A stretch of 64,000 bases of DNA from Streptomyces seoulensis (GTDB lineage: Bacteria; Actinomycetota; Actinomycetes; Streptomycetales; Streptomycetaceae): assembly GCF_004328625.1 (NCBI RefSeq), contig NZ_CP032229.1:4960001-5024000 (forward strand). Reading direction: 5' to 3'. Below are positions 1 to 64,000 of the stretch, one piece after another. The position numbers and the translations under genes are program-made. The stretch's first letter is position 1. Each line of letters opens with the position of its first letter. The notes under the pieces were generated by a model. The model did no database searches and was not told where the DNA came from. It worked only from the letters and a program-made list of their open reading frames with translations.

Positions 1-576
1 GTCGATCACCTCGTCGGCGCCGAACCCCTCGACGAACCTCCGCTTGCCTTCGCCGGCGGTGGTGATCACGTACGCGCCGAGCGCCTTCGCGATCTGGATC
101 GCGACGTGGCCGACCCCGCCACCACCGCCGTGGACCAGGACGCGGTCGCCCTCCTTCACGCCGGCGATGTCGACGAGGCCCTGCCACGCCGTGAGCCCGA
201 CGACCGGCAGCGCCGACGCCTCGACGTGCGAGAGCGACGCCGGCTTGCGTGCCAGGTGCAACGCCGGCGCCGCCACGAACTCGGCGTACGCGTTCGCCGC
301 CCGGGGGAACAGCGGCATTCCGAACACCTCGTCGCCGGGCTTGAACTGCCATGTCTTCGGCGCTTCCTCGACCACGCCGCTGATGTCCCAGCCCAGAACG
401 AACGGCGGCCGGCCGATCAGCGGGAACTCGCCGGCGCGCAGGCGCGCCTCCAGCGGGTTCAATCCGATCGCCTTGACGCGGACGAGGACCTCGGTCGGAA
501 GGGGCTGGGGCTCGGGCGCGTCCACGATGGTGAGCACCTCGGGGCCGCCGAGCGTCTGCTGGGTGATGACTCGCAT
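1..576 (-). CDS. NADPH:quinone oxidoreductase, zinc-type alcohol dehydrogenase family (partial, C-terminus off the window)
   Basis: Medium-chain dehydrogenase/reductase of the quinone oxidoreductase type, expected to reduce quinones or enones with NADPH in the cytoplasm. Reading leftwards from ATG at 576 gives about 192 residues: the N-terminal GroES-like half (start MRVITQQTLGGPEVL, then GWDISGVVEE) and the beginning of the Rossmann half with the nucleotide-binding loop HGGGGGVGHVAIQIAK. The frame is open to base 1, so the C-terminal third lies outside the window. No zinc-ligand cysteines are visible, which fits the zinc-free quinone reductase branch. It is divergent from an HxlR regulator with 95 bp between the starts, a common arrangement for quinone- or aldehyde-responsive control. 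Family is clear; the substrate is not. Confidence 0.88.
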   Translation of the reverse strand, partial: MRVITQQTLGGPEVLTIVDAPEPQPLPTEVLVRVKAIGLNPLEARLRAGEFPLIGRPPFVLGWDISGVVEEAPKTWQFKPGDEVFGMPLFPRAANAYAEFVAAPALHLARKPASLSHVEASALPVVGLTAWQGLVDIAGVKEGDRVLVHGGGGGVGHVAIQIAKALGAYVITTAGEGKRRFVEGFGADEVID

Positions 577-642
577 GACTCTCCTGGCTCTGGAACTGGA
601 AGGGGAGGAGACCCAGGCTAGGAATCCGACAGGAACCAGCAG

Positions 643-670
643 GTACCTTCGGCGCGAGTACCTTTGGCGC
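643..670. promoter_or_regulatory. Direct repeat between divergent oxidoreductase and HxlR genes, candidate operator
   Basis: Two copies of a 13-bp unit, GTACCTTCGGCGC (643-655) and GTACCTTTGGCGC (658-670), differ at one base and are phased 15 bp apart. The second copy ends one base before the HxlR start codon. The TACCTT inside each copy fits a TAnnnT -10 element, so the regulator mRNA could be leaderless. That this is the HxlR protein's own operator is inference from position. Confidence 0.4.
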
Positions 671-671
671 C

Positions 672-1085
672 ATGAGCGGTTTCGACTCCGGGGATTGCTT
701 TCTCGCCGACTGCCCGGCGCGTCTCGCGGTCGAGCTGATCGCCGACAAGTGGACGGTGGTCGTGCTCTACGGCCTCAGCAGGGGCCCGGTGCGCCATGGC
801 CGGCTGATCGAGCTGATCGGCGGCGTCTCCCGCAAGGTGCTCACCCAGACGCTTCGACGGCTCCAGGCGCACGGACTCGTCCGCCGCCATGCCTACGCCG
901 AGGTGCCGCCCCGCGTCGAGTACGAGCTCACCCCGCTCGGGGCGACACTGATCGGTCCGATCCACACGCTGACCGAGTGGGCGAGGGCGAACGGCGACGC
1001 GGTGCTCGACGCGCTGGACGCCGGCCCCGAGGGCGAGACAGGTCACCCCCTGTCCGGGCATGACCATCCAGCCCCCATGTACTAG
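672..1085 (+). CDS. HxlR family winged-helix transcriptional regulator
   Basis: A 137-residue DNA-binding protein of the HxlR family, usually redox-, quinone- or aldehyde-responsive. The hallmarks are present: an N-terminal Cys in CPARLAVELIADKWTVVVL, the helix-turn-helix LIGGVSRKVLTQTLRRLQ, then the wing PPRVEYELTPLG and a dimerisation helix. Two further features matter for sensing: Cys near residues 9 and 14 could form a thiol switch as in YodB/QorR-type members. ATG at 672 is chosen because the conserved domain begins within 15 residues of it and no upstream start is in frame with a ribosome site. The divergent neighbour is a quinone oxidoreductase, the classic target of such a regulator. 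Family certain; ligand inferred. Confidence 0.9.
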   Translation: MSGFDSGDCFLADCPARLAVELIADKWTVVVLYGLSRGPVRHGRLIELIGGVSRKVLTQTLRRLQAHGLVRRHAYAEVPPRVEYELTPLGATLIGPIHTLTEWARANGDAVLDALDAGPEGETGHPLSGHDHPAPMY

Positions 1086-1088
1086 AGT

Positions 1089-1106
1089 TATCTCGACATC
1101 GAGATA
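1089..1106. promoter_or_regulatory. Perfect inverted repeat upstream of aconitase
   Basis: TATCTCGA-CA-TCGAGATA is an exact 8+2+8 inverted repeat, 128 bp before the acnA start codon. It is AT-rich compared with its surroundings and has the form of a site for a dimeric regulator. I cannot name the protein that binds it. Confidence 0.55.
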
Positions 1107-1148
1107 TCTGCCGAGGCGCACCGCGGCAGTCACGCCGGTAAGGGTTAC

Positions 1149-3951
<2,803 letters not shown>

Positions 3952-3972
3952 GCAGCAGGGCAACGCAGTCGA

Positions 3973-4006
3973 GGGCCGCATCCCCGGTGACGGGGGTGCG
4001 GCCCTT
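3973..4006 (+). terminator. Rho-independent-type hairpin after acnA
   Basis: GGGCCGCATCCCC pairs with CGGGGGTGCGGCCC around the short loop ggtga, 21 bp after the acnA stop. There is only a short T run (TTC), as is usual in Streptomyces. Confidence 0.75.
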
Positions 4007-4125
4007 CGCCGTGCTCGGGGAGGTGAGCGCGGGGGTGCTCCGGGCGGAGCCGGGGGGACGGGGTGCCCGCCCGGAGCTGACAGGGGTCGTGCGCGGTGCG
4101 GGTGGCTTGGCCTGCGGTGGGGCGC

Positions 4126-4183
4126 GACAACGTTGTCTGGTGGGTCCGTCGCTGACTCTACCGGTCCAACGGACAACGATGTC
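4126..4183. promoter_or_regulatory. Two LacI-type palindromic operators upstream of the GH92 mannosidase
   Basis: GACAACGTTGTC at 4126-4137 is a perfect 12-bp palindrome; GACAACGATGTC at 4172-4183 is the same with one change. Their centres are 46 bp apart. The same 12-mer occurs at 15544-15555 before the second GH92 gene. The CG-centred palindrome is typical of LacI-family operators. The rest of the 350-bp gap after acnA holds the acnA terminator and, presumably, the promoter. Confidence 0.6.
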
Positions 4184-4301
4184 AAGGTACTTGAGCCATT
4201 GGAGCGGCCCTCTTCCGTGAGGCCGTGGACACGCGTTACTGTCCCTGCGGCTTGTGCGACCCGTGGTGCGCGACCCGTCCGCAAGGAGGAAGGGCCGCGT
4301 G

Positions 4302-7300
4302 ATGCGTTTCAGTCCCATGTCCCTGCTGCTGGCCGCCGCGCTCGCGGTGGGCGGCGCCACCCCCGCCCTCGCGGCGGGCACCGCACCACCCGGCCTGGTG
4401 AACGACCCGACGCCGTACGTCGATCCGCTGATCGGCAGCAGCAACGGCGGCGACACCTACCCCGGCGCCGTGGTGCCCTTCGGCATGCTCTCCTGGAGCC
4501 CCGAGACCACCAGGGGCGACGCCACCCGCACCACCGCGCCCGGCGGCTACCACTACGACGCCACCCGCACCCGCGGCTTCAGCCTCACCCACATGTCCGG
4601 CACCGGCTGCGCGGGCGGCAGCGGGGACATCCCCTTCTTCCCGTACGCCGGTGACGTCGCCTCCTCCCCGGCGAGCGACACCAAGGACGCCGTCTACGCC
4701 TCCGACTTCAAGCACACCGACGAGACCGCCGAGCCCGGCCACTACAAGGTGGGCCTGGCCTCCGGAGTCACCGCCGACCTCGCCGCGACCGCCCGCACCG
4801 GCTCGGCCCGCTTCTCCTACCCGGCCGGCAAGCCCGCCTCGCTACTGGTGCGCACCGCCAACTCCGAGGTGGGATCGGAGGATTCGACGGTCAGCATCGA
4901 CCCCGAGAGCCACACGATCACCGGCTCGGTCACCTCCGGCAACTTCTGCGGCTACCTCGACCCCGAGGGCCAACGCTCGTATTACACGCTGTACTTCACC
5001 GCCCACTTCGACCGCGCCTTCAAGGCCACCGGCACCTGGCAGGACGACAAGCTCACCCCCGGCTCCACCAGCGCCTCCGGCGGCACCGGCGGCTTCTCCC
5101 ACGGCGGCCGGCCCGTCGCCGGCAAAGGCGCGGGCGGCTATGTCGAGTTCGCGCCCGGCGAGGGCCCGGTGAACGTCAAGGTCGGTATCTCGTACGTCAG
5201 TCAGGACGCCGCCGAGGCCAACCTCCGCGCGGAGAACGGCCCGCACCGCTCCTTCGACGCGGTACGGGGGACGCGGCCCGCGCCGCCTGGCGGGAGCGGC
5301 TCGGCGCGATCCGGGTCGGCGGGGGCACCGACGCCGAGCGCACCACCTTCTACACCGCGCTCTACCACGCCCTGTTCCACCCCAACGTGATCAGCGACGC
5401 CGACGGCCGCTACCGGGGCAGCGACGGCAAGGTGCACCGGGTGGGCCCCGGCCACCGCGCCCAGTACGGCACCTTCTCCGGCTGGGACGTCTACCGCGAC
5501 CAGGTCCAGCTGCTCACCCTGCTCGACCCGCGCACCGGCTCGGACGTCGCGCAGTCGCTCTACGAGCTGAGCAAGCAGAACGGCGGCACCTGGGACCGCT
5601 GGCTGCACAACGCGGGCGGCACCCACGTCATGAACGGCGACCCCTCGCCCAGCGCCCTCGCCGGCATCCACGCCTTCGGCGGTACCGGGTTCGACCTCAA
5701 GGGCGCCCTGAAGTCCCTGGTCAAGGCGGCCACCGTGCCCACCGAGCAGGATCTCTCGGCGGCCGGGAAGCCGGTGCTCTCCGTCGGCCAGCGGCCCTCG
5801 CTCGACAAGTACCTGAAGCTGCACTACATGCCCAGCGTCTCCAACGCCTGGGGCGGAGCCGCCGAGACGCTGGAGATGTCCACCGCCGACTTCTCCCTCT
5901 CCCAACTCGCTTCGGCCGCGGGGGAGAAGCGGACCGAGAAGCAGTTCGCCGAGCGCGCCCAGTGGTGGCAGAACAACTTCAACATCGCGGCCGACTCCAC
6001 CGGCGGCTACATCGCCAACCGCAAGGCGGACGGCAGTTGGGTCACCGGCTTCACCCCGGACACCGGCAACGGGTTCGTGGAGGGCAGCGCCGCCCAGTAC
6101 ACCTGGATGGTCCAGCACAACCCGGCCGGGCTGTTCGCCGCGCTGGGCGGCGCCGACAAGGCGCTGGCCCGGCTGGACTCCTTCTTCCACACCGCCGACG
6201 GCAAGTGGGCCTTCACCGGCCAGGGCGGCGCCAAGTCCGAGATGGACAACGAGCCCTCGATCAACGTGCCGTACCTGTACGCCTACGCGGGCGCCCCGTA
6301 CAAGACGCAGGAGACGGTGCGGGCGGCGATGGGGCAGCTCTGGTCCACCGGGCCCGGCGGCATCCCCGGCAACGACGACCTGGGCGCGATGTCGGCCTGG
6401 TACGTCTTCTCCGCCATGGGCATGTACCCGCAGGTGCCCTCGCGCTCCGAACTGGTCCTCGCCTCACCGCTGTTCGAGCGGGTGGAGATCAACCGGCCGC
6501 AGGGCGACGACATCTCGATCCGCGCGGACGGCGCGGCCACCGACGCGCCCTACGTCCAGTCCCTGAAGGTCAACGGACGCTCCAGTGACCGGGCTTGGCT
6601 ACCCGCGTCCTTCGTGCGGGACGGCGGCCGGCTCGACTACCGGCTGGGCACCACCCCGAACCGCGCCTGGGGCGCCAAGACCCCGCCGCCCTCCTTCCGG
6701 CAGGGCGAGCAGCCGTACCAGATCGGCGTCGGCCCGACCACCGCGACCCTCGCGCCGGGCGACAGCACCGCGATCGACGTACGCGCGCTGTCGCTGAACG
6801 GCGGCACCGGTCCCGAGGTCCGCTTCAAGGTCGAGAGCTCCGCCGGAGTGACGGCCACTCCCGCCGAGGGCACGGTCACCGGCGGCGCCCAGCGAATCAC
6901 CCTGAGCGCGGCCGAGGACGCTACCCAGGGCTTCTACACCGCCAAGGTCACGGTGACCTCGGGCGACACCTCCTACGTGCAGCCCGTCTCCCTGACCGTC
7001 GCCGCCCCCGGCACCCTGCTGGCCGCCTACGACAACACCGGCGTCTCCGACGACACCGGCGACCACGACGAGGCGGACTACGACGGCGGCGGCTGGAGCT
7101 ACTCGAAGCAGGCCCTCGCCGCGGCGGGCCTCACCCCGGGCAAGCAGGCCACCACCGGTGACCTCGCCTTCACCTGGCCCGACTCGCCCGCCGGCCGCCC
7201 GGACAACGCCTCCGCCCACGGCCAGACCGTCGAACTGAAGGACGGGACGACCGGGTTGGCCTTCATCGGCAGCGCCGTCAACGGCAACCAGTCCGCCAAG

Positions 7301-7570
7301 GCGACCGTCACCTACACCGACGGCAGCACCGCCACCACCGACCTCGCCTTCACCGACTGGACCGTCGGCGGCGGGGGCGGCACCGTGCAGTACGGCAACG
7401 AGGTCGTGGCCAAGGCCGCTTACCGCAATGTCGCGGGGGCCGACAAGGACCCGGTCGCCACCTATGTGTTCGCCACCAAGCCGTTCGCCGCGCCGGACGG
7501 GAAGGAGATCAGGAGCGTGAAGCTGCCGGACGACGGCGACCTGCACGTGTTCGCGCTCGCCGTCAAGTGA
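4302..7570 (+). pseudogene. GH92 alpha-1,2-mannosidase, secreted, interrupted by a one-base frameshift
   Basis: Secreted calcium-dependent GH92 exo-alpha-mannosidase that would trim mannose from mannans or N-glycans. ATG at 4302 follows AAGGAGGA (4283-4290) and a signal peptide (MRFSPMSLLLAAALAVGGAT, cut near ALA-AG). The N-terminal part (4302-5390) carries the GH92 beta-sandwich start (NDPTPYVDPLIGSSNGGDTY). The C-terminal part (in the frame ending at 7570) carries the (alpha/alpha)6 catalytic domain with FSGWDVYRDQ, the general acid Glu in DNEPSINVPYLY (codon 6251-6253) and the acidic pair in GNDDLGAMSAW, then an NPCBM-associated-like domain. The reading frame shifts at the G run 5266-5270: adding one G restores AVRG-DAARAAWRERLG. 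Either a real inactivating deletion or a sequencing error in the homopolymer; everything else is intact and the downstream half shows no decay. Confidence 0.8.
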
Positions 7571-7670
7571 TCCGGGGCGGTTCCGTCTTCCAGGTGCGAT
7601 GGGGCGCGGTGCGGCGGCAGTAGCATCGTTGCACGCACCCAAACCGACACCGACAAGGCGGAACCGCCCG

Positions 7671-8096
7671 ATGGCCGACGAGGCTTACCTCTTCCTGCTC
7701 CCCGACCGTCACCCGAGCCTCGGCGCGGCCATGGCCGCCGTCGCCCCGCTGGAATGCGACCAGACCCCGGCCGTGCGGGGCTGGATCTCCGCCCACGATG
7801 TCGCCCCGTCCTCCGAGCAGTTGAGGATTCTGCCCGCCGGGTCGGAGATCCTCATCCCCGAGGAGGCCGAGCGGCTGCCGATCCCGCTGACGCCGGAGGA
7901 GGAGGTCCGGGTCCAGCAGGAGTGCGCGCCCCAGTCGGTCACCGACATGGAGCGGGAGCTGCTGGACTTCCGGGACGCCACCCAGGGCTGGGAGACCCTG
8001 GTGCACCGGGCGCTGACCGCCGGGGTCCCGGCCCCGCGCATCGCCCGCCTGACCGGGCTCGACCCGCAGGAGATCGGCCGGCTGACCGGCGTGTGA
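7671..8096 (+). CDS. Conserved small hypothetical protein (DUF6003-like)
   Basis: A 141-residue soluble, acidic protein starting MADEAYLFLLPDRHP. I recognise it only as a conserved Streptomyces hypothetical of the DUF6003 kind. The C-terminal 40 residues (TLVHRALTAGVPAPRIARLTGLDPQEIGRLTGV region) look like a helix-turn-helix of the sigma-factor or AsnC kind, so DNA binding is possible. ATG at 7671 is preferred to the longer in-frame start because the conserved part begins there, although no clear ribosome site precedes it (only a purine-rich aaggcgg at 7655-7661). It stands alone between the GH92 gene and the oppositely transcribed lipid operon. Function unknown. Confidence 0.7.
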   Translation: MADEAYLFLLPDRHPSLGAAMAAVAPLECDQTPAVRGWISAHDVAPSSEQLRILPAGSEILIPEEAERLPIPLTPEEEVRVQQECAPQSVTDMERELLDFRDATQGWETLVHRALTAGVPAPRIARLTGLDPQEIGRLTGV

Positions 8097-8102
8097 CGCG
8101 GC

Positions 8103-8861
8103 TCAGCGGGGGGTGCTGTCCGGCTCGGGACTCGGGCCGGTCAGCTCGGGCTCCAGGCCCTCCGCGACATGCGTGGGCCGCCGGCCGGTGTCGGACCGCC
8201 ACGCCTCGAAGGCCCAGGTGGTCAGGACGACGACGGCCAGCCCGAGCAGCCACCCGCCCAGCACGTCGCTGAACCAGTGCACGCCCAGCGCGACCCGGGT
8301 GAAGCCGACGCCCAGCACCGACACCACCGCCACCGCCCAGCAGGCGATCCGGGCCCGGCGCGGCACCATCGGCAGCAGCACCAGCAGGAACACCGCGAAC
8401 GAGGTGGTGGCGGTCATCGCGTGCCCGGACGGGAACGAGTAGCCCGGGGCGTGCGCCACCGGGTCCTGCAGCACCGGCCGCGCCCGTTCGACCAGCGTCT
8501 TCACCCCGAGTCCGATCAGGCCCCCGGCCACCGCCGTCACCGCCGCCCACGCGGCCAGCCGCCGGGCACCGCGCCACAGCAGCCAGCCGGTCAGCAGGGC
8601 CACGCCCACGCGCAGGGTGAGCGGGTCCCAGACGTAGTTGGACAGCACGCGCAGGGTGCTGGTCCAGGCCGGGTGGTCCACGGCGACGCCGTGCAGCCCG
8701 TTCGCCGCGTCGCGGTCGAGGTCGCGCAGCGGGCGCCAGCGGCCCTCCACCAGGACCAGCAGCAGCGCGAACGGCACGGCGGCGGCCGCGGCGACCCCGG
8801 CCGCCGCCAGCAGCCGGATGCCGAACCGCCGGTCGGAGGGCCGCAGGGTGGTGGTTTTCAT
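8103..8861 (-). CDS. PAP2 family membrane phosphatase
   Basis: A 252-residue integral membrane lipid phosphatase (phosphatidic acid, undecaprenyl pyrophosphate or phosphatidylglycerophosphate type). The three PAP2 motifs are complete: KTLVERARP, SFPSGHAMTATT, and TRVALGVHWFSDVLGG, with their catalytic histidines. Five to six hydrophobic segments are visible, and the active site would face outwards. It is the last gene of a three-gene operon, five bases after the BrkB-like gene and downstream of a PAP2/diacylglycerol-kinase fusion, so a role in membrane phospholipid turnover is the simplest reading. The C-terminal 40 residues are an acidic, proline-rich tail. It converges on the small gene ending at 8096 with a six-base gap. 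Confidence 0.88.
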   Translation of the reverse strand: MKTTTLRPSDRRFGIRLLAAAGVAAAAAVPFALLLVLVEGRWRPLRDLDRDAANGLHGVAVDHPAWTSTLRVLSNYVWDPLTLRVGVALLTGWLLWRGARRLAAWAAVTAVAGGLIGLGVKTLVERARPVLQDPVAHAPGYSFPSGHAMTATTSFAVFLLVLLPMVPRRARIACWAVAVVSVLGVGFTRVALGVHWFSDVLGGWLLGLAVVVLTTWAFEAWRSDTGRRPTHVAEGLEPELTGPSPEPDSTPR

Positions 8862-8866
8862 CGGGA

Positions 8867-9820
8867 TCAGACCCCCGGGTCGGGTTGGATCGGTTCGGGC
8901 CGCCGCCCGCGCGCCGCCTCCAGCTGGGCCGCGAAGGAGAGCCCGAGGAACAGGGCGAGCGAGGTCAGGTAGGCCCACAGCAGCAGGGACATGAAGGCGC
9001 TCAGCGGACCGTAGACGGTGTCGAAGGAGCCGCTCAGGTCCAGGTACAGGGTGAGTACCCAGGTCAGCGTCATCCACAGCACCAGATACACGGCCGCGCC
9101 GAAGGCCAGCCAGGTGTAGCCCGGCTGTTTGCGGCGCGGTGAGCGGCGGAAGATCGCGCTGGCGGAGATCAGGGCGAGCAGCAGCCCGAAGGGCCAGCGC
9201 AGGATGTTCCACACCATCTGCGCGTTCGCGCCCAGCCCGTAGACCGAGCCCGCGGCGGAGGCGAGGTCGTCACCCGCGACCATCACCACGAAGCCCAGGC
9301 CGAGCGGAAAGCCCGCGGAGAGCGCCATGACCAGCCCGCGCGAGTACTTGAGGTGGAAGGGCCGGTCGCGCTCGTTGCCGTAGATGCGGTTGGCGCCGCG
9401 CTCTATCTGGCACATCGCCGTGGTGACGTTGACGATCGAGAAGATCGCGCCGAACCAGAGGGCGACCTGGGAGCCGTCGCCCGCCTTGCGGCGGCTGCGG
9501 TCGAGCGCGTCGTCGACCACCTCGGCGCTGGGACCCTCGGCGATGCGGTGGATGGTCAGCTCGGCCATCCTGCCGATGTCCTCGGTGTGCAGGCTGGTGG
9601 AGAGGCCGACGAAGGCGATGGCCAGCGGTATCACGGAGAGCACGGTCTGCAGGGCGAGCGCGCGGGAGTGGCTGAAGCCGTCGGCGTACCGGAAGCGGAG
9701 GAAGGCGTCGCGCAGCAGGGACCAGCCGCCGTAGCGGCGCAGGGTCACCCACGCCTCGTCGGCGGAGAGTTCGTCCCCGGTCATGTCCCGGGTCTCCGGG
9801 ACCTTGGTCGCGCTGCCCAC
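8867..9820 (-). CDS. YihY/virulence factor BrkB family inner membrane protein
   Basis: A 317-residue polytopic membrane protein of the YihY/BrkB family (formerly mis-called RNase BN). It has the conserved N-terminal FSHSRALALQTVLSVIPLAIAF helix and about six transmembrane segments, ending with the typical cytoplasmic tail. Biochemical role of the family is unsettled; in Gram-positive bacteria some members are linked to lipid or solute handling. The start is a GTG at 9820, one base after the stop of the fusion gene upstream, so translation is likely coupled. Context with two PAP2 phosphatases and a lipid kinase supports a membrane-lipid function, which is inference. Confidence 0.85.
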   Translation of the reverse strand: MGSATKVPETRDMTGDELSADEAWVTLRRYGGWSLLRDAFLRFRYADGFSHSRALALQTVLSVIPLAIAFVGLSTSLHTEDIGRMAELTIHRIAEGPSAEVVDDALDRSRRKAGDGSQVALWFGAIFSIVNVTTAMCQIERGANRIYGNERDRPFHLKYSRGLVMALSAGFPLGLGFVVMVAGDDLASAAGSVYGLGANAQMVWNILRWPFGLLLALISASAIFRRSPRRKQPGYTWLAFGAAVYLVLWMTLTWVLTLYLDLSGSFDTVYGPLSAFMSLLLWAYLTSLALFLGLSFAAQLEAARGRRPEPIQPDPGV

Positions 9821-9821
9821 G

Positions 9822-11534
9822 TCAGCTCTCCCGGTTCGGGACCAGCACGGTCAGCGCGCCCGGCACGACCTCCACCGAGAGCCGGGTCCCGGTGCCGACC
9901 GGGTCGCCGTCGATCTCCCGGGGCTCGGGGGCGTCGAAGGTGAACTCGGCCCGCCGGAAGGTACGGAACTCCGGCTGCCCGTCACCCTGTTCGCCGTCCC
10001 CCTTGCGGCGCAGCAGCGCGCTCACCGTGCGCAGCCAGCCGCCGGCGCCCTGCGGGTCGAGGATGAGCAGGTCCAGCGCGCCGTCGTCGGGGCGGGCGTC
10101 CGGGATCAGGCGCAGACCGCCCTGGAGTTCGCCGGTGTTGCCGACGAGCACCATGCGGGCCGTACGGCGCAGCGGCCGGCCGCCGTCCAGACGGACGCTC
10201 AGGCTCATGCGGGGGCCGCGCATCGCCTTGGGGGCGGCCAGGACGTACGCGGGCCAGCCCAGCATCGCCTTGGCCCGGTCGTGCTCCTCGGCGTACGTCA
10301 TCATCGCGGCGTCCAGGCCGACGCCGGACATCACCGCGAAGTGGGTGGCGGGGAGGCCGTCGCCCTCGACGCGGGCGAGGTCGATGACACGGGGCGCGCC
10401 GCCGAGGGCCGCGTCGAGCGCCTCGGCCGGGGTGAGCGGGAGGCCGAGGTTGCGGGCCAGGAGGTTGCCGGTGCCGAACGGCACGACGGCCAGCGGGACC
10501 CCGCTGCCGGCCAGCCGGTCGGCGGCCGCGCGGACCGTGCCGTCGCCGCCGCAGACCACGACCAGCGCGGCACCCTCGTCCAGCGCTTGGGCGGTCTGGC
10601 CGCCGCCGGGGTCGGCGGCGGTCGTCTCGATGAACACCGGCTCGTGGTGGTCGTGCTGGGCGAGGACCCGGCGCAGCTCGTCACGGGCGCTCTCGTCGAC
10701 GGTGGTGGGGTTGACGATCACCGCGACCCGGCCCGGCAGCCGCTCGGCGAGGGCGGCCCTCGGGACCTCGGGCAGGGCGGCGGGCGCCGACACCCGGCCG
10801 TCGCGGAGCAGGGCGTGCCCGACGATCAGCAGGGACAGCGCGCCGTTGATCATGCCGCCCGCCACGTCGGTCGGGTGGTGCATGCCCCGGTACAGCCGGG
10901 AGAGGGCCACGAGGACCGGCAGCAGGAGCAGCAGCGCGGCGAGCACGCGCCGCCAGGGGCTGCGTACGCGGGACAGCACGAGGACGGCGAGGCCGCCGTA
11001 GACCGCGGTGGCCGCGCCGGTGTGGCCGGAGGTGTAGCTGGAGGTCGGCAGGGAGCCGTCGAGCCGGTGCACATCGGGGCGCTGGCGGTCCACCGCGATG
11101 GTGATGACCAGGAACACCAGCGACTGGAGCGCGACCCCGAGCGCCAGGAACGACACCTGACGCCACATCGGCAGCCGGGGTATGAAGATCAGCGCCAGGC
11201 AGGCCGCCAGCGTCACCCCGATCACGGTGCCCGTGTTGCCCAGCTCGGACCCGATCGAGGACAGCGTGGTCAGGGTGGAGGTACGCAGCCGCTCCAGGCC
11301 CCGGTTGACGCCGTCCTCGGCCGTCATCGGCCACACGTGCTTGGCGGGGCCGGTGATCAGGAAGCCGATGCCGATCATCAGGACGGCCTGGCAGACGGCC
11401 AGCGCCCCGATGGAGGCGGCCGCCCGTGCCACTCCGCGTGGCAGCGTGCGGGGGCGCCCGGTGGAAGTCGTCCTGACGGGGCGGGTCCCGTCCTCGGGCA
11501 GGCCCGCTGATCTCTCCGGTACGGCGGTCGGCAT
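9822..11534 (-). CDS. Bifunctional PAP2 phosphatase / diacylglycerol kinase family protein
   Basis: A 570-residue fusion. Residues about 40-240 form a membrane PAP2 phosphatase (VDRQRPDVHRLDG, SSYTSGHTGAAT, SRLYRGMHHPTDVAGG). Residues about 275-570 form a soluble lipid kinase of the DgkB/YegS type (VNPTTVDES, the nucleotide loop VVCGGDGTVRAAADRLA, PFGTGNLLARNLGLP, and the C-terminal GELQGGLRLIPDARPDDGALD). The two activities are opposite in sign: one removes and one adds a lipid phosphate. ATG at 11534 is set by GAGGAG nine bases upstream. It heads a tight operon with the YihY/BrkB and PAP2 genes. The fusion is known in actinobacteria; its substrate is not established here. Confidence 0.87.
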   Translation of the reverse strand: MPTAVPERSAGLPEDGTRPVRTTSTGRPRTLPRGVARAAASIGALAVCQAVLMIGIGFLITGPAKHVWPMTAEDGVNRGLERLRTSTLTTLSSIGSELGNTGTVIGVTLAACLALIFIPRLPMWRQVSFLALGVALQSLVFLVITIAVDRQRPDVHRLDGSLPTSSYTSGHTGAATAVYGGLAVLVLSRVRSPWRRVLAALLLLLPVLVALSRLYRGMHHPTDVAGGMINGALSLLIVGHALLRDGRVSAPAALPEVPRAALAERLPGRVAVIVNPTTVDESARDELRRVLAQHDHHEPVFIETTAADPGGGQTAQALDEGAALVVVCGGDGTVRAAADRLAGSGVPLAVVPFGTGNLLARNLGLPLTPAEALDAALGGAPRVIDLARVEGDGLPATHFAVMSGVGLDAAMMTYAEEHDRAKAMLGWPAYVLAAPKAMRGPRMSLSVRLDGGRPLRRTARMVLVGNTGELQGGLRLIPDARPDDGALDLLILDPQGAGGWLRTVSALLRRKGDGEQGDGQPEFRTFRRAEFTFDAPEPREIDGDPVGTGTRLSVEVVPGALTVLVPNRES

Positions 11535-11651
11535 CGGTGCAACTCCTCGGCTGGGTCGGCGGGGCCGGGCCGGACCGCACGGGCCCGACCCACCGGCTAA
11601 TGCCCCCTGAACGGCCAAGCAGACGGCACCGGCCACCAGGAACACGAGGAA

Positions 11652-11678
11652 GGGACGGCCCCGGCCCGGGACCGCCCC
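11652..11678 (-). terminator. Terminator hairpin after the second GH92 gene
   Basis: On the minus strand a 12-bp stem closes on a three-base loop (arms 11667-11678 and 11652-11663), starting 22 bp after the stop at 11701 and followed by TTCCT. It separates this gene from the lipid operon promoter region at 11535-11651. Confidence 0.7.
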
Positions 11679-11700
11679 TCCACCCGTCGATCCGGAGCCG

Positions 11701-14700
11701 TCAGGCCAGCAGTTCCACCTCCGCCAGCGTCGACTCCCCGTCCAGCACCAACCGGTACTTGGTGTAGGCACCCGGTGCGGTCACGCTGAACGCCCGTGTC
11801 TGGCGGTCCCAGGCGAAGGACTCACCGGAGCGCTTGTCCAGCGTCTGCCAGGCCGTCCCGTCGGTGGAGCCCTGGAGGGTCCAGCCGGTGGGCGCCTTCG
11901 TACGGTCCGCCGACGAGGTCAGCGTGTACTGCACCGCCTTGGTGGCGTCCCCGTCCGAACCGGTGGGCAGGTCCACCGAGGTGACCGCCGCGCTCGTCGC
12001 CGAGGTGTTGTCGAACAGCGCGCCGTCGCCCTTGAGCACGTCCGCGCGCGGGGTCGGCACCTTGTCGTCCTCGGTGACCGACACCGGGGCGGCGTCCTTG
12101 CCCGAACCCCACGACGACGGCCTCGGACCCATCGAGAAGTCCAGGACCCCGCCCTTGGAGAGCAGCGAGTGGGGGAGCGAAGTGGAGTTCCAGGAACGGC
12201 CGTTGAAGCGGACACCCTGGATGTACACATTGCGGTCGCTGTTGTTCGGTGCCTTGATCACCAGATCCCGCCCGTTCTCCAGGTGGACAGTGGCCTTCTT
12301 GAACTGCGGCGAGCCGATGGCGTACTCCCCGCTGCCCATGACCAGCGGGTAGAAGCCGAGCGAGGAGAAGAGGTACCAGGCCGACTGCTCGCCGTTGTCC
12401 TCGTCGCCGTGGTAGCCCTGCCCGATCTCGCTGCCCGTGTAGAGGCGGGACAGCACCTCGCGCACGTTCTTCTGCGCCTTCCAGGGCTCGCCGGCCGCGT
12501 CGTACATGTAATTCACGTGGTGGGCGACCTGGTTGGAGTGGCCGTACTGGCCCATCCGGACGTCCCGCGCCTCGGTCATCTCGTGGATGACACCGCCGTA
12601 GGAGCCGGTGAACTCCGGGGACGCGGTCTCCGGGGTGGCGAAGTACTCGTCCAGCTTGTCGCCGAGGGCCTTGCGGCCGCCGTACAGGTTGGCCAGGCCC
12701 CGGCTGTCCTGCGGGGCGGTGAAGGCGTAGCCCCAGCCGTCGGTCTCCGTGTAGTCGTATCCCCAGACGCGGGGGTCGTACTTGGCGGAGTCCAGGCGCC
12801 AGTCGCCCTTGGCGTCGCGGCCCTGGAAGAAGCCGGCCTTCGCGTCGAAGAGGTTCACGTAGTCGCGGGCCCGGTTGAGGAAGTAGGCCGACTCCTCCTT
12901 GTACCGCTTCTCACCGGTCTTCTTGTAGAGGGCCTCGCCCATCTTGGCGATGCCGTAGTCGTTGACATAGCCCTCCATGGCCCAGGAGAAGCCCTCGCCT
13001 GTGTCCGTGCTCGTGTAGCCGAGGAAGGGCGAGGTGGCCATGCCCTTGCGGCCGACGCCCGAACTCGGCGGTACCACGGTCGCGTTCTTCACCGCCGCGT
13101 CGTACGCCGCCTTCGCGTCGAACTTCACGCCCTTGACGTAGGCGTCCGCGAACGCCACGTCCGAGGAGGTGCCAGTCATCAGGTCGGCGTAGCCGGGGGA
13201 GGACCAGCGGGAGGTCCAGCCGCCGTCCTTGTACTGCTGCACGAACCCGTCGACCATCTCGCCCGCCTGGGACGGCGTCAGGAACGAGTAGGCGGGCCAG
13301 GTGGTGCGGTACGTGTCCCAGAAACCGTTGTTGACGTACACCTTGCCGTCGACGATCTTGGCGCCGGTGTGCGTCGGGGTGTCCGGGCTCGGCATCGGGG
13401 AGAACGGCGAGGCGTACTGGTCCTTCCCCCCGACCTTCTCGAAGCCCGAGTTCGGGTAGAGGTAGAGCCGGTACATGCTGGAGTACAGCGTGGTGAGCTG
13501 CTCCGGGGTGGCGCCCTCCACCTCGACCCTGCCGAGGATCTTGTCCCAGGCACGCTGGGCGCGCGCCTTGACGGTGTCGAAGGAGGTGCCGTCCGGGATC
13601 TCCTGGCGCAGGTTGTCCTTCGCCTGGTCCAGGCTGATCAGCGAGGTCGCCAGGCGCAGGGTCACCGTGCGGTCGGCGCCCGCGGCGAACCGCAGATAGC
13701 CCTTGACCCCGCTGGAGGAACCCTCGGTCACCGGCTTGTCGAAGGTGCCGTAGACGAACAGCCGGGTCGCGCCCGTGGACAGCCCCGACTTCACGTCGGA
13801 GTAGCCGGAGACGATCCCGTGCTCCTTGTCCAGTGTGAGGCCCGCCTGCTCGGTGACGTTGTCGAACAGCACGCTCGCGTCGTCGCCGGGGTAGCTGAAG
13901 CGCAGCACGGCCGCGTGGTCGGTCGGGGTCATCTCGGCCTTGAGGCCGTTCTCGAACTTCACCCCGTAGTAGTACGGCCGGGCCGTCTCGTTCTCGTGCC
14001 GGAAGGCCAGCTCACGGGCCTCGCGGCCAGTGTCCGGGGTGCCCTTGGCGGCCGACGGCATCAGCTGGAAGGTCTGCCGGTCGCCCATCCACGGACTCGG
14101 CTCATGGCTCGCGCTGAACGCCTGCACGGTCGGCAGGTTGTCCTCGTTGTTGGCCCGCGCGTACTCGTACAGCCAGCTCAGCGAGGACGCGTTGGTCACC
14201 GGGGTCCAGAAGTTGAACCCGTGCGGCATCGCGGCGGCCGGGAAGTTGTTGCCGCGCGAGAAGCTGCCGCTGGAGTTGGTGCCGCGCGTGGTCAGCGCGT
14301 AGTCCGACAGATGCGCCTTGGGCCGCTCGGGCGCCACCCGCTTCAGCGCCACGTCGTCCACCCAGCCGCGGAACTTCGCCGGGCCCTTGGGGGAGTCGTA
14401 GGCGACGAGAATCCGGTCGACGGTCTTGCCGGCCGCCACCTCGCCGATCCGGGACGCCACGTCGTTCCACTGGTTGACGTACAGCACCTTGGCGTCGCCC
14501 TGGCCGCGCGGGGTCAGCGGGAACCCGTGCTGGTCGCTCGCGCCGAGCTGGCTGAGATAGGTGCCGTCGGTGAAGGCCAGGTCCACGCTGACGTTGGTGG
14601 CGTCGTAGTCCCGGTCGCCGTCGGCCATCGACGGGAAGAGGCGGTACGACAGCCGGGTGTCGCGGGCCACCTTCACATCGACGTCGAAGACCTTGTTGTA

Positions 14701-15513
14701 CGAGTAACCCCGGCCGTCGGCGGTGTGCCGTCCGGCGTAGCGCAGGGCGTGGGTGCCGGTGAAGCCCGCCCGCGCCTTGGCGGTGGGGGAGCCGCTGGGG
14801 CCCTTGTCGACGAGGCTCAGCATGTCCTGCGGCGCCGGTCCGTCACCGCCGCCGGTGGAGAACTGCACGTCGGCCAGCTGGAGCGCGTCCGAGGCGCCGT
14901 TGTTCTTCGTCACCTCCAGGCGGAGGTGCTGATACTCGGCCGGTTCGGTGAGCTGGTACGACTTGGTCCCGAACCGGTCCGGGAAGGTCTCGCCGGTCCG
15001 GGTGTCGAGGGTCTTCCAGTCCTTGCCGTCCGTGGAGCCCTGGAGCTGCCAGTCCTTGGGGTCGCGCTCGGCGTGGTCGTTGGCCGAGGTGAGCGCGTAG
15101 GCGGCGAGCTTCACCGGCTGGTCCAGGTCGAACTCCACCCAGCCGGTGGGTGCGAACGTCAGCCATTTGCTTCCGGGATCGACATCGGTGAGGTTCTCCT
15201 TCACCTCGCCCGCGCCGGTGTTCTCACCGCTCGCCCGCAGATCGGTGACGTGGTCGGTGACATTGCCCGGAATGCCGTTGCTGTAGCCGCCGTCCACGCC
15301 CGAGGAGCGCTTGGCGCCGCCCGGCCCGGTCTCGACGGTGTTCAGCCAGTCCGGCGCCGGATCGCCGGACTCGAACGAGGACGCGAACTCCGTGGCGGCG
15401 CCAGGAGTCCGGGCCGGCACGGCGACCGCCGCTCCCTGCGCGCCGACGCCCATGACAAAGGCGGTCGTCAGGACGACCGCCGGAGTCCATCTGTGCCGAG
15501 ATCTCCGCTGCAT
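11701..15513 (-). CDS. GH92 family mannosidase with flanking carbohydrate-binding-like domains, secreted; Glu-to-Gln at the general acid
   Basis: A 1270-residue secreted enzyme. Signal peptide at residues 1-33 (MQRRSRHRWTPAVVLTTAFV, cut after AVA). Residues about 40-230 contain a discoidin/F5-8C-like module (DVDPGSKWLTFAPTGWVEFD, WQLQGSTDGKDWKTLDTRTG); a related module ends the protein (WTLQGSTDGTAWQTLDKRSG). The GH92 core lies between, with FWDTYRTTWPAY and GDEDNGEQSAWYLFSSLGFYP carrying the conserved acidic pair. Where standard GH92 alpha-mannosidases have NEPS, this one has GHSNQVAHHVNYMY, putting Gln995 at the general-acid position. That is the signature I know from the mannose-1-phospho-6-mannose uncapping enzyme of Cellulosimicrobium, so a phosphodiester leaving group is likely. 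A palindromic operator lies 31 bp upstream. Confidence 0.9.
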   Translation of the reverse strand: MQRRSRHRWTPAVVLTTAFVMGVGAQGAAVAVPARTPGAATEFASSFESGDPAPDWLNTVETGPGGAKRSSGVDGGYSNGIPGNVTDHVTDLRASGENTGAGEVKENLTDVDPGSKWLTFAPTGWVEFDLDQPVKLAAYALTSANDHAERDPKDWQLQGSTDGKDWKTLDTRTGETFPDRFGTKSYQLTEPAEYQHLRLEVTKNNGASDALQLADVQFSTGGGDGPAPQDMLSLVDKGPSGSPTAKARAGFTGTHALRYAGRHTADGRGYSYNKVFDVDVKVARDTRLSYRLFPSMADGDRDYDATNVSVDLAFTDGTYLSQLGASDQHGFPLTPRGQGDAKVLYVNQWNDVASRIGEVAAGKTVDRILVAYDSPKGPAKFRGWVDDVALKRVAPERPKAHLSDYALTTRGTNSSGSFSRGNNFPAAAMPHGFNFWTPVTNASSLSWLYEYARANNEDNLPTVQAFSASHEPSPWMGDRQTFQLMPSAAKGTPDTGREARELAFRHENETARPYYYGVKFENGLKAEMTPTDHAAVLRFSYPGDDASVLFDNVTEQAGLTLDKEHGIVSGYSDVKSGLSTGATRLFVYGTFDKPVTEGSSSGVKGYLRFAAGADRTVTLRLATSLISLDQAKDNLRQEIPDGTSFDTVKARAQRAWDKILGRVEVEGATPEQLTTLYSSMYRLYLYPNSGFEKVGGKDQYASPFSPMPSPDTPTHTGAKIVDGKVYVNNGFWDTYRTTWPAYSFLTPSQAGEMVDGFVQQYKDGGWTSRWSSPGYADLMTGTSSDVAFADAYVKGVKFDAKAAYDAAVKNATVVPPSSGVGRKGMATSPFLGYTSTDTGEGFSWAMEGYVNDYGIAKMGEALYKKTGEKRYKEESAYFLNRARDYVNLFDAKAGFFQGRDAKGDWRLDSAKYDPRVWGYDYTETDGWGYAFTAPQDSRGLANLYGGRKALGDKLDEYFATPETASPEFTGSYGGVIHEMTEARDVRMGQYGHSNQVAHHVNYMYDAAGEPWKAQKNVREVLSRLYTGSEIGQGYHGDEDNGEQSAWYLFSSLGFYPLVMGSGEYAIGSPQFKKATVHLENGRDLVIKAPNNSDRNVYIQGVRFNGRSWNSTSLPHSLLSKGGVLDFSMGPRPSSWGSGKDAAPVSVTEDDKVPTPRADVLKGDGALFDNTSATSAAVTSVDLPTGSDGDATKAVQYTLTSSADRTKAPTGWTLQGSTDGTAWQTLDKRSGESFAWDRQTRAFSVTAPGAYTKYRLVLDGESTLAEVELLA

Positions 15514-15543
15514 CTACGGATTCCCCTCCCGCGCTTACTGCCG

Positions 15544-15555
15544 GACAACGTTGTC
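15544..15555. promoter_or_regulatory. LacI-type operator before the GH92 gene (same 12-mer as at 4126)
   Basis: GACAACGTTGTC, a perfect palindrome, sits 31 bp upstream of the minus-strand start at 15513, where a repressor would block transcription. The 342-bp divergent gap 15514-15855 otherwise contains the promoters for this gene and for the ngcE-like gene; the part from 15600 to 15780 is less GC-rich than its surroundings, and I see no gene in it. Confidence 0.6.
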
Positions 15556-15855
15556 AACTTGCTGCGCAGGAACCAGTAGGTGGTCAAGTGGCCGGTGATG
15601 TCAAGGGTGTTGGCTGCGGCATTCAGGGGGCTATATCGGTAATTCATCCGGCAGGGTGTGCGGAGCCCGGCGATATTTCCAGCAGGTCTCAACTCGGAAA
15701 AGACCGGCGGCCGACCTTGCATTCGATCTTGCCCCCTTGGCGGGAAGTGGACTATACCTGTCGGCGTTTCCTGCACGAGCCAGCACAACCCGACCGCGGT
15801 GCCGGGGGGAGATCCGGTTCACCGCCTGAGTCCTGGAGAAGGCGAGGACTTGAGC

Positions 15856-17301
15856 ATGGGTTCCACCGGACAGCATGGCAGCGAGGGCGTCGGCCGTCGT
15901 GAACTGATCAAGCGCAGCGCGGCGATCGGCCTGGTGGCCGCCCCCGGAATGGGGCTGCTGTCGGCCTGCGCGAGCAGCGGCGGCGACGGGCAGGACAAGG
16001 CGAAGGCGGGCAAGAAGACCGCGAAGAACCCGCTGGGCGTCAACGACACCGCGAAGCTGGACTTCGTCCTCTTCGACGGCGGCTTCGGCAAGGAGTACGC
16101 CGAGGACGCGGTGAAGCTGTACGAGAAGGACTTCCCCAAGGCGCAGGTGAAGTTCTCCGCCACCCAGAAGATCCAGTCCACCCTCCAGCCCCGCTTCAAC
16201 CAGGGCAACCCGCCGGACCTCATCGACAACTCCGGCGCCGAGCAGATGGACATGGGCGTCCTGGTCGGCAAGAAGCAGCTCGCCGACCTCACCCCGCTGC
16301 TGGACGCGCCGTCCTACGACGATCCCTCCAAGAAGGTCCGCGACACCCTGCGGCCGGGCATCGTGGAGATGGGCCAGTTCGACGGCGACCCGGTGTGGAT
16401 CCTCAACTACGCCTACACCGTGTACGGCGTCTGGTACTCCCAGAAGGCCCTGGACGGGCTCGACGAGAAGTACCCGGAGACCTGGGACGACATGCTCAAG
16501 GTCTGCGCCAAGGCCAAGAAGAAGGGCATCGCGGGCTGGACCTACGCGGGCAAGTACCCGTACTACCTGCCCTTCTCGCTCTACCCGATGATCGCCAAGG
16601 TCGGCGGCCGCGAGGTGCTGGACGCGATCGACAACCTGGAGCCCAACGCCTGGAAGCACCCGGCCGTCAAGGCGTGTTTCGAGGCGTACTACGAGCTGTT
16701 CCAGAAGGGCTACATCCTGCGCGGCACGCCCGGCCTCGACCACATCCAGTCGCAGACCGCCTGGGCCAAGGGCAAGGCGCTGTTCATCCCCAACGGCTCC
16801 TGGGTGGAGAACGAGTCGGCCAACGTGATCCCGGCCGACTTCGACCTGGCGGTGTCCGCGCCGACCGGCATCGACAGCTCCGACAAGATGCCCTTCGGTA
16901 CCATCTGGGCCTCCGGCGGCGAGCCCTTCGTCGTCCCGGCCAAGGCGGCCAACCCCGAGGGCGGCATGGAGCAGCTGCGCGTCATGCTCTCCGAGGCGTC
17001 CTCGCGGAACTTCACCTCCAAGGTGAAGTCGCTCTCCGCGCTGAACGGCGGCATCGACGGCATCGAGCTGACCCCCGGTCTGAAGTCGGGCGTGGCGGCG
17101 CTGGACAAGGCCGGGGACAACGTGGTGAACCCGCGCATCCCGGACTGGTACGTCCAGCTGGAGAAGGAGAAGATCGGCGTCGGCGGCCTGGGCGAGATGA
17201 TGGCCGGCCGGCTCACCCCGGCCGAGACGGTCAAGAAGATCCAGGGCTTCGCCGACGAGGCCGCCAAGGACACCTCCATCAAGCACTACAAGCACAAGTA
17301 A
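15856..17301 (+). CDS. ngcE: CUT1 sugar ABC transporter substrate-binding lipoprotein, NgcE type
   Basis: Extracellular lipoprotein that captures an oligosaccharide and hands it to the membrane pair downstream. 481 residues. The N-terminus (RRELIKRSAAIGL then LLSACASS) has a twin-arginine motif followed by a lipobox, so export may be by Tat with lipidation at the Cys. The rest is a type 1 solute-binding fold. By sequence style and by its place before two permeases, rok7B7 and xylFGH, it corresponds to S. coelicolor SCO6005 (NgcE), reported to bind N,N'-diacetylchitobiose. ATG at 15856 follows a GAGG; the longer in-frame reading upstream lacks a signal. Ligand is inferred from orthology, not visible in the residues. 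Confidence 0.88.
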   Translation: MGSTGQHGSEGVGRRELIKRSAAIGLVAAPGMGLLSACASSGGDGQDKAKAGKKTAKNPLGVNDTAKLDFVLFDGGFGKEYAEDAVKLYEKDFPKAQVKFSATQKIQSTLQPRFNQGNPPDLIDNSGAEQMDMGVLVGKKQLADLTPLLDAPSYDDPSKKVRDTLRPGIVEMGQFDGDPVWILNYAYTVYGVWYSQKALDGLDEKYPETWDDMLKVCAKAKKKGIAGWTYAGKYPYYLPFSLYPMIAKVGGREVLDAIDNLEPNAWKHPAVKACFEAYYELFQKGYILRGTPGLDHIQSQTAWAKGKALFIPNGSWVENESANVIPADFDLAVSAPTGIDSSDKMPFGTIWASGGEPFVVPAKAANPEGGMEQLRVMLSEASSRNFTSKVKSLSALNGGIDGIELTPGLKSGVAALDKAGDNVVNPRIPDWYVQLEKEKIGVGGLGEMMAGRLTPAETVKKIQGFADEAAKDTSIKHYKHK

Positions 17302-17373
17302 CACCCCCTCACGGGTTCGTCACCAGCGGCAGCACATGTCCCAGTACGTGTCCAGGAACGGGGTCGTCCGGCA

Positions 17374-18300
17374 ATGCAGCACGGCAAGTACGGGTTCATC
17401 ACGGGGTTCCTCGCGGCCCCGCTCGGGCTCTACGCACTCTTTGTGATCTGGCCGTTCATCCAGTCCATCTACTACTCGTTCACGGACTGGACCGGCCTGA
17501 GCCCCGAATTCAGCATGGTCGGTGTCGACAACTACACCCGGATGCTGCACGACGACATCTTCTGGAAGTCGTTGACGCACAGCCTGCTCTTCGCCCTGCT
17601 TCTGCCGCTGGTGACACTCGGCATGGCCCTGTTCTTCGCTTTCATGATCAATGTGGGCGGCCGGCACCGAAAAGGCGGTCCGGTGGTCACCGGAGTGCGC
17701 GGTTCCGGCTTCTACAAGATCGTCTATTTCTTTCCGCAGGTGCTCTCGATCGCCATCGTGGCCCTGCTGTTCGCCTTCGCCTACAACCCGGACAGCGGCG
17801 CGATCAACTCGTTCCTGCGCGGTATCGGCCTCGACTCGCTCCAGCCGCTCTGGCTCGGTGATCCGAGTCTTGCCCTGTGGTGCGTGATGGCGGTGCTGGT
17901 CTGGTCCACCACCGGCTTCTTCGTGGTGCTGTTCAGCGCCGGCATGGCCTCGATCCCGGCCGAGCTGTACGAGGCGGCGCTGCTGGACGGAGCCGGCCGC
18001 GCGACCACCTTCTTCCGGGTCACCCTGCCGCTGCTGTGGGACACCGTGCAGTCCGGCTGGGTCTACATGGGCATCCTCGCGCTCGGCGCCGAGTCGTTCG
18101 CGGTCGTGCAGATCATGACGACCGGCCCCGGCGGCCCCGACTACTCGACCACGGTGCTGGTCCTGTACGTGTACCAGAAGGCGTTCCGGGACGGTCAGGC
18201 CGCCTACGCCACCACCATCGGCGTCGCCCTGCTGGTCGTCACGCTCGCGTTCGCCGCGATCGTGATGCGGCTGGGCCGCCGCGAGCGGCTGGAGTACTGA
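17374..18300 (+). CDS. ngcF: CUT1 sugar ABC transporter permease, NgcF type
   Basis: A 308-residue inner-membrane permease (MalF class) with six transmembrane helices. The cytoplasmic EAA loop that docks the ATPase is clear: ELYEAALLDGAGRATTFFRVTLP. It begins 72 bp after the binding-protein gene and ends four bases before the second permease gene, so the three form one operon. There is no ATPase gene in the cluster; Streptomyces CUT1 importers normally borrow the shared MsiK ATPase. The start at 17374 leaves the first helix (YGFITGFLAAPLGLYALFVI) right at the N-terminus, as is common in this class. Confidence 0.9.
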   Translation: MQHGKYGFITGFLAAPLGLYALFVIWPFIQSIYYSFTDWTGLSPEFSMVGVDNYTRMLHDDIFWKSLTHSLLFALLLPLVTLGMALFFAFMINVGGRHRKGGPVVTGVRGSGFYKIVYFFPQVLSIAIVALLFAFAYNPDSGAINSFLRGIGLDSLQPLWLGDPSLALWCVMAVLVWSTTGFFVVLFSAGMASIPAELYEAALLDGAGRATTFFRVTLPLLWDTVQSGWVYMGILALGAESFAVVQIMTTGPGGPDYSTTVLVLYVYQKAFRDGQAAYATTIGVALLVVTLAFAAIVMRLGRRERLEY

Positions 18301-18304
18301 GCCC

Positions 18305-19222
18305 ATGACAACCACCGACGCTCCCGTCCCGCCCCCCGCGCCCGTCGTCAAGACCGGCCCGGCCGTCCCGCCCGGCTCCGGCGCCCGCCGCCGCTCCGAC
18401 GGCTCCGTCCTGAACGTCTTCTCGCACGGCGTGCTGGTCATCTGGGCGGTGATGGTCGTCCTGCCGCTGGTGTGGGCGGTGATGACCTCGTTCAAGGACG
18501 ACAGCTCCATCTTCGGCTCGCCCTGGGCGCTGCCGGACAGGCTGCACTTCGACAACTGGTCCCGCGCCTGGTCCCAGGCCCATATGAGCGACTACTTCCT
18601 CAACACCGTTCTGGTGGTGGGGGGTTCGCTGATCGGCACCCTGGTGCTCGGCTCGATGGCGGCCTATGTGCTGGCCCGCTTCGACTTCCCGGGCAACCGC
18701 TTCATCTACTACCTGTTCGTCGGCGGCATGAGCTTCCCGATCATGCTCGCGCTGGTCCCGTTGTTCTACGTCGTGAACAACATGGGGATGCTGAACACGA
18801 TCCACGGACTGATCCTGGTCTACATCGCCTACTCGCTGCCGTTCACGGTCTTCTTCCTGACCGCTTTCTTCCGCACTCTGCCCACCTCGGTGGCGGAAGC
18901 GGCCTTCGTGGACGGCGCCTCGCACACCCGGACCTTCTTCCAGATCATGCTGCCGATGGCCAAGCCCGGCCTGATCAGCGTGGGCATCTTCAACTTCCTC
19001 GGCCAGTGGAACCAGTACATGCTGCCGACGGTGCTCAACACCGACCCGGACAAGAAGGTGCTCACCCAGGGACTCGTCCAACTCGCCGTCAGCCAGGGCT
19101 ACAAGGGCGACTGGTCCGGCCTCTTCGCGGGGCTGGTGATGGCGATGCTGCCGGTGCTGGCCGCGTACATCGTCTTCCAGCGGCAGGTGGTCGCGGGGCT
19201 GACCGCGGGCGCGCTGAAGTAA
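18305..19222 (+). CDS. ngcG: CUT1 sugar ABC transporter permease, NgcG type
   Basis: The MalG-class partner permease, 305 residues. A 40-residue proline-rich cytoplasmic N-terminus precedes six transmembrane segments; the EAA loop reads SVAEAAFVDGASHTRTFFQI and is followed by the usual LP and proline. Together with the NgcF-type permease it would form the membrane channel for the sugar bound by the lipoprotein at 15856. The gene is closed by a strong hairpin at 19239-19267, so the operon ends here and the ROK regulator downstream has its own promoter. Confidence 0.9.
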   Translation: MTTTDAPVPPPAPVVKTGPAVPPGSGARRRSDGSVLNVFSHGVLVIWAVMVVLPLVWAVMTSFKDDSSIFGSPWALPDRLHFDNWSRAWSQAHMSDYFLNTVLVVGGSLIGTLVLGSMAAYVLARFDFPGNRFIYYLFVGGMSFPIMLALVPLFYVVNNMGMLNTIHGLILVYIAYSLPFTVFFLTAFFRTLPTSVAEAAFVDGASHTRTFFQIMLPMAKPGLISVGIFNFLGQWNQYMLPTVLNTDPDKKVLTQGLVQLAVSQGYKGDWSGLFAGLVMAMLPVLAAYIVFQRQVVAGLTAGALK

Positions 19223-19238
19223 CCCGTACCGCTTCCAA

Positions 19239-19267
19239 CCGGCCCCGGTGCGTCCCACCGGGGCCGG
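19239..19267 (+). terminator. Terminator hairpin after the ngc operon
   Basis: CCGGCCCCGGTG pairs with CACCGGGGCCGG, a perfect 12-bp stem with loop cgtcc, 16 bp after the stop of the last permease. The remaining stretch to 19561 (about 290 bp) has no gene that I can support and must hold the rok7B7 promoter; TTGACT occurs at 19435-19440 but no convincing -10 partner is seen. Confidence 0.75.
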
Positions 19268-19561
19268 CGCACGTCCGGACACCTGCGGTCACTTTGCGAT
19301 CGTTACCGGTCACCCCGCGCGAACCCCGCCGTCAGCCCCTGAAGCCACTCCTGGTCACAGCCTCGTCACGCGTTGAAACCCACTCGGAGGAGGGACGGCG
19401 GATCGGGGCGGGAGCCAGCTATTTCCGTCAAGGACTTGACTGCGGTTACCCCTTCAGCAGAGCTTGGAGTTCATAACTTGTAAGTGGCCCGGTTCCGCAG
19501 ATGTGACCTGGGCCACGGGCGGCGATGGGGCCGCCCGCCGATGTCGGGAGTGGATGGGTCG

Positions 19562-20773
19562 ATGGAGACTCCGGGGTCGCAGTCGTCGCTGCACCGAGCC
19601 AACCTGGAACGAGTCGTACGGGCGGTGCGGCTGGCCGGGTCGCTCACGCAGGCGGAGATCGCCCGTACGACCGGCCTGTCCGCCGCGACGGTCTCCAACA
19701 TCGTGCGCGAGCTGAAGGACGGCGGGACCGTCGAGGTCACGCCCACCTCGGCGGGCGGCCGCCGGGCCCGCAGCGTCTCGCTCAGCGGGGACGCCGGGAT
19801 AGTGATCGGCGTCGACTTCGGCCACACCCACCTGCGTGTGGCCATCGGCAACCTGGCCCACCAGGTGCTCGCCGAGGAGTCCGAGCCGCTGGACGTGGAC
19901 GCCTCCTCGACGCAGGGCTTCGACCGCGCCGAGGAGCTGATCGACCGGCTGATCGAGGCCACCGGCGTGGACCGGGGCAAGGTGGCCGGGGTCGGCCTCG
20001 GCGTACCGGGCCCCATCGACGTGGAGTCGGGCACCCTGGGCTCCACCTCGATCCTGCCCGGCTGGGGCGGCACCCGGCCCGCCGAGGAGCTGCGCGAACG
20101 GCTCGGCGTGCCCGTGCACGTGGACAACGACGCCAACCTGGGCGCCCTCGGCGAGCTGGTCTGGGGCAGCGGCAAGGGCGTGCGCGACCTGGCCTACATC
20201 AAGGTGGCCAGCGGGGTCGGGGCGGGCCTGGTGATCAACGGCCAGATCTACCGGGGGCCCGGCGGGACGGCCGGGGAGATCGGGCACATCACCCTGGACG
20301 AGGGGGGCCCGGTGTGCCGCTGCGGCAACCGCGGCTGCCTGGAGACCTTCACCGCCGCGCGGTACGTCCTGCCACTGCTCCAGCCGAGCCACGGCAGCGC
20401 CCTGACCATGGAGGGCGTGGTCCGGCTGGCCCGGGACGGGGACCCCGGCTGCCGTCGCGTCATCGCCGACGTGGGCCGGCACATCGGCAGCGGCGTGGCC
20501 AACCTGTGCAACCTGCTGAACCCCAGCCGGGTCGTCCTGGGCGGCGATCTCGCCGAGGCCGGGGAACTGGTGCTGGCCCCCATCCGGGAGTCCGTGGGAC
20601 GCTATGCGATCCCCAGTGCGGGGCGTCAACTGTCCGTGCTTCCAGGGGCACTTGGTGGCCGTGCCGAGGTGCTCGGGGCACTCGCGCTGGCACTGAGCGA
20701 AATGGGCGATTCGACCCTGCTCGACGGCTCCGCCACGGCCTCGCTGCCCGTGGTCGCTCCTGCCTTCACTTAG
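19562..20773 (+). CDS. rok7B7: ROK family transcriptional regulator Rok7B7
   Basis: A 403-residue sugar-responsive regulator. Residues 1-70 form a winged helix-turn-helix (RLAGSLTQAEIARTTGLSAATVSNIVREL), followed by a ROK sugar-kinase-like fold with the ATP-like loop GVDFGHTHLRVAIG, DNDANLGALGE and the zinc motif with three Cys in the ROK form (VCRCGNRGCLETF). It lies immediately before xylFGH and after the ngc operon, the same place as SCO6008. In S. coelicolor Rok7B7 is reported to affect xylose uptake, carbon catabolite repression and antibiotic production. Starts at 19484, 19541 and 19562 are in frame; 19562 is chosen because of GGGAG at 19546-19550 and the position of the DNA-binding domain. 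Confidence 0.9.
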   Translation: METPGSQSSLHRANLERVVRAVRLAGSLTQAEIARTTGLSAATVSNIVRELKDGGTVEVTPTSAGGRRARSVSLSGDAGIVIGVDFGHTHLRVAIGNLAHQVLAEESEPLDVDASSTQGFDRAEELIDRLIEATGVDRGKVAGVGLGVPGPIDVESGTLGSTSILPGWGGTRPAEELRERLGVPVHVDNDANLGALGELVWGSGKGVRDLAYIKVASGVGAGLVINGQIYRGPGGTAGEIGHITLDEGGPVCRCGNRGCLETFTAARYVLPLLQPSHGSALTMEGVVRLARDGDPGCRRVIADVGRHIGSGVANLCNLLNPSRVVLGGDLAEAGELVLAPIRESVGRYAIPSAGRQLSVLPGALGGRAEVLGALALALSEMGDSTLLDGSATASLPVVAPAFT

Positions 20774-20774
20774 A

Positions 20775-20803
20775 TAACGGATGGCACCGTTGCCATCTCG
20801 TTA
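20775..20803. promoter_or_regulatory. Imperfect inverted repeat before xylF, candidate Rok7B7 site or terminator
   Basis: TAACGGATGGCA and TGCCATCTCGTTA are inverted repeats with a single-base bulge and a four-base centre. The repeat begins one base after the rok7B7 stop and lies about 92 bp before the xylF start. It could end rok7B7 transcription (it is followed by AAGGATTT) or serve as an operator for xylFGH. Confidence 0.5.
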
Positions 20804-20894
20804 AGGATTTACTTCTTGACGCCGAACGCGTGGCCGAGTTGACTTCCAGCCACCTCGGCCGCAACGACGCGGCCTCGTCAGGGAGGTTTCTGAA

Positions 20895-22010
20895 GTGAAC
20901 ACGCGTATGCGTCGTGCGGCCTTCGCCGTTGCTGCTGGTGCCATGGCCGTTTCGCTGGCCGCCTGTGGCAGTGCCAAGGAGTCCAGTGGCGGTGCCGACA
21001 AGTCCGCCGACAGCAAGAAGAAGGGCGACGCGATCACGGTCGGCCTGCTCCTTCCGGAGAACCAGACCGCGCGTTACGAGAAGTTCGACCGTCCGCTCAT
21101 CGAGAAGAAGGTCTCGGAGCTGACGAACGGCAAGGGCAAGGTCGTCTACGCCAACGCCAAGCAGGATGCGACCCAGCAGAACCAGCAGGTCGACACCATG
21201 ATCACCAACAAGGTGGACGTCCTGATCATCGACGCGGTGGACGCCGCTGCGATCAAGAACTCGGTGCAGAAGGCCAAGGACGCCGGCATCCCGGTCGTCG
21301 CCTACGACCGCCTGGCGCAGGGCCCGATCGACGCCTACACCTCGTTCGACAACGAGACCGTCGGCAAGACGCAGGGCGAGGCCCTCCTGAAGGCCCTGGG
21401 CTCCAAGGCCAAGTCCGGCAAGATCGTCATGATGAACGGCTCCTCCACGGACCCGAACGCCGCGCAGTTCAAGAAGGGCGCGCACGACGTCCTCGACGGC
21501 AAGGTGAACGTCGGCAAGGAGTACGACACCAAGGAGTGGAAGCCGGAGAACGCCAACTCCAACATGGAGGGCGCCATCTCGGCCCTGGGCAAGAAGAACA
21601 TCGTCGGCGTCTACTCCGCCAACGACGGCATGGCCGGCGGTATCATCACCGCCCTCAAGTCCGCGGGCATCGCCAACGTCCCGGTCACCGGCCAGGACGC
21701 CGAGCTCGCCGGTGTGCAGCGCATCGTCTCCGGTGCCCAGTACATGAGCGTCTACAAGCCGTACGCCCCGGAGGCCGACGCCGCCGCGGAGATGGCCGTC
21801 AACCTGGCGCAGGGCAAGTCGCTCGACTCCGTCGCCAAGGACAAGGTCGACAGCCCCACCACCAAGGGTGTTCCGTCCATCCTGGTCGCCGTCACCTCGC
21901 TGACCAAGGACAACATCAAGGACACCGTCATCAAGGACGGCGTCTACACGGTGTCGGACATCTGCACCGCCCAGTACAAGGCCGCCTGCGACAAGGCCGG
22001 CCTGAAGTAA
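20895..22010 (+). CDS. xylF: D-xylose ABC transporter substrate-binding lipoprotein
   Basis: Periplasmic-type sugar-binding lipoprotein (Peripla_BP_4 class), 371 residues, for pentose uptake. Signal peptide with lipobox SLAACGSAKESS; then the XylF pattern AITVGLLLPENQTARYEKFD, VDVLIIDAVDAAAIKNSVQKA, DAGIPVVAYDRLAQG and the ligand-contact stretch SANDGMAGGIITALK. GTG at 20895 follows GGGAGG (20881-20886). It is first in xylFGH, right after rok7B7, matching S. coelicolor SCO6009. A 182-bp gap with two strong hairpins separates it from xylG, which would give more binding protein than ATPase and permease. Confidence 0.93.
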   Translation: MNTRMRRAAFAVAAGAMAVSLAACGSAKESSGGADKSADSKKKGDAITVGLLLPENQTARYEKFDRPLIEKKVSELTNGKGKVVYANAKQDATQQNQQVDTMITNKVDVLIIDAVDAAAIKNSVQKAKDAGIPVVAYDRLAQGPIDAYTSFDNETVGKTQGEALLKALGSKAKSGKIVMMNGSSTDPNAAQFKKGAHDVLDGKVNVGKEYDTKEWKPENANSNMEGAISALGKKNIVGVYSANDGMAGGIITALKSAGIANVPVTGQDAELAGVQRIVSGAQYMSVYKPYAPEADAAAEMAVNLAQGKSLDSVAKDKVDSPTTKGVPSILVAVTSLTKDNIKDTVIKDGVYTVSDICTAQYKAACDKAGLK

Positions 22011-22025
22011 CCGACGGACCCCTTC

Positions 22026-22054
22026 CCCCGCCGGCCGGATACCCGCCGGCGGGG
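22026..22054 (+). terminator. Intercistronic hairpin 1 between xylF and xylG
   Basis: CCCCGCCGGC and GCCGGCGGGG form a perfect 10-bp stem with a nine-base loop, 15 bp after the xylF stop. With no T run and with co-directional partners downstream, it more likely attenuates or stabilises mRNA than ends the operon. Confidence 0.6.
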
Positions 22055-22077
22055 CGGCAAGGGCCGCTCAAGGCTCC

Positions 22078-22129
22078 TCCGGCGCCCCGCGCACTACACA
22101 GCCCCGCAAGCTCGGCGCGGGGCGCCGGA
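22078..22129 (+). terminator. Intercistronic hairpin 2 between xylF and xylG
   Basis: TCCGGCGCCCCGCGC pairs with GCGCGGGGCGCCGGA, a perfect 15-bp stem with a 22-base loop, 63 bp before the xylG start. A second independent structure in the same gap suggests graded expression of xylF over xylGH. Confidence 0.6.
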
Positions 22130-22192
22130 CGGAATTCCCCCAAACTTCTGCACAACCTCCCGCCGGGTCAGGCGGCGAAGGAGATGGTTCAC

Positions 22193-22975
22193 GTGTCCGC
22201 TACGCCCGTGCTGGCGTTGCGCGGAGTCTCCAAGCGATTCGGTGCCGTCCAGGCGCTCACCGATGTCACGCTGGAGGTCCACGCCGGTGAGGTGGTCGCC
22301 CTGGTGGGCGACAACGGTGCCGGAAAGTCCACGCTGGTCAAGACGATCGCCGGCGTGCACCCCATCGATGAGGGTGTCATCGAATGGGACGGCAAATCCG
22401 TCCAGGTCAACAAGCCGCACGACGCCCAGAACCTGGGCATCGCGACGGTGTACCAGGACCTCGCGCTGTGCGACAACATCGATGTCGTCGGCAACCTCTA
22501 CCTGGGCCGGGAGATCCGCCGCGCGGGCGTCCTGGACGAGGTCGAGATGGAGCGGCGCTCGCGTGAGCTGCTGGACCAGCTCTCGATCCGCATCCCCAGC
22601 GTCCGTATCCCGATCGCCTCGCTCTCCGGCGGTCAGCGCCAGGTCGTGGCCATCGCCCGCTCCATGCTCGGCGAGCCCAAGCTGGTGATCCTCGACGAGC
22701 CGACCGCCGCGCTCGGCGTCGAGCAGACCGCCCAGGTCCTCGACCTGGTCGAGCGGCTGCGGGAGCGCGGCCACGCCGTGATCCTGATCAGCCACAACAT
22801 GGCCGACGTCAAGGCGGTCGCCGACAAGGTGGCCGTGCTGCGCCTGGGCCGCAACAACGGCGTCTTCGAGGTCAAGTCGACCTCGCAGGAAGAGATCATC
22901 TCCGCCATCACCGGCGCCTCGGACAATGCCGTCACCCGTCGTGCGGCGCGCACCAATGGGGAGATCAAGAAGTGA
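22193..22975 (+). CDS. xylG: D-xylose ABC transporter ATP-binding protein
   Basis: Cytoplasmic ATPase that powers xylose import. 260 residues with Walker A GDNGAGKST, Q-loop VYQDLALC, signature LSGGQRQ, Walker B LVILDEP and switch His in ILISHNM. Only one nucleotide-binding domain is present, unlike the double-domain XylG of enteric bacteria, so it must act as a homodimer. Start choice: GAAGGAG at 22177-22183 directly abuts ATG 22184, leaving no spacing, whereas GTG 22193 lies nine bases beyond it and is better placed. The stop overlaps the xylH start by four bases (GTGA), indicating translational coupling. Confidence 0.92.
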   Translation: MSATPVLALRGVSKRFGAVQALTDVTLEVHAGEVVALVGDNGAGKSTLVKTIAGVHPIDEGVIEWDGKSVQVNKPHDAQNLGIATVYQDLALCDNIDVVGNLYLGREIRRAGVLDEVEMERRSRELLDQLSIRIPSVRIPIASLSGGQRQVVAIARSMLGEPKLVILDEPTAALGVEQTAQVLDLVERLRERGHAVILISHNMADVKAVADKVAVLRLGRNNGVFEVKSTSQEEIISAITGASDNAVTRRAARTNGEIKK

Positions 22976-24264
22976 GCATCGAGAAGACCTCCACCCCCGC
23001 GGGTGACGCCGCCGCGGTGAACCCGGAGGCCGCCCCCGGCGCCGGTGTCGCCGTCGACCCCCGGCTGCTCGTCCGCGAGCAGGGACTCGCGGGCTACGTG
23101 GGCGAGTTCAAGCGCAAGATGAAGGCCGGCGACCTGGGCTCGATGCCCGTCGTGGTCGGACTCATCGTCATCTGGATCATCTTCCAGAGCCTGAACTCCA
23201 ACTTCCTCACCGCGGGCAACCTCTCCGACATCTCCGTCGCCATGGTCGGCACGGGCATGATCGCCGTCGGTATCGTGTTCGTCCTGCTGCTCGGCGAGAT
23301 CGACCTCTCGGTCGGCTCCCTCTCCGGTGTCGCGGGCGCGACCTTCGCGGTCCTGAACATCACCCACGGCATGAACGAGGTGCTGGCCTTCGTGCTGGCG
23401 ATCCTCACGGGCACCGTCGCCGGCGCCATCCAGGGCTTCTTCTTCGCCAAGATCGGTGTGCCGGCCTTCGCCGTCACCCTGGCGGGACTGCTGTTCTGGA
23501 ACGGCCTGATGCTCAAGGTGCTGGGCGACAACGGCACGATCAACCTGAACAGCGACGGCCTGGTCGCCAACCTGACCAGCTACTACTTCTCCGACGTGGC
23601 CGCCGCCTACGGCCTGGCCGCCGTGGTGACGGTGCTGTTCTTCGTCAGCTCCTTCCTCGGCAACAAGCGCCGTGACGCCGCCGGGGTGCCGTCGAAGCCG
23701 CTGAGCGAGATCATCCTGCGCACGGTCCTGCTGGGCCTGGTCTCCTTCGCCGTGGCGATCGTGTTCAACCAGTACAAGGGTCTGCCGCTGGCGGTCGTGA
23801 TCTTCGTCGCGGTCCTCTTCGTCACCGACTTCGTGCTGCGCCGCACGGCCTACGGCCGCAAGGTGTTCGCGCTCGGCGGCAGCGTCGAGGCGTCCCGCCG
23901 TGCCGGTATCAACGTGGACCTGGTCCGCATCTCGGTGTTCGCCATCTCCGGCACCTTCGCGGCGCTGGGCGGTCTGTTCATCGCCTCCAAGATCGCCTCC
24001 GCCAACCAGGGCGCGGGCGGCGGTGACCTCCTGATGAACGCCATCGCGGCGGCCGTCATCGGCGGTACCTCCCTCTTCGGCGGCCGCGGCCGCACCTGGA
24101 ACGCGCTCCTCGGTGTGCTGGTCATCGTCTCGATCCAGTACGGCCTGGCCCTCCAGGGCATCCCCTCCCCGGTGCAGTACATGATCACCGGTGGCGTCCT
24201 GCTGGCGACCGTCGTCATCGACGCGGTGACCCGCAAGACCCAGAAGTCGGCCGGTCGCGCGTAA
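22972..24264 (+). CDS. xylH: D-xylose ABC transporter permease
   Basis: A 430-residue BPD_transp_2 family permease with about ten hydrophobic segments, forming the membrane channel with XylG. Family hallmarks include GEIDLSVGSLSGVAG near residue 105 and the C-terminal GGTSLFGGRGRTWNALLGVL, which is the usual XylH/RbsC signature. The N-terminal 60 residues are hydrophilic. GTG at 22972 overlaps the xylG stop. A 12-bp hairpin with a T run follows, closing the operon. Confidence 0.93.
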   Translation: MSIEKTSTPAGDAAAVNPEAAPGAGVAVDPRLLVREQGLAGYVGEFKRKMKAGDLGSMPVVVGLIVIWIIFQSLNSNFLTAGNLSDISVAMVGTGMIAVGIVFVLLLGEIDLSVGSLSGVAGATFAVLNITHGMNEVLAFVLAILTGTVAGAIQGFFFAKIGVPAFAVTLAGLLFWNGLMLKVLGDNGTINLNSDGLVANLTSYYFSDVAAAYGLAAVVTVLFFVSSFLGNKRRDAAGVPSKPLSEIILRTVLLGLVSFAVAIVFNQYKGLPLAVVIFVAVLFVTDFVLRRTAYGRKVFALGGSVEASRRAGINVDLVRISVFAISGTFAALGGLFIASKIASANQGAGGGDLLMNAIAAAVIGGTSLFGGRGRTWNALLGVLVIVSIQYGLALQGIPSPVQYMITGGVLLATVVIDAVTRKTQKSAGRA

Positions 24265-24280
24265 GCTCGGCAGGCTTCGC

Positions 24281-24310
24281 GGAGCCCGGCGCGATGGAGC
24301 GCCGGGCTCC
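24281..24310 (+). terminator. Terminator after xylFGH
   Basis: GGAGCCCGGCGC pairs with GCGCCGGGCTCC (12 bp, six-base loop) followed by TGCGTTTTCC, the clearest intrinsic terminator in the window. Confidence 0.85.
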
Positions 24311-24474
24311 TGCGTTTTCCCTGGTCGCATCCCCGCTCGTGGGGGGTGCGGCCGTTCGTATGACCCGTGGGAGAACCCAGGGGGCACCGCCCGGCCGTCG
24401 GCCGCCGGGGCGGAACATTAGACTCATCAAGCCCGGCAACAGCTCGATCAGCTCATACTTGCAAGGAGGCACGG

Positions 24475-26412
24475 GTGCCGCTGCTGACCCGCATCACGGG
24501 ACCGCGCGATCTGGACCGGCTCAGCCTGGAGGAGCTGAACCAGCTTGCTGAGGAGATCCGGACCTTCCTCGTGGAGGCCGTGTCCAAGACCGGCGGTCAC
24601 CTCGGCCCGAACCTCGGTGTGGTGGAGCTGACCCTCGCCCTGCACCGGGTCTTCCACTCGCCCGCCGACAAGGTGCTGTGGGACACCGGCCACCAGTCCT
24701 ACGTCCACAAGCTCCTCACCGGGCGCCAGGACTTCTCCCGCCTGAAGATGAAGGGCGGCCTCTCCGGCTACCCGGCGCAGAGCGAGTCCGAGCACGACGT
24801 CATCGAGAACAGCCACGCCTCCACGGTGCTGGGCTGGGCCGACGGCATCGCCAAGGCCAACGAGCTGAAGAAGTCCGACGACCGCGTGGTCGCGGTCATC
24901 GGCGACGGCGCGCTGACCGGCGGCATGGCCTGGGAGGCACTGAACAACATCGCCGAGGCCAAGGACCGCCCGCTCGTCATCGTCGTCAACGACAACGAGC
25001 GCTCCTACGCGCCCACCATCGGCGGCATGGCCAACCACCTGGCCACCCTGCGCACCAGCGACGGCTACGAGCGCTTCCTCGCCCGTACCAAGGACCTGCT
25101 GGACCGCACCCCGGTCGTCGGCCGCCCGCTCTACGACACCCTGCACGGCGCCAAGAAGGGCCTGAAGGACTTCATCGCCCCGCAGGGCATGTTCGAGGAC
25201 CTCGGCCTGAAGTACGTCGGCCCGATCGACGGCCACGACATCGAGGCGCTGGAGTCGGCGCTGGCGCGCGCCAAGCGGTTCGGCGGCCCGGTCATCGTGC
25301 ACTGCCTCACCGAGAAGGGCCGCGGTTACCAGCCCGCCCTCCAGGACGAGGCCGACCGCTTCCACGCGGTGGGCAAGATCCACCCCGACACCGGCCTGCC
25401 CATCGCCTCCTCCGGCGCCGACTGGACCTCCGTCTTCGGCGAGGAGATGGTGAAGCTCGGCGAGGAGCGCGAGGACATCGTCGCGATCACCGCGGCCATG
25501 CTCCAGCCGGTCGGCCTGGACAAGTTCGCCAAGCGCTTCCCCGAGCGCGTCTACGACGTCGGCATCGCCGAGCAGCACGGCGCGGTCTCCGCGGCCGGCC
25601 TCGCGCACGGCGGGGTGCACCCGGTCTTCGCGGTGTACGCCACCTTCCTCAACCGCGCCTTCGACCAGGTCCTGATGGACGTCGCCCTGCACAAGTGCGG
25701 CGTGACCTTCGTGCTGGACCGCGCCGGTGTCACCGGCACCGACGGCGCCTCCCACAACGGCATGTGGGACATGTCGATCCTCCAGGTCGTGCCCGGCCTC
25801 CGGCTCGCCGCCCCGCGCGACGCCGACCAGGTCCGCGCCCAGCTGCGCGAGGCCGTCGCCGTCGAGGACGCGCCGACCGTGGTCCGCTTCTCCAAGGGCG
25901 CCGTCGGCCCCGCCGTACCGGCCGTGCGCCGGGTGGGCGGCATGGACGTGCTGCGCGAGCCGGGCACCGAGCGCCCGGACGTGCTGCTGGTGTCGGTCGG
26001 CGCGCTCGCCCCGATGTGCCTGGAGATCGCCGGCCTGCTCGACAAGCAGGGCATCTCCACCACCGTGGTCGACCCCCGCTGGGTCAAGCCGGTGGACGAG
26101 GCGATGGCCCCGCTGGCCGAACGGCACCGGGTCGTCGTCACCGTCGAGGACAACAGCCGCGTCGGCGGTGTCGGCTCCGCGATCGCCCAGGCGCTGCGCG
26201 ACGCGGGCGTGGACATGCCGCTGCGCGACTTCGGCATCCCGCCCCGCTTCCTCGACCACGCCTCGCGCGCCGAGGTCATGGCCGAGATCGGGCTCACCGC
26301 CCCCGACATCGCCCGCCAGGTCACCGGTCTGGTCGCGAAGATCGACGGCCGCTTCGGGCAGGACACGGACGCCACGGACGCCATGGACTCGGTGGAGTCC
26401 GCGCGCGAGTAG
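24475..26412 (+). CDS. dxs: 1-deoxy-D-xylulose-5-phosphate synthase
   Basis: Condenses pyruvate and glyceraldehyde 3-phosphate to DXP, the first step of the MEP isoprenoid pathway, using thiamine diphosphate; cytoplasmic. 645 residues, standard length. Seen: the N-terminal substrate His in [15 protein letters not shown], the ThDP/Mg motif [31 protein letters not shown], the Glu of the pyrimidine-binding domain in [16 protein letters not shown], and [18 protein letters not shown] at 24475 is set by AAGGAGG at 24463-24469; a longer in-frame extension to 24367 has no ribosome site. It stands alone between the xylFGH terminator and its own hairpin. Confidence 0.98.
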
Positions 26413-26430
26413 TACCCGAACGCCACGCTC

Positions 26431-26474
26431 CCGGGCCGGTTCTGCTGCCTTCTCAGGTGGCGGAACCGGCCCGG
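26431..26474 (+). terminator. Terminator after dxs
   Basis: CCGGGCCGGTTC (26431-26442) pairs perfectly with GAACCGGCCCGG (26463-26474) around a 20-base loop, 18 bp after the dxs stop. Confidence 0.65.
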
Positions 26475-26557
26475 TTGCGTGAACCTGCCATTGCCGGGGC
26501 ACACGCACCCCGACCCTCTCGATCATGTCGAGGACGACAAGCGTGGGAGGTAGGTAC

Positions 26558-28060
26558 GTGAGTACGCTCTTCCGTACGAAGAACGTCGAGCAGTCCATCC
26601 GGGACACCGAGGAACCGGAGCATTCGCTCAAGAAGTCCCTCTCCGCCCTCGACCTGACCGTGTTCGGTGTCGGTGTCATCATCGGCACCGGCATTTTCGT
26701 GCTGACCGGCCAGGTGGCCAAGAACAGCGCGGGCCCGGCGGTGGCCATCTCCTTCGTCGTCGCCGGTGTGGTCTGCGGCCTGGCGGCGCTCTGCTACGCA
26801 GAGTTCGCCTCGACGGTCCCGGTCGCGGGGTCGGCGTACACCTTCTCGTACGCCTCGCTCGGTGAACTGCCCGCCTGGACCATCGGGTGGGACCTGGTGC
26901 TGGAGTTCGCGCTCGGCACGGCGGTGGTGGCGGTCGGCTGGTCCGGGTACATCCGGTCGCTGTTCGACAGCTGGGGCTGGCACCTGCCGGCGTACCTGTC
27001 CGGGCGGGACGGCGCGAGCGGGTTCGGCTTCGACATCCTGGCGGCGGCCCTGGTGCTGCTGCTCACCTGCGTGCTGGTCGTCGGCATGAAGCTGTCCGCG
27101 CGGATCACCTCGGCGGTCGTCGCGATCAAGGTGATCGTCGTCCTCATCGTGATCGTGGCGGGCGCGTTCTTCGTGACCGGCGACAACTACAAGCCGTTCA
27201 TCCCGCCGTCCCAGCCGCAGGAGGCGGGCGGCGACCTCAAGGCGCCGCTGATCCAGCTGATGTTCGGCTGGGCCCCGGCCAACTTCGGTGTGCTGGGCAT
27301 CTTCACCGCCGCCTCGGTGGTGTTCTTCGCGTTCATCGGCTTCGACATCGTCGCCACCGCCGCCGAGGAGACCCGCAACCCGCAGCGGGACATGCCGCGC
27401 GGCATCCTGGGCTCGCTGTTCATCTGCACGGTGCTGTACGTGGCGGTGTCCCTGGTCGTCACCGGCATGCAGAAGTACACCAAGCTGTCGGTGGAGGCGC
27501 CGCTCGCGGACGCCTTCAAATCGCTCGGGCATCCCTGGTTCGCGGGCATCATCAGCTTCGGCGCCGCCGTCGGCCTGACCACGGTGTGCATGATCCTGCT
27601 GCTCGGCCAGACCCGGGTGTTCTTCGCCATGAGCCGCGACGGACTGCTGCCCCGCTTCTTCTCCCGCGTCCACCCGCGCTTCCGCACCCCGCACCGGCCG
27701 ACCATCCTGCTGGGCGTGATCATCGCGATCATCGCGGGCTTCACCAGCCTCAGCGAACTGGCCGAACTGGTGAACATCGGCACCCTGTTCGCGTTCATCG
27801 TGGTGGCGATCAGCGTGATCATCCTGCGCCGGACCCGCCCCGACCTGCCGCGCGCCTTCCGCACCCCGCTGGTTCCGGCGCTGCCGATCGTGTCGGTGTG
27901 CGCCTCGCTGTGGCTGATGCTGAACCTGCCCGCCGAGACCTGGCTGCGGTTCGCCATCTGGATGCTGATCGGCTTCGTCGTGTACTTCCTCTACGGCCGT
28001 ACGCACAGCCGCCTGGCCCGCGGGGAGGACCAGCCGGCCGAGACCCCGAAGGCGACCTGA
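26558..28060 (+). CDS. APC superfamily amino acid permease
   Basis: A 500-residue cytoplasmic-membrane transporter with about 12 hydrophobic helices, of the cationic amino acid transporter type. The first helix has the substrate-backbone motif VIIGTGIFVLTGQVA, and helix 6 reads FFAFIGFDIVATAAEE, followed by the cytoplasmic TRNPQRDMPRGI signature. GTG at 26558 follows GGGAGG at 26545-26550. The C-terminus ends in a short charged tail. It is monocistronic and converges on the small gene at 28090. Substrate is not determinable from the sequence; the same gene follows dxs in S. coelicolor as I recall. Confidence 0.9.
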   Translation: MSTLFRTKNVEQSIRDTEEPEHSLKKSLSALDLTVFGVGVIIGTGIFVLTGQVAKNSAGPAVAISFVVAGVVCGLAALCYAEFASTVPVAGSAYTFSYASLGELPAWTIGWDLVLEFALGTAVVAVGWSGYIRSLFDSWGWHLPAYLSGRDGASGFGFDILAAALVLLLTCVLVVGMKLSARITSAVVAIKVIVVLIVIVAGAFFVTGDNYKPFIPPSQPQEAGGDLKAPLIQLMFGWAPANFGVLGIFTAASVVFFAFIGFDIVATAAEETRNPQRDMPRGILGSLFICTVLYVAVSLVVTGMQKYTKLSVEAPLADAFKSLGHPWFAGIISFGAAVGLTTVCMILLLGQTRVFFAMSRDGLLPRFFSRVHPRFRTPHRPTILLGVIIAIIAGFTSLSELAELVNIGTLFAFIVVAISVIILRRTRPDLPRAFRTPLVPALPIVSVCASLWLMLNLPAETWLRFAIWMLIGFVVYFLYGRTHSRLARGEDQPAETPKAT

Positions 28061-28089
28061 GCCACGCGCCGGTCCGCGCTGCGGGACCC

Positions 28090-28482
28090 TCAGCCGAGGG
28101 CCGTACGCGGGCCGGCGACGTCGGCGCCCAGCGCGCCCACCCGGCGCCGCAGCTCACGGTCGGCGGTCACCACGAGGCGGTCCCGGTCGGCGGACCCGGC
28201 GACCAGCTCCACGATCCAGTCGTCGCCGCTGCCCGGCGCGGACTCCACCCGCACCCCCGGCACCGACTCCACCCCGCGCGCCGCGCCCTCCACCACCAGC
28301 ACGATCTCCGCCGGGTCGGTCCGCCCCGGCAGCCCGTCACTGGCGAGCCGGTCCCGCAGCCGCTCCGCGGCCCCCTTGCGGTCCTTCCACCAGCCGTCCG
28401 GCCGCGAGCCCATCACATTGGCACAGTCCACGATCGCCAGCAGAGGATCGTCCTGACCCGGAACACCGTGTACGTCGTCCAT
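28090..28482 (-). CDS. PIN/NYN-like small protein (often labelled NTP pyrophosphohydrolase)
   Basis: A 130-residue soluble protein. It begins with a strand carrying an acidic residue and Asn (LLAIVDCANVMG), then a charged helix (DGWWKDRKGAAERLRDRL) and ends with VVTADRELRRRVGALGADV, the acidic-helix-strand arrangement of PIN/NYN (YacP-like) nuclease folds. Relatives in databases are, from memory, commonly called NTP pyrophosphohydrolases, but I see no MazG or Nudix motif. ATG at 28482 is the only start just before the conserved strand. It is convergent with the amino acid permease and divergent from the propeller gene at 28555 (72-bp gap). A metal-dependent RNase is my best guess. Confidence 0.65.
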   Translation of the reverse strand: MDDVHGVPGQDDPLLAIVDCANVMGSRPDGWWKDRKGAAERLRDRLASDGLPGRTDPAEIVLVVEGAARGVESVPGVRVESAPGSGDDWIVELVAGSADRDRLVVTADRELRRRVGALGADVAGPRTALG

Positions 28483-28554
28483 GGGGCCAGGGTCCCACGG
28501 GAGCCGCCCGGGGGCGCGGTCCGGAGCCCGGAGCAGGCAGCTTATGGTGATGCG

Positions 28555-29574
28555 GTGAACGGCGACTGGCTCATACGCGGCCGCGACGGCCGGCTCGGTG
28601 TCTACCACCCCACGGACGACGGAGTCCTCTCGCGGGCGGAACACCGGCCGGGCGGCGGCTGGACCGCCCCGCGCAGGGTGGGCGGCGAACAGAAACTCCG
28701 TCCCGGCCTCGGTGTGGGCCAGGGCGCCGACGGCTATGCCCACCTCGTGTCCTGGCACCCGGCGGCGGGCGGTGAGGCGGTCCTGACGCACTCCACGCAC
28801 TACCGCCCCGACCTCACCGCCATGGACTGGACCCCGCTCGGCCACCCCAACCGCACGGGGCCCGCCACCTCCGACCCGGCGGTGGCGGTGGACCACCAGG
28901 GCCGGGCCCATGTCTTCGTGGTCAACGGCGGCCAGGGCCTGAGCATGGTCGCCCAGCGGGAGAAGGGCGGCTGGGCCCCCTGGCGCGATCTGAACGGCTC
29001 ACGCGTCCAGAACGGCCTGGCCGCGGTGACGGGGGAGACCGGCCTGGTCGGGGTCTACGGGGCGGTGCCCGGCGGCATCGTGCACTGGACCCAGGAGAAG
29101 CCGGGCAAGCAGATCACCATCACCGAGTCGCTGGAGGCGCGGGTCCGCCCCGGCACCCTGGCCGCGCTCGCCACCTCCGAGCAGAGCACGACCGTGTTCT
29201 GGACCGACACCGAGGGCATGCTCTGCGCCTGGCGTCCCGGCCGGCCGCCCGTGGCGCTGCTGCCCGCGGCCGGACCCGGCCCGGTGAGCGCGGTGCGCTG
29301 CCGGCTCGACGGCCACGACTGCACCGTGCTGGCGCAGCGCGCGGCGAGCGGCCGGGTGGCCGTCGCCGCGTATCCCACGGAGGCGGAGTCGGCGGGCGCC
29401 TGGTGGGCCGAGTCCGGCCCGGTGCTGCCCGAGGACGCGCGGGTGTTCCTCGCGGGCGGCGCGGACTCCGGCCGGCTGACCGCGGCCGCGCTCTCCCCGT
29501 CGACCGGGCGGCTCGTCCTCACCCACCGCAAGGACGAGCCGGGGCTCGCGCTGGAGCCGTGGCGGGACGTCTGA
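28555..29574 (+). CDS. PLL/tectonin-like beta-propeller protein, first of a tandem pair
   Basis: A 339-residue protein without signal peptide or membrane segment. It is built of repeated strands with the pattern DGRLGVYHPTDDGVLSRAEH and GGWAPWRDLNGSRVQNGLAA, i.e. a residue run ending in aromatic-W-x-x-L-N/G, as in PLL-type lectin propellers (about seven blades). Such folds bind sugars or proteins rather than catalyse reactions. The start is GTG 28555 with no ribosome site; TATGGT at 28543-28548 fits a -10 element of a leaderless message. A paralogue of similar design follows at 29752. Function unknown. Confidence 0.65.
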   Translation: MNGDWLIRGRDGRLGVYHPTDDGVLSRAEHRPGGGWTAPRRVGGEQKLRPGLGVGQGADGYAHLVSWHPAAGGEAVLTHSTHYRPDLTAMDWTPLGHPNRTGPATSDPAVAVDHQGRAHVFVVNGGQGLSMVAQREKGGWAPWRDLNGSRVQNGLAAVTGETGLVGVYGAVPGGIVHWTQEKPGKQITITESLEARVRPGTLAALATSEQSTTVFWTDTEGMLCAWRPGRPPVALLPAAGPGPVSAVRCRLDGHDCTVLAQRAASGRVAVAAYPTEAESAGAWWAESGPVLPEDARVFLAGGADSGRLTAAALSPSTGRLVLTHRKDEPGLALEPWRDV

Positions 29575-29709
29575 TCCCCGCCCCGCCCCGGTTGGGGTCC
29601 TGGGTGTCGTACACGGGGCGGTGACCGCGCCTGGGAAGGCCAGGTGAAGGGTCCGTGGGGAACTGGTGAGCGAGCGGCCTATGATGTTGCGGGTTTTCCA
29701 TCGGGATGT

Positions 29710-29726
29710 CCGTATCGGCGATACGG
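29710..29726. promoter_or_regulatory. Perfect inverted repeat before the second propeller gene
   Basis: CCGTATCG-G-CGATACGG, an exact 8+1+8 palindrome, ends 25 bp before the start at 29752 and lies about 24 bp downstream of a possible -10 (TATGAT, 29680-29685). It is well placed as an operator. Confidence 0.5.
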
Positions 29727-29751
29727 CACGCTGCGGGAGGGTGCACACGCC

Positions 29752-30858
29752 ATGCGGAGAAGGCCGGCGGGTACCGCCGCTCGCGGCACCCTCACGGGCG
29801 GGTCGGGGCGGACCGCGACCGGTGCGGCCAGGGGGCGCTGGCTCACCCTCGGCCGGGACGGGAGGCTCAGCCTCTACGCACCGGCCCGCGACGGTCTCCT
29901 GCGCTGGACGGAGACGACGCCCGGCGGCCCCGGCTGGTCCGGGCCGCACCACGCGGCCGTCGCCGGGCTGACCCACCTGTCGGTCACGCAGGGCGCCAAC
30001 GGCTATGTGCACTTCCTCGGCCGTCGGGAGCGGGCCGCCGCCGACGGCGCGCGGAACGTCGACATCGTGCACGCCACCCAGTACCAGACGGGCCTCGCGG
30101 TCACCGACTGGCGCTCGCTGGGCAGCCCGCACCCGGACCGGGCGGAGAGCGCGCGGCTCGGGCCGCCGTGCGGCGCGGTCGCCTCCGACGGCACCGTCCA
30201 CGTCTTCGTACGCGGGGCGCGCGGCGGGCTGCTGCTGCGACGCGAGGACTCGAAGGGCCAATGGCGCGGCTGGGAGGACCTGGGCGGCGCCGGAGTCGAC
30301 GCCCTGCCCGCCACGGTGGCGTTGAGCGGGGGCCGGATCGAGGTGTGCGCCGCGGCGGAGACCGGGGCGTTCGTCTGGCTCCAGTCGCGTCCCGGCGGTG
30401 ACTTCTCCGCGCCACGCGGGTTCTCGCTCCGCCCGCGCCCGGGCACCGTGTCGGCGCTGGAGACGTCGCCGGACCGCGCCGCGTTCCTCTGGACGGACGC
30501 GGAGAGCGGCGAGGCGCATGCCTGGCGGCCGGGCGGCTCACCTGTGGGGCTCGGCGGCGCGGGGGCGGACCAGCCGTACGCGGCGGTCCGCACCTCGCTG
30601 GACGGGGGTGACTGGACGGTGCTGGCCACCCGCGACGCCACGGGGTCGGCGGTGCTCGGCATGGGGATGACCGGGCAGGAGGCAGACGGCTTCTGGTGGC
30701 ACGCTCTGGCCGCCTCCTGCCAGGGCGCGCCCACGCTGGCGCTGGACGGCCGGGGCCGGGTGGCCGTGGCGCTGGTCGGCGCCGACGGGGTGCCGATGGT
30801 GGCCCGTCAGGAGGACGGCCGGGCCGGGCTCGTCCTCACCGACTGGCAACGGCTGTGA
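29752..30858 (+). CDS. PLL/tectonin-like beta-propeller protein, second of a tandem pair
   Basis: A 368-residue paralogue of the gene at 28555. After a basic, low-complexity N-terminus of about 30 residues come the repeats: GRLSLYAPARDGLLRWTETT, then GTVHVFVRGARGGLLLRRED with WRGWEDLGG, each matching the PLL-type blade (strand, Asp-Gly turn, strand, W..W..LGG). No export signal is obvious, so it is probably cytoplasmic or released otherwise. ATG at 29752 follows GGGAGG at 29735-29740. The two genes are 177 bp apart with a palindrome between them, so they may be separately controlled. The role is unknown; lectin-like or protein-scaffold function is inferred from fold only. Confidence 0.68.
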   Translation: MRRRPAGTAARGTLTGGSGRTATGAARGRWLTLGRDGRLSLYAPARDGLLRWTETTPGGPGWSGPHHAAVAGLTHLSVTQGANGYVHFLGRRERAAADGARNVDIVHATQYQTGLAVTDWRSLGSPHPDRAESARLGPPCGAVASDGTVHVFVRGARGGLLLRREDSKGQWRGWEDLGGAGVDALPATVALSGGRIEVCAAAETGAFVWLQSRPGGDFSAPRGFSLRPRPGTVSALETSPDRAAFLWTDAESGEAHAWRPGGSPVGLGGAGADQPYAAVRTSLDGGDWTVLATRDATGSAVLGMGMTGQEADGFWWHALAASCQGAPTLALDGRGRVAVALVGADGVPMVARQEDGRAGLVLTDWQRL

Positions 30859-30874
30859 GTACCCGCGTGCCGGC

Positions 30875-31951
30875 TCAGCCGCCGGTGGCAGGGGACTTCT
30901 TGGCCGACTCCGGGATCTCGGAGTCGCTCCGTATCGCCTTCCACAGCTCGCCCGCCTGAGGCATCGCGGCCACCACTCGGTTGGGGTCGATCCGGTCGTA
31001 GGCGACCGGCAGCATGATGGTCTCCATGTTCGCCGGGTCGACACCGTTGAGGCTGCGGCCGAACTCCGCCAGCTTGGTCAGCGACGCCAGCTGGGAGTCG
31101 GTGGTGAGCGCGGCGGTCAGCTTGTCGGCGATCGTGTACGCCTTCGTGGGGCTGCCCATCAGGTCCTGCTTCTTCACCTCGCTGAGCAGGGCGAGCATGA
31201 ACTGCTGCTGGAGGCCGATGCGTCCGAGGTCGCTGCCGTCGCCTATGCCGTGCCGGGTGCGGACGAACTGGAGGGACTGGGTGCCGTCGAGGCGGTGGGT
31301 GCCCGCCGTCAGGTTCAGGCCGCTGGAGGAGTCGTGGATGTCCTGCGGGACGGTCACCGTGACTCCGCCGATCGCGTCGACCAGGCCCTTGAAGCCGGCG
31401 AAGTCGATCTCCATGTAGTGGTCCATGCGGACGCCGGACATCTGCTCGACGGTCTTCACCACACAGGCCGGACCGACCTGCGAGTAGATGGAGTTGAACA
31501 TCACGCGGTTCGCGCCGGGCACCTTCCCGCCGTCGGCCTTCGTGCACTCGGGCCGGGTCACCAGCGTGTCGCGGGGGATGCTCACCGCGACGGCCCTGGT
31601 GCGGCCCTCCGGTATGTGCATCACCAGCGCGGTGTCGGAACGGGCACCGGACACATGGCCGGTGTGGAGCGCGGCGTTGGCGCCGTCCCGTGAGTCGGAA
31701 CCCAGTATCAGGAGGTTTTGCCCCGAGGTGGGCAGCTTCTGAGGCCGGTCGTCACCGATGGCCTTGTCGAGGTCGACGCCCTTGATGTTGCGGTCCAGGC
31801 CGCTGTAGAGCCAATAGCCGGTGCCGCCCGCGGCGAGCAGCAGGACCAGCAGGATCAGCAGTACGACGCGTCCGCGGCGCTTTCTGGGCCTGGGTGACGT
31901 GCTGTCACCCGGTGGCGTCTGGGCAGGGCGGGGCTCGGTGGCATACGTCAT
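30875..31951 (-). CDS. LytR-CpsA-Psr (LCP) family cell wall glycopolymer transferase
   Basis: LCP proteins transfer teichoic acids or capsular polymers from undecaprenyl phosphate to peptidoglycan on the outer face of the membrane. 358 residues: basic proline-rich cytoplasmic N-terminus, one transmembrane helix at about 28-48 (RVVLLILLVLLLAAGGTGYW), then the LCP domain with NLLILGSDSRDG, SDTALVMHI, VSIPRDTLV, and the arginine-rich lipid-phosphate site LQFVRTRHGIGDGSDLGRIG. It is divergent from the large glycerophosphotransferase fusion at 32334, so substrate maker and ligase sit back to back. It converges on the propeller gene with 16 bp between the stops. Confidence 0.92.
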   Translation of the reverse strand: MTYATEPRPAQTPPGDSTSPRPRKRRGRVVLLILLVLLLAAGGTGYWLYSGLDRNIKGVDLDKAIGDDRPQKLPTSGQNLLILGSDSRDGANAALHTGHVSGARSDTALVMHIPEGRTRAVAVSIPRDTLVTRPECTKADGGKVPGANRVMFNSIYSQVGPACVVKTVEQMSGVRMDHYMEIDFAGFKGLVDAIGGVTVTVPQDIHDSSSGLNLTAGTHRLDGTQSLQFVRTRHGIGDGSDLGRIGLQQQFMLALLSEVKKQDLMGSPTKAYTIADKLTAALTTDSQLASLTKLAEFGRSLNGVDPANMETIMLPVAYDRIDPNRVVAAMPQAGELWKAIRSDSEIPESAKKSPATGG

Positions 31952-32139
31952 CGGTGTGTCGGGTCCTCTCCGGACAGGCTCCGCGAGTGCGGAGTCGTAG
32001 GGCCCGGTGGGGGGAGGCCGGCCCAGCGATCTTTGTGAAGCGGTATGTGAAGCGGTAGGGGAGAACTATAAGCAACTCCTGTCGGTCATTTGAGGGCAGA
32101 GAGCGTCCGCGACCAGGCAAGGATGACGTAAGGCTCGTC

Positions 32140-32167
32140 TTGACCTTGGTTAAGATTCACATAAGAT
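32140..32167 (+). promoter_or_regulatory. Sigma-70-type promoter for the glycerophosphotransferase fusion
   Basis: TTGACC (32140-32145) and TAAGAT (32162-32167) are spaced by 16 bp, close to the HrdB consensus and set in unusually AT-rich DNA. This predicts a start near 32174 and a 5' leader of about 160 nt. The whole 382-bp gap 31952-32333 holds this promoter, the divergent LCP promoter region and a leader hairpin; no gene is seen. Confidence 0.6.
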
Positions 32168-32276
32168 GTGTTGAAACTGTGAGCGGCGACGGCCAAAAGT
32201 TCGCCTCATGTTCGCAGATCCGTGTGACGCCCAGGGTGCCTGGGGCTGTCCGGGCGTGCCGATAGACGGGGTGGAC

Positions 32277-32309
32277 GTCCAACGTGGCGGGGCACGCCCT
32301 TCGTTGGAC
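32277..32309 (+). promoter_or_regulatory. Leader hairpin just upstream of the ribosome site
   Basis: GTCCAACG (32277-32284) pairs with CGTTGGAC (32302-32309); inside the 17-base loop GGCG can pair with CGCC. It ends 15 bases before GGAG at 32324 and the TTG start at 32334, so it could influence translation or be an operator. Confidence 0.45.
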
Positions 32310-32333
32310 GGCATGTGCGGGTAGGAGCATGAG

Positions 32334-35300
32334 TTGGCGGATCGTCCGCGTCTGAGCATCGTGGTTCCCTTTCAGGACGTGGAGGTCTACCTCACCGAGT
32401 GCCTGGAGTCGATCGCGCGCCAGTCGTTCCGTGACTTCGAGGTGATCCTCGTCGACGACGGCTCCTCCGACCGCTCGGCGTGGATCGCCGCCGGCTTCTG
32501 CGCGGCCGATCCCCGCTTCCGCCTCGTCCGCCAGCACTCGCACGGCCCGGGTCACGCGCGCAACACCGGCCTTCGCGCGATGCATCCGCGCGGTGAGTTC
32601 CTGGCCTTCGTCGACGGCGACGACGTGATACCCGAGTACGCCTACGAACTGCTGGTGCGCACGCTGGAGGAGTCCGGTTCGGACTTCGTCTCGGGCAACG
32701 TGCAGATGATGAACTCCACCAAGAAGTGGCAGTCCCCGCTGCACCGTTCTCCCATGCAGAAGTCCCGGCGCGGCACCCACATCACGAAGTTCGACGCGCT
32801 CATCTACGACCGCACCGTGTGGAACAAGGTGTTCCGCCGCGGCTTCTGGGACGACCAGCGCATCACGTTCCCCGAGGGCGTCATGTACGAGGACTCCTGG
32901 GTCAACATGTACGCGCACTTCCGCGCGGCCAAGGTCGACGTCCTCACCGACATCGTCTACTTCTGGCGTCGCCGCGACGGCGGTGCGGCCCCGTCCATCA
33001 CGCAGCGGTACACCGAACTCTCCAACCTGCACGACCGGGTGACCGCCGTGATGGCGGTCAGCCGTTTCCTCACCGACGAGCGGTCCAACGCCGGCAAGGA
33101 CAGCAAGCGCAAGTACGACACCGCCTGCCTGAAGTCCGACCTGATGCTGCATCTGAAGATGCTTCCGGACGCGGACGAGGAGTATCAGCAGGCGTTCATG
33201 ACGTGGGCCAACTGGTTCCTCGACCAGGCCGACCCCACCATCATCGACGAACTGCCCGCCGAGGCACGGGTGAAGTGGCTCCTGGTCCGCGACTGGCGGC
33301 TGTCCGAACTGCTCGAAGTGGTCCAGTTCGAACGCAAGGGCGGCCCCATCCCCGTCCAGCGCCGCTTCCGCCGCTATCTGAAGTACCCCTTCCTCGGCGA
33401 CCGGGGAGTCGGCCTCGACAGGAAGGCGTACCGGCTCGACCAGGAGTTCTCCCTCGCCGGGACACTCAGCGCGGCGCGGTGGAGCCCGGACGGCGACGAA
33501 CTGAACCTCACCGGCACCGCGTACGTCCGTTTCCTCAACGTCCACAAGAAGCACATGTCGGTCAAGGCCATCGCGCTGCGCAACAAGAAGCAGGGCCGCA
33601 TGGTCGTCACTCCGGCGCGCACGACCTACGCCCCGCAGGCCACCGAACACTCCAAGCAGAATCGTTACTGCTACGACTGGGCGGGTTTTGAGACCCGTAT
33701 CGACACCTCCCGGCTGAAGAGCAAGGGGGAGTGGGTGGAAGGCACCTGGGACGTGGCCGCCGGTGTCCTCAGCCGGGGGCTGTTCCGCTACCGGGGCATC
33801 AGCCGCGGAAGCGTGGGCACGGGCGCCAACCCGCCCCACCGGTACGTCGACAAGAACACGCGGGTGCTGCCCGTCTTCCTCCAGGGCAAGCTCAAGCTGC
33901 GCGTGGAAGTCGTGCGCTGCCGCATCACCAGCCACCGGATAGCGGGCGACCAGCTCGAACTGCGCGGTGTCTATCTCGGTCCGACGGTGCCGGAGTGGGG
34001 AAAGCTCCGGGTCGCCAGCATGAACGGCGCCGGGCGCCACGACGCGTGGGCCCACTTCACCCCCGGCGGCGAGGGCTGGAGCGGCTTCACCGTCCGCATA
34101 CCGCTGCGGGTGCTGGTGCCCGGCTCTCGCGCCGACGTGGCGGCCGGTCAGGAAGCGCCCCAGTCCTGGAACATGGGCAGCAACGGCTGGAAGACCACCT
34201 TCCACGTCGAGGGCCGCAAGATGACCATCTATCCGGTGATGGCCGACGACACCGCCGACGGCCACTACCGCATGCCCGCCGCGCTTCAGACTCCGGAGGG
34301 CGACCGGGAGATCGTCGTCCACCGCAACGGCTCCGGGTACCTCGTCCTCTTCGAGCGCGCCACGCTGCCCACCGTCACTCACGCCGCCTGGCGCCCCGAC
34401 GGCGCACTGGAGATCGCCGGCCGGTACGGTGCCGCCGACCGGCTCTCGGCCCAGGAGTACCGCGACGCCCACCTGGTGGTGCGCTCCCGTGCCCACGGGG
34501 CCGAACGCGCGGTCCCGCTGACCTGGGACGGCAAGCGCTTCAGCTCCGTCCTCACCCCCGCCGCGATGCGGACCCTGGCCGGCGACATCCCCCTCGCCGC
34601 CGGGCGCTGGGACTTCTTCCTGCGCCGTCAGGACCCCTCGACCGTCTCCCGCGAGGACCGGCTCGAAGACCTGATGTGCAAGATCGAGCAGAGTCTCATC
34701 GACGACTTCCCGCAGGACCGCGAGGAGAACGAGCGCCGCTACGAGCTGCAGGCCGAGGCGTACGACCGCCTCTCCCTGCTGGTGCACTCCGCGATGCCCG
34801 ACCATGCCCGCGGCCCCTACCGGCAGAAGCTGCTGCGTACCCATGCGTATCCCGAGGCCCGCCGGAAGCCGGTGCGCCCCGCGATCCTCTTCGACGCGTT
34901 CAAGGGCACCCAGTACTCCGACAGTCCGCGTGCCCTGCACGAGGAACTGGTACGTCGTCACTCCGACCTGGAGCACCTCTTCGTCGTCCGGGACGATCAG
35001 GTCCAGGTGCCGCCCACGGCCACTCCGGTCCGCATGTGGTCGCCGGAGTGGTACGAGGCCCTGGCCACCAGCCGCTACGTCGTGGCCAACAACCACCTGC
35101 CCGACTGGTTCCAGAAGCGGGAAGGCCAGGTCGTCGTACAGACCTGGCACGGCACACCGCTGAAGAAGATCGGCCATGACATCGAGGCCATCCACTTCGC
35201 CGACCAGAGTTACCTGGAGCGCGTGGCGAAGGAGGTGCTGAACTGGGACATGCTGGTCTCGCCCAACACCTTCTCCACCCCGATCCTCCAGCGCGCCTTC

Positions 35301-36158
35301 GGATTCGAGGGCGAGATGGTCGAGTGCGGTTACCCCCGCAACGACGTGCTGCGCCGGTCCGGCACCGAGGGCCGGCGGGAGGAGATCCGCCGCAGGATCG
35401 GCCTGCCCGGGGGCAAGCGGGTCGTCATGTACGCCCCGACCTGGCGCGACGACCAGTTCTACGCACCCGGCAAGTACAAGCTCGACTTCCGGATCGATCT
35501 CGCGGACGCCCGCGCGCGGCTCGGCGAGGACCACGTGCTCCTTGTCCGTCGCCACCCCAATGTGGTGGACCCCGTGCCGAGCGCCGGGGACGGTTTCGTC
35601 TTCGACGTCTCCGACTACCCGGACATGGCCGACCTGTCGCTGATCACCGACGTGATGATCACCGACTACTCGTCCCTGATGTTCGACTACGTCAACACGG
35701 GCCGCCCCATCCTGTTCTTCACCTACGACCTGGACCACTACCGGGACACCCTGCGCGGCTTCTACTTCGACTTCGAGCAGAGCGCCCCCGGCCCGCTGCT
35801 GCGCTCCTCGGAGGAACTGGTCGGCGCCATCCGGGAGATCGACCACATCCAGGAGAGCTACGCCGACCGGTACCGCCGCTTCCGGCGCGACTTCTGCGAT
35901 CTGGACGACGGCTACGCGGCGGCCCGCCTCGCCGACCGCATGCTCATCGCGGGCGGCGACCTGGCGCCCGCGCAGGCATGGGCCCCGGCGGTGGGCACGT
36001 CGGCCGCGCGGCCTCTCGCGTCCTTCGGGGCCGGGCAGGTGACGGAGAACCTGGTGAACGCGATACCGGCTCCCGCTCCCGCCGCGTTCGGCGGCCGCGT
36101 CGACGTGTCGGCGATGCTTCCGGGGCAGAGCCGGGTGACCGAGAACGTGGTTGTGTGA
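32334..36158 (+). CDS. Bifunctional glycosyltransferase family 2 / CDP-glycerol glycerophosphotransferase (teichoic-acid-type polymerase)
   Basis: A 1274-residue cytoplasmic or membrane-associated polymer synthase. Residues about 5-240 are a GT-A glycosyltransferase (LSIVVPFQDVEVYLTECL, ILVDDGSSDRSAW, the DGDD metal site in LAFVDGDDVI, and ED in MYEDSWV). Residues about 240-840 are a long unassigned middle part. Residues about 840-1215 are a TagF-type glycerophosphotransferase (VVVQTWHGTPLKKIG, MYAPTWRDDQF, ITDYSSLMFDYVNTG). The last 60 residues are Ala/Pro-rich and repeat VTENLV...VTENVV. TTG at 32334 follows GGAG with good spacing. Product is likely a glycosylated poly(glycerol phosphate)-type wall polymer; the neighbouring LCP protein would attach it. 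Confidence 0.88.
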   Translation: MADRPRLSIVVPFQDVEVYLTECLESIARQSFRDFEVILVDDGSSDRSAWIAAGFCAADPRFRLVRQHSHGPGHARNTGLRAMHPRGEFLAFVDGDDVIPEYAYELLVRTLEESGSDFVSGNVQMMNSTKKWQSPLHRSPMQKSRRGTHITKFDALIYDRTVWNKVFRRGFWDDQRITFPEGVMYEDSWVNMYAHFRAAKVDVLTDIVYFWRRRDGGAAPSITQRYTELSNLHDRVTAVMAVSRFLTDERSNAGKDSKRKYDTACLKSDLMLHLKMLPDADEEYQQAFMTWANWFLDQADPTIIDELPAEARVKWLLVRDWRLSELLEVVQFERKGGPIPVQRRFRRYLKYPFLGDRGVGLDRKAYRLDQEFSLAGTLSAARWSPDGDELNLTGTAYVRFLNVHKKHMSVKAIALRNKKQGRMVVTPARTTYAPQATEHSKQNRYCYDWAGFETRIDTSRLKSKGEWVEGTWDVAAGVLSRGLFRYRGISRGSVGTGANPPHRYVDKNTRVLPVFLQGKLKLRVEVVRCRITSHRIAGDQLELRGVYLGPTVPEWGKLRVASMNGAGRHDAWAHFTPGGEGWSGFTVRIPLRVLVPGSRADVAAGQEAPQSWNMGSNGWKTTFHVEGRKMTIYPVMADDTADGHYRMPAALQTPEGDREIVVHRNGSGYLVLFERATLPTVTHAAWRPDGALEIAGRYGAADRLSAQEYRDAHLVVRSRAHGAERAVPLTWDGKRFSSVLTPAAMRTLAGDIPLAAGRWDFFLRRQDPSTVSREDRLEDLMCKIEQSLIDDFPQDREENERRYELQAEAYDRLSLLVHSAMPDHARGPYRQKLLRTHAYPEARRKPVRPAILFDAFKGTQYSDSPRALHEELVRRHSDLEHLFVVRDDQVQVPPTATPVRMWSPEWYEALATSRYVVANNHLPDWFQKREGQVVVQTWHGTPLKKIGHDIEAIHFADQSYLERVAKEVLNWDMLVSPNTFSTPILQRAFGFEGEMVECGYPRNDVLRRSGTEGRREEIRRRIGLPGGKRVVMYAPTWRDDQFYAPGKYKLDFRIDLADARARLGEDHVLLVRRHPNVVDPVPSAGDGFVFDVSDYPDMADLSLITDVMITDYSSLMFDYVNTGRPILFFTYDLDHYRDTLRGFYFDFEQSAPGPLLRSSEELVGAIREIDHIQESYADRYRRFRRDFCDLDDGYAAARLADRMLIAGGDLAPAQAWAPAVGTSAARPLASFGAGQVTENLVNAIPAPAPAAFGGRVDVSAMLPGQSRVTENVVV

Positions 36159-36222
36159 ACACGTCGCCGCCGTCCACGGCCGCATCGGCGCGCCCTCGCC
36201 GAGTCCGTCCGGTGCGGGTTCC

Positions 36223-37131
36223 TCAGCCGGTGCGTACGCGCATCACCAACGCGTAATGGTCCGAGGCGTTCAGGTCCCGGACCGTGCACCGCGACCGCTC
36301 CAGCCCGGTGAACAGATAGTCCAGCTTGTGCCCCGAGGCATGGGTGGGCCGCGCGGCCCGCGAGGTGGCCGACGTCTGGGCGCACTCTCGCTGGACGGTG
36401 TACGGCCCGGCCGGCCAGACCCAGGAGGCGGGGCTGCGGGGGCCCGGCGGATTAACGTTCAGATCACCCCCGTACACCGTGCGACGCGAGGGCACGGCCG
36501 CGGCCAGCGCCTTCAGCTGGTCGTCCCGGAATTCCCAGCCGGGGTGCGCCGCGTCGCTGTGCGCGGGACTCAGATGGGCGTCGCACACCCGTATGCCGGG
36601 CGTCTTCACCGTGGCGCAGAGGATGCCCCGCGTCACGCCCACCGTGGGCTGCTGCGCGGGCACCGAGGCGACGGAGACCAGCGGATACCCGGCGAGTATC
36701 GCGTAACCGGCCTCACCCTGTGCCGCCCCGGCGCAGCGCACGGGTGCGGTGCGGCCGACGGCGTCACGCGAGAGATACGGCCGGAACGCCGTGTGCCAGG
36801 AAGTGCCCAGGGTCCGGCGGACGGCGGCCACGTCGCCGGCGCACGCCTCCTGCAGCAGGACCACGCGGGCCCCGTCGTCCGTGACGAGTCCGGTCAGCGC
36901 TCGCCGCTTCCGTTCCGGGCTTCCCGTGGCGGCGCAGTGCCACTGCCGGATCCCGCACATGTTCCAGGTCGCCACGGTGAGTGTCCCGGGAGCAGGGGAG
37001 TGCGGGGACCGCAGCGTCAGGGCCGCCGTCACGCCGGCGGCGAGGGCGGCCACGATCGCCGTCGCCGCCAGGGCGCGCCGTCTGCCGTGCCGTTGCCGAA
37101 GGAGCCGTGGCCGGGCCGGGAGCGAGAACAC
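36223..37131 (-). CDS. Endonuclease/exonuclease/phosphatase-fold protein, membrane-anchored or secreted
   Basis: An EEP-fold phosphodiesterase (DNase I / sphingomyelinase-like). With GTG 37131 the product is 302 residues: a basic N-terminus, one hydrophobic segment (ALAATAIVAALAAGVTAAL), then TVATWNMCGIRQ, VVLLQEACAG, YGGDLNVNP, GHKLDYLFTGL and the terminal SDHYALVM. These supply the Asn, Glu, Asp and His of the catalytic site, so it should be active outside the membrane. An in-frame extension to 37254 exists but runs over the divergent gene's start region and lacks a ribosome site, so the start is uncertain. It is convergent with the polymerase gene. Substrate could be DNA, a lipid head group or a polymer phosphodiester. 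Confidence 0.78.
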   Translation of the reverse strand: MFSLPARPRLLRQRHGRRRALAATAIVAALAAGVTAALTLRSPHSPAPGTLTVATWNMCGIRQWHCAATGSPERKRRALTGLVTDDGARVVLLQEACAGDVAAVRRTLGTSWHTAFRPYLSRDAVGRTAPVRCAGAAQGEAGYAILAGYPLVSVASVPAQQPTVGVTRGILCATVKTPGIRVCDAHLSPAHSDAAHPGWEFRDDQLKALAAAVPSRRTVYGGDLNVNPPGPRSPASWVWPAGPYTVQRECAQTSATSRAARPTHASGHKLDYLFTGLERSRCTVRDLNASDHYALVMRVRTG

Positions 37132-37216
37132 CCCGGCATCATCACCGGCCGCCCCGCAGAACGCCAAAACCTTGCCCCGCGCACAGCCAGCCATCCGATC
37201 GAAGTGGAACCGCACC

Positions 37217-38605
37217 ATGTCTGAAGCCCCGGCCAAGCGCCGCCAGGTGATCAAGGGGATCGACGCGTCCGGCCCCTACCCGGTCGAGTACCGGTTCGCG
37301 CACGCCCCGGACGCCGAACGCCATCTGATGGTCGTACTCGCCGGTCTGGACGACCCGGACGGATACGGCTGGGCGACCGGCCAACTGGACGACCTGCCGG
37401 TGAACGTCCTGTGGATCCGGGACCGGTTCGACGGCGGCAGCACCTCCTACCTGTGCCGGGAGATGGACTTCGGGGTCGAGAAGTCCGTGGCCGGCGTCGT
37501 CGCGCGGGTGACGGAATCGCTCGGGCTGCACCGCTTTGAGGTCACGCTCTGGGGCAGCGCCCGTGGCGGCAGCGCGGCACTCCACCTCGGGCTGAAGCAC
37601 GGATACGGCAACATCGTCGCCGTCGGCCCGGAGTTCGCGCTCGGCTCGACCGTGCGCGAGCGGCGCCCGGCCGTGGCCCGGCACCAGCTGGGTGAGCCGA
37701 CGACCGACGACGACGCCCGTACCCTCGACTCCCTCCTGCCCGACCTGCTGGCCTCCGGCGTGAATCCGCAGGCGAACATCTATGTGGTGGTCCCGACGGA
37801 CGGCCAGCCGGACGCCGAGCGCGAGCTGTGCCTCGGACTGCTGCGCCGGTACCGGAACGCCGACCTCGTCCAGAAGACGTTCCCCCTGCTGAGCCTCGCC
37901 CAGATGCTCGTCGCGGGCCTCGTCCCGCGCCTGACCGTGGCTCCCCTGGCCCAGCAGCCGCCCCGCTCCGGCCCGCGCGGCATCGGCAGCTACCTCAAGT
38001 CCACTTCCGTGGTGCAGAGTTCGTTCGCCGCGCCGGTCGTGCTCTCACCCGGCCCGGACGACCTGCTGGCGGCCACCGGCGTGCGCCTCGTCGGCCGGGC
38101 GCCCGGAGCGGTCCGGGTCAGCCTGTGGGAGAACGGCACGTACCTGGCGTCGGCGCCCGTGACGGTGGACGGCGACTGGAGCTGGGCCCGGCGGACCTGG
38201 ACACCGGGCGAGCACAACGTGCGCCTCTTCGCCGTCGACGCACACGGCTATCAGTCCCCGCGCACCGAAGCGCAGTTCACGGTGTCCGACCACCTCACGC
38301 CGGGAGTCGTTCCCGCCGGGCCCGGCGTGGCCGCCCCGCCGGTCGTGCAGCGCCCGGAGCCCTATCTCCAGGTGCCCGCCGCCCGCGTCGGGTTCACCGG
38401 GTTCGCCACCGGCGCGGGCCGGGTCGGTTTCCGGGAGAACGGAGCCGTCCTCGGGGAGTGCGCGGTCGCTGCCGACGGAGCCTGGTCCTGGGTACCGGAA
38501 GGCCCCTGGACCGAGGGACCGCACACCGTCGAAGTCTTCTCCATCGGCGCCGCTGGCACCGAGTCCCGGCCCGCCGCCGTCACCTTCGCCGCCACCGAGT
38601 CCTGA
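37217..38605 (+). CDS. Asp2-like alpha/beta-hydrolase paralogue lacking catalytic residues, with Ig-like repeats
   Basis: A 462-residue protein, paralogous to the next gene. Residues 1-255 are an alpha/beta-hydrolase fold resembling the accessory-Sec Asp2 family (VIKGIDASGPYPVEYRF, VNVLWIRDRFDGG). At the nucleophile elbow it reads WGSARGGSAAL, with Ala115 where the partner has Ser, and the segment holding the partner's catalytic His is replaced by KTFPLLSLAQ. So it is probably a pseudoenzyme. Residues about 285-375 and 390-462 are two Ig-like repeats (AVRVSLWENGTYLASAPVTV; GRVGFRENGAVLGECAVAAD). No signal peptide is visible. ATG at 37217 starts the conserved region; 38 bp separate it from the partner gene. 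Confidence 0.72.
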   Translation: MSEAPAKRRQVIKGIDASGPYPVEYRFAHAPDAERHLMVVLAGLDDPDGYGWATGQLDDLPVNVLWIRDRFDGGSTSYLCREMDFGVEKSVAGVVARVTESLGLHRFEVTLWGSARGGSAALHLGLKHGYGNIVAVGPEFALGSTVRERRPAVARHQLGEPTTDDDARTLDSLLPDLLASGVNPQANIYVVVPTDGQPDAERELCLGLLRRYRNADLVQKTFPLLSLAQMLVAGLVPRLTVAPLAQQPPRSGPRGIGSYLKSTSVVQSSFAAPVVLSPGPDDLLAATGVRLVGRAPGAVRVSLWENGTYLASAPVTVDGDWSWARRTWTPGEHNVRLFAVDAHGYQSPRTEAQFTVSDHLTPGVVPAGPGVAAPPVVQRPEPYLQVPAARVGFTGFATGAGRVGFRENGAVLGECAVAADGAWSWVPEGPWTEGPHTVEVFSIGAAGTESRPAAVTFAATES

Positions 38606-38643
38606 GCCCCGACCGCAGCACACCACAGAGCGGAACCCTCCCC

Positions 38644-40152
38644 ATGTCCCCAGCAGCACCCGCCGGGCGCAAGCAGTACACCGGCATCGAGTCCTCCGGG
38701 ACCTTTCCGGTCGAATACCGGTTCACGCCCGCCGCCAAGGGCAATCGGCACCTCGTCGTCGTCTTCGCCAACTTCGCCGCGCCCCAGGACTACGGCTGGT
38801 CCAACGGGGTCTTCGACAAGCTGCGCGCCAACGTCCTCTGGATTCGTGACAAGTTCGACGACCACCGCAGCTACTACCTGTGCAGGGACATGGACTTCTC
38901 GCTGGAGCGGTCCGTCCTCGCGCTGATCTCCAACGTCATGCGCGCCCTCGAACTCACCCCCGACTCCGTGACTCTGTGGGGGAGTTCCAAGGGCGGCAGC
39001 GCCGCACTGCACTTCGGTCTGAAGTACGGCTTCCGCAACATCGTGGCCATCGCCCCCCAGTTCGCCATCGGCACCTACGTCCGGGACGTCCACCCCGGTG
39101 TCGCCCGGTTCATGCTCGGTGAGAGCGTGCCGGAGGAGAACGTGCGCGCCCTGGACGCGCTGATCCCCGACCTGCTGCGCGCCGGCGCGAACCACACGGC
39201 CAACATCTACGTCGTGTCCGCCGCCCAGGACGACCAGTACCCCACCCAGATCGAGCCCTACCTGGGCCTGCTCCGGAACTACGCCAACTTCAACCTGGTC
39301 TTCAGCGACTCTCCCCACATCGCTGACCACACCCAGGTCGCGGGGCGCAACGTCCCGCTCCTGATGGGCCTCGTCAACTTCCTGATCGACGGCATCGCCC
39401 CGCGCCTGGGCCTCGTGCGCAACGGTTTCGAGGAACCCGACCGCGACACCTCGGTGCTCTCCTCCTATCTCTCCGCCACCGCCATGGTGCGCGGCGCGGA
39501 GTTCCCGCCACCCGTCGTGCTCGCCCCCTCCCCGGACGAGCAACTGCACCAGGAAGCCGTCCACTTCAGTGGTCACGCCCCCGGTGCGGCACGGGTGAGC
39601 GTCTGGGAGCACGGCAAGTACATCGGCCAGTGCGACGTCGGGCCCGACGGAAGCTGGTCCTGGGAACTGGGACGTGCCTGGAGCCTGGGCAAGCACCCGG
39701 TGAAGCTCTACGCGGTCGACGCCTACGGCTACCAGTCGAAGCGGATCGAGCTGACGTTCACCGCGGTCGGCGGCCCCGCCGCTGCGCGTCCCGCCCAGCC
39801 TGCGGCGGCGAGCGGACCCCCACTGGCGACGACAGGACCGGGGGCGGCCGCGCCGATGGTGCTTGAGCCCATCGCACACGAGCAGGTCATGGACGCCCAG
39901 GTGGTCTTCACCGGCCTGGCGACCGGTGCGGCGCGCGTCGGGTTCCGTCTGAACGGCATGCCGCTGGGCGTCACGGAGGTGGCCCAGGACGGTGGCTGGA
40001 CCTGGGACGCGGGCTGGGCGTGGGACGCGGGCACCCATGTCGTCGATGTCGTCGCCATGAACCAGGCCGGCGTCGAGTCCCCGGCGACCACGGTCCCCTT
40101 CACCGTCATGCCCGTCCCGGCCCCCGCCGCCTACTACGGCGGGACCTACTGA
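38644..40152 (+). CDS. Asp2-like alpha/beta-hydrolase with Ig-like repeats
   Basis: A 502-residue protein. Residues 1-255 form the hydrolase domain: YTGIESSGTFPVEYRFTPAA, ANVLWIRDKFDDHRSYYLCR, the nucleophile elbow WGSSKGGSAAL with Ser115, an acidic residue in SAAQDDQYPTQ, and His225/His229 in SDSPHIADHTQ. This is a plausible Ser-Asp-His triad. Asp2 relatives are O-acetyltransferases of exported glycoproteins; a role in acylating an envelope polymer here is inference from the nearby polymerase and LCP ligase. Two Ig-like modules follow (ARVSVWEHGKYIGQCDVGPD; ARVGFRLNGMPLGVTEVAQD). No signal peptide. It forms an operon with the degenerate paralogue upstream and ends at a bidirectional hairpin. 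Confidence 0.75.
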   Translation: MSPAAPAGRKQYTGIESSGTFPVEYRFTPAAKGNRHLVVVFANFAAPQDYGWSNGVFDKLRANVLWIRDKFDDHRSYYLCRDMDFSLERSVLALISNVMRALELTPDSVTLWGSSKGGSAALHFGLKYGFRNIVAIAPQFAIGTYVRDVHPGVARFMLGESVPEENVRALDALIPDLLRAGANHTANIYVVSAAQDDQYPTQIEPYLGLLRNYANFNLVFSDSPHIADHTQVAGRNVPLLMGLVNFLIDGIAPRLGLVRNGFEEPDRDTSVLSSYLSATAMVRGAEFPPPVVLAPSPDEQLHQEAVHFSGHAPGAARVSVWEHGKYIGQCDVGPDGSWSWELGRAWSLGKHPVKLYAVDAYGYQSKRIELTFTAVGGPAAARPAQPAAASGPPLATTGPGAAAPMVLEPIAHEQVMDAQVVFTGLATGAARVGFRLNGMPLGVTEVAQDGGWTWDAGWAWDAGTHVVDVVAMNQAGVESPATTVPFTVMPVPAPAAYYGGTY

Positions 40153-40190
40153 CCCCCTGCGCGCGAAGGGGCAGGAAGGCGGCACGCGAA

Positions 40191-40222
40191 GAGGGCCCCC
40201 GCGCCATGGCGCCGGGGCCCTC
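40191..40222. terminator. Bidirectional terminator between Asp2-like gene and fadB
   Basis: GAGGGCCCC...GCGCC pairs with GGCGC...GGGGCCCTC across the loop at 40206-40207, with one bulged C; it lies between two converging stops (40152 and 40244). Confidence 0.7.
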
Positions 40223-40243
40223 CTGTCGTACCGCGCAAGGGTG

Positions 40244-42373
40244 TTACGCGGGCACGCTCGCCACGCCCTGCTCCAGGAACGGCTTGCCGTTCACCCGCTC
40301 GGAGACGCCCTCACGGTCCAGGTACGGCGTGATGCCGCCCAGGTGGAAGGGCCAGCCGGCGCCGGTGATGAGGCAGAGGTCGATGTCCTGGGCCTCGGCG
40401 ACGACGCCCTCGTCCAGCATGAGGCCGATCTCCTGGGCCACGGCGTCCAGGACGCGTTCGCGGACCTGCTCCTCGGTCAGGACGGAGTCGCCCTGCTTGA
40501 GCAGCGCGGCGACCTCGGGGTCCAGCTCCGGCTTGCCGCTGTCGTAGACGTAGAAGCCGCGCTTGCCGGCCTCGACGACCGCCTTCAGGTTCGGGGAGAC
40601 CGTGAAGCGGTCCGGGAAGGCCCGGTTGAGGGTCTCCGAGACGTGCAGGCCGATCGCCGGGCCGACCAGCTCCAGCAGCACCAGCGGGGACATCGGCAGG
40701 CCGAGCGGCTCGATGGCCTTCTCCGCGACCTCGACCGGGGTGCCCTCGTCGATGACGTTCTGGATCTCGCCCATGAAGCGGGTCAGGATGCGGTTGACGA
40801 CGAACGCCGGGGCGTCCTTCACCAGCACCGCGGTCTTCTTCAGCTTCTTGGCCACGCCGAACGCCGTCGCCAGCGAGGCGTCGTCGGTCTGCTCGCCGCG
40901 CACGATCTCCAGCAGCGGCAGGATCGCGACCGGGTTGAAGAAGTGGAAGCCGACGACCCGCTCGGGGTGCTTCAGCTTGGACGCCATCTCCGACACCGAC
41001 AGCGAGGAGGTGTTGGTGGCGAGGATCGCGTGCGCCGGGGCGACCGCCTCGACCTCCGCGAACACCTTCTGCTTGACGCCCATCTCCTCGAAGACGGCCT
41101 CGATGACGAAGTCGGCGTCCGCGAAGCCCTCGGCCTTGTCCAGGACACCGGTGACCAGCGCCTTGAGGCGGTTGGCCTTGTCCTGGTTGATCCGGCCCTT
41201 GCCGAGCAGCTTGTCGATCTCGGCGTGGACGTAGCCCACACCCTTGTCGACGCGCTCCTGGTCGATGTCGGTCAGCACGACCGGCACCTCAAGGCGGCGC
41301 AGGAAGAGCAGCGCGAGCTGGGAGGCCATCAGACCGGCGCCGACGACGCCGACCTTGGTGACCGGACGCGCCAGCGACTTGTCGGGGGCGCCCGCGGGAC
41401 GCTTGCCGCGCTTCTGCACCAGGTTGAACGCGTAGATGCCGGACCGCAGTTCGCCGCCCATGATCAGGTCGGCGAGCGCCTGGTCCTCGGCGTCGAAGCC
41501 CTTCTGCAGGTCGCCGTCCTTGGCGCCCTCGATGATCTCCAGCGCGCGGTAGGCGGCCGGGGCCGCGCCGTGCACCTTGGAGTCCGCGACGAAGCGGCCC
41601 TTCGCGACGGCCTGGTCCCACGCCTCGCCCCGGTCGATCGCCGGACGCTCGACGGTGACGTCGCCCTTGAGGACCTGAGCGGTCCACAGCAGCGACTGCT
41701 CCAGGAAGTCGGCACCCTCGAACAGCGCGTCGGCGATGCCGAGTTCGAAGACCTGCTTGCCCTTGAGCTGGCGGTTCTGGTTGAGGCTGTTCTCGATGAT
41801 GACCTGGACGGCCTTCTCGGCGCCGATCAGGTTCGGCAGCAGGGCGCAGCCGCCCCAGCCGGGCACCAGGCCGAGGAAGACCTCGGGCAGCGAGAACGCC
41901 GGGATCGCCTTGGAGACGGTCCGGTAGGAGCAGTGCAGGCCGACCTCGACGCCGCCGCCCATCGCCGCGCCGTTGTAGTAGGCGAAGGTCGGGACCGCGA
42001 GGCCGGAGAGGCGCTTGAAGACCTCGTGGCCGCCCTTGCCGATGGCGAGCGCGTCCTCGTGCCGCTTCAGCAGCTCGACGCCCTTGAGGTCGGCGCCGAC
42101 CGCGAAGATGAACGGTTTGCCGGTGATGCCGACACCGACGATGTCACCGGCGGCGGCCTCCTTCTCGACCTGGTCGATCGCGGCGTTCAGGTTCGCCAGC
42201 GAGGCCGGGCCGAAGGTGGTCGGCTTGGTGTGGTCGAAGCCGTTGTCCAACGTGATCAGCGCGAACTTGCCCGCGTTGAAAGGCAGTTCGAAGTGCCGTA
42301 CGTGGGCCTGGGTGACGACCTCGCCGGGGAACAGCTCGGCGGCACCCTTCAGCAGCTCGGTGGTGTCGCTCAC
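40244..42373 (-). CDS. fadB: 3-hydroxyacyl-CoA dehydrogenase / enoyl-CoA hydratase (FadB-type multifunctional beta-oxidation protein)
   Basis: Hydrates enoyl-CoA and oxidises 3-hydroxyacyl-CoA with NAD in fatty acid beta-oxidation; cytoplasmic. 709 residues. The crotonase half (1-300) has the oxyanion stretch GAAMGGGVEVGLH and both catalytic glutamates (GGGVE and LPEVFLGLVPGWGG). The dehydrogenase half has the NAD fold VGVVGAGLMASQLALLF, catalytic His in VVGFHFFNPVAI, and ATNTSSLSVSEMA. GTG at 42373 follows GAGGGGG; its GTGA overlaps the stop of the thiolase gene, so the two subunits are translationally coupled and will form the trifunctional complex. Confidence 0.96.
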   Translation of the reverse strand: MSDTTELLKGAAELFPGEVVTQAHVRHFELPFNAGKFALITLDNGFDHTKPTTFGPASLANLNAAIDQVEKEAAAGDIVGVGITGKPFIFAVGADLKGVELLKRHEDALAIGKGGHEVFKRLSGLAVPTFAYYNGAAMGGGVEVGLHCSYRTVSKAIPAFSLPEVFLGLVPGWGGCALLPNLIGAEKAVQVIIENSLNQNRQLKGKQVFELGIADALFEGADFLEQSLLWTAQVLKGDVTVERPAIDRGEAWDQAVAKGRFVADSKVHGAAPAAYRALEIIEGAKDGDLQKGFDAEDQALADLIMGGELRSGIYAFNLVQKRGKRPAGAPDKSLARPVTKVGVVGAGLMASQLALLFLRRLEVPVVLTDIDQERVDKGVGYVHAEIDKLLGKGRINQDKANRLKALVTGVLDKAEGFADADFVIEAVFEEMGVKQKVFAEVEAVAPAHAILATNTSSLSVSEMASKLKHPERVVGFHFFNPVAILPLLEIVRGEQTDDASLATAFGVAKKLKKTAVLVKDAPAFVVNRILTRFMGEIQNVIDEGTPVEVAEKAIEPLGLPMSPLVLLELVGPAIGLHVSETLNRAFPDRFTVSPNLKAVVEAGKRGFYVYDSGKPELDPEVAALLKQGDSVLTEEQVRERVLDAVAQEIGLMLDEGVVAEAQDIDLCLITGAGWPFHLGGITPYLDREGVSERVNGKPFLEQGVASVPA

Positions 42374-43587
42374 TTGTCCCCCTCGAAGTTCGGGTTCTCC
42401 CAGATGACCGTCGCGCCCATGCCGAAGCCGACGCACATGGTGGTCAGGCCGTAGCGGACGTCCGGGTTCTCCTCGAACTGGCGGGCGAGCTGGGTCATCA
42501 GCCGCACACCGGAGGAGGCCAGCGGGTGGCCGAACGCGATCGCGCCGCCGTACTGGTTGACGCGGTTGTCGTCGTCGGCGATGCCGTAGTGCTCCAGGAA
42601 CGCGAGGACCTGGACGGCGAACGCCTCGTTGATCTCGAACAGGCCGATGTCGGAGATCGACAGGCCGGCCTTGGCGAGGGCCTTCTCGGTGGCCGGGATC
42701 GGGCCGTAGCCCATCACCTCGGGCTCGACGCCGGCGAAGGCGTAGGAGACCAGGCGCATCTTGACCGGCAGGCCGTTCTCGCGCGCGAACTCCTCGGACG
42801 CGATGAGGGAGGCGGTGGCGCCGTCGTTCAGACCGGCCGCGTTGCCCGCGGTGACCCGGCCGTGCACGCGGAACGGCGTCTTGAGGCCGCTCAGGTTCTC
42901 CAGCGTGGTGCCGGGGCGCATCGGCTCGTCGGCGGTGACCAGGCCCCAGCCCGTCTCACCGGCCTCCTCGTTGGTGCGGCGCACCGAGATCGGCACCAGG
43001 TCCTGCTGGATCTGGCCGTTGGCGTACGCCTTGGCGGCCTTCTCCTGCGAGCGGACCGCGTACTCGTCGGCGCGCTGCTTGGTGATGGTCGGGTAGCGGT
43101 CGTGCAGGTTCTCGGCGGTCATGCCCATGAACAGCGCCGACTCGTCGACCAGCTTCTCGGAGACGAAGCGCGGGTTGGGGTCCACGCCCTCGCCCATGGG
43201 GTGGCGGCCCATGTGCTCGACACCGCCCGCGATGGCGATGTCGTACGCGCCGAAGGCGACCGAGCCGGAGACGGCGGTCACGGCGGTCAGCGCGCCCGCG
43301 CACATGCGGTCGATGGAGTAGCCGGGCACCGACTGCGGCAGGCCCGCGAGGATGCCCGCGGTACGGCCGAGGGTCAGGCCCTGGTCACCGATCTGGGTGG
43401 TCGCGGCGATGGCGACCTCGTCGATCTTCTTCGGGTCCAGACCGGGGTTGCGGCGCAGCAGCTCCCGGATCGCCTTCACGACGAGGTCGTCGGCGCGAGT
43501 CTCGTGATAGATGCCCTTCGGGCCCGCCTTGCCGAACGGGGTGCGGACGCCGTCGACGAAGACGACGTCCCTGACGGTACGAGGCAC
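42370..43587 (-). CDS. fadA: Acetyl-CoA acyltransferase (3-ketoacyl-CoA thiolase)
   Basis: Cleaves 3-ketoacyl-CoA to acetyl-CoA and a shortened acyl-CoA, the last step of beta-oxidation. 405 residues, normal length. The nucleophile Cys is in YSIDRMCAGALTA; the second half has NVNEAF-type motif as FEINEAFAVQVL, the catalytic His in GGAIAFGHPLASSG, and the second Cys in TTMCVGFGMG. ATG at 43587 follows GGAGGAGAG. It is the first gene of the fadAB operon. Two inverted repeats in the 60 bp upstream suggest regulation by a TetR-type fatty-acid repressor. Confidence 0.97.
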   Translation of the reverse strand: MPRTVRDVVFVDGVRTPFGKAGPKGIYHETRADDLVVKAIRELLRRNPGLDPKKIDEVAIAATTQIGDQGLTLGRTAGILAGLPQSVPGYSIDRMCAGALTAVTAVSGSVAFGAYDIAIAGGVEHMGRHPMGEGVDPNPRFVSEKLVDESALFMGMTAENLHDRYPTITKQRADEYAVRSQEKAAKAYANGQIQQDLVPISVRRTNEEAGETGWGLVTADEPMRPGTTLENLSGLKTPFRVHGRVTAGNAAGLNDGATASLIASEEFARENGLPVKMRLVSYAFAGVEPEVMGYGPIPATEKALAKAGLSISDIGLFEINEAFAVQVLAFLEHYGIADDDNRVNQYGGAIAFGHPLASSGVRLMTQLARQFEENPDVRYGLTTMCVGFGMGATVIWENPNFEGDK

Positions 43588-43615
43588 GATGGCTCTCCTC
43601 CAGGGTGCGGGACGC

Positions 43616-43650
43616 TGAGCGCTTGCTCAACCCCATGCTACTTATGAGTA
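43616..43650 (-). promoter_or_regulatory. Two inverted repeats in the fadAB promoter region
   Basis: TGAGC-GCTT-GCTCA occupies 43616-43629 and, read on the minus strand, TACT-CATA-AGTA occupies 43639-43650. Both are the size and symmetry of TetR-family operators; they lie 29 and 52 bp upstream of the fadA start. The second also overlaps a possible -10 (TAAGTA). The regulator is not in the window. Confidence 0.5.
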
Positions 43651-43747
43651 ACGTAGCTGCACAGTCCCACCCCGGCTAGCGGTGAACGTCACACCGTGAC
43701 CCCGCCCGACCGGACGGATTGTGGCCTGAAATCGACTGCTCCGGGTC

Positions 43748-45034
43748 CTATTCGGGAGCGGCCGTCAGCACCGCGACCAGTACCGGGGTCACCTGCTCCA
43801 CCTGCCAGGCCCGCGCGCCGTGGCCGGTGAGCGCGGCGGCGACGGTCCGCTCGTCGGCCGGCACCGGGGGCTCCCAGCAGATCCGGCGCACGGTGTCGGG
43901 GGAGATCAGGTTCTCCTGCGGCATCTCCAGCCGCTCGGCCAGCGCCGACACCCCGGCACGGGCGGCCGACAGCCGGGCCGCGGCCACCGGGTCCTTGTCC
44001 GACCAGGCGCGCGGCGGCGGCGGACCGGTCAGCTGCTGGCCCTGCTGCGGCAGCGCGGACTCCGGCAGCGCCTTGGCCCGGTCGACGGCGGCCTGCCACT
44101 GTTCGAGCTGACGGCGGCCCACACGATGGCCGAAACCGTTCAGCGCGGCCAGCGCGTGCACATTGGCCGGCACCGCGAGCGCGGCCTCCACGATCGCCGC
44201 GTCACCGAGCACCTTGCCGGGCGAGACGTCCCGGCGCCGCGCGATCCGGTCCCGCGTCTCCCACAGCTCCTTGACCACGGCGAGCTGCCGCCGCCTGCGC
44301 ACCTTGTGCATCCCGGAGGTGCGGCGCCAGGGGTCCTTGCGGGGCTCGGCGGGCGGGGCCGCCGCGATGGCGGCGAACTCCTCCAGCGCCCACTCCAGCT
44401 TGCCCTGCCGCTCGAGCTCCTTCTCCAGGGCGTCGCGCAGGTCGACCAGCAGCTCCACGTCGAGCGCCGCGTAGCGCAGCCAGGGCTCGGGCAGCGGGCG
44501 GGTCGACCAGTCGACGGCGGAGTGGCCCTTCTCCAGCACGAAGCCGAGCACGTTCTCCACCATCGCGCCGAGTCCGACGCGGGGGAATCCGGCGAGCCGC
44601 CCGGCCAGCTCGGTGTCGAACAGGCTGGTGGGCACCATGCCTATCTCGCGCAGGCACGGAAGGTCCTGGGTGGCGGCGTGCAGCACCCATTCGACGCCGG
44701 ACAGCGCCTCGCCCAGGCCGGAGAGGTCGGGGCAGGCGACGGGGTCGATCAGCGCGGAGCCCGCGCCCTCGCGGCGCAGCTGCACCAGGTAGGCCCGCTG
44801 GCCGTACCGGTAGCCGGACGCGCGCTCGGCGTCCACGGCCACCGGGCCGGTGCCGGCCGCGAACGCGGCGACGACCTCGGCGAGCGCGGCGGCGTCCGCG
44901 ACGACCGGCGGAATCCCCTCGCGGGGTTCGAGCAGGGGGGTGGGCGCCGCCGCCTCAGCAGGCCCCGCGTCGGGGGGCGTGCCCCCGTTGATGCGCCGGG
45001 AACTGTCTGCTGCGGTCTCTTGGGCGTCCGTCAC
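43748..45034 (-). CDS. rnd: Ribonuclease D-like 3'-5' exonuclease with HRDC domain
   Basis: A DEDD-family 3'-5' exoribonuclease for tRNA or small RNA 3'-end processing. 428 residues. Exonuclease motifs: GPVAVDAERASGYRYGQRAY (Asp and Glu), HAATQDLPCLREIG (Asp), and WLRYAALDVELL (Tyr-x3-Asp). An HRDC domain follows at about 240-310 (ETRDRIARRRDVSPGKVLGD), then a C-terminal all-helical part. The start is taken as GTG 45034 (MTDAQETAADSS); no ribosome site is evident, so the message may be leaderless. It is a stand-alone gene, downstream of the orphan response regulator in the same direction but separated by a long palindrome. Confidence 0.92.
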   Translation of the reverse strand: MTDAQETAADSSRRINGGTPPDAGPAEAAAPTPLLEPREGIPPVVADAAALAEVVAAFAAGTGPVAVDAERASGYRYGQRAYLVQLRREGAGSALIDPVACPDLSGLGEALSGVEWVLHAATQDLPCLREIGMVPTSLFDTELAGRLAGFPRVGLGAMVENVLGFVLEKGHSAVDWSTRPLPEPWLRYAALDVELLVDLRDALEKELERQGKLEWALEEFAAIAAAPPAEPRKDPWRRTSGMHKVRRRRQLAVVKELWETRDRIARRRDVSPGKVLGDAAIVEAALAVPANVHALAALNGFGHRVGRRQLEQWQAAVDRAKALPESALPQQGQQLTGPPPPRAWSDKDPVAAARLSAARAGVSALAERLEMPQENLISPDTVRRICWEPPVPADERTVAAALTGHGARAWQVEQVTPVLVAVLTAAPE

Positions 45035-45164
45035 ATGCCAAGGGTATCCGCATGCCCGCGCCGCTGGCCTGCACGTTCGACCGACATCCCCGCTGACCGG
45101 CCAAAACGCGCCGCGCGCGGGCGTACACCGCCCGCCGTACGGCGCACACCACCCCGCGCGCACG

Positions 45165-45204
45165 CCGGTGCCCGCCGACGGAACGTTCCGCCGACGGGCA
45201 CCGG
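45165..45204 (-). terminator. 40-base near-perfect inverted repeat between the response regulator and RNase D
   Basis: Arms CCGGTGCCCG (45165-45174) and CGGGCACCGG (45195-45204) enclose a second palindrome CGGAACGTTCCG (45179-45190); only two bases on each arm fail to pair. It lies 48 bp after the response-regulator stop and 131 bp before the RNase D start. Most likely a terminator, though the GGAACGTTCC core could also bind a protein. Confidence 0.6.
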
Positions 45205-45251
45205 GGGTCAGGAGGGCGTGGGGTGGGGGGCGGAAAAGGGCGAAAAGGGGG

Positions 45252-45917
45252 CTAGTGGATGATCCCGGTGCGCAGGGCCACCGCGACCATGCCGGCGCGG
45301 TCGCCCGTGCCGAGCTTGCGCGCGATGCGGGCCAGGTGGCTCTTGACGGTCAGCGCGGACAGGCCCATGGAGACGCCGATCGCCTTGTTCGACTGGCCCT
45401 CCGCGACGAGGCGGAGCACCTCGACCTCACGGCCGGACAGTTCGCGGTAGCCGCCGGGGTGGCTGGGGGCGCCCGGCGGACGCCGGTGCCCCATTCTGGC
45501 CGCGGCGGAGCCGATGGGGGCGGCGCCGGGGCGGGTGGGCAGGCCGATGTTGGTACGGGTGCCGGTGACGACGTAGCCCTTCACGCCCCCGGCGAGGGCG
45601 TTGCGGACGGCGCCGATGTCGTCGGCGGCGGACAGGGCGAGGCCGTTGGGCCAGCCCGCGGCGCGGGTCTCGGACAGCAGGGTGAGCCCGGAGCCGTCGG
45701 GCAGGTGGACGTCTGCGACACAGATGTCGCGGGGGTTGCCGATGCGGGGACGAGCCTCCGCGACGGACGAGGCCTCGATCACGTCGCGCACACCGAGGGC
45801 CCACAGATGGCGGGTGACGGTGGAACGGACGCGGGGGTCGGCCACGACCACCATGGCGGTCGGCTTGTTCGGGCGGTAGGCGACCAGGCTTGCGGGCTGC
45901 TCGAGGAGAACGGACAC
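45252..45917 (-). CDS. Orphan LuxR-family response regulator
   Basis: A 221-residue NarL/FixJ-type DNA-binding regulator with no histidine kinase beside it. Residues about 20-125 are the receiver domain with the phospho-acceptor Asp in ICVADVHLPDGSG and the conserved Lys in GGVKGYVVTG, although the usual acidic pair at the start is reduced (MVVVADPRVRST). A glycine/proline-rich linker leads to the helix-turn-helix at about 155-215 (RELSGREVEVLRLVAEGQSN, SALTVKSHLARIARKLG). GTG at 45917 follows AGGAGG with a four-base spacing. This gene is conserved between RNase D and DUF3000 in Streptomyces. Its targets are unknown. Confidence 0.9.
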   Translation of the reverse strand: MSVLLEQPASLVAYRPNKPTAMVVVADPRVRSTVTRHLWALGVRDVIEASSVAEARPRIGNPRDICVADVHLPDGSGLTLLSETRAAGWPNGLALSAADDIGAVRNALAGGVKGYVVTGTRTNIGLPTRPGAAPIGSAAARMGHRRPPGAPSHPGGYRELSGREVEVLRLVAEGQSNKAIGVSMGLSALTVKSHLARIARKLGTGDRAGMVAVALRTGIIH

Positions 45918-46172
45918 CAGGCCTCCTGGGTGGGGGGACGGGGCCGGCTTGTGGGGAAGAAGCCGGGAGGAACCGTGCTTTCAAGGTCACAGTCGTCTTC
46001 GGCAGCAAACCCGTCCGCCTTTAGAGAATGATCACGATCTAGTGAGTCACAATCTGTGCAATTCGGACACGCGATCGATCATCCGAAGATCGAATCGGCT
46101 TCAGGGTGAGGCGATTCGAGTACGGAAAGTGGCCGTATCGACAAAGTGATGGTTCGGGAAGTGATCACAAAG
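45918..46172. other. AT-richer intergenic region, no gene seen
   Basis: About 250 bp between the response-regulator start and the DUF3000 terminator. The part from 46000 to 46165 is markedly less GC-rich than the rest of the window and contains several GATC-type motifs (GATCACGATC, CGATCGATC, GTGATCAC). It must hold the response-regulator promoter; no coding frame with convincing codon use is visible. Confidence 0.5.
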
Positions 46173-46202
46173 CAGCGCCCCGCCGATCTTGGCGGGGCGC
46201 TG
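46173..46202 (-). terminator. Terminator after the DUF3000 gene
   Basis: CAGCGCCCCGCC and GGCGGGGCGCTG form a perfect 12-bp stem with a six-base loop; on the minus strand it is followed by CTTTGTG. Confidence 0.8.
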
Positions 46203-46225
46203 AGCGGATGATCGGCCCGGAAGGG

Positions 46226-46906
46226 CTAGCGGGACTGCGGACCCCTGCGCTGCGGCAGGGTCACCACCGAGCCGTCGCCCGGCGCGGCCGGGGGCAGCCC
46301 GCCGACCTGGGCCAGCAGATCGCACCACGAGGCGAGGTGCGCGGCGGTGTCCGGAACGCCGCCCAGCCCTTCGAGCGGCGTCCAGGAGGCGCGGATCTCG
46401 ATCTGTGAGGCGGCCGGCCGCTCCGACAGCCCGCCGAAGTAGTGGGAGCCGGCCCGGGTGACGGTGCCGCTCGGCTCGCCGTAGGTCAGCCCGCGCGACT
46501 GGAGCGCGCCGGTCAGCCAGGACCAGCACACCTCCGGCAGCAGCGGGTCGGCCGCCATCTCGGGCTCCAGCTCCGCCCGTACCAGCGTCACCAGGCGGAA
46601 GGTGCCGTGCCAGGCGTCGTGCCCGGCCGGGTCGTGCAGCAGCACCAGCCGGCCGTCGGCCAGCTCCTGCTCGCCGTCGAGCACGACGGCCTCCAGCGCG
46701 TACGCGTACGGCGCCAGCCGCTGCGGGGCGGGTGTCGGCTCCACCTCCACCTGCGGCCGCAGCCGCGCGTTCCGCAGCGCCTCCACCGCGCTGCCGAAGG
46801 CAGGGGGGACCTCTGGCACCCCGGCTCCTCTCTCCTTCGCCTGCGTGTCCTTCACGTCGTCCATTCCGCCGGTGCCGTCCGACGATCGTCCCTGAGCCGC
46901 AGCCAT
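46226..46906 (-). CDS. DUF3000 domain-containing protein
   Basis: A 226-residue soluble protein of the actinobacterial DUF3000 family, function unknown. The conserved core runs from FGSAVEALRNARLRPQVEVE through RLVLLHDPAGHDAWHGTFRL to SWTPLEGLGGVPDTAAHLASW, with three conserved tryptophans. ATG at 46906 gives the longest plausible protein; MDDVKD at 46864 is an alternative, and neither has a strong ribosome site. It is divergent from hemE with 98 bp between the starts, and this DUF3000-hemE arrangement is widely conserved in Streptomyces, so a link to haem or iron is possible but unproven. Confidence 0.9.
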   Translation of the reverse strand: MAAAQGRSSDGTGGMDDVKDTQAKERGAGVPEVPPAFGSAVEALRNARLRPQVEVEPTPAPQRLAPYAYALEAVVLDGEQELADGRLVLLHDPAGHDAWHGTFRLVTLVRAELEPEMAADPLLPEVCWSWLTGALQSRGLTYGEPSGTVTRAGSHYFGGLSERPAASQIEIRASWTPLEGLGGVPDTAAHLASWCDLLAQVGGLPPAAPGDGSVVTLPQRRGPQSR

Positions 46907-47004
46907 GCGGGGAAGAGTAAGGGGAAGCGGGCCTTCGTGCAGGGCATGACACCCCCCGAGGGCGGCGGCACTTCTGTCATCCGGACCGTGCGAGACTTGC
47001 CGAC

Positions 47005-48072
47005 GTGAGTGCCAACGCGATCCCCACGGGCCAGCAGCCGACAGCGACGTACGACAGCGCCTTCCTCAAGGCGTGCAGGCGTGAGCCCGTGCCGCATACC
47101 CCGGTGTGGTTCATGCGCCAGGCCGGCCGGTCCCTGCCGGAGTACCGCAAGGTGCGCGAGGGCATCCCGATGCTGGAGTCCTGCACGCGTCCCGAGCTGG
47201 TCACCGAGATCACCCTCCAGCCGGTGCGCCGGCACGACGTGGACGCGGCGGTCTTCTACAGCGACATCGTCGTCCCGCTCAAGGCCATCGGCATCGACCT
47301 GGACATCAAGCCCGGTGTCGGCCCGGTCGTCGCCGAGCCGGTGCGCACCCGCGCCGACCTCGCCCGGCTGCGCGACCTCACCCCGGAGGACGTCTCCTAC
47401 GTCACCGAGGCGGTCCGCATGCTCACCGGTGAGCTGGGGTCCACCCCGCTGATCGGTTTCGCCGGCGCTCCCTTCACCCTCGCCAGCTACCTCGTCGAGG
47501 GCGGCCCCTCGCGCACGTACGAGAACGCCAAGGCGATGATGTACGGCGACCCCGAGCTGTGGGCCGACCTGCTGGACCGCCTCGCGGACATCACGGCCGC
47601 GTTCCTGAAGGTGCAGATCGAGGCCGGTGCCTCGGCGGTGCAGCTCTTCGACTCCTGGGCGGGCGCGCTGGCCCCCGCCGACTACCGCGCCTCGGTGATG
47701 CCGGCCTCCGCGAAGGTCTTCGACGCCGTCGCGGGCTACGGCGTGCCGCGCATCCACTTCGGTGTCGGCACCGGTGAGCTGCTGAAGCTCATGGGCGACG
47801 CGGGCGCGGACGTCGTCGGCGTCGACTGGCGGGTCCCGCTGGACGAGGCCGCGCGCCGGGTCGGCCCCGGCAAGGCGCTCCAGGGCAACCTCGACCCGAC
47901 GGTGCTGTTCACCGACCGCAAGACGGTGGAGGCCAAGGCGCAGGAGGTGCTGGACGCGGCCGCCGACCTGGAGGGGCACGTCTTCAACCTCGGCCACGGC
48001 GTCATGCCGAACATCGAGCCGGACGCGCTGACCCACCTGGTCGACTACGTCCACTCCGCGAGCGCCCGCTGA
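47005..48072 (+). CDS. hemE: Uroporphyrinogen decarboxylase
   Basis: Converts uroporphyrinogen III to coproporphyrinogen III by four decarboxylations; cytoplasmic, cofactor-free. 355 residues, normal length. Signature 1 [16 protein letters not shown] with the substrate-binding arginines; the catalytic Asp is in [12 protein letters not shown]; signature 2 [13 protein letters not shown]; His near the end in [13 protein letters not shown] at 47005 begins [20 protein letters not shown]; no ribosome site is evident. In actinobacteria its product feeds the coproporphyrin-dependent haem route completed here by the hemY/cgoX and hemQ/chdC genes 4-7 kb downstream. Confidence 0.97.
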
Positions 48073-48079
48073 CCCGCTC

Positions 48080-48907
48080 TCACCACGCCTGACGGTGCCG
48101 CGCCCGCCTGCCGAACAGCAGGCGGCCCGGCTCCGGCGGGGGCGGGGTGCCGGCCTTCAGCGGCCAGGCGAGCAGCATCCCGGCCACGAAGCCGACGACA
48201 TGCGCCGCGTACGCCACCGTGCCGGAGCCGGCCTCGACGCCGCGCCCCGAGGAGTACACGGCCTGGAGGCCGAACCAGAAGCCCAGCACGATCCACGCGG
48301 GCAGCCGGAGCGGCAGGAAGATCAGGAACGGGACCAGCACCCACACCCTGGCCTTCGGATACAGCACCAGATAGGCGCCGAGCACCCCCGCGATCGCGCC
48401 GGACGCCCCGATCAGCGGGTCACCGGAGTCGGCGTTCAGCAGGGCGAAGCCGTAGCTCGCCGCGTAGCCGCAGACGAGGTAGAACAGCGCGAAGCGGACG
48501 TGGCCCATGCGGTCCTCGACGTTGTTGCCGAAGATCAGCAGGAACAGCATGTTCCCCAGCAGGTGCAGCCAGCCCCCGTGCAGGAACATCGCCGTGACGA
48601 CCGACAGCGCCGGCGACTTGTCGTACCCCGGCACCCCCATCACACACCCTGGCCCGGCCACCCCCGTTCCCACCTGCCCGGTCGGCACCAGCCTCGGCAG
48701 CTGATGATGGATCATCTCCCGCGGAATCGCCGCGTAATGATCCATGAACGCGTGCAGCTGACACAGCTGCGCCACATGACTCTCCCCACCGGCCGCCCCC
48801 TCCGCCCCGGGCGTCAGCAGAAACACCAGCACACTGGCGGCGATGAGCGCATACGTCACATATGGCGTACGACGCGCGGGATTGACGTCATGGACAGGTA
48901 TGACCAC
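48080..48907 (-). CDS. Rhomboid family intramembrane serine protease
   Basis: A 275-residue polytopic protease that cleaves membrane proteins within the bilayer. About six transmembrane helices; loop signature HGGWLHLLGNMLFLLIFGNN, nucleophile Ser in LIGASGAIAGVLGAYL (GxSG), and the partner His in AYAAHVVGFVAG. The Ser-His dyad is complete. The extracellular loop after helix 1 is long (about residues 40-105) and carries two cysteines (LCQLHAF, GPGCVMG). GTG at 48907. It converges on hemE with only seven bases between the stops. Confidence 0.92.
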   Translation of the reverse strand: MVIPVHDVNPARRTPYVTYALIAASVLVFLLTPGAEGAAGGESHVAQLCQLHAFMDHYAAIPREMIHHQLPRLVPTGQVGTGVAGPGCVMGVPGYDKSPALSVVTAMFLHGGWLHLLGNMLFLLIFGNNVEDRMGHVRFALFYLVCGYAASYGFALLNADSGDPLIGASGAIAGVLGAYLVLYPKARVWVLVPFLIFLPLRLPAWIVLGFWFGLQAVYSSGRGVEAGSGTVAYAAHVVGFVAGMLLAWPLKAGTPPPPEPGRLLFGRRARHRQAW

Positions 48908-48972
48908 ACAGGATTAGTGCCCCGGCAACCGCATAAGAATCCGTGAACGCCGCCGGGCGGTACCTTGCCGCC

Positions 48973-49800
48973 ATGTGCATCTCGACCGGCGCCGCCGACT
49001 TCTCCGGGACGATCGTGTACTGCGGGCGGCGGGACCACCCCGAACACGGTCTGATCCATGTGCTCGGCTACCAGAACACCGCCGTGAACCTGGCGGAGGG
49101 GCCGAACGCCATGGTGCTGCACCTGCCCGCCGCCGGGCGGCTCACGGAGCGGCACTTCCTCTCCGCCGGACGCAGCGCGGACGTGCTGCGACGGATGGTC
49201 GACGCGGTCGAGTCCGCCGCCGTCCGGGACGAGGGGATCGCGTGGATGGGTGCGGAGACCGCGCCCGTCCAGGTCTTCGAGCACGACGTGTACACGGTCC
49301 TGCTCGCGGACGACCCGACCGCCCTACCGGCCGCGCTGGACCGGGTGCCCGCACATCGACGGCCCCGGCTCGACCCGGAGTTGCCGCGGTTCTACGCCGA
49401 GCACTTTCCCGGCCACACCTTCGCCGTGTGCTGCTTCGACAACGCCGACGCCCGGCGGGCCAAGCCGCTGCTGCTCTGGTACCCGCCGCTCGACCCGGAC
49501 CGGCTGACCGTGCCCGCGCTGGACTGTCACACCGGCGGGGCGCCGGATCTGGACGCGGTCGTGCCGGTGGACCACTGGGTGCTGTTCTCCAGTGATCAGG
49601 CACCCGACGGCTGGGGTGTGCCCGTCGGGTACCCGGCGGACATGCGGCACCGGCTGCGGGCGTTCCTGCCCGGCGCCGTGATGGGACGGGGGTACGGCGA
49701 CGGGCCGGCGTTGCGCAACGGGGACTTCTCCATCGGGCACCGAGAGCTGCTCGATGGGGACCTCGACCGCGTCGAACGGCTGACGCCCGCACCGCGCTAG
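48973..49800 (+). CDS. Conserved hypothetical protein with a Met-Cys N-terminus
   Basis: A 275-residue soluble protein I cannot assign. It begins MCISTGAADFSGTIVYCGRR, then VLGYQNTAVNLAEGPNAMVL, an alternating strand pattern. If the initiator Met is removed, Cys would be the N-terminal residue, as in Ntn hydrolases such as the choloylglycine hydrolase family; the early beta-strand layout would allow that fold, but I see no confirming distal residues. An alternative start at 48943 would bury the Cys. There is no ribosome site. It overlaps the stop of the convergent oxidoreductase gene by four bases. Confidence 0.68.
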   Translation: MCISTGAADFSGTIVYCGRRDHPEHGLIHVLGYQNTAVNLAEGPNAMVLHLPAAGRLTERHFLSAGRSADVLRRMVDAVESAAVRDEGIAWMGAETAPVQVFEHDVYTVLLADDPTALPAALDRVPAHRRPRLDPELPRFYAEHFPGHTFAVCCFDNADARRAKPLLLWYPPLDPDRLTVPALDCHTGGAPDLDAVVPVDHWVLFSSDQAPDGWGVPVGYPADMRHRLRAFLPGAVMGRGYGDGPALRNGDFSIGHRELLDGDLDRVERLTPAPR

Positions 49801-51185
49801 CCGGTCTCGCGGAGCTTCTTCACCGCCTTGCGGGCCGCTACCAGGATCGGGTCCCAGACGGGGGAGAAGGGTGGGGCGTAGCCGAGGTCGAGGGCGGTCA
49901 TCTGTTCCACGGTCATGGCGGCGGTGAGCGCCACGGCGGCGATGTCGACGCGTTTGCCGGCGCCCTCGCCGCCGACGATCTGGACGCCGAGGAGGCGGCC
50001 GGTGTTGCGTTCGGCGATCATCTTGACGGTCATGGGGGAGGCTTCGGGGTAGTAGCCGGCGCGGCTGGTCGACTCGATGACGACCGCCTCGTACTGAAGG
50101 CCGGCCCGGCGGGCGTCGCGTTCGCGCAGGCCGGTGCGGGCGATCTCCAGCTCGCAGACCTTGCTGACGGCGGTGCCGACGACACCGGGGAAGGTGGCGT
50201 AACCGCCGCCCACGTTGGTGCCGATGACCTGCCCGTGCTTGTTGGCGTGGGTGCCGAGCGGGATGTACTGCTCCTGCCCGGAGACCAGGTTCAGCACCTC
50301 CACGCAGTCACCGCCCGCCCAGATGTCCGTATGGCCGCGCACCCGCATGGCGAGGTCGGTGAGGAGGCCGCCGTGCGCGCCCAGCGGGAGGCCCGCCTCG
50401 CGGGCGAGGCCGGTCACCGGCTCCACGCCGATGCCCATCACCACCACGTCCGCCGGATACTCCGCGTCCTTCGTGACCACCGCCCGCACCCGGCCGTCCC
50501 CACCGGTGCGCAGGCCGGTCACCTCGGTGTCGTCCACCATGGTGATCCCCATGCCCTCCATGGCCCGCCGCACCAGCCGGCCCATGTCGGGATCGAGCGT
50601 CGCCATCGGCTCCGCGCCCCGGTTGACCACCGTCACCTCGAAGCCCCGCCGGAGCAGCGCCTCGGCCATCTCCACGCCGATGTACCCCGCGCCGACGACC
50701 ACCGCGCGCCGGCCCCCGGTACGGGCCAGCGTGTCGATCAGCGCCTGCCCGTCGTCCAGCGTCTGCACCCCGTGCACCCCGGCCGCGCCCGCCCCCGGCA
50801 TGTCCGGCCGGATCGGCCGCGCCCCGGTGGCGATGACCAGCTTGTCGTACGAGGTCCAGTACTCGGTGCCGGACTCCAGGTCGTGCGCCCGCACCCGGCG
50901 CCCGGACACGTCGATCTCCGTCACCTCGGTGCGCAGCCGGAGGTCGATGTGCCGCTCCCGGTGCTCCTTTGGGGTACGCGCGACGAGCTGGTCCCGCTCC
51001 TCGACGGCGCCGCCCACCCAGTAGGGGATGCCGCACGCCGAGTACGAGGTGAAGTGGGTGCGTTCGAACGCCACGATCTCCAGCTCGTCCGGTTTCCGCA
51101 GCCGACGGGCCTGCGACGCCGCGGCCATTCCCGCGGCGTCGCCGCCGATCACGACCAGCCGCTCGGGCCCTTCACGCTTGTCCAT
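49797..51185 (-). CDS. FAD-dependent pyridine nucleotide-disulfide oxidoreductase (CoA-disulfide reductase / NADH oxidase type)
   Basis: A 462-residue flavoprotein. FAD fold VVIGGDAAGMAAASQARR; the single redox Cys in FTSYSACGIPYWVGG, which defines the CoADR/Nox/Npx class; NAD(P)H fold AVVVGAGYIGVEMAEAL; FAD motif DIWAGGDCVEV; C-terminal dimerisation domain with SRAGYYPEASPMTVK. Such enzymes reduce CoA disulfide or persulfides, or oxidise NADH with oxygen. The N-terminal glycine motif reads GGDAAG instead of the usual GGxAAG, which is within family range. ATG at 51185. It stands between a hypothetical gene and a DUF4349 lipoprotein gene (37-bp gap), all minus-strand on this side. Confidence 0.9.
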   Translation of the reverse strand: MDKREGPERLVVIGGDAAGMAAASQARRLRKPDELEIVAFERTHFTSYSACGIPYWVGGAVEERDQLVARTPKEHRERHIDLRLRTEVTEIDVSGRRVRAHDLESGTEYWTSYDKLVIATGARPIRPDMPGAGAAGVHGVQTLDDGQALIDTLARTGGRRAVVVGAGYIGVEMAEALLRRGFEVTVVNRGAEPMATLDPDMGRLVRRAMEGMGITMVDDTEVTGLRTGGDGRVRAVVTKDAEYPADVVVMGIGVEPVTGLAREAGLPLGAHGGLLTDLAMRVRGHTDIWAGGDCVEVLNLVSGQEQYIPLGTHANKHGQVIGTNVGGGYATFPGVVGTAVSKVCELEIARTGLRERDARRAGLQYEAVVIESTSRAGYYPEASPMTVKMIAERNTGRLLGVQIVGGEGAGKRVDIAAVALTAAMTVEQMTALDLGYAPPFSPVWDPILVAARKAVKKLRETG

Positions 51186-51222
51186 ACGAACAAACTACGG
51201 GGCGAGCACTGCTGACACCGCG

Positions 51223-52152
51223 TCACTTGTGCTCGCCGGACACCGGCGCGCCGCCCTCCGACACCGGCCGCGCCTGCGGCAGCGAGCCCGATACGGGCGC
51301 GGGGGCCGGGCGGCGCGGGAGCCGGGGGCGGACCACCCGGCGCCACAGGAACACCAGCAGCGCGACCAGCGCCGCGAACGGCAGCACCGCGCCCACCACC
51401 AGCGCGATCCAGCGCAGCATCGTCAGAAACGCGTGCCAGCCGCCCGACAGCGCGTCCAGGAACCCGGGTGTGTCGTCCCCGGCGCCCGGCTGCGCGCCCT
51501 TCCCCGCGAGCGACAGGGTGATGGTCGCCAGGCCCGTACGGTCCTTCAGCGACGCCTGCTGGGCCAGCAGCGCCTCCAGGTCGGCCTCCCGGCTGCTCAG
51601 CTCGCCCTCCAGCGCGACCACGTCGGTCAGCTTCTCCGCCCGGTCCATCAGCTCCCGGACCCGGGCGACGCTGGCTCGCTGCGACTTGACCCGGCTGTCC
51701 ACGTCCACCACCTGATCGGTGACGTCCTGCGCCCGCGCGGTGCGCCGCAGCAGCTTGCCGGTGCCCTGGAGCGAGCCGAGCACCTCCTCGTACCGCTCCG
51801 AGGGAACCCGCAGGACGACCCGGGTGCGCTCGCCGCCGTCGTCGTCCCGGTCGGTGCTCTCCTCGCCGACGTAACCGCCCGCGTCCTCGGTGACCTGCCG
51901 TGCCTTGGCCAGCGCGCCGGGCACGTCCCGGACCTCGACCTCCAGGGAGGCGGTACGGATGACGCTCGGCGCGAGCCGGGGCGCGCGGCGGGCGGACCTG
52001 CCGTCCTCGGCCGCGCCGCCGCCCGCGCCGGAAGCGGCGCGCGGGGCGTCCGCGTAGGACGACTTGGAGTCGCCGCCCGACTCGCTGCACCCCGCGAGCG
52101 CGAGTGAGGCGGCGAGCAGGGCCCCCGCCAGGACCCGGACCTGTGTACGCAT
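51223..52152 (-). CDS. DUF4349 domain-containing lipoprotein
   Basis: A 309-residue membrane lipoprotein. Signal peptide with lipobox SLALAGCSESGG; the DUF4349 domain covers about residues 60-270 (IRTASLEVEVRDVPGALAKA, GGYVGEEST, VLRVPSERYEEVLGSL, GKLLRRTARAQDVTDQVVDV), with a coiled-coil stretch in RVRELMDRAEKLTDVVALEG; then one transmembrane helix (WIALVVGAVLPFAALVALLV) and a basic proline-rich tail inside. ATG at 52152 follows GGGGGG. Function of the family is unknown; it resembles anti-sigma-like or envelope sensor architecture. Divergent from hemY with 148 bp between. Confidence 0.9.
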   Translation of the reverse strand: MRTQVRVLAGALLAASLALAGCSESGGDSKSSYADAPRAASGAGGGAAEDGRSARRAPRLAPSVIRTASLEVEVRDVPGALAKARQVTEDAGGYVGEESTDRDDDGGERTRVVLRVPSERYEEVLGSLQGTGKLLRRTARAQDVTDQVVDVDSRVKSQRASVARVRELMDRAEKLTDVVALEGELSSREADLEALLAQQASLKDRTGLATITLSLAGKGAQPGAGDDTPGFLDALSGGWHAFLTMLRWIALVVGAVLPFAALVALLVFLWRRVVRPRLPRRPAPAPVSGSLPQARPVSEGGAPVSGEHK

Positions 52153-52300
52153 GTCGGTTACCCCCCGATGAGATGCGGTGCTGTCCCTCCTTAGACGGCC
52201 CGGCCTGCGGGAACGGCCGCGTTCTCCGGTCCCGATGCGGTCACGGTCCGGTGACGTACCGGGCACCGGGACGCCCCGCGCGGTCTGAGAGAGTGGGGGC

Positions 52301-53746
52301 ATGAGCGCAGCGAGCACGGGTCATGTCGTCGTCATCGGAGCCGGTGTCGCCGGACTGGCCGCCGCCCACCGGGCGCTCGCGCGCGGCGCCCGGGTGACCG
52401 TGCTGGAGGCCACCGACCGGGTCGGCGGCAAGCTGCTGCCCGGCGAGATCGCGGGCCTCAGGGTCGACCTCGGCGCCGAGTCGATGCTCGCCCGCCGCCC
52501 CGAAGCGGTGGGCCTCGCCCGTGAGGTGGGCCTCGGCGACCGCCTCCAGCCCCCCACCACCGCGACCGCCTCGATCTGGACCCGGGACGCCCTGCGCCCC
52601 ATGCCCAAGGGCCATGTCATGGGCGTACCCGGCACCGCCGCCGCCCTCGCCGGCCTGCTCTCCGCCGAAGGACTCGCCCGGATCGAGCGGGACGCCGGAC
52701 TGCCGCCCACCGAGGTCGGTGACGACGTGGCCGTGGGCGAGTACGTCGCCGCCCGGATGGGCCGCGAGGTCGTCGACCGGCTGGTGGAACCCCTGCTCGG
52801 CGGGGTGTACGCGGGCGACGCCTACCGGCTCTCGCTGCGCTCGGCCGTCCCCCAGCTCTACCAGGCCGCCCGCACCCACGACACCCTCACCGCCGCCGTC
52901 CGGTCCCTCCAGGCGAAGGCCGCCGAGGCGGGGCAGACCGGCCCGGTCTTCCTCGGCATCGAGGGCGGCGTCGGCACCCTCCCGCTCGCCGTCGCCGACG
53001 CGGTACGGGCACGCGGCGGCGAGATCCTCACCCGCACCCCGGTGAGCGAGCTGCGCCGGGACGGCACCGGCTGGCGGGTCACGGCGGGCGACCGCACGCT
53101 GCACGCGGACGCGGTCGTGGTCGCCGTACCCGCCCCCGCCGCGTCGGCGCTGCTGCGCGCCGAGGCCCCGGCGGCCGCCACCGAGCTGGCCGGAGTCGAG
53201 TACGCCTCCATGGCCCTGATCACCCTCGCCTACCGCCGCGCCGACGCGGCCCTGCCCGAGGGCAGCGGGTTCCTGGTGCCGCCGGTGGACGGCCGCACCA
53301 TCAAGGCCGCGACCTTCGCCTCCCAGAAGTGGGGCTGGGTCGGCGCCGAGGACCCGGAGCTGTTCGTCGTACGCACCTCGGTCGGCCGGCACCACGAGAC
53401 CGAGATCCTCCAGCGCGACGACACCGGCCTCGTCCAGGTCGCGCGGCACGACCTGCGGGCCGCGACCGGACTGGACGCCGAGCCCGTCGCCACCCGCGTC
53501 ACCCGCTGGACCGACGGCCTGCCGCAGTACCCGGTCGGCCACCACGCGCGGGTGGCCCGCGTCCGCGAGCACATTGCCAAGCTCCCCGGCCTCGCGGTGT
53601 GCGGCGCGCAGTACGACGGCGTGGGCATCCCGGCCTGTATCGCCAGTGCCTACGCGGCCGTCGACCAGCTCGGCGGCGACCTCGCCGGGGTGCGCGAGCT
53701 GACGGCCAACCCGGTGCAGAGCCTGCACGGCGGAGCGGGAGAATAG
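52301..53746 (+). CDS. hemG: Protoporphyrinogen/coproporphyrinogen III oxidase (HemY/CgoX)
   Basis: FAD-dependent oxidase that makes coproporphyrin III from coproporphyrinogen III in the Gram-positive haem pathway. 481 residues: FAD fold [18 protein letters not shown], then [14 protein letters not shown], the substrate region [20 protein letters not shown], and the C-terminal FAD motif [20 protein letters not shown]. Length and motifs are HemY-like, not the bacterial small HemG type; hemG is the label commonly used in Streptomyces, cgoX the functional name. ATG at 52301 follows GAGAGAG. The stop is five bases before hemQ, so the two are co-transcribed and act in sequence. Confidence 0.94.
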
Positions 53747-53751
53747 GGGGC

Positions 53752-54483
53752 ATGAGTGACGACGCCCCCACCACCGAGCCCGGCCGCATCCCGAACAAGG
53801 GCAAGCTGGCCAAGGACCTCAACGAGGTCATCCGCTACACCCTGTGGTCCGTCTTCCGGCTGAAGGACGTGCTGCCGGAGGACCGCGCGGGCTACGCCGA
53901 CGAGGTCCAGGAGCTGTTCGACCAGCTCGCCGCGAAGGACGTCACGGTCCGCGGCACCTACGACGTCTCCGGCCTGCGCGCCGACGCCGACCTGATGATC
54001 TGGTGGCACGCCGAGACCGCCGACCAGCTCCAGGAGGCGTACAACCTCTTCCGGCGCACCAGGCTGGGCCGCGCGCTCGACCCGGTGTGGTCGAACATGG
54101 CGCTGCACCGCCCGGCCGAGTTCAACCGCTCGCACATCCCGGCGTTCCTCGCCGACGAGACGCCCCGCAACTACGTGAGCGTCTACCCCTTCGTGCGCTC
54201 CTACGACTGGTACCTGCTGCCCGACGAGGACCGCCGCCGCATGCTCGCCGACCACGGCAAGATGGCCCGCGGCTACCCGGACGTGCGCGCCAACACGGTC
54301 GCCTCCTTCTCGCTGGGCGACTACGAGTGGATGCTCGCCTTCGAGGCCGACGAGCTGTACCGCATCGTCGACCTCATGCGTCACCTGCGTGCCTCCGAGG
54401 CCCGGATGCACGTCCGCGAGGAGGTGCCCTTCTACACCGGCCGCCGGAAGTCGGTGGCCGAGCTGGTCGCCGGGCTCGCCTAA
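53752..54483 (+). CDS. hemQ: Coproheme decarboxylase (HemQ/ChdC)
   Basis: Converts coproheme to haem b by two oxidative decarboxylations, ending the coproporphyrin-dependent pathway. 243 residues, chlorite-dismutase-like fold. Seen: the N-terminal [37 protein letters not shown], catalytic Tyr in [16 protein letters not shown], and haem-ligand His in [18 protein letters not shown] at 53752 follows GGGGG five bases after the hemY stop. Its stop and that of the convergent peptidase share a small hairpin. Confidence 0.97.
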
Positions 54484-54501
54484 GGGCGGCTAGGCGCCCT
54501 T
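54482..54501. terminator. Compact hairpin across two convergent stops
   Basis: AAGGGCG (54482-54488) pairs with CGCCCTT (54495-54501) around GCTAGG; it includes the hemQ stop and that of the peptidase gene (54490). A bidirectional terminator in a six-base gap. Confidence 0.45.
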
Positions 54502-56112
54502 GCCCTTCAGCGCGTCCCGGTCCGGGGTGCCGCGTCCGGTCGGCTCGGTGGGGCGCGGCTCCGGGCGCGGGTCGCAGGCGGCGCGCCGGCCCGGCAGGCG
54601 GCCTTCCAGCAGGTAAGCGTCCAGGTGGGCGTTGACACACGTGTTGGGTCCGCCGCCGATGCCGTGCGTGCCCGCGTCCCGCTCGGTGACCAGCGTGGAC
54701 CCGGCCAGCCGCCGGTTCAGCTCCAGTGCTCCGCCGTACGGGGTGGCCGCGTCCCGCTCGGCCGCGAGGATGAGGACCGGCGGGGTCTCACCGGGCCCGG
54801 TGCGCACGTCGAGCGGGACCTGGCGGCGCGCGGACCAGTAGGCGCACGGCAGGTTCACCCAGGCGTTGTCCCAGGTCTCGAAGGGGGCCGTGCGGGCGAG
54901 GCGGGTGTTGTCGCGGTCCCAGACCCGGAAGTCGGTCGGCCAGGGCGCGTCGTTGCACTCCACGGCCGTGTACACCGCGCTGCCGTTCTCCGCCTCGGTG
55001 GCCGTCTCGGGGCTGGGCGCGCCCAGCCGGACCAGCGGTTTGGCGTCGCCTTTCAGATAGGCGGCCAGGGCGGCGGCCCGGCTCGGCCAGTAGTCGTCGT
55101 AGTACCCGGCCATCAGGAACGTGTTCTGCAGCTGGCCCGGCCCGACCTTGCCGTCCGCCGGGTGCGCCTCCAGCCGGTCGCTCGCGGTGTCGTAGGAGCG
55201 CTGGACGGCGGCCGGGGTGGTGCCGAGGCCGTACACGTCGTCGTGCCGGGCCACCCAGGTGCGGAAGTCGGCCCAGCGGTCCTCGAACGCGGCCGACTGG
55301 TCCAGGTTCTCGCGGTACCAGACCTTCGCCGGGTCCGGGTCCACCGCCGAGTCCAGCACCATCCGCCGCAGATGACCGGGGAACAGGGTAGCGTACAGCG
55401 CGCCCACATAGGTGCCGTACGAAGCGCCCATGAAGGTCAGCCGGGACTCGCCGAGCGCGGCCCGCAGCACGTCCAGGTCACGGGCGTTGTTGAGCGAGTT
55501 GAAGAACTCCAGCCCGCCGCCCGACCGTTCCGCGCACCCGCGCGCGTACGCCTTCGCCCGCGCGATCCGCTCCCGCTTGTACGCCTCGCCGGGGTGGACC
55601 GGGGCGAGAGAGGGCGCCTTGAAGAACTCCTCCGGCTTCTCACAGGACAGCGGGGCCGAGGGCGCCACCCCGCGCGGGGCGTAGCCCACGAGGTCGTACG
55701 CGGAGGCGATGCGCCGCCACTGAGGGACCACGCCGATCATCGGGAAGTTCAGGCTGGACGCGCCGGGGCCGCCGGGGTTGTAGACGAGGGCGCCCTGCCG
55801 GGGCACCTTGTGCTTGCTGTTGGCCGGGTCGCGCCCGGTGGCCGGCATCCGGCTGACGGTCAGCTCGATCTGCTTCCCACCCGGGCGGGCGTAGTCCAGC
55901 GGGACGCGTACGGTGGCGCAGCGCATCCCGGCCGGGGACTCGTCGGGGCAGGCGCCGAAGTCGAGGCCGGCCGCGCGGGCCTTGGCGGCGGCGACGGCGG
56001 TGCCGCGCAGCTCGGCCGCGCCCGGTGCGCCGGGCGCGCCGTCGGCCGGGGGCACGGCGAGCCCGGTCAGCAGCAAGGAACCGGCGGCCGAGTACAGGGC
56101 GGCAGCTCTCAT
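54490..56112 (-). CDS. Secreted alpha/beta hydrolase, S33 tripeptidyl aminopeptidase family
   Basis: A 540-residue secreted serine peptidase of the SlpD/Tap kind that removes tripeptides from protein N-termini. Signal peptide MRAAALYSAAGSLLLTGLAV; oxyanion region LVYNPGGPGASSLNFPM; DLVGYAPRGVAPS; nucleophile elbow LTFMGASYGTYVGALYA; catalytic Asp in ILAAERDAATPYG; catalytic His in DAGTHGIGGGPNTCVN; Cys residues spaced as in the family. ATG at 56112 follows AAGGGA. It is downstream of the TIGR04222 and DUF692 genes in the same direction, with a 117-bp gap, so co-transcription is possible. Confidence 0.92.
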   Translation of the reverse strand: MRAAALYSAAGSLLLTGLAVPPADGAPGAPGAAELRGTAVAAAKARAAGLDFGACPDESPAGMRCATVRVPLDYARPGGKQIELTVSRMPATGRDPANSKHKVPRQGALVYNPGGPGASSLNFPMIGVVPQWRRIASAYDLVGYAPRGVAPSAPLSCEKPEEFFKAPSLAPVHPGEAYKRERIARAKAYARGCAERSGGGLEFFNSLNNARDLDVLRAALGESRLTFMGASYGTYVGALYATLFPGHLRRMVLDSAVDPDPAKVWYRENLDQSAAFEDRWADFRTWVARHDDVYGLGTTPAAVQRSYDTASDRLEAHPADGKVGPGQLQNTFLMAGYYDDYWPSRAAALAAYLKGDAKPLVRLGAPSPETATEAENGSAVYTAVECNDAPWPTDFRVWDRDNTRLARTAPFETWDNAWVNLPCAYWSARRQVPLDVRTGPGETPPVLILAAERDAATPYGGALELNRRLAGSTLVTERDAGTHGIGGGPNTCVNAHLDAYLLEGRLPGRRAACDPRPEPRPTEPTGRGTPDRDALKGKGA

Positions 56113-56229
56113 CGGACATCCCTTCGATGCGCGGCGGCGATGGCACGGCTGCCATGGTCCGACGGCGACGAAAAGGATGTTTCGGAAGGTTCCGAGGGGA
56201 AGGCAAGCACCGGCACGCGGGTGTCGGCG

Positions 56230-57024
56230 TCAGTGCTCCCCGTGCGCCCCCGGCGCATCGCGGTGGGTGAACGCGGCCCGCAGCTCGGGCTCGTTCAGCG
56301 CGCGCACGCCCCGCGTCGCGAGCCGCATGAGGAAGGAGCCCTCCTCGCCGTCCCCGGCCGGACGCCGGGCCACCTCCCCGAGGAGCCGCTGCCCGGCGGG
56401 AGAGGCCCAGCGCGGGTACGGGTGCACCTCGACGCGGGCGATGGCCAGGCAGCTCAGGGTGAGGACGAGGGGCAGCGCGAACCACATCGCGATCTGGGAG
56501 CGCGGCAGGTCCACGGGGGTCGGCATGAGCAGCGCGGCCGCGCCCAGCGCGAGCACGGCCACGGCGGCGGCCCGCACCTGGCGCACCCCGGCGGCCACCG
56601 TCGTCCCGGTGTCGTAGGGGACCGCCAGCCCGGCCCCGATCAGCCGGTCGGCGAGCCGCTGCACCGCCTCCGCACCGGCCGCGGCCGCCCGCACGGGGGC
56701 GATCCGGGACTGTCCCCGGGGGCCGATCGCGCCGATGACGGAACGTTCCATCTCGTCCCGTCCACGTGGGTCCACCACGGTGGCCCAGCCGGTGTGCGCG
56801 AGCAGCAGCCGGCGCTGCCGGGCCATCCGGACCATGGCGAGGTCGGCGACGCGCGAGGGGCCGCCGGACAGGAACGCCGTCTCGTACAGCGTCAGATCGC
56901 GGGAGCCGCCGTCCGCCCGCGCCACGCGGTCCGCGGCGGCCGCGCGGACGGCGGCGAGGCAGAGCCGGGTGCAGGCGAGGGCGGCGAAGGCCCAGGCCGG
57001 AAGCAGGAGGAGGACCCAGAACAT
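56230..57024 (-). CDS. TIGR04222 domain-containing membrane protein
   Basis: A 264-residue membrane protein. An N-terminal helix (MFWVLLLLPAWAFAALACTR) is followed by the soluble TIGR04222 core (DLTLYETAFLSGGPSRVADL, RQRRLLLAHTGWATVVD, ADRLIGAGLAVPYDT), a pair of helices (AAAVAVLALGAAALLMPT; IAMWFALPLVLTLSCLAIA) and an Arg-rich tail. From memory, many family members end in a Gly-Cys-rich tail and are encoded next to a DUF692 gene; this one is next to DUF692 (108 bp away) but ends in RDAPGAHGEH without cysteine. Function unknown; partner or substrate of the DUF692 enzyme is a reasonable guess. Confidence 0.85.
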   Translation of the reverse strand: MFWVLLLLPAWAFAALACTRLCLAAVRAAAADRVARADGGSRDLTLYETAFLSGGPSRVADLAMVRMARQRRLLLAHTGWATVVDPRGRDEMERSVIGAIGPRGQSRIAPVRAAAAGAEAVQRLADRLIGAGLAVPYDTGTTVAAGVRQVRAAAVAVLALGAAALLMPTPVDLPRSQIAMWFALPLVLTLSCLAIARVEVHPYPRWASPAGQRLLGEVARRPAGDGEEGSFLMRLATRGVRALNEPELRAAFTHRDAPGAHGEH

Positions 57025-57132
57025 GAGGTTTTTCTATGCCAACGTCCTCTGAAAAACCATGGCTTGTTCACTATCCGGACAGAGCGTTAGCGGTATGTGA
57101 CGTTCCGTTTTTCCCTCAGGCCGGGGAGGTGG

Positions 57133-58419
57133 TCAGCGCCGCCCCGACAGCACCCGCCTGGCCAGCCGGGCGGCCGGACCGGGCGTACGGGGTGCCGGAC
57201 CCGCGCGATCGAGCCACCACTCCCGCAGCCTCCGGCGCGCCCGCGCGTCCACCGGGCGTCCCGTCTTGAGGAGCTGGGCGGCGAACTCCAGCGCGTCCTG
57301 CCGGTAGCCGCCGCGCATCGGCCGGGTGCGCGCGTAGTCGAGGAACGTCTCCCGGTACCCGGCACCCAGGATCGCGGGCAGCTCGGGCGCCACCTTGGCC
57401 ACCACGTCCGCCCGCTTCGCCGCCAGCGACCGCGCCTGTACGCCCATCCGCCCCCGGTCGAACCCCTCGGGCAACGGCGTCCCGGCCACCAGCGCCGACA
57501 GCACGGCCGTCTGCGCGACGGCCACCCGCTGCCGGGCCTCGGCACAGGCGTCCGGCGGTACGGGGAGAGTCCTGGCGCCCTTGGCCCGTGCGATGCCGCC
57601 GCCCTTGCGCACCGCCTCCCCGATGTCGGCCAACTGCCGCTCCAGCTCGGCCGGTTCGGGGAAGTTCTCGTCCCGTTCCAGCAGGACGCCGGGCGGTGCG
57701 GCGCGGGAGGCGAGGTCGGTCAGGATGTCCAGCACCACAGGCGGTACGGGGTGCGCGTGGCTGTCGTGCCAGACACCGTCCCGCTCGAAACCGCCCGCCA
57801 CATGCACATAGGCCAGCGCCTCCAGCGGGAGCCGGTCCAGCGCCTCGGCGGGGTCCTCGCCCCGGTTGACGTGGTTGGTGTGCAGGTTGGCCACGTCGAT
57901 CAGCAGCCGTACGCCGGTCCGCTCCACCAGCTCGGCCAGGAACTCGCCCTCGCTCATCTCCTCGCCGGGCCAGGAGAACAGGGCGGCGATGTTCTCCAGC
58001 GCCAGCGGCACCGGCAGCGCCTCCTGCGCGATCGCCACGTTCTCGCACAGCACGTCGAGGGCGTCCCGGGTACGCGGTACCGGGAGCAGATGGCCCGCCT
58101 CCAGCGGCGCCGACGCGGTGAGCGACCCGCCCGCGCGGACGAACGCGATGTGCTCGGTGACCAGCGGCGACCCCAGCGCCTCGGCCCGCTCCGCCAGCGC
58201 CCGCAGCCGCCCCTCGTCCGGCCGCTCCGCGCCGCCGAGCCCCAGGGAGACCCCGTGCGGGACCACCGTCACCCCGCGCTCGCGCAGCCGCGTCAGCGGC
58301 TCCGGCAGATGGCCGGGGCAGACGTTCTCCGCCACGACCTCCACCCAGTCGATCCCGGCCATCCCCGCCACGGCGTCCGCGATCTCCGGCCGCCACCCGA
58401 TCCCCGTCCCGAGCCGCAT
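57133..58419 (-). CDS. DUF692 (MNIO) family multinuclear iron enzyme with a C-terminal helical extension
   Basis: A 428-residue protein. Residues 1-290 are a TIM-barrel DUF692/MNIO domain, the family of MbnB and other peptide-modifying iron oxygenases. Expected metal-ligand stretches are seen: [60 protein letters not shown] and [11 protein letters not shown]. Residues about 305-428 are an extra helical domain ([60 protein letters not shown]) absent from usual 280-300-residue members. ATG at 58419 follows GGAGGAGG. Downstream is TIGR04222. It probably modifies a peptide or protein; the substrate is unknown. Confidence 0.88.
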
Positions 58420-58453
58420 CCCCGTCCCCCTCCTCCGTCTGCCGGGGGTATGG

Positions 58454-58487
58454 CCCCGGCGGGCGCGCGTGAACCGCCCGCGCGGGG
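58454..58487 (-). terminator. Hairpin between the PTH2-like gene and the DUF692 gene
   Basis: CCCCGGCGGGCG and CGCCCGCGCGGGG are inverted repeats with one bulged base and a nine-base loop, 28 bp after the PTH2-like stop. It may end that transcript; DUF692 would then need its own promoter in the short gap. Confidence 0.5.
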
Positions 58488-58514
58488 GTTCAGAGCAATA
58501 TTTGAGGTTGGCGG

Positions 58515-59231
58515 TCAGCGCAGCGCCGGGTGGTCGGCGACGACCGTGGCCGAGCCGGGCGCGATCTCCGTGAAGCCCGCGTCGCGGACCAACGGCAGCC
58601 CACCGGTGGTGAGTTCGCGCCAGTGGGACGGGGTGGCGGTGCGCACGGTGAGGGGGTGACCGGCGGCGCGCCAGGCGCCGCGGGCCGCGTCGGGCAGGGC
58701 CCACCAGGCGAGCTGGGCGCCGTGGCCGACCTGGGCCATCTCCTTGCCGGCCGACATCTCCAGCTCCGGGTTGAGCCAGAGCACGGGGGCGGTGAGGTCC
58801 GGTTCGGCGGGGGACTCGGGGTCGTCCAGTTCGGTGCCGGAGACCTGGAGCTTGGCCAGCTCCTTGGGCCAGCCGTCCAGCGGGATCGGCGGGAAGACCC
58901 GCACCTCGGCGGCGGCGCCGGTCACCGTGATGCCGGGCAGCTCCGTGGCGCGGCGCCACTCCGCGCCGCGCGCCCGCCGGACCACCTTGCGGATGCGGGC
59001 GTCCTCCCAGTCCCGTACCGCCTCGGCCCATTCGCCGTCGCCGCGCGCCCGCTCGTCCCCGAGCAGGACGAGCACGGCGCGTGCGGCGGTCTCCAGCGCG
59101 TCGGTGCGGGCGGGCGGCGCGCTCTTCTCGATCCGTACGACGAGGGGCAGCACGAACTGCGGGGCCTCGTCGCGCGGGGTGGGCTCGGTCCGGAAGGGGC
59201 TGTCGCCGGGTGCGGCGGGAACGTGGGTCAC
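58515..59231 (-). CDS. Peptidyl-tRNA hydrolase type 2 (PTH2)-like protein
   Basis: A 238-residue cytoplasmic protein with a PTH2-like C-terminal half. The recognisable stretch is [20 protein letters not shown], matching the Lys-Gln-His region of PTH2 (GKxxAQxxHA), followed by [20 protein letters not shown] and the closing [13 protein letters not shown]. The N-terminal 100 residues are an actinobacterial addition ([20 protein letters not shown]). Real peptidyl-tRNA hydrolase activity is unproven. The start is GTG 59231 ([10 protein letters not shown]), chosen because the region upstream has poor codon character. It lies 32 bp after the deacetylase gene in the same direction, so they could share a transcript. 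Confidence 0.75.
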
Positions 59232-59263
59232 GTGAGCCAACCCTACGAGCAGTCCGGCGCCGG

Positions 59264-60118
59264 TCAGCGCGGGGTGCCGGACTCCCGGATCAGCTCCGAG
59301 ACCTTCACGAACCGGTAGCCCTTCTTGCGCAGCTCCGGCACCACCGAGCGGACGACCTTCTCGGTCGTCGGGGCGGCGCTGCGGGTGCAGTGCATGACGA
59401 CCACCGAACCGGGCTTCACCCCGTCCAGCACCTGGCGCACCACCGCGTCGGCGTCCGTGGCGAAGGCGTCGCCGCTGATTACGTCCCACTGGACGGCCGT
59501 GACACCGGCGCCGCTGATCGCGCGCAGCGTGTCCCGGTCGTAGCAGCCGCCGGGGAAGCGGAAGTACGGCATGGGGCGCGGCACGCCCGCCTTACGCAGG
59601 GCGGTGTAGGTGCGCTGGACCTCGGTCAGCTTGGCGTCCGGGGCGACGGTCGGCAGGCCGTAGCAGTCACCGGTGAAGGCGTAGTGGCTGTAGGAGTGGT
59701 TGGCCACCTCGAACTGGGCGTCGTGCCCGAGGGAGCGGGCCTGGTCCGGGTACTCCTCGGCCCAGCGGCCGGTCATGAAGACGGTCGCCGGGACCTTCAG
59801 CGTGCGCAGGGCGCTGATCAGGCCGGGGTTGTCGAAGCGCTCACCGGCGGCGGCGCGGGGCCCCTCGTCGGCGGTCATGTCGGCGTCGAAGGTCAGCGCG
59901 ACGGTCTTGCCCTTGTCGCGCGGGCCGTGCTCGAACACGGGGGTGAGCCCGCCCGGACCCGCCGCCATGGTGGGGGTGACGGAAGGGGAGGCGGAGGCGG
60001 AGGGGTGAGGCTCCGCGTGCGCCGGGCGCGCGGGCTTGGCGGGGTGTGCGGTACCGCAGGCGGCGAGGGCCGCGCCGAGGACGCAGACGGCGGTGAGACG
60101 GCGTGCGAGTGGAATCAC
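59264..60118 (-). CDS. Polysaccharide deacetylase (NodB/CE4) lipoprotein
   Basis: A 284-residue surface-anchored deacetylase for peptidoglycan, chitin oligomers or another N-acetylated glycan. Lipobox [10 protein letters not shown], a Ser/Pro/Ala linker, then CE4 motifs: [15 protein letters not shown] (catalytic and metal Asp), [13 protein letters not shown] (metal His pair), [10 protein letters not shown] (substrate Arg), VQWDVISGD and VVVMHCTR (terminal His). All metal ligands are present, so it should be active. ATG at 60118. A TGTTCAT direct repeat (60143-60157) lies in the short upstream gap. Confidence 0.9.
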
Positions 60119-60225
60119 CGTATGAAAATAGGGCTGTCTAGCTGTTCATATGTTCATCCACCCATCGACGCGGCGAGGCGGTCACCCGCGCGGCGGTCCG
60201 GTCCGGCAGCCGCTTTTGCCGCTCT

Positions 60226-61212
60226 TTACGGTTGCTCGGGCCGCCCCTCGCCATGGGTGACCCGCTCCGGGGGCTGGTCGAGGACGGCGCCCAGGTCCGG
60301 CGGTCCGGTCAGGGCGTCCAGGTAGGGGGAGGCGGGCTCCTCCACCGGGGCGATCTCCGGCACGGGCTCCTCGGACGTCCCGGACGTCCCGGGCGGCTCG
60401 GGGGCCTCGGGCTTCCCGGGCTTCCCGGCCCTGTGGTCCGTGGGCTGTCCGTCGCGGGCGCCCCGCTCCAGGAAGTGCAGCAGCTCCACCGGGATGGGCA
60501 GGACCAGGGTCGAGTTCTTCTCGGCGGAGACCGCCATCACGGTCTGGAGCAGCCGGAGCTGGAGGGCGGTCGGGGTGTCCGCCATCTGCTGCGCGGCCTG
60601 GGCGAGCTTCTTGGACGCCTGGTACTCGGCGTCGGCGTTGATGATGCGGGCCCGGCGCTCCCGGTCGGCCTCGGCCTGGCGGGCCATCGACCGCTTCATG
60701 GTGTCGGGCAGGGACACGTCCTTGATCTCGACCCGGTCGATCTGGACGCCCCAGCCCACGGCCGGGCTGTCGATCATCAGCTCCAGGCCCTCGTTGAGCT
60801 TCTCGCGGTTGGACAGCAGGTCGTCCAGATCGCTCTTGCCGATGATCGACCGGAGCGAGGTCTGCGCCATCTGCGAGACGGCGAACCGGTAGTCCTCCAC
60901 CCGCACCAGCGCGTCCGTCGGCTCGACCACCCGGAAGTACACCACCGCGTCCACCCGCACGGTGACGTTGTCCCGCGTGATGCCCTCCTGGGCCGGGATC
61001 GGCAGCGTGACGATCTGCATGTTCATTTTGTGCAGCCGGTCCACGAACGGGATGATCAGCGTCAGTCCGGGCGACCGCGGCTCACCCGTGATCCGGCCCA
61101 GCCGGAAGAGGATGCCCCGTTCGTACTGCTTGATGACGCGCATCGCCGCTGCCAGGCAGATGAGTCCCAGCCCGCCGATCACCGCTACGAGTGTGATCAC
61201 GAGGTCCAACAT
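60226..61212 (-). CDS. Slipin / SPFH (band 7) family membrane protein
   Basis: A 328-residue stomatin-like scaffold protein of membrane microdomains. One N-terminal transmembrane helix (LVITLVAVIGGLGLICLAAA), then the SPFH domain (VIKQYERGILFRLGRITGEP, PGLTLIIPFVDRLHKMNMQ, RVDAVVYFRVVEPTDA), a charged coiled-coil (RQAEADRERRARIINADAEY), and a Pro/Glu-rich C-terminal tail of about 75 residues. ATG at 61212 follows GAGGGGGG and places the helix at the N-terminus; the in-frame start at 61227 has no ribosome site. No NfeD partner gene lies next to it. Monocistronic. Confidence 0.93.
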   Translation of the reverse strand: MLDLVITLVAVIGGLGLICLAAAMRVIKQYERGILFRLGRITGEPRSPGLTLIIPFVDRLHKMNMQIVTLPIPAQEGITRDNVTVRVDAVVYFRVVEPTDALVRVEDYRFAVSQMAQTSLRSIIGKSDLDDLLSNREKLNEGLELMIDSPAVGWGVQIDRVEIKDVSLPDTMKRSMARQAEADRERRARIINADAEYQASKKLAQAAQQMADTPTALQLRLLQTVMAVSAEKNSTLVLPIPVELLHFLERGARDGQPTDHRAGKPGKPEAPEPPGTSGTSEEPVPEIAPVEEPASPYLDALTGPPDLGAVLDQPPERVTHGEGRPEQP

Positions 61213-61345
61213 GGTCGCCCCCCTCACCGAGAGGTCCGGTTAATTCCTTACTCAACAGTACGTCCCGTATGCGGGAAAAAAGAGGGGGCCGGGGAGGCGG
61301 GATCGCTCCCGTCATCCCGGCCCCCTGATCCGTGGCCGTCGCGGC

Positions 61346-62866
61346 TCAGCCCGCCGGTGTCCCGGCGCGCTCGCCCGTCCCGGCCCCCGACGTCAGCCGT
61401 ACCGGTTCCGTACCCTCCGCGCTGTGCCGCCCGGCCCAGTTCTCCAGGGCGGTGCGGCAGGCGTGGTCCAGGTGCAGCAGGCCGGAGAGGTCCAGCCGGA
61501 CCGGGCGGTCCTTGGGCAGCGCCTCCAGGCTGTCCAGTATTTTCGGCAGTCGGAGGAAGGTCGCGTTGCCCGAGAGGTGGGCGTCCACCGGCCCGGCGCC
61601 CTTGTCCATGACGGTGACCTTGATGTGCGACGCCTCCCAGGCGGTCTTCACGATCGCCAGCGCCAGCCCGATCAGCACGCCCTCGAACATGCCGACCGCC
61701 ACGATGGACACCGCCGTCACCGCGAGGATCAGCGCCTCGCCCCGCTGCTCGCGCCACAGCTCCGCCAGCGACTTGACCGGCACCAGCTTCGCCCCCGAGT
61801 AGATCAGGACGCCCGCCAGCGAGGGCAGCGGGATGTGGGCGAGGGCGCCCGGCAGCAGTGCCGCGAACAGCAGCAGCCAGACCCCGTGCAGCACCCGGGA
61901 CGCCTTGGTCCGGGCGCCCGCCTGCACATTGGCCGCGCTGCGCACGATCACCGCCGTCAGCGGCAGCGCGCCCAGCAGCCCGCACACCGTGTTGCCGATG
62001 CCCTGGGCGGTCAGCTCACGGTCGTACTCGGTGCGCGGGCCGTCGTGCAGCCGGTCCACGGCCGCCGCGCTGAACAGCGACTCGGCGGACGCGATCAGGG
62101 TGAACGCGACGATCGTGCCGAGCACCGCCACATCCGCGAACCCGGCGAAGGCGCTCAGCGGCGGCGGCTGGACGGCGCCCAGCAGCCCCCGCACCTCCAC
62201 CATCGCCACCTTCGTGCCGAACACCGGCACGGCGAGCGTGGCCAGCCCGACCGCGGCGAGCGGACCGGGCACCGTACGCACCCGCGCCGGGAGGTGCTTC
62301 CACCCCACCATGACGGCGACGGTGCCCGCGCACAGCGCCAGCGAGGCCAGCGCCCGGCCGTCGCCGACCGCGCCCACGAGACCGCGCGGCAGGCCGAGCA
62401 TCTTGTCCAGCCCGGCGTCCGGCGCCTTGGCGGCCATCGCCGGGTACAGCTGACCGGCCACCAGGACCAGGCCGATTCCGGCCAGCATGCCCTCCACGAC
62501 GGCCAGGGATATGGCCCGGAAGTACCGGCCGAGCCGCAGCACTCCCATCGCGACCTGGAGCAGCCCGGTGGCGAGCACGATCGCGCCCAGCGCCGGCAGC
62601 CCGAACTCCTTGACAGCCTCGAAGACCAGCACGGTGAGCCCGGCCGCCGGACCGGACACCTGGAGGCTGCTGCCGCGCAGCACCCCGGTGACGAGACCGC
62701 CCACGATGCCGGTGACCAGCCCCAGTTCGGCCGGGACCCCGGAGGCGACGGCCACGCCCACGCACAGCGGCAGCGCGACCAGGAAGACGACGAGGGACGC
62801 GGCGAAGTCCCGCCGCAGATGCGGGGCGCGGGATATGAGCCCTCGCCCGGACACCGGCGCGCTCAC
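61346..62866 (-). CDS. SulP family anion (bicarbonate/sulfate) transporter
   Basis: A 506-residue transporter with about 11 hydrophobic segments and a C-terminal STAS-like tail. Family signature near the N-terminus: LVVFLVALPLCVGVAVASGV; also LVTGVLRGSSLQVSGPAAGL and ELTAQGIGNTVCGLLGALPL. The STAS portion is short (RPVRLDLSGLLHLDHACRTA). GTG at 62866 overlaps the stop of the beta-carbonic anhydrase gene by four bases, a coupling that points to bicarbonate or carbon dioxide handling rather than sulfate. The gene ends at 61346, near a hairpin-free gap to the slipin gene. Confidence 0.92.
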   Translation of the reverse strand: MSAPVSGRGLISRAPHLRRDFAASLVVFLVALPLCVGVAVASGVPAELGLVTGIVGGLVTGVLRGSSLQVSGPAAGLTVLVFEAVKEFGLPALGAIVLATGLLQVAMGVLRLGRYFRAISLAVVEGMLAGIGLVLVAGQLYPAMAAKAPDAGLDKMLGLPRGLVGAVGDGRALASLALCAGTVAVMVGWKHLPARVRTVPGPLAAVGLATLAVPVFGTKVAMVEVRGLLGAVQPPPLSAFAGFADVAVLGTIVAFTLIASAESLFSAAAVDRLHDGPRTEYDRELTAQGIGNTVCGLLGALPLTAVIVRSAANVQAGARTKASRVLHGVWLLLFAALLPGALAHIPLPSLAGVLIYSGAKLVPVKSLAELWREQRGEALILAVTAVSIVAVGMFEGVLIGLALAIVKTAWEASHIKVTVMDKGAGPVDAHLSGNATFLRLPKILDSLEALPKDRPVRLDLSGLLHLDHACRTALENWAGRHSAEGTEPVRLTSGAGTGERAGTPAG

Positions 62867-63441
62867 AGGGCTTCGAAGGTGTCGGTGGCGGCCCGGTGCG
62901 CGCGTACGGCCCCGGTGTGGACCTCGTAGTACCAGGCGTGCAGGGTGAGCGTGCCCTCCGCCGTCCGGCGCTCGACGCAGGGGTACGAGCGCAGGCGCAG
63001 CAGCTGGGTCAGCGCGTGGCACTGCACGCCCTCGGCGACCTCGGGGTCCTCGGCCGCGCCGGCCGGGCGCGGGGCGGCGTGCGCCAGCCAGTCGCGCACG
63101 GCGGGTACGGCGGTCAGGTCGTCGCCGCGCACCAGCGCGCCGACCGCCCCGCAGTGCGAGTGGCCGCAGACGACGATGTCGCGGACGCCGAGCACCTCGA
63201 CGGCGTACTCGATGGTGGCGGCCTCGCTGGTGGGGTGCTCGGAGGTGTGCGGCGGGACGATGTTGCCCGCGGTGCGCAGCTCGAACAGCTCGCCGGGGCG
63301 GGCGCCCGTGATCAGGGCCGGGACGACCCGTGAGTCGGAGCAGGTGATGAACAGGACCTGGGGAGACTGGCCTTCGGCGAGGCGGGCGAACTCCTCGGAG
63401 CGCCGGCCGAACGTGCGGGCGTGGTCGATGAGGGGCTGCAT
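62863..63441 (-). CDS. Beta-class carbonic anhydrase
   Basis: Interconverts carbon dioxide and bicarbonate in the cytoplasm with a zinc ion. 192 residues. Zinc ligands: the Cys of LFITCSDSRVVP and the His and Cys of VVCGHSHCGAVGAL; the Asp-Arg dyad CSDSR and substrate stretch ELRTAGNIVPPH are intact, so it should be active. ATG at 63441 follows GGAGGAG. It is the upstream gene of a two-gene operon with a SulP transporter, with GTGA overlap, suggesting the enzyme supplies or uses the transported bicarbonate. Confidence 0.96.
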   Translation of the reverse strand: MQPLIDHARTFGRRSEEFARLAEGQSPQVLFITCSDSRVVPALITGARPGELFELRTAGNIVPPHTSEHPTSEAATIEYAVEVLGVRDIVVCGHSHCGAVGALVRGDDLTAVPAVRDWLAHAAPRPAGAAEDPEVAEGVQCHALTQLLRLRSYPCVERRTAEGTLTLHAWYYEVHTGAVRAHRAATDTFEAL

Positions 63442-63519
63442 GATGTCTGGACTCCTCCTGGCGCGCGTGGACGGCGCGTCGGGCTTGCACGACTGTGGTG
63501 GGGGGAGCGAGCCCGCCCG

Positions 63520-63918
63520 TCAGCAGCGGAAGACCTGAAGGACTGCCGGGGAATGGGCTCCGGAGGATCTCGTGACGCCGGCGCCGGCAGCGCCGGACCG
63601 CGCGGGCGGTACGGGCTCGGCCGGCCGCCGGGATATGAGCGGGCGCTCCGGCGCGAAGGTGGGCGCGGCGCCGCGCTGGCGGTGCCGGTCGGTATGGGCG
63701 GCGACCGGCGGAGTCCGGTGGCGGCGGGGTTCGCGGACGGTGTCCGCGCCTTCGCCCGCGGGCGGGGCGACGAGGATGATCCCCGGCGCGTCATTGGCCT
63801 TTGCCTCACCGAGCGTATGTGCGGTGGCGAAGGGTCCGGAGGGCGCGAAGAGCTGGAGGGTGATCACCGCGACCGCGAGCAGGGCGAGCACCGCGCCGAG
63901 CGTCCTGCCTCGGGACAT
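63520..63918 (-). CDS. Small secreted or membrane-anchored hypothetical protein
   Basis: A 132-residue basic protein with an N-terminal hydrophobic segment (TLGAVLALLAVAVITLQLFA), probably a signal peptide or anchor, followed by a low-complexity Arg/Pro/Ala-rich region ending in LQVFRC. No catalytic motif is visible. ATG at 63918 follows AGGGGGG with good spacing. It is upstream of the carbonic anhydrase gene with 78 bp between, in the same direction. The remaining 82 bases to the window edge hold its upstream region, with a repeated TTGACCA on the minus strand; no further gene is visible. Confidence 0.68.
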   Translation of the reverse strand: MSRGRTLGAVLALLAVAVITLQLFAPSGPFATAHTLGEAKANDAPGIILVAPPAGEGADTVREPRRHRTPPVAAHTDRHRQRGAAPTFAPERPLISRRPAEPVPPARSGAAGAGVTRSSGAHSPAVLQVFRC

Positions 63919-64000
63919 GCGCACCCCCCTGCGGAATCCCACGTCTCTTGTACGCGCCAAGCATTGGTCAATGGATGGTCAAGAAACACGTTAACCCGGC

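Follow-up and report, generated by a model that had tools for sequence, protein, structure and literature searches.

CsaC-like proteins with Ig-like tails in Streptomyces seoulensis: a predicted wall-polymer O-acyltransferase beside a paralogue with a degenerate active site

The window, i.e. the whole stretch of 64,000 nucleotides that was analysed (Streptomyces seoulensis, NZ_CP032229.1, positions 4,960,001 to 5,024,000, forward strand), contains two adjacent genes, here called A and B, downstream of a predicted polymerase gene. Their features are given below in window coordinates, and CsaC residues are numbered as in the available text of PMC7501274.

30875..31951, - strand: LytR-CpsA-Psr glycopolymer transferase (LCP)
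32334..36158, + strand: GT2 plus TagF-like (Glyphos_transf) polymerase, 1274 aa
36223..37254, - strand: protein of the endonuclease/exonuclease/phosphatase family (EEP); judged by eye, its N-terminus includes a hydrophobic stretch
37217..38605, + strand: gene A, CsaC-like paralogue judged catalytically degenerate, alpha/beta-hydrolase-type head and two Ig-like modules, 462 aa, ATG to stop
37559..37561, + strand: A codon 115, GCC, encoding Ala where the nucleophile would be
37631..37633, + strand: A codon 139, GAG, Glu in place of the Gln (CsaC Q138) seen in 51 of 55 family members
37799..37801, + strand: A codon 195, GAC, Asp, triad position kept
37883..37888, + strand: A codons 223-224, place of a 15-residue deletion, His loop gone
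38009..38602, + strand: A tail, two Ig-like modules
38644..40152, + strand: gene B, predicted O-acyltransferase of the CsaC/XcbB kind carrying two Ig-like modules, 502 aa, ATG to stop
38986..38988, + strand: B codon 115, TCC, Ser, predicted nucleophile (CsaC S114)
39058..39060, + strand: B codon 139, Gln (CsaC Q138)
39229..39231, + strand: B codon 196, Asp (54 of 55 family members), equivalent to CsaC D198 by profile, with a shift of one residue when single sequences are aligned
39328..39330, + strand: B codon 229, His, as in 51 of 55 family members; motif order suggests CsaC H228 as its counterpart, the CsaC alignments ending before it
39499..40113, + strand: B tail, two Ig-like modules

A and B are tandem paralogues on one strand, with 38 bases from the stop of A to the start of B. 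In the window, the EEP gene on the opposite strand separates the polymerase from A, and the pair is not a simple extension of the polymerase operon. Two Ig-like modules per protein, as given in a preliminary description of this DNA, are borne out by the Big_6 model, which exceeds its cut-off of 27.6 bits in both A (33.4 bits) and B (37.9 bits) and finds two stretches in each; a Big_6 search of the organism's own genome returned no match at all, missing even A and B, and so carries no information on further Ig proteins. The same description reported no signal peptide, and the N-termini are indeed not hydrophobic, the maximum Kyte-Doolittle mean over 19 residues in the first 45 being 0.44 in A and 0.56 in B. 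The location of the proteins, however, need not be called unexplained, because capsule synthesis of the CsaC kind is cytosolic and signal-less proteins are therefore expected.

By sequence comparison, the nearest solved relative of the head is CsaC, followed by XcbB/CpsF. With phmmer, B aligns to CsaC (6yuo) at E 1.3e-9, with Ser115 opposite the serine of the CsaC GSSKGG motif, and A aligns at E 3.2e-5, while a profile built from 20 heads retrieves CsaC at E 8.9e-15 and XcbB/CpsF (9hvz) at E 3.9e-9. Residues 33-249 of the B head align to positions 72-290 of the XcbB/CpsF model NF033892 (length 291), the scores of B (59.6 bits) and A (23.8 bits) both falling below the curated cut-off of 125 bits. 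Across 396 genomes of the phylum, 10 had a match to this model at E 0.001 and none exceeded the cut-off; eight of the 10 (E 1.1e-4 to 6.0e-4) are in other families of the phylum. Matches of the head profile to TAL effectors gave no passing stretches and were taken as chance. Models built by AlphaFold on alignments of eight rows were poor (mean pLDDT 59.0 and 58.0), and Foldseek searches with those poor models had neither CsaC nor XcbB among the 50 matches listed for each, most of the listed matches being Ig/Fn3 modules and glycosidases bearing such modules; the structure models were accordingly not used to place the head.

The codons confirm what had been read at the nucleophile position, namely Ser115 in GSSKGG of B and Ala115 in GSARGG of A (residues 113-118); in the A proteins of S. 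bauhiniae and S. griseoluteus the residue is Gly rather than Ala. Also upheld is the absence of His from the matching segment of A, where a MAFFT alignment places the 15-residue gap opposite the His segment of B. Both His225 and His229, which had been proposed together, lie in the DSPHIADH motif of B (residues 222-229), but only the latter is conserved: His occupies position 229 in 51 of 55 aligned family members and position 225 in just 12, which rules out His225 as the catalytic base and points to His229 as the conserved base. Ser is kept in 52 of the 55, Gln in 51 and Asp in 54. In CsaC, according to the available text of PMC7501274, transfer is lost altogether in S114A and H228A and falls by 99.5% in D198A and by 96.8% in Q138A. 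The Ser-Asp-His triad and the Gln are present in B: both alignments place Ser and Gln, the profile alone places Asp, and His is assigned by conservation and place. In A, by contrast, three catalytic positions are lost rather than the two originally counted, since Glu replaces Gln139 in addition to Ala115 and the deleted His loop, and only Asp195 stays; judged by these residues, A is a catalytically dead paralogue. Opposite the acceptor-positioning residues R148 and Y144 of CsaC, B has Val149 and Tyr145, with Arg147 nearby, and none of columns 145, 147 and 149 is conserved across the family.

In a tree of heads, the three A heads form one clade (support 100/100), the dead site is common to the three species, and the stem leading to them is 0.86 changes per site versus 0.21 for the corresponding B branch. 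The A head evolved at about four to five times the rate of the B head, and to call A otherwise well kept was too strong as far as the head is concerned. That stem, together with dN/dS values in the heads of 0.38-0.45 for A versus 0.14-0.22 for B, would suit A being a decaying duplicate, in which the locus gave up one of its two acylation specificities and the dead gene still awaits removal. Single active-site losses in three other copies (Q to E in the first copy of L040, H to A in L042 and D to G in L094) point the same way, as does the available text of PMC13274773, in which wall-polymer structure differs among Streptomyces and decides umbrella-toxin targeting; the loss was perhaps favoured by altering what phages or toxins target at the surface. 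Against decay, the reading frame of A is open in all three species with the common dead site, although missing stops by themselves are weak counter-evidence, 143 to 167 of 400 neutral runs being likewise stop-free. Amino-acid-changing codons in A number 64, 68 and 50 for the three species pairs, which are not independent of one another, versus neutral means of 101.2, 110.0 and 76.7, and they are fewer than in every one of the 400 runs simulated per pair (lowest counts 89, 94 and 66). Over the full length, moreover, the dN/dS of A (0.37-0.43) is about that of EEP (0.33-0.39), and the range for B (0.19-0.38) overlaps it. A has been under purifying selection since its active site was lost and is retained as a protein, as first argued, and decay is left as an unlikely account that nevertheless deserves some weight.

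The B-like protein type occurs in 22 of 392 Streptomyces genomes, as a single copy in 13 and as a tandem pair in nine; that B-like proteins elsewhere manage with no dead partner counts against the partner role of A. When these nine pairs were combined with those of the three named species, a dead copy was seen in three of 12, all in three related species, and the remaining nine pairs have Ser, Asp and His intact in both copies. The suggestion of a glycan-acylation system stands for the kind of enzyme, one that O-acylates glycans, and falls for an enzyme/pseudoenzyme pair as a general arrangement. A TagF-like polymerase sequence adjoins the acyltransferase gene in 25 of 25 loci (the window and 24 related ones), its frame lying in several pieces at one of the 24 (L091); in nine of 21 loci measured, the end of the TagF frame and the beginning of the acyltransferase gene share 8 bases. 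An EEP match is found in 21 of the 24 related loci. A related double Ig tail was also observed on an unrelated SGNH head, adjoining Stealth genes, in 15 of 15 tail-only loci, and in some other Streptomyces an SGNH-headed protein with a related tail sits at the same place; a Stealth search of the organism's own genome is no guide to its absence there, as no control genome gave a signal. GT2 enzymes are of the GT-A type. Polymerases of the GT-A/TagF-like kind belong to a family making phosphate-containing capsule polymers (PMC5974469, available text). A search by title and abstract, with most subscription papers outside its reach, gave no Ig-tailed CsaC-like protein of Streptomyces, and for XcbB it gave epidemiology and unrelated text; parts of PMC11481543 and PMC7831098 also belong to the literature basis.

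Taken together, these data make it fairly probable that B is a cytosolic O-acyltransferase of the CsaC/XcbB kind acting on a wall polymer, and that A is its retained non-catalytic partner. Acetyl-CoA is most likely the donor. The acceptor would be a phosphodiester-linked wall polymer built by the nearby GT2-TagF polymerase, whose sugar hydroxyls B would acetylate in the cytosol, ahead of export, the LCP protein then attaching the exported polymer to peptidoglycan. Within B, Ser115 would attack acetyl-CoA, with His229 serving as base together with Asp196 and Gln139 supporting the acetyl-enzyme, and the acetyl group would then pass from B to the polymer, while the Ig-like tail may hold the polymer or a part of the machinery. 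A would be a former second acyltransferase of the locus whose Ser, Gln and His disappeared before the three species diverged, and would now most likely be a non-catalytic partner of B, as a polymer-binding or mixed-oligomer subunit; the export role of Asp2, a remote relative, is a precedent for function without catalysis.

It is improbable that B instead strips acyl groups from the wall polymer as a hydrolase (de-O-acetylase), even though Pfam Esterase and Hydrolase_4 give weak matches under cut-off and CsaC itself combines an esterase fold with slow acetyl-CoA hydrolysis (PMC7501274, available text). CsaC, the closest solved relative, is a proven transferase, the XcbB/CpsF relative has a PDB molecule name ending in ACoA, and without a signal peptide B would have acetyl-CoA within reach and the mature wall out of reach. 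Membership of the Asp2 family, to which both proteins had first been likened, is rejected on sub-cut-off scores and a profile rank far below CsaC: Pfam Asp2 (PF16929) gives B 12.9 bits versus a cut-off of 28 and A no match at E 1, and the 20-head profile places the Asp2 chain 6lnw at only E 0.014. That the pair belongs, as an Asp2-like component, to an accessory Sec or serine-rich-repeat adhesin system is most improbable, since despite signs of remote kinship (three long family members of other Streptomyces score 19.0, 23.0 and 25.1 bits, all under the 28-bit cut-off, and 6oyc, named Glycosylation Associate Protein 2, is hit at E 2.5e-4) the genome has no Asp2 match at E 0.001, where the control Lactococcus lactis did match, there also below cut-off, and the neighbouring genes are those of polymer synthesis at all 25 loci.

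Beyond the assignment of B as an acyltransferase with A as partner, a broader proposal can be entertained, at rather less than an even chance: the slot may be a cassette system for wall phosphopolymers, in which the polymerase is exchanged jointly with the modifying head (GT2-TagF with the CsaC-like head, Stealth with the SGNH head) and the double Ig tail persists as a shared polymer- or machinery-binding adaptor, with the dead head A dedicated, in one clade, solely to binding or regulation as a subunit for B. If the acyltransferase reading is true, an O-acetyltransferase of the capsule type, as characterised in one Gram-negative pathogen, would have a place in Streptomyces wall-polymer synthesis, and the naturally paired live and dead heads offer a way to test the purpose of a dead one. 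A locus exchanging polymerase and head jointly would be a candidate source of umbrella-toxin specificity, because wall-polymer structure decides which Streptomyces these toxins hit (PMC13274773, available text). Related tails on two unrelated catalytic heads also raise the question of the tail's ligand.

Among known systems, B most resembles CsaC (SacC), the acetyl-CoA-dependent capsule O-acetyltransferase of Neisseria meningitidis serogroup A (6yuo), with which it shares a related head, the GSSKGG and PQ motifs, the Asp position and a gene close to a phosphopolymer polymerase; CsaC acts on a polymer made at the cytoplasmic side. CsaC differs in being 255 aa long in its PDB entry, without an Ig tail, its R148 has no conserved counterpart, and the csaABCD cluster as described has no dead paralogue. 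CsaB, the polymerase of that system, belongs to the Stealth type and is not TagF-like. XcbB/CpsF is alike in that the B head covers most of NF033892, and unlike in the sub-cut-off score of B and the 354 aa of the 9hvz chain; we know of no Ig tail on XcbB/CpsF. Acetylation by CsaC stabilises anomeric phosphodiesters (PMC7501274, available text). UtrI, predicted to be an acetyltransferase and encoded in the teichuronic-acid locus of S. griseus, has other anchor genes around it and is likewise proposed to O-acetylate a Streptomyces wall glycopolymer (PMC13274773, available text). Asp2/Gap2 of accessory Sec is also an O-acetyltransferase with a triad of the Ser-Asp-His type; however, B matches it below cut-off, and its targets are glycosylated adhesins during accessory Sec export. 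Active-site mutants of Asp2 still export GspB, a role independent of catalysis (PMC5578698, available text).

Two genes of the window are considered here, with start codons picked by homology:

37217-38605, + strand, gene A, 462 aa, a CsaC-like paralogue with predicted loss of catalysis
38644-40152, + strand, gene B, 502 aa, its tandem twin with intact active-site residues

The two proteins share ~45% identity by tblastn and can be aligned across almost their full length, each consisting of a ~250-residue N-terminal head followed by two Ig-like modules, for which Pfam Big_6 and Big_13 exceed the cut-off. A hydrophobic N-terminus was found in neither. The residues reported in the preliminary description were borne out, with Ala115 in A versus Ser115 in B, and with the lost His segment of A corresponding to a 15-residue deletion that removes the DSPHIADH region.

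Searches of both heads against Pfam and NCBIfam returned no family above cut-off; the best sub-threshold match of the B head was XcbB/CpsF (E 2.9e-16; 59.6 bits, cut-off 125), and B scored 12.9 bits for Asp2 (cut-off 28). Among solved structures, CsaC (entry named SacC, 6yuo) was matched by B at 1.3e-9 and by A at 3.2e-5. A profile of 20 heads matched CsaC at 8.9e-15 and XcbB/CpsF (9hvz) at 3.9e-9, with weaker matches to Glycosylation Associate Protein 2 (2.5e-4) and Asp2 (0.014). Based on this ranking, CsaC is the nearest characterised relative and Asp2 a remote cousin, so the Asp2-like assignment initially made gives way to a CsaC-like one. CsaC transfers acetyl from acetyl-CoA to the assembled capsule polymer via an acetyl-Ser114 intermediate, and its catalysis also uses H228, D198 and Q138 (PMC7501274). 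S115 and Q139 of B align with CsaC S114 and Q138; the partner of D198 is D196 in the profile alignment versus D197 in the single-sequence alignment, D196 being the conserved residue (54/55 heads). His229 of B lies outside the aligned stretch, its pairing with H228 being by conservation and order only.

With A as query, 54 of 392 Streptomyces genomes (one per species) had a match at E 1e-10: 22 encode type I proteins, i.e. a CsaC-like head with a double Ig tail (window counted), 17 only a related head carrying a tail of another kind, and 15 the tail only, all counts hinging on that cut, on a first look scoring at most four candidates per genome, and on stretches of at most 20 kb. One stretch was fetched for each of the 53 matching genomes besides the window, and three extra loci from named species came from a scan of genome contigs. 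All 55 heads were aligned, none being dropped (37 type I, including the window and named species, and 18 of the other-tail type), giving Ser at 115 in 52, Gln at 139 in 51, Asp at 196 in 54 and His at 229 in 51. Ser, Gln and His are jointly lost in only three heads, namely A of the window (Ala at 115), S. bauhiniae (L055; Gly) and S. griseoluteus (L056; Gly), and the deletion is identical in all three. Three more copies have single losses: H229A (L042:8843-10345), D196G (L094:9556-11091) and Q139E (first copy of L040, 8653-10134). The changed copies of L042 and L094 are the sole type I copies within their stretches.

In a tree built from 41 heads, namely all 37 of type I plus four picked from the 18 others, the three dead A heads form a single clade (support 100/100) nested in an eight-member group (98/95). 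Ser, Gln, Asp and His are retained in the five remaining members of that group (S. triticisoli, G068, G095, G221 and G277); the G068 row is closest to the dead clade, with a joining support of only 95/78. The A heads have a stem of 0.86 changes per site vs 0.21 for the three matching B heads, and tips of 0.067-0.080 vs 0.010-0.021. By the Nei-Gojobori method, head dN/dS is 0.38-0.45 for A and 0.14-0.22 for B, and full-length values are 0.37-0.43 (A), 0.19-0.38 (B), 0.33-0.39 (the endonuclease/exonuclease/phosphatase-family protein, EEP) and 0.10-0.13 (the TagF-like polymerase). Since the A and B ranges differ in the heads but overlap at full length, the contrast is located in the head; the B tail is loosely constrained (0.17-0.55). 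Against neutral simulations using the fourfold-site spectrum (400 runs per comparison), A had fewer amino-acid-changing codons than the lowest neutral run in three comparisons that share sequences (64 vs 89, 68 vs 94, 50 vs 66). A has undergone one episode of strong change, with purifying selection since. Selection on A, as first proposed, now has a firmer footing in the simulation than in the original argument, though 'well kept' was too strong.

The live/dead pair is not general among type I genomes. Two tandem copies occur in 9/22 (G000, G052, G054, G068, G126, G131, G190, G221 and G277) and a single copy in 13/22, which largely refutes the pair as such by the preliminary description's own yardstick, namely whether the two genes occur independently in most genomes. 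The eight pairs other than the window's have Ser, Asp and His intact in both copies, with Q139E in one G054 copy, and both copies of the S. triticisoli pair also have Ser, Asp and His.

In the gene neighbourhood, labels other than Pfam matches were given by BLAST at E 1e-7. TagF-like polymerase sequence adjoins the type I gene in all 24 fetched loci and the window, and a Stealth match was found in none of these stretches. In L091, the locus from G269, this polymerase sequence is split over several frames, representing a broken gene or an assembly error. The polymerase stop and acyltransferase start overlap by 8 bases in nine of 21 loci, a count covering the fetched loci other than those from named species. 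EEP matches occur in 21/24 type I loci, a 'FadJ' gene (labelled by eye; window 40244-42436) in 17/24, and matches to a 404-aa frame (window 29644-30858) in 20/24, some as two copies; a relative of the latter (L031:1344-2453) is without a Pfam match. In the window, the EEP gene (36223-37254) separates the polymerase gene from the acyltransferase pair, but it follows the acyltransferase in the nine 8-base-overlap loci. The window's genome has seven Glyphos_transf matches, and therefore the locus gene is not its sole TagF-like gene. A third arrangement occurs in 10/17 of the loci with a CsaC-related head on another tail (L044-L048 and L096-L100; tail unrelated): the GT2-TagF protein is longer, in frames of 1479-1954 aa, and a CDP-alcohol phosphotransferase is also matched. 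A separate SGNH match is present in seven of these ten.

In all 15 tail-only genomes, the fetched stretch (L102-L105 and L117-L127) encodes an SGNH/GDSL-like head joined to a tail related to that of A and B. Pfam Lipase_GDSL_2 was matched by both SGNH-head proteins scanned (one above cut-off), the rest being assigned by BLAST. Of the 37 type I tails, five of <150 residues were dropped and the remaining 32 built into a profile. With the database size set to one million, all 15 proteins matched it with E-values between 8.9e-36 and 1.5e-19; as controls, 15 shuffled and 15 reversed sequences gave no row at E 10. Two pairs of CsaC-like and SGNH heads showed no likeness (E 0.11 and 4.4). These genes adjoin Stealth genes, in a slot held in the window by the CsaC-like pair: Stealth was matched in 15/15 stretches, TagF in 0/15, and FadJ, also present in the window, in 14/15. 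A reverse search of the 392 genomes found full-length SGNH-Ig matches in 23, i.e. these 15 and eight more, one of which (G269) also has a type I gene at another chromosomal site; the two kinds are therefore not mutually exclusive.

GT-A/TagF-like polymerases are described as makers of phosphate-containing capsules (PMC5974469), and CsaC acetylation as stabilising the anomeric phosphodiesters of its capsule (PMC7501274). By analogy with CsaC, B likely acetylates a polymer in the cytosol. A poly(diglycosyl 1-phosphate) wall polymer is reported for S. coelicolor (PMC11481543, PMC7831098), and it is of a kind that Stealth-type enzymes could make. Because two unrelated heads share the tail in one slot, the tail more probably binds something common to that slot (polymer, polymerase or export machinery) than joins in catalysis. 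A has kept head and tail, with catalysis predicted lost. CsaC is a tetramer (PMC7501274) and active-site mutants of Asp2 are reported to retain its export role (PMC5578698), which makes a role for A as a mixed-oligomer or polymer-binding subunit a reasonable proposal.
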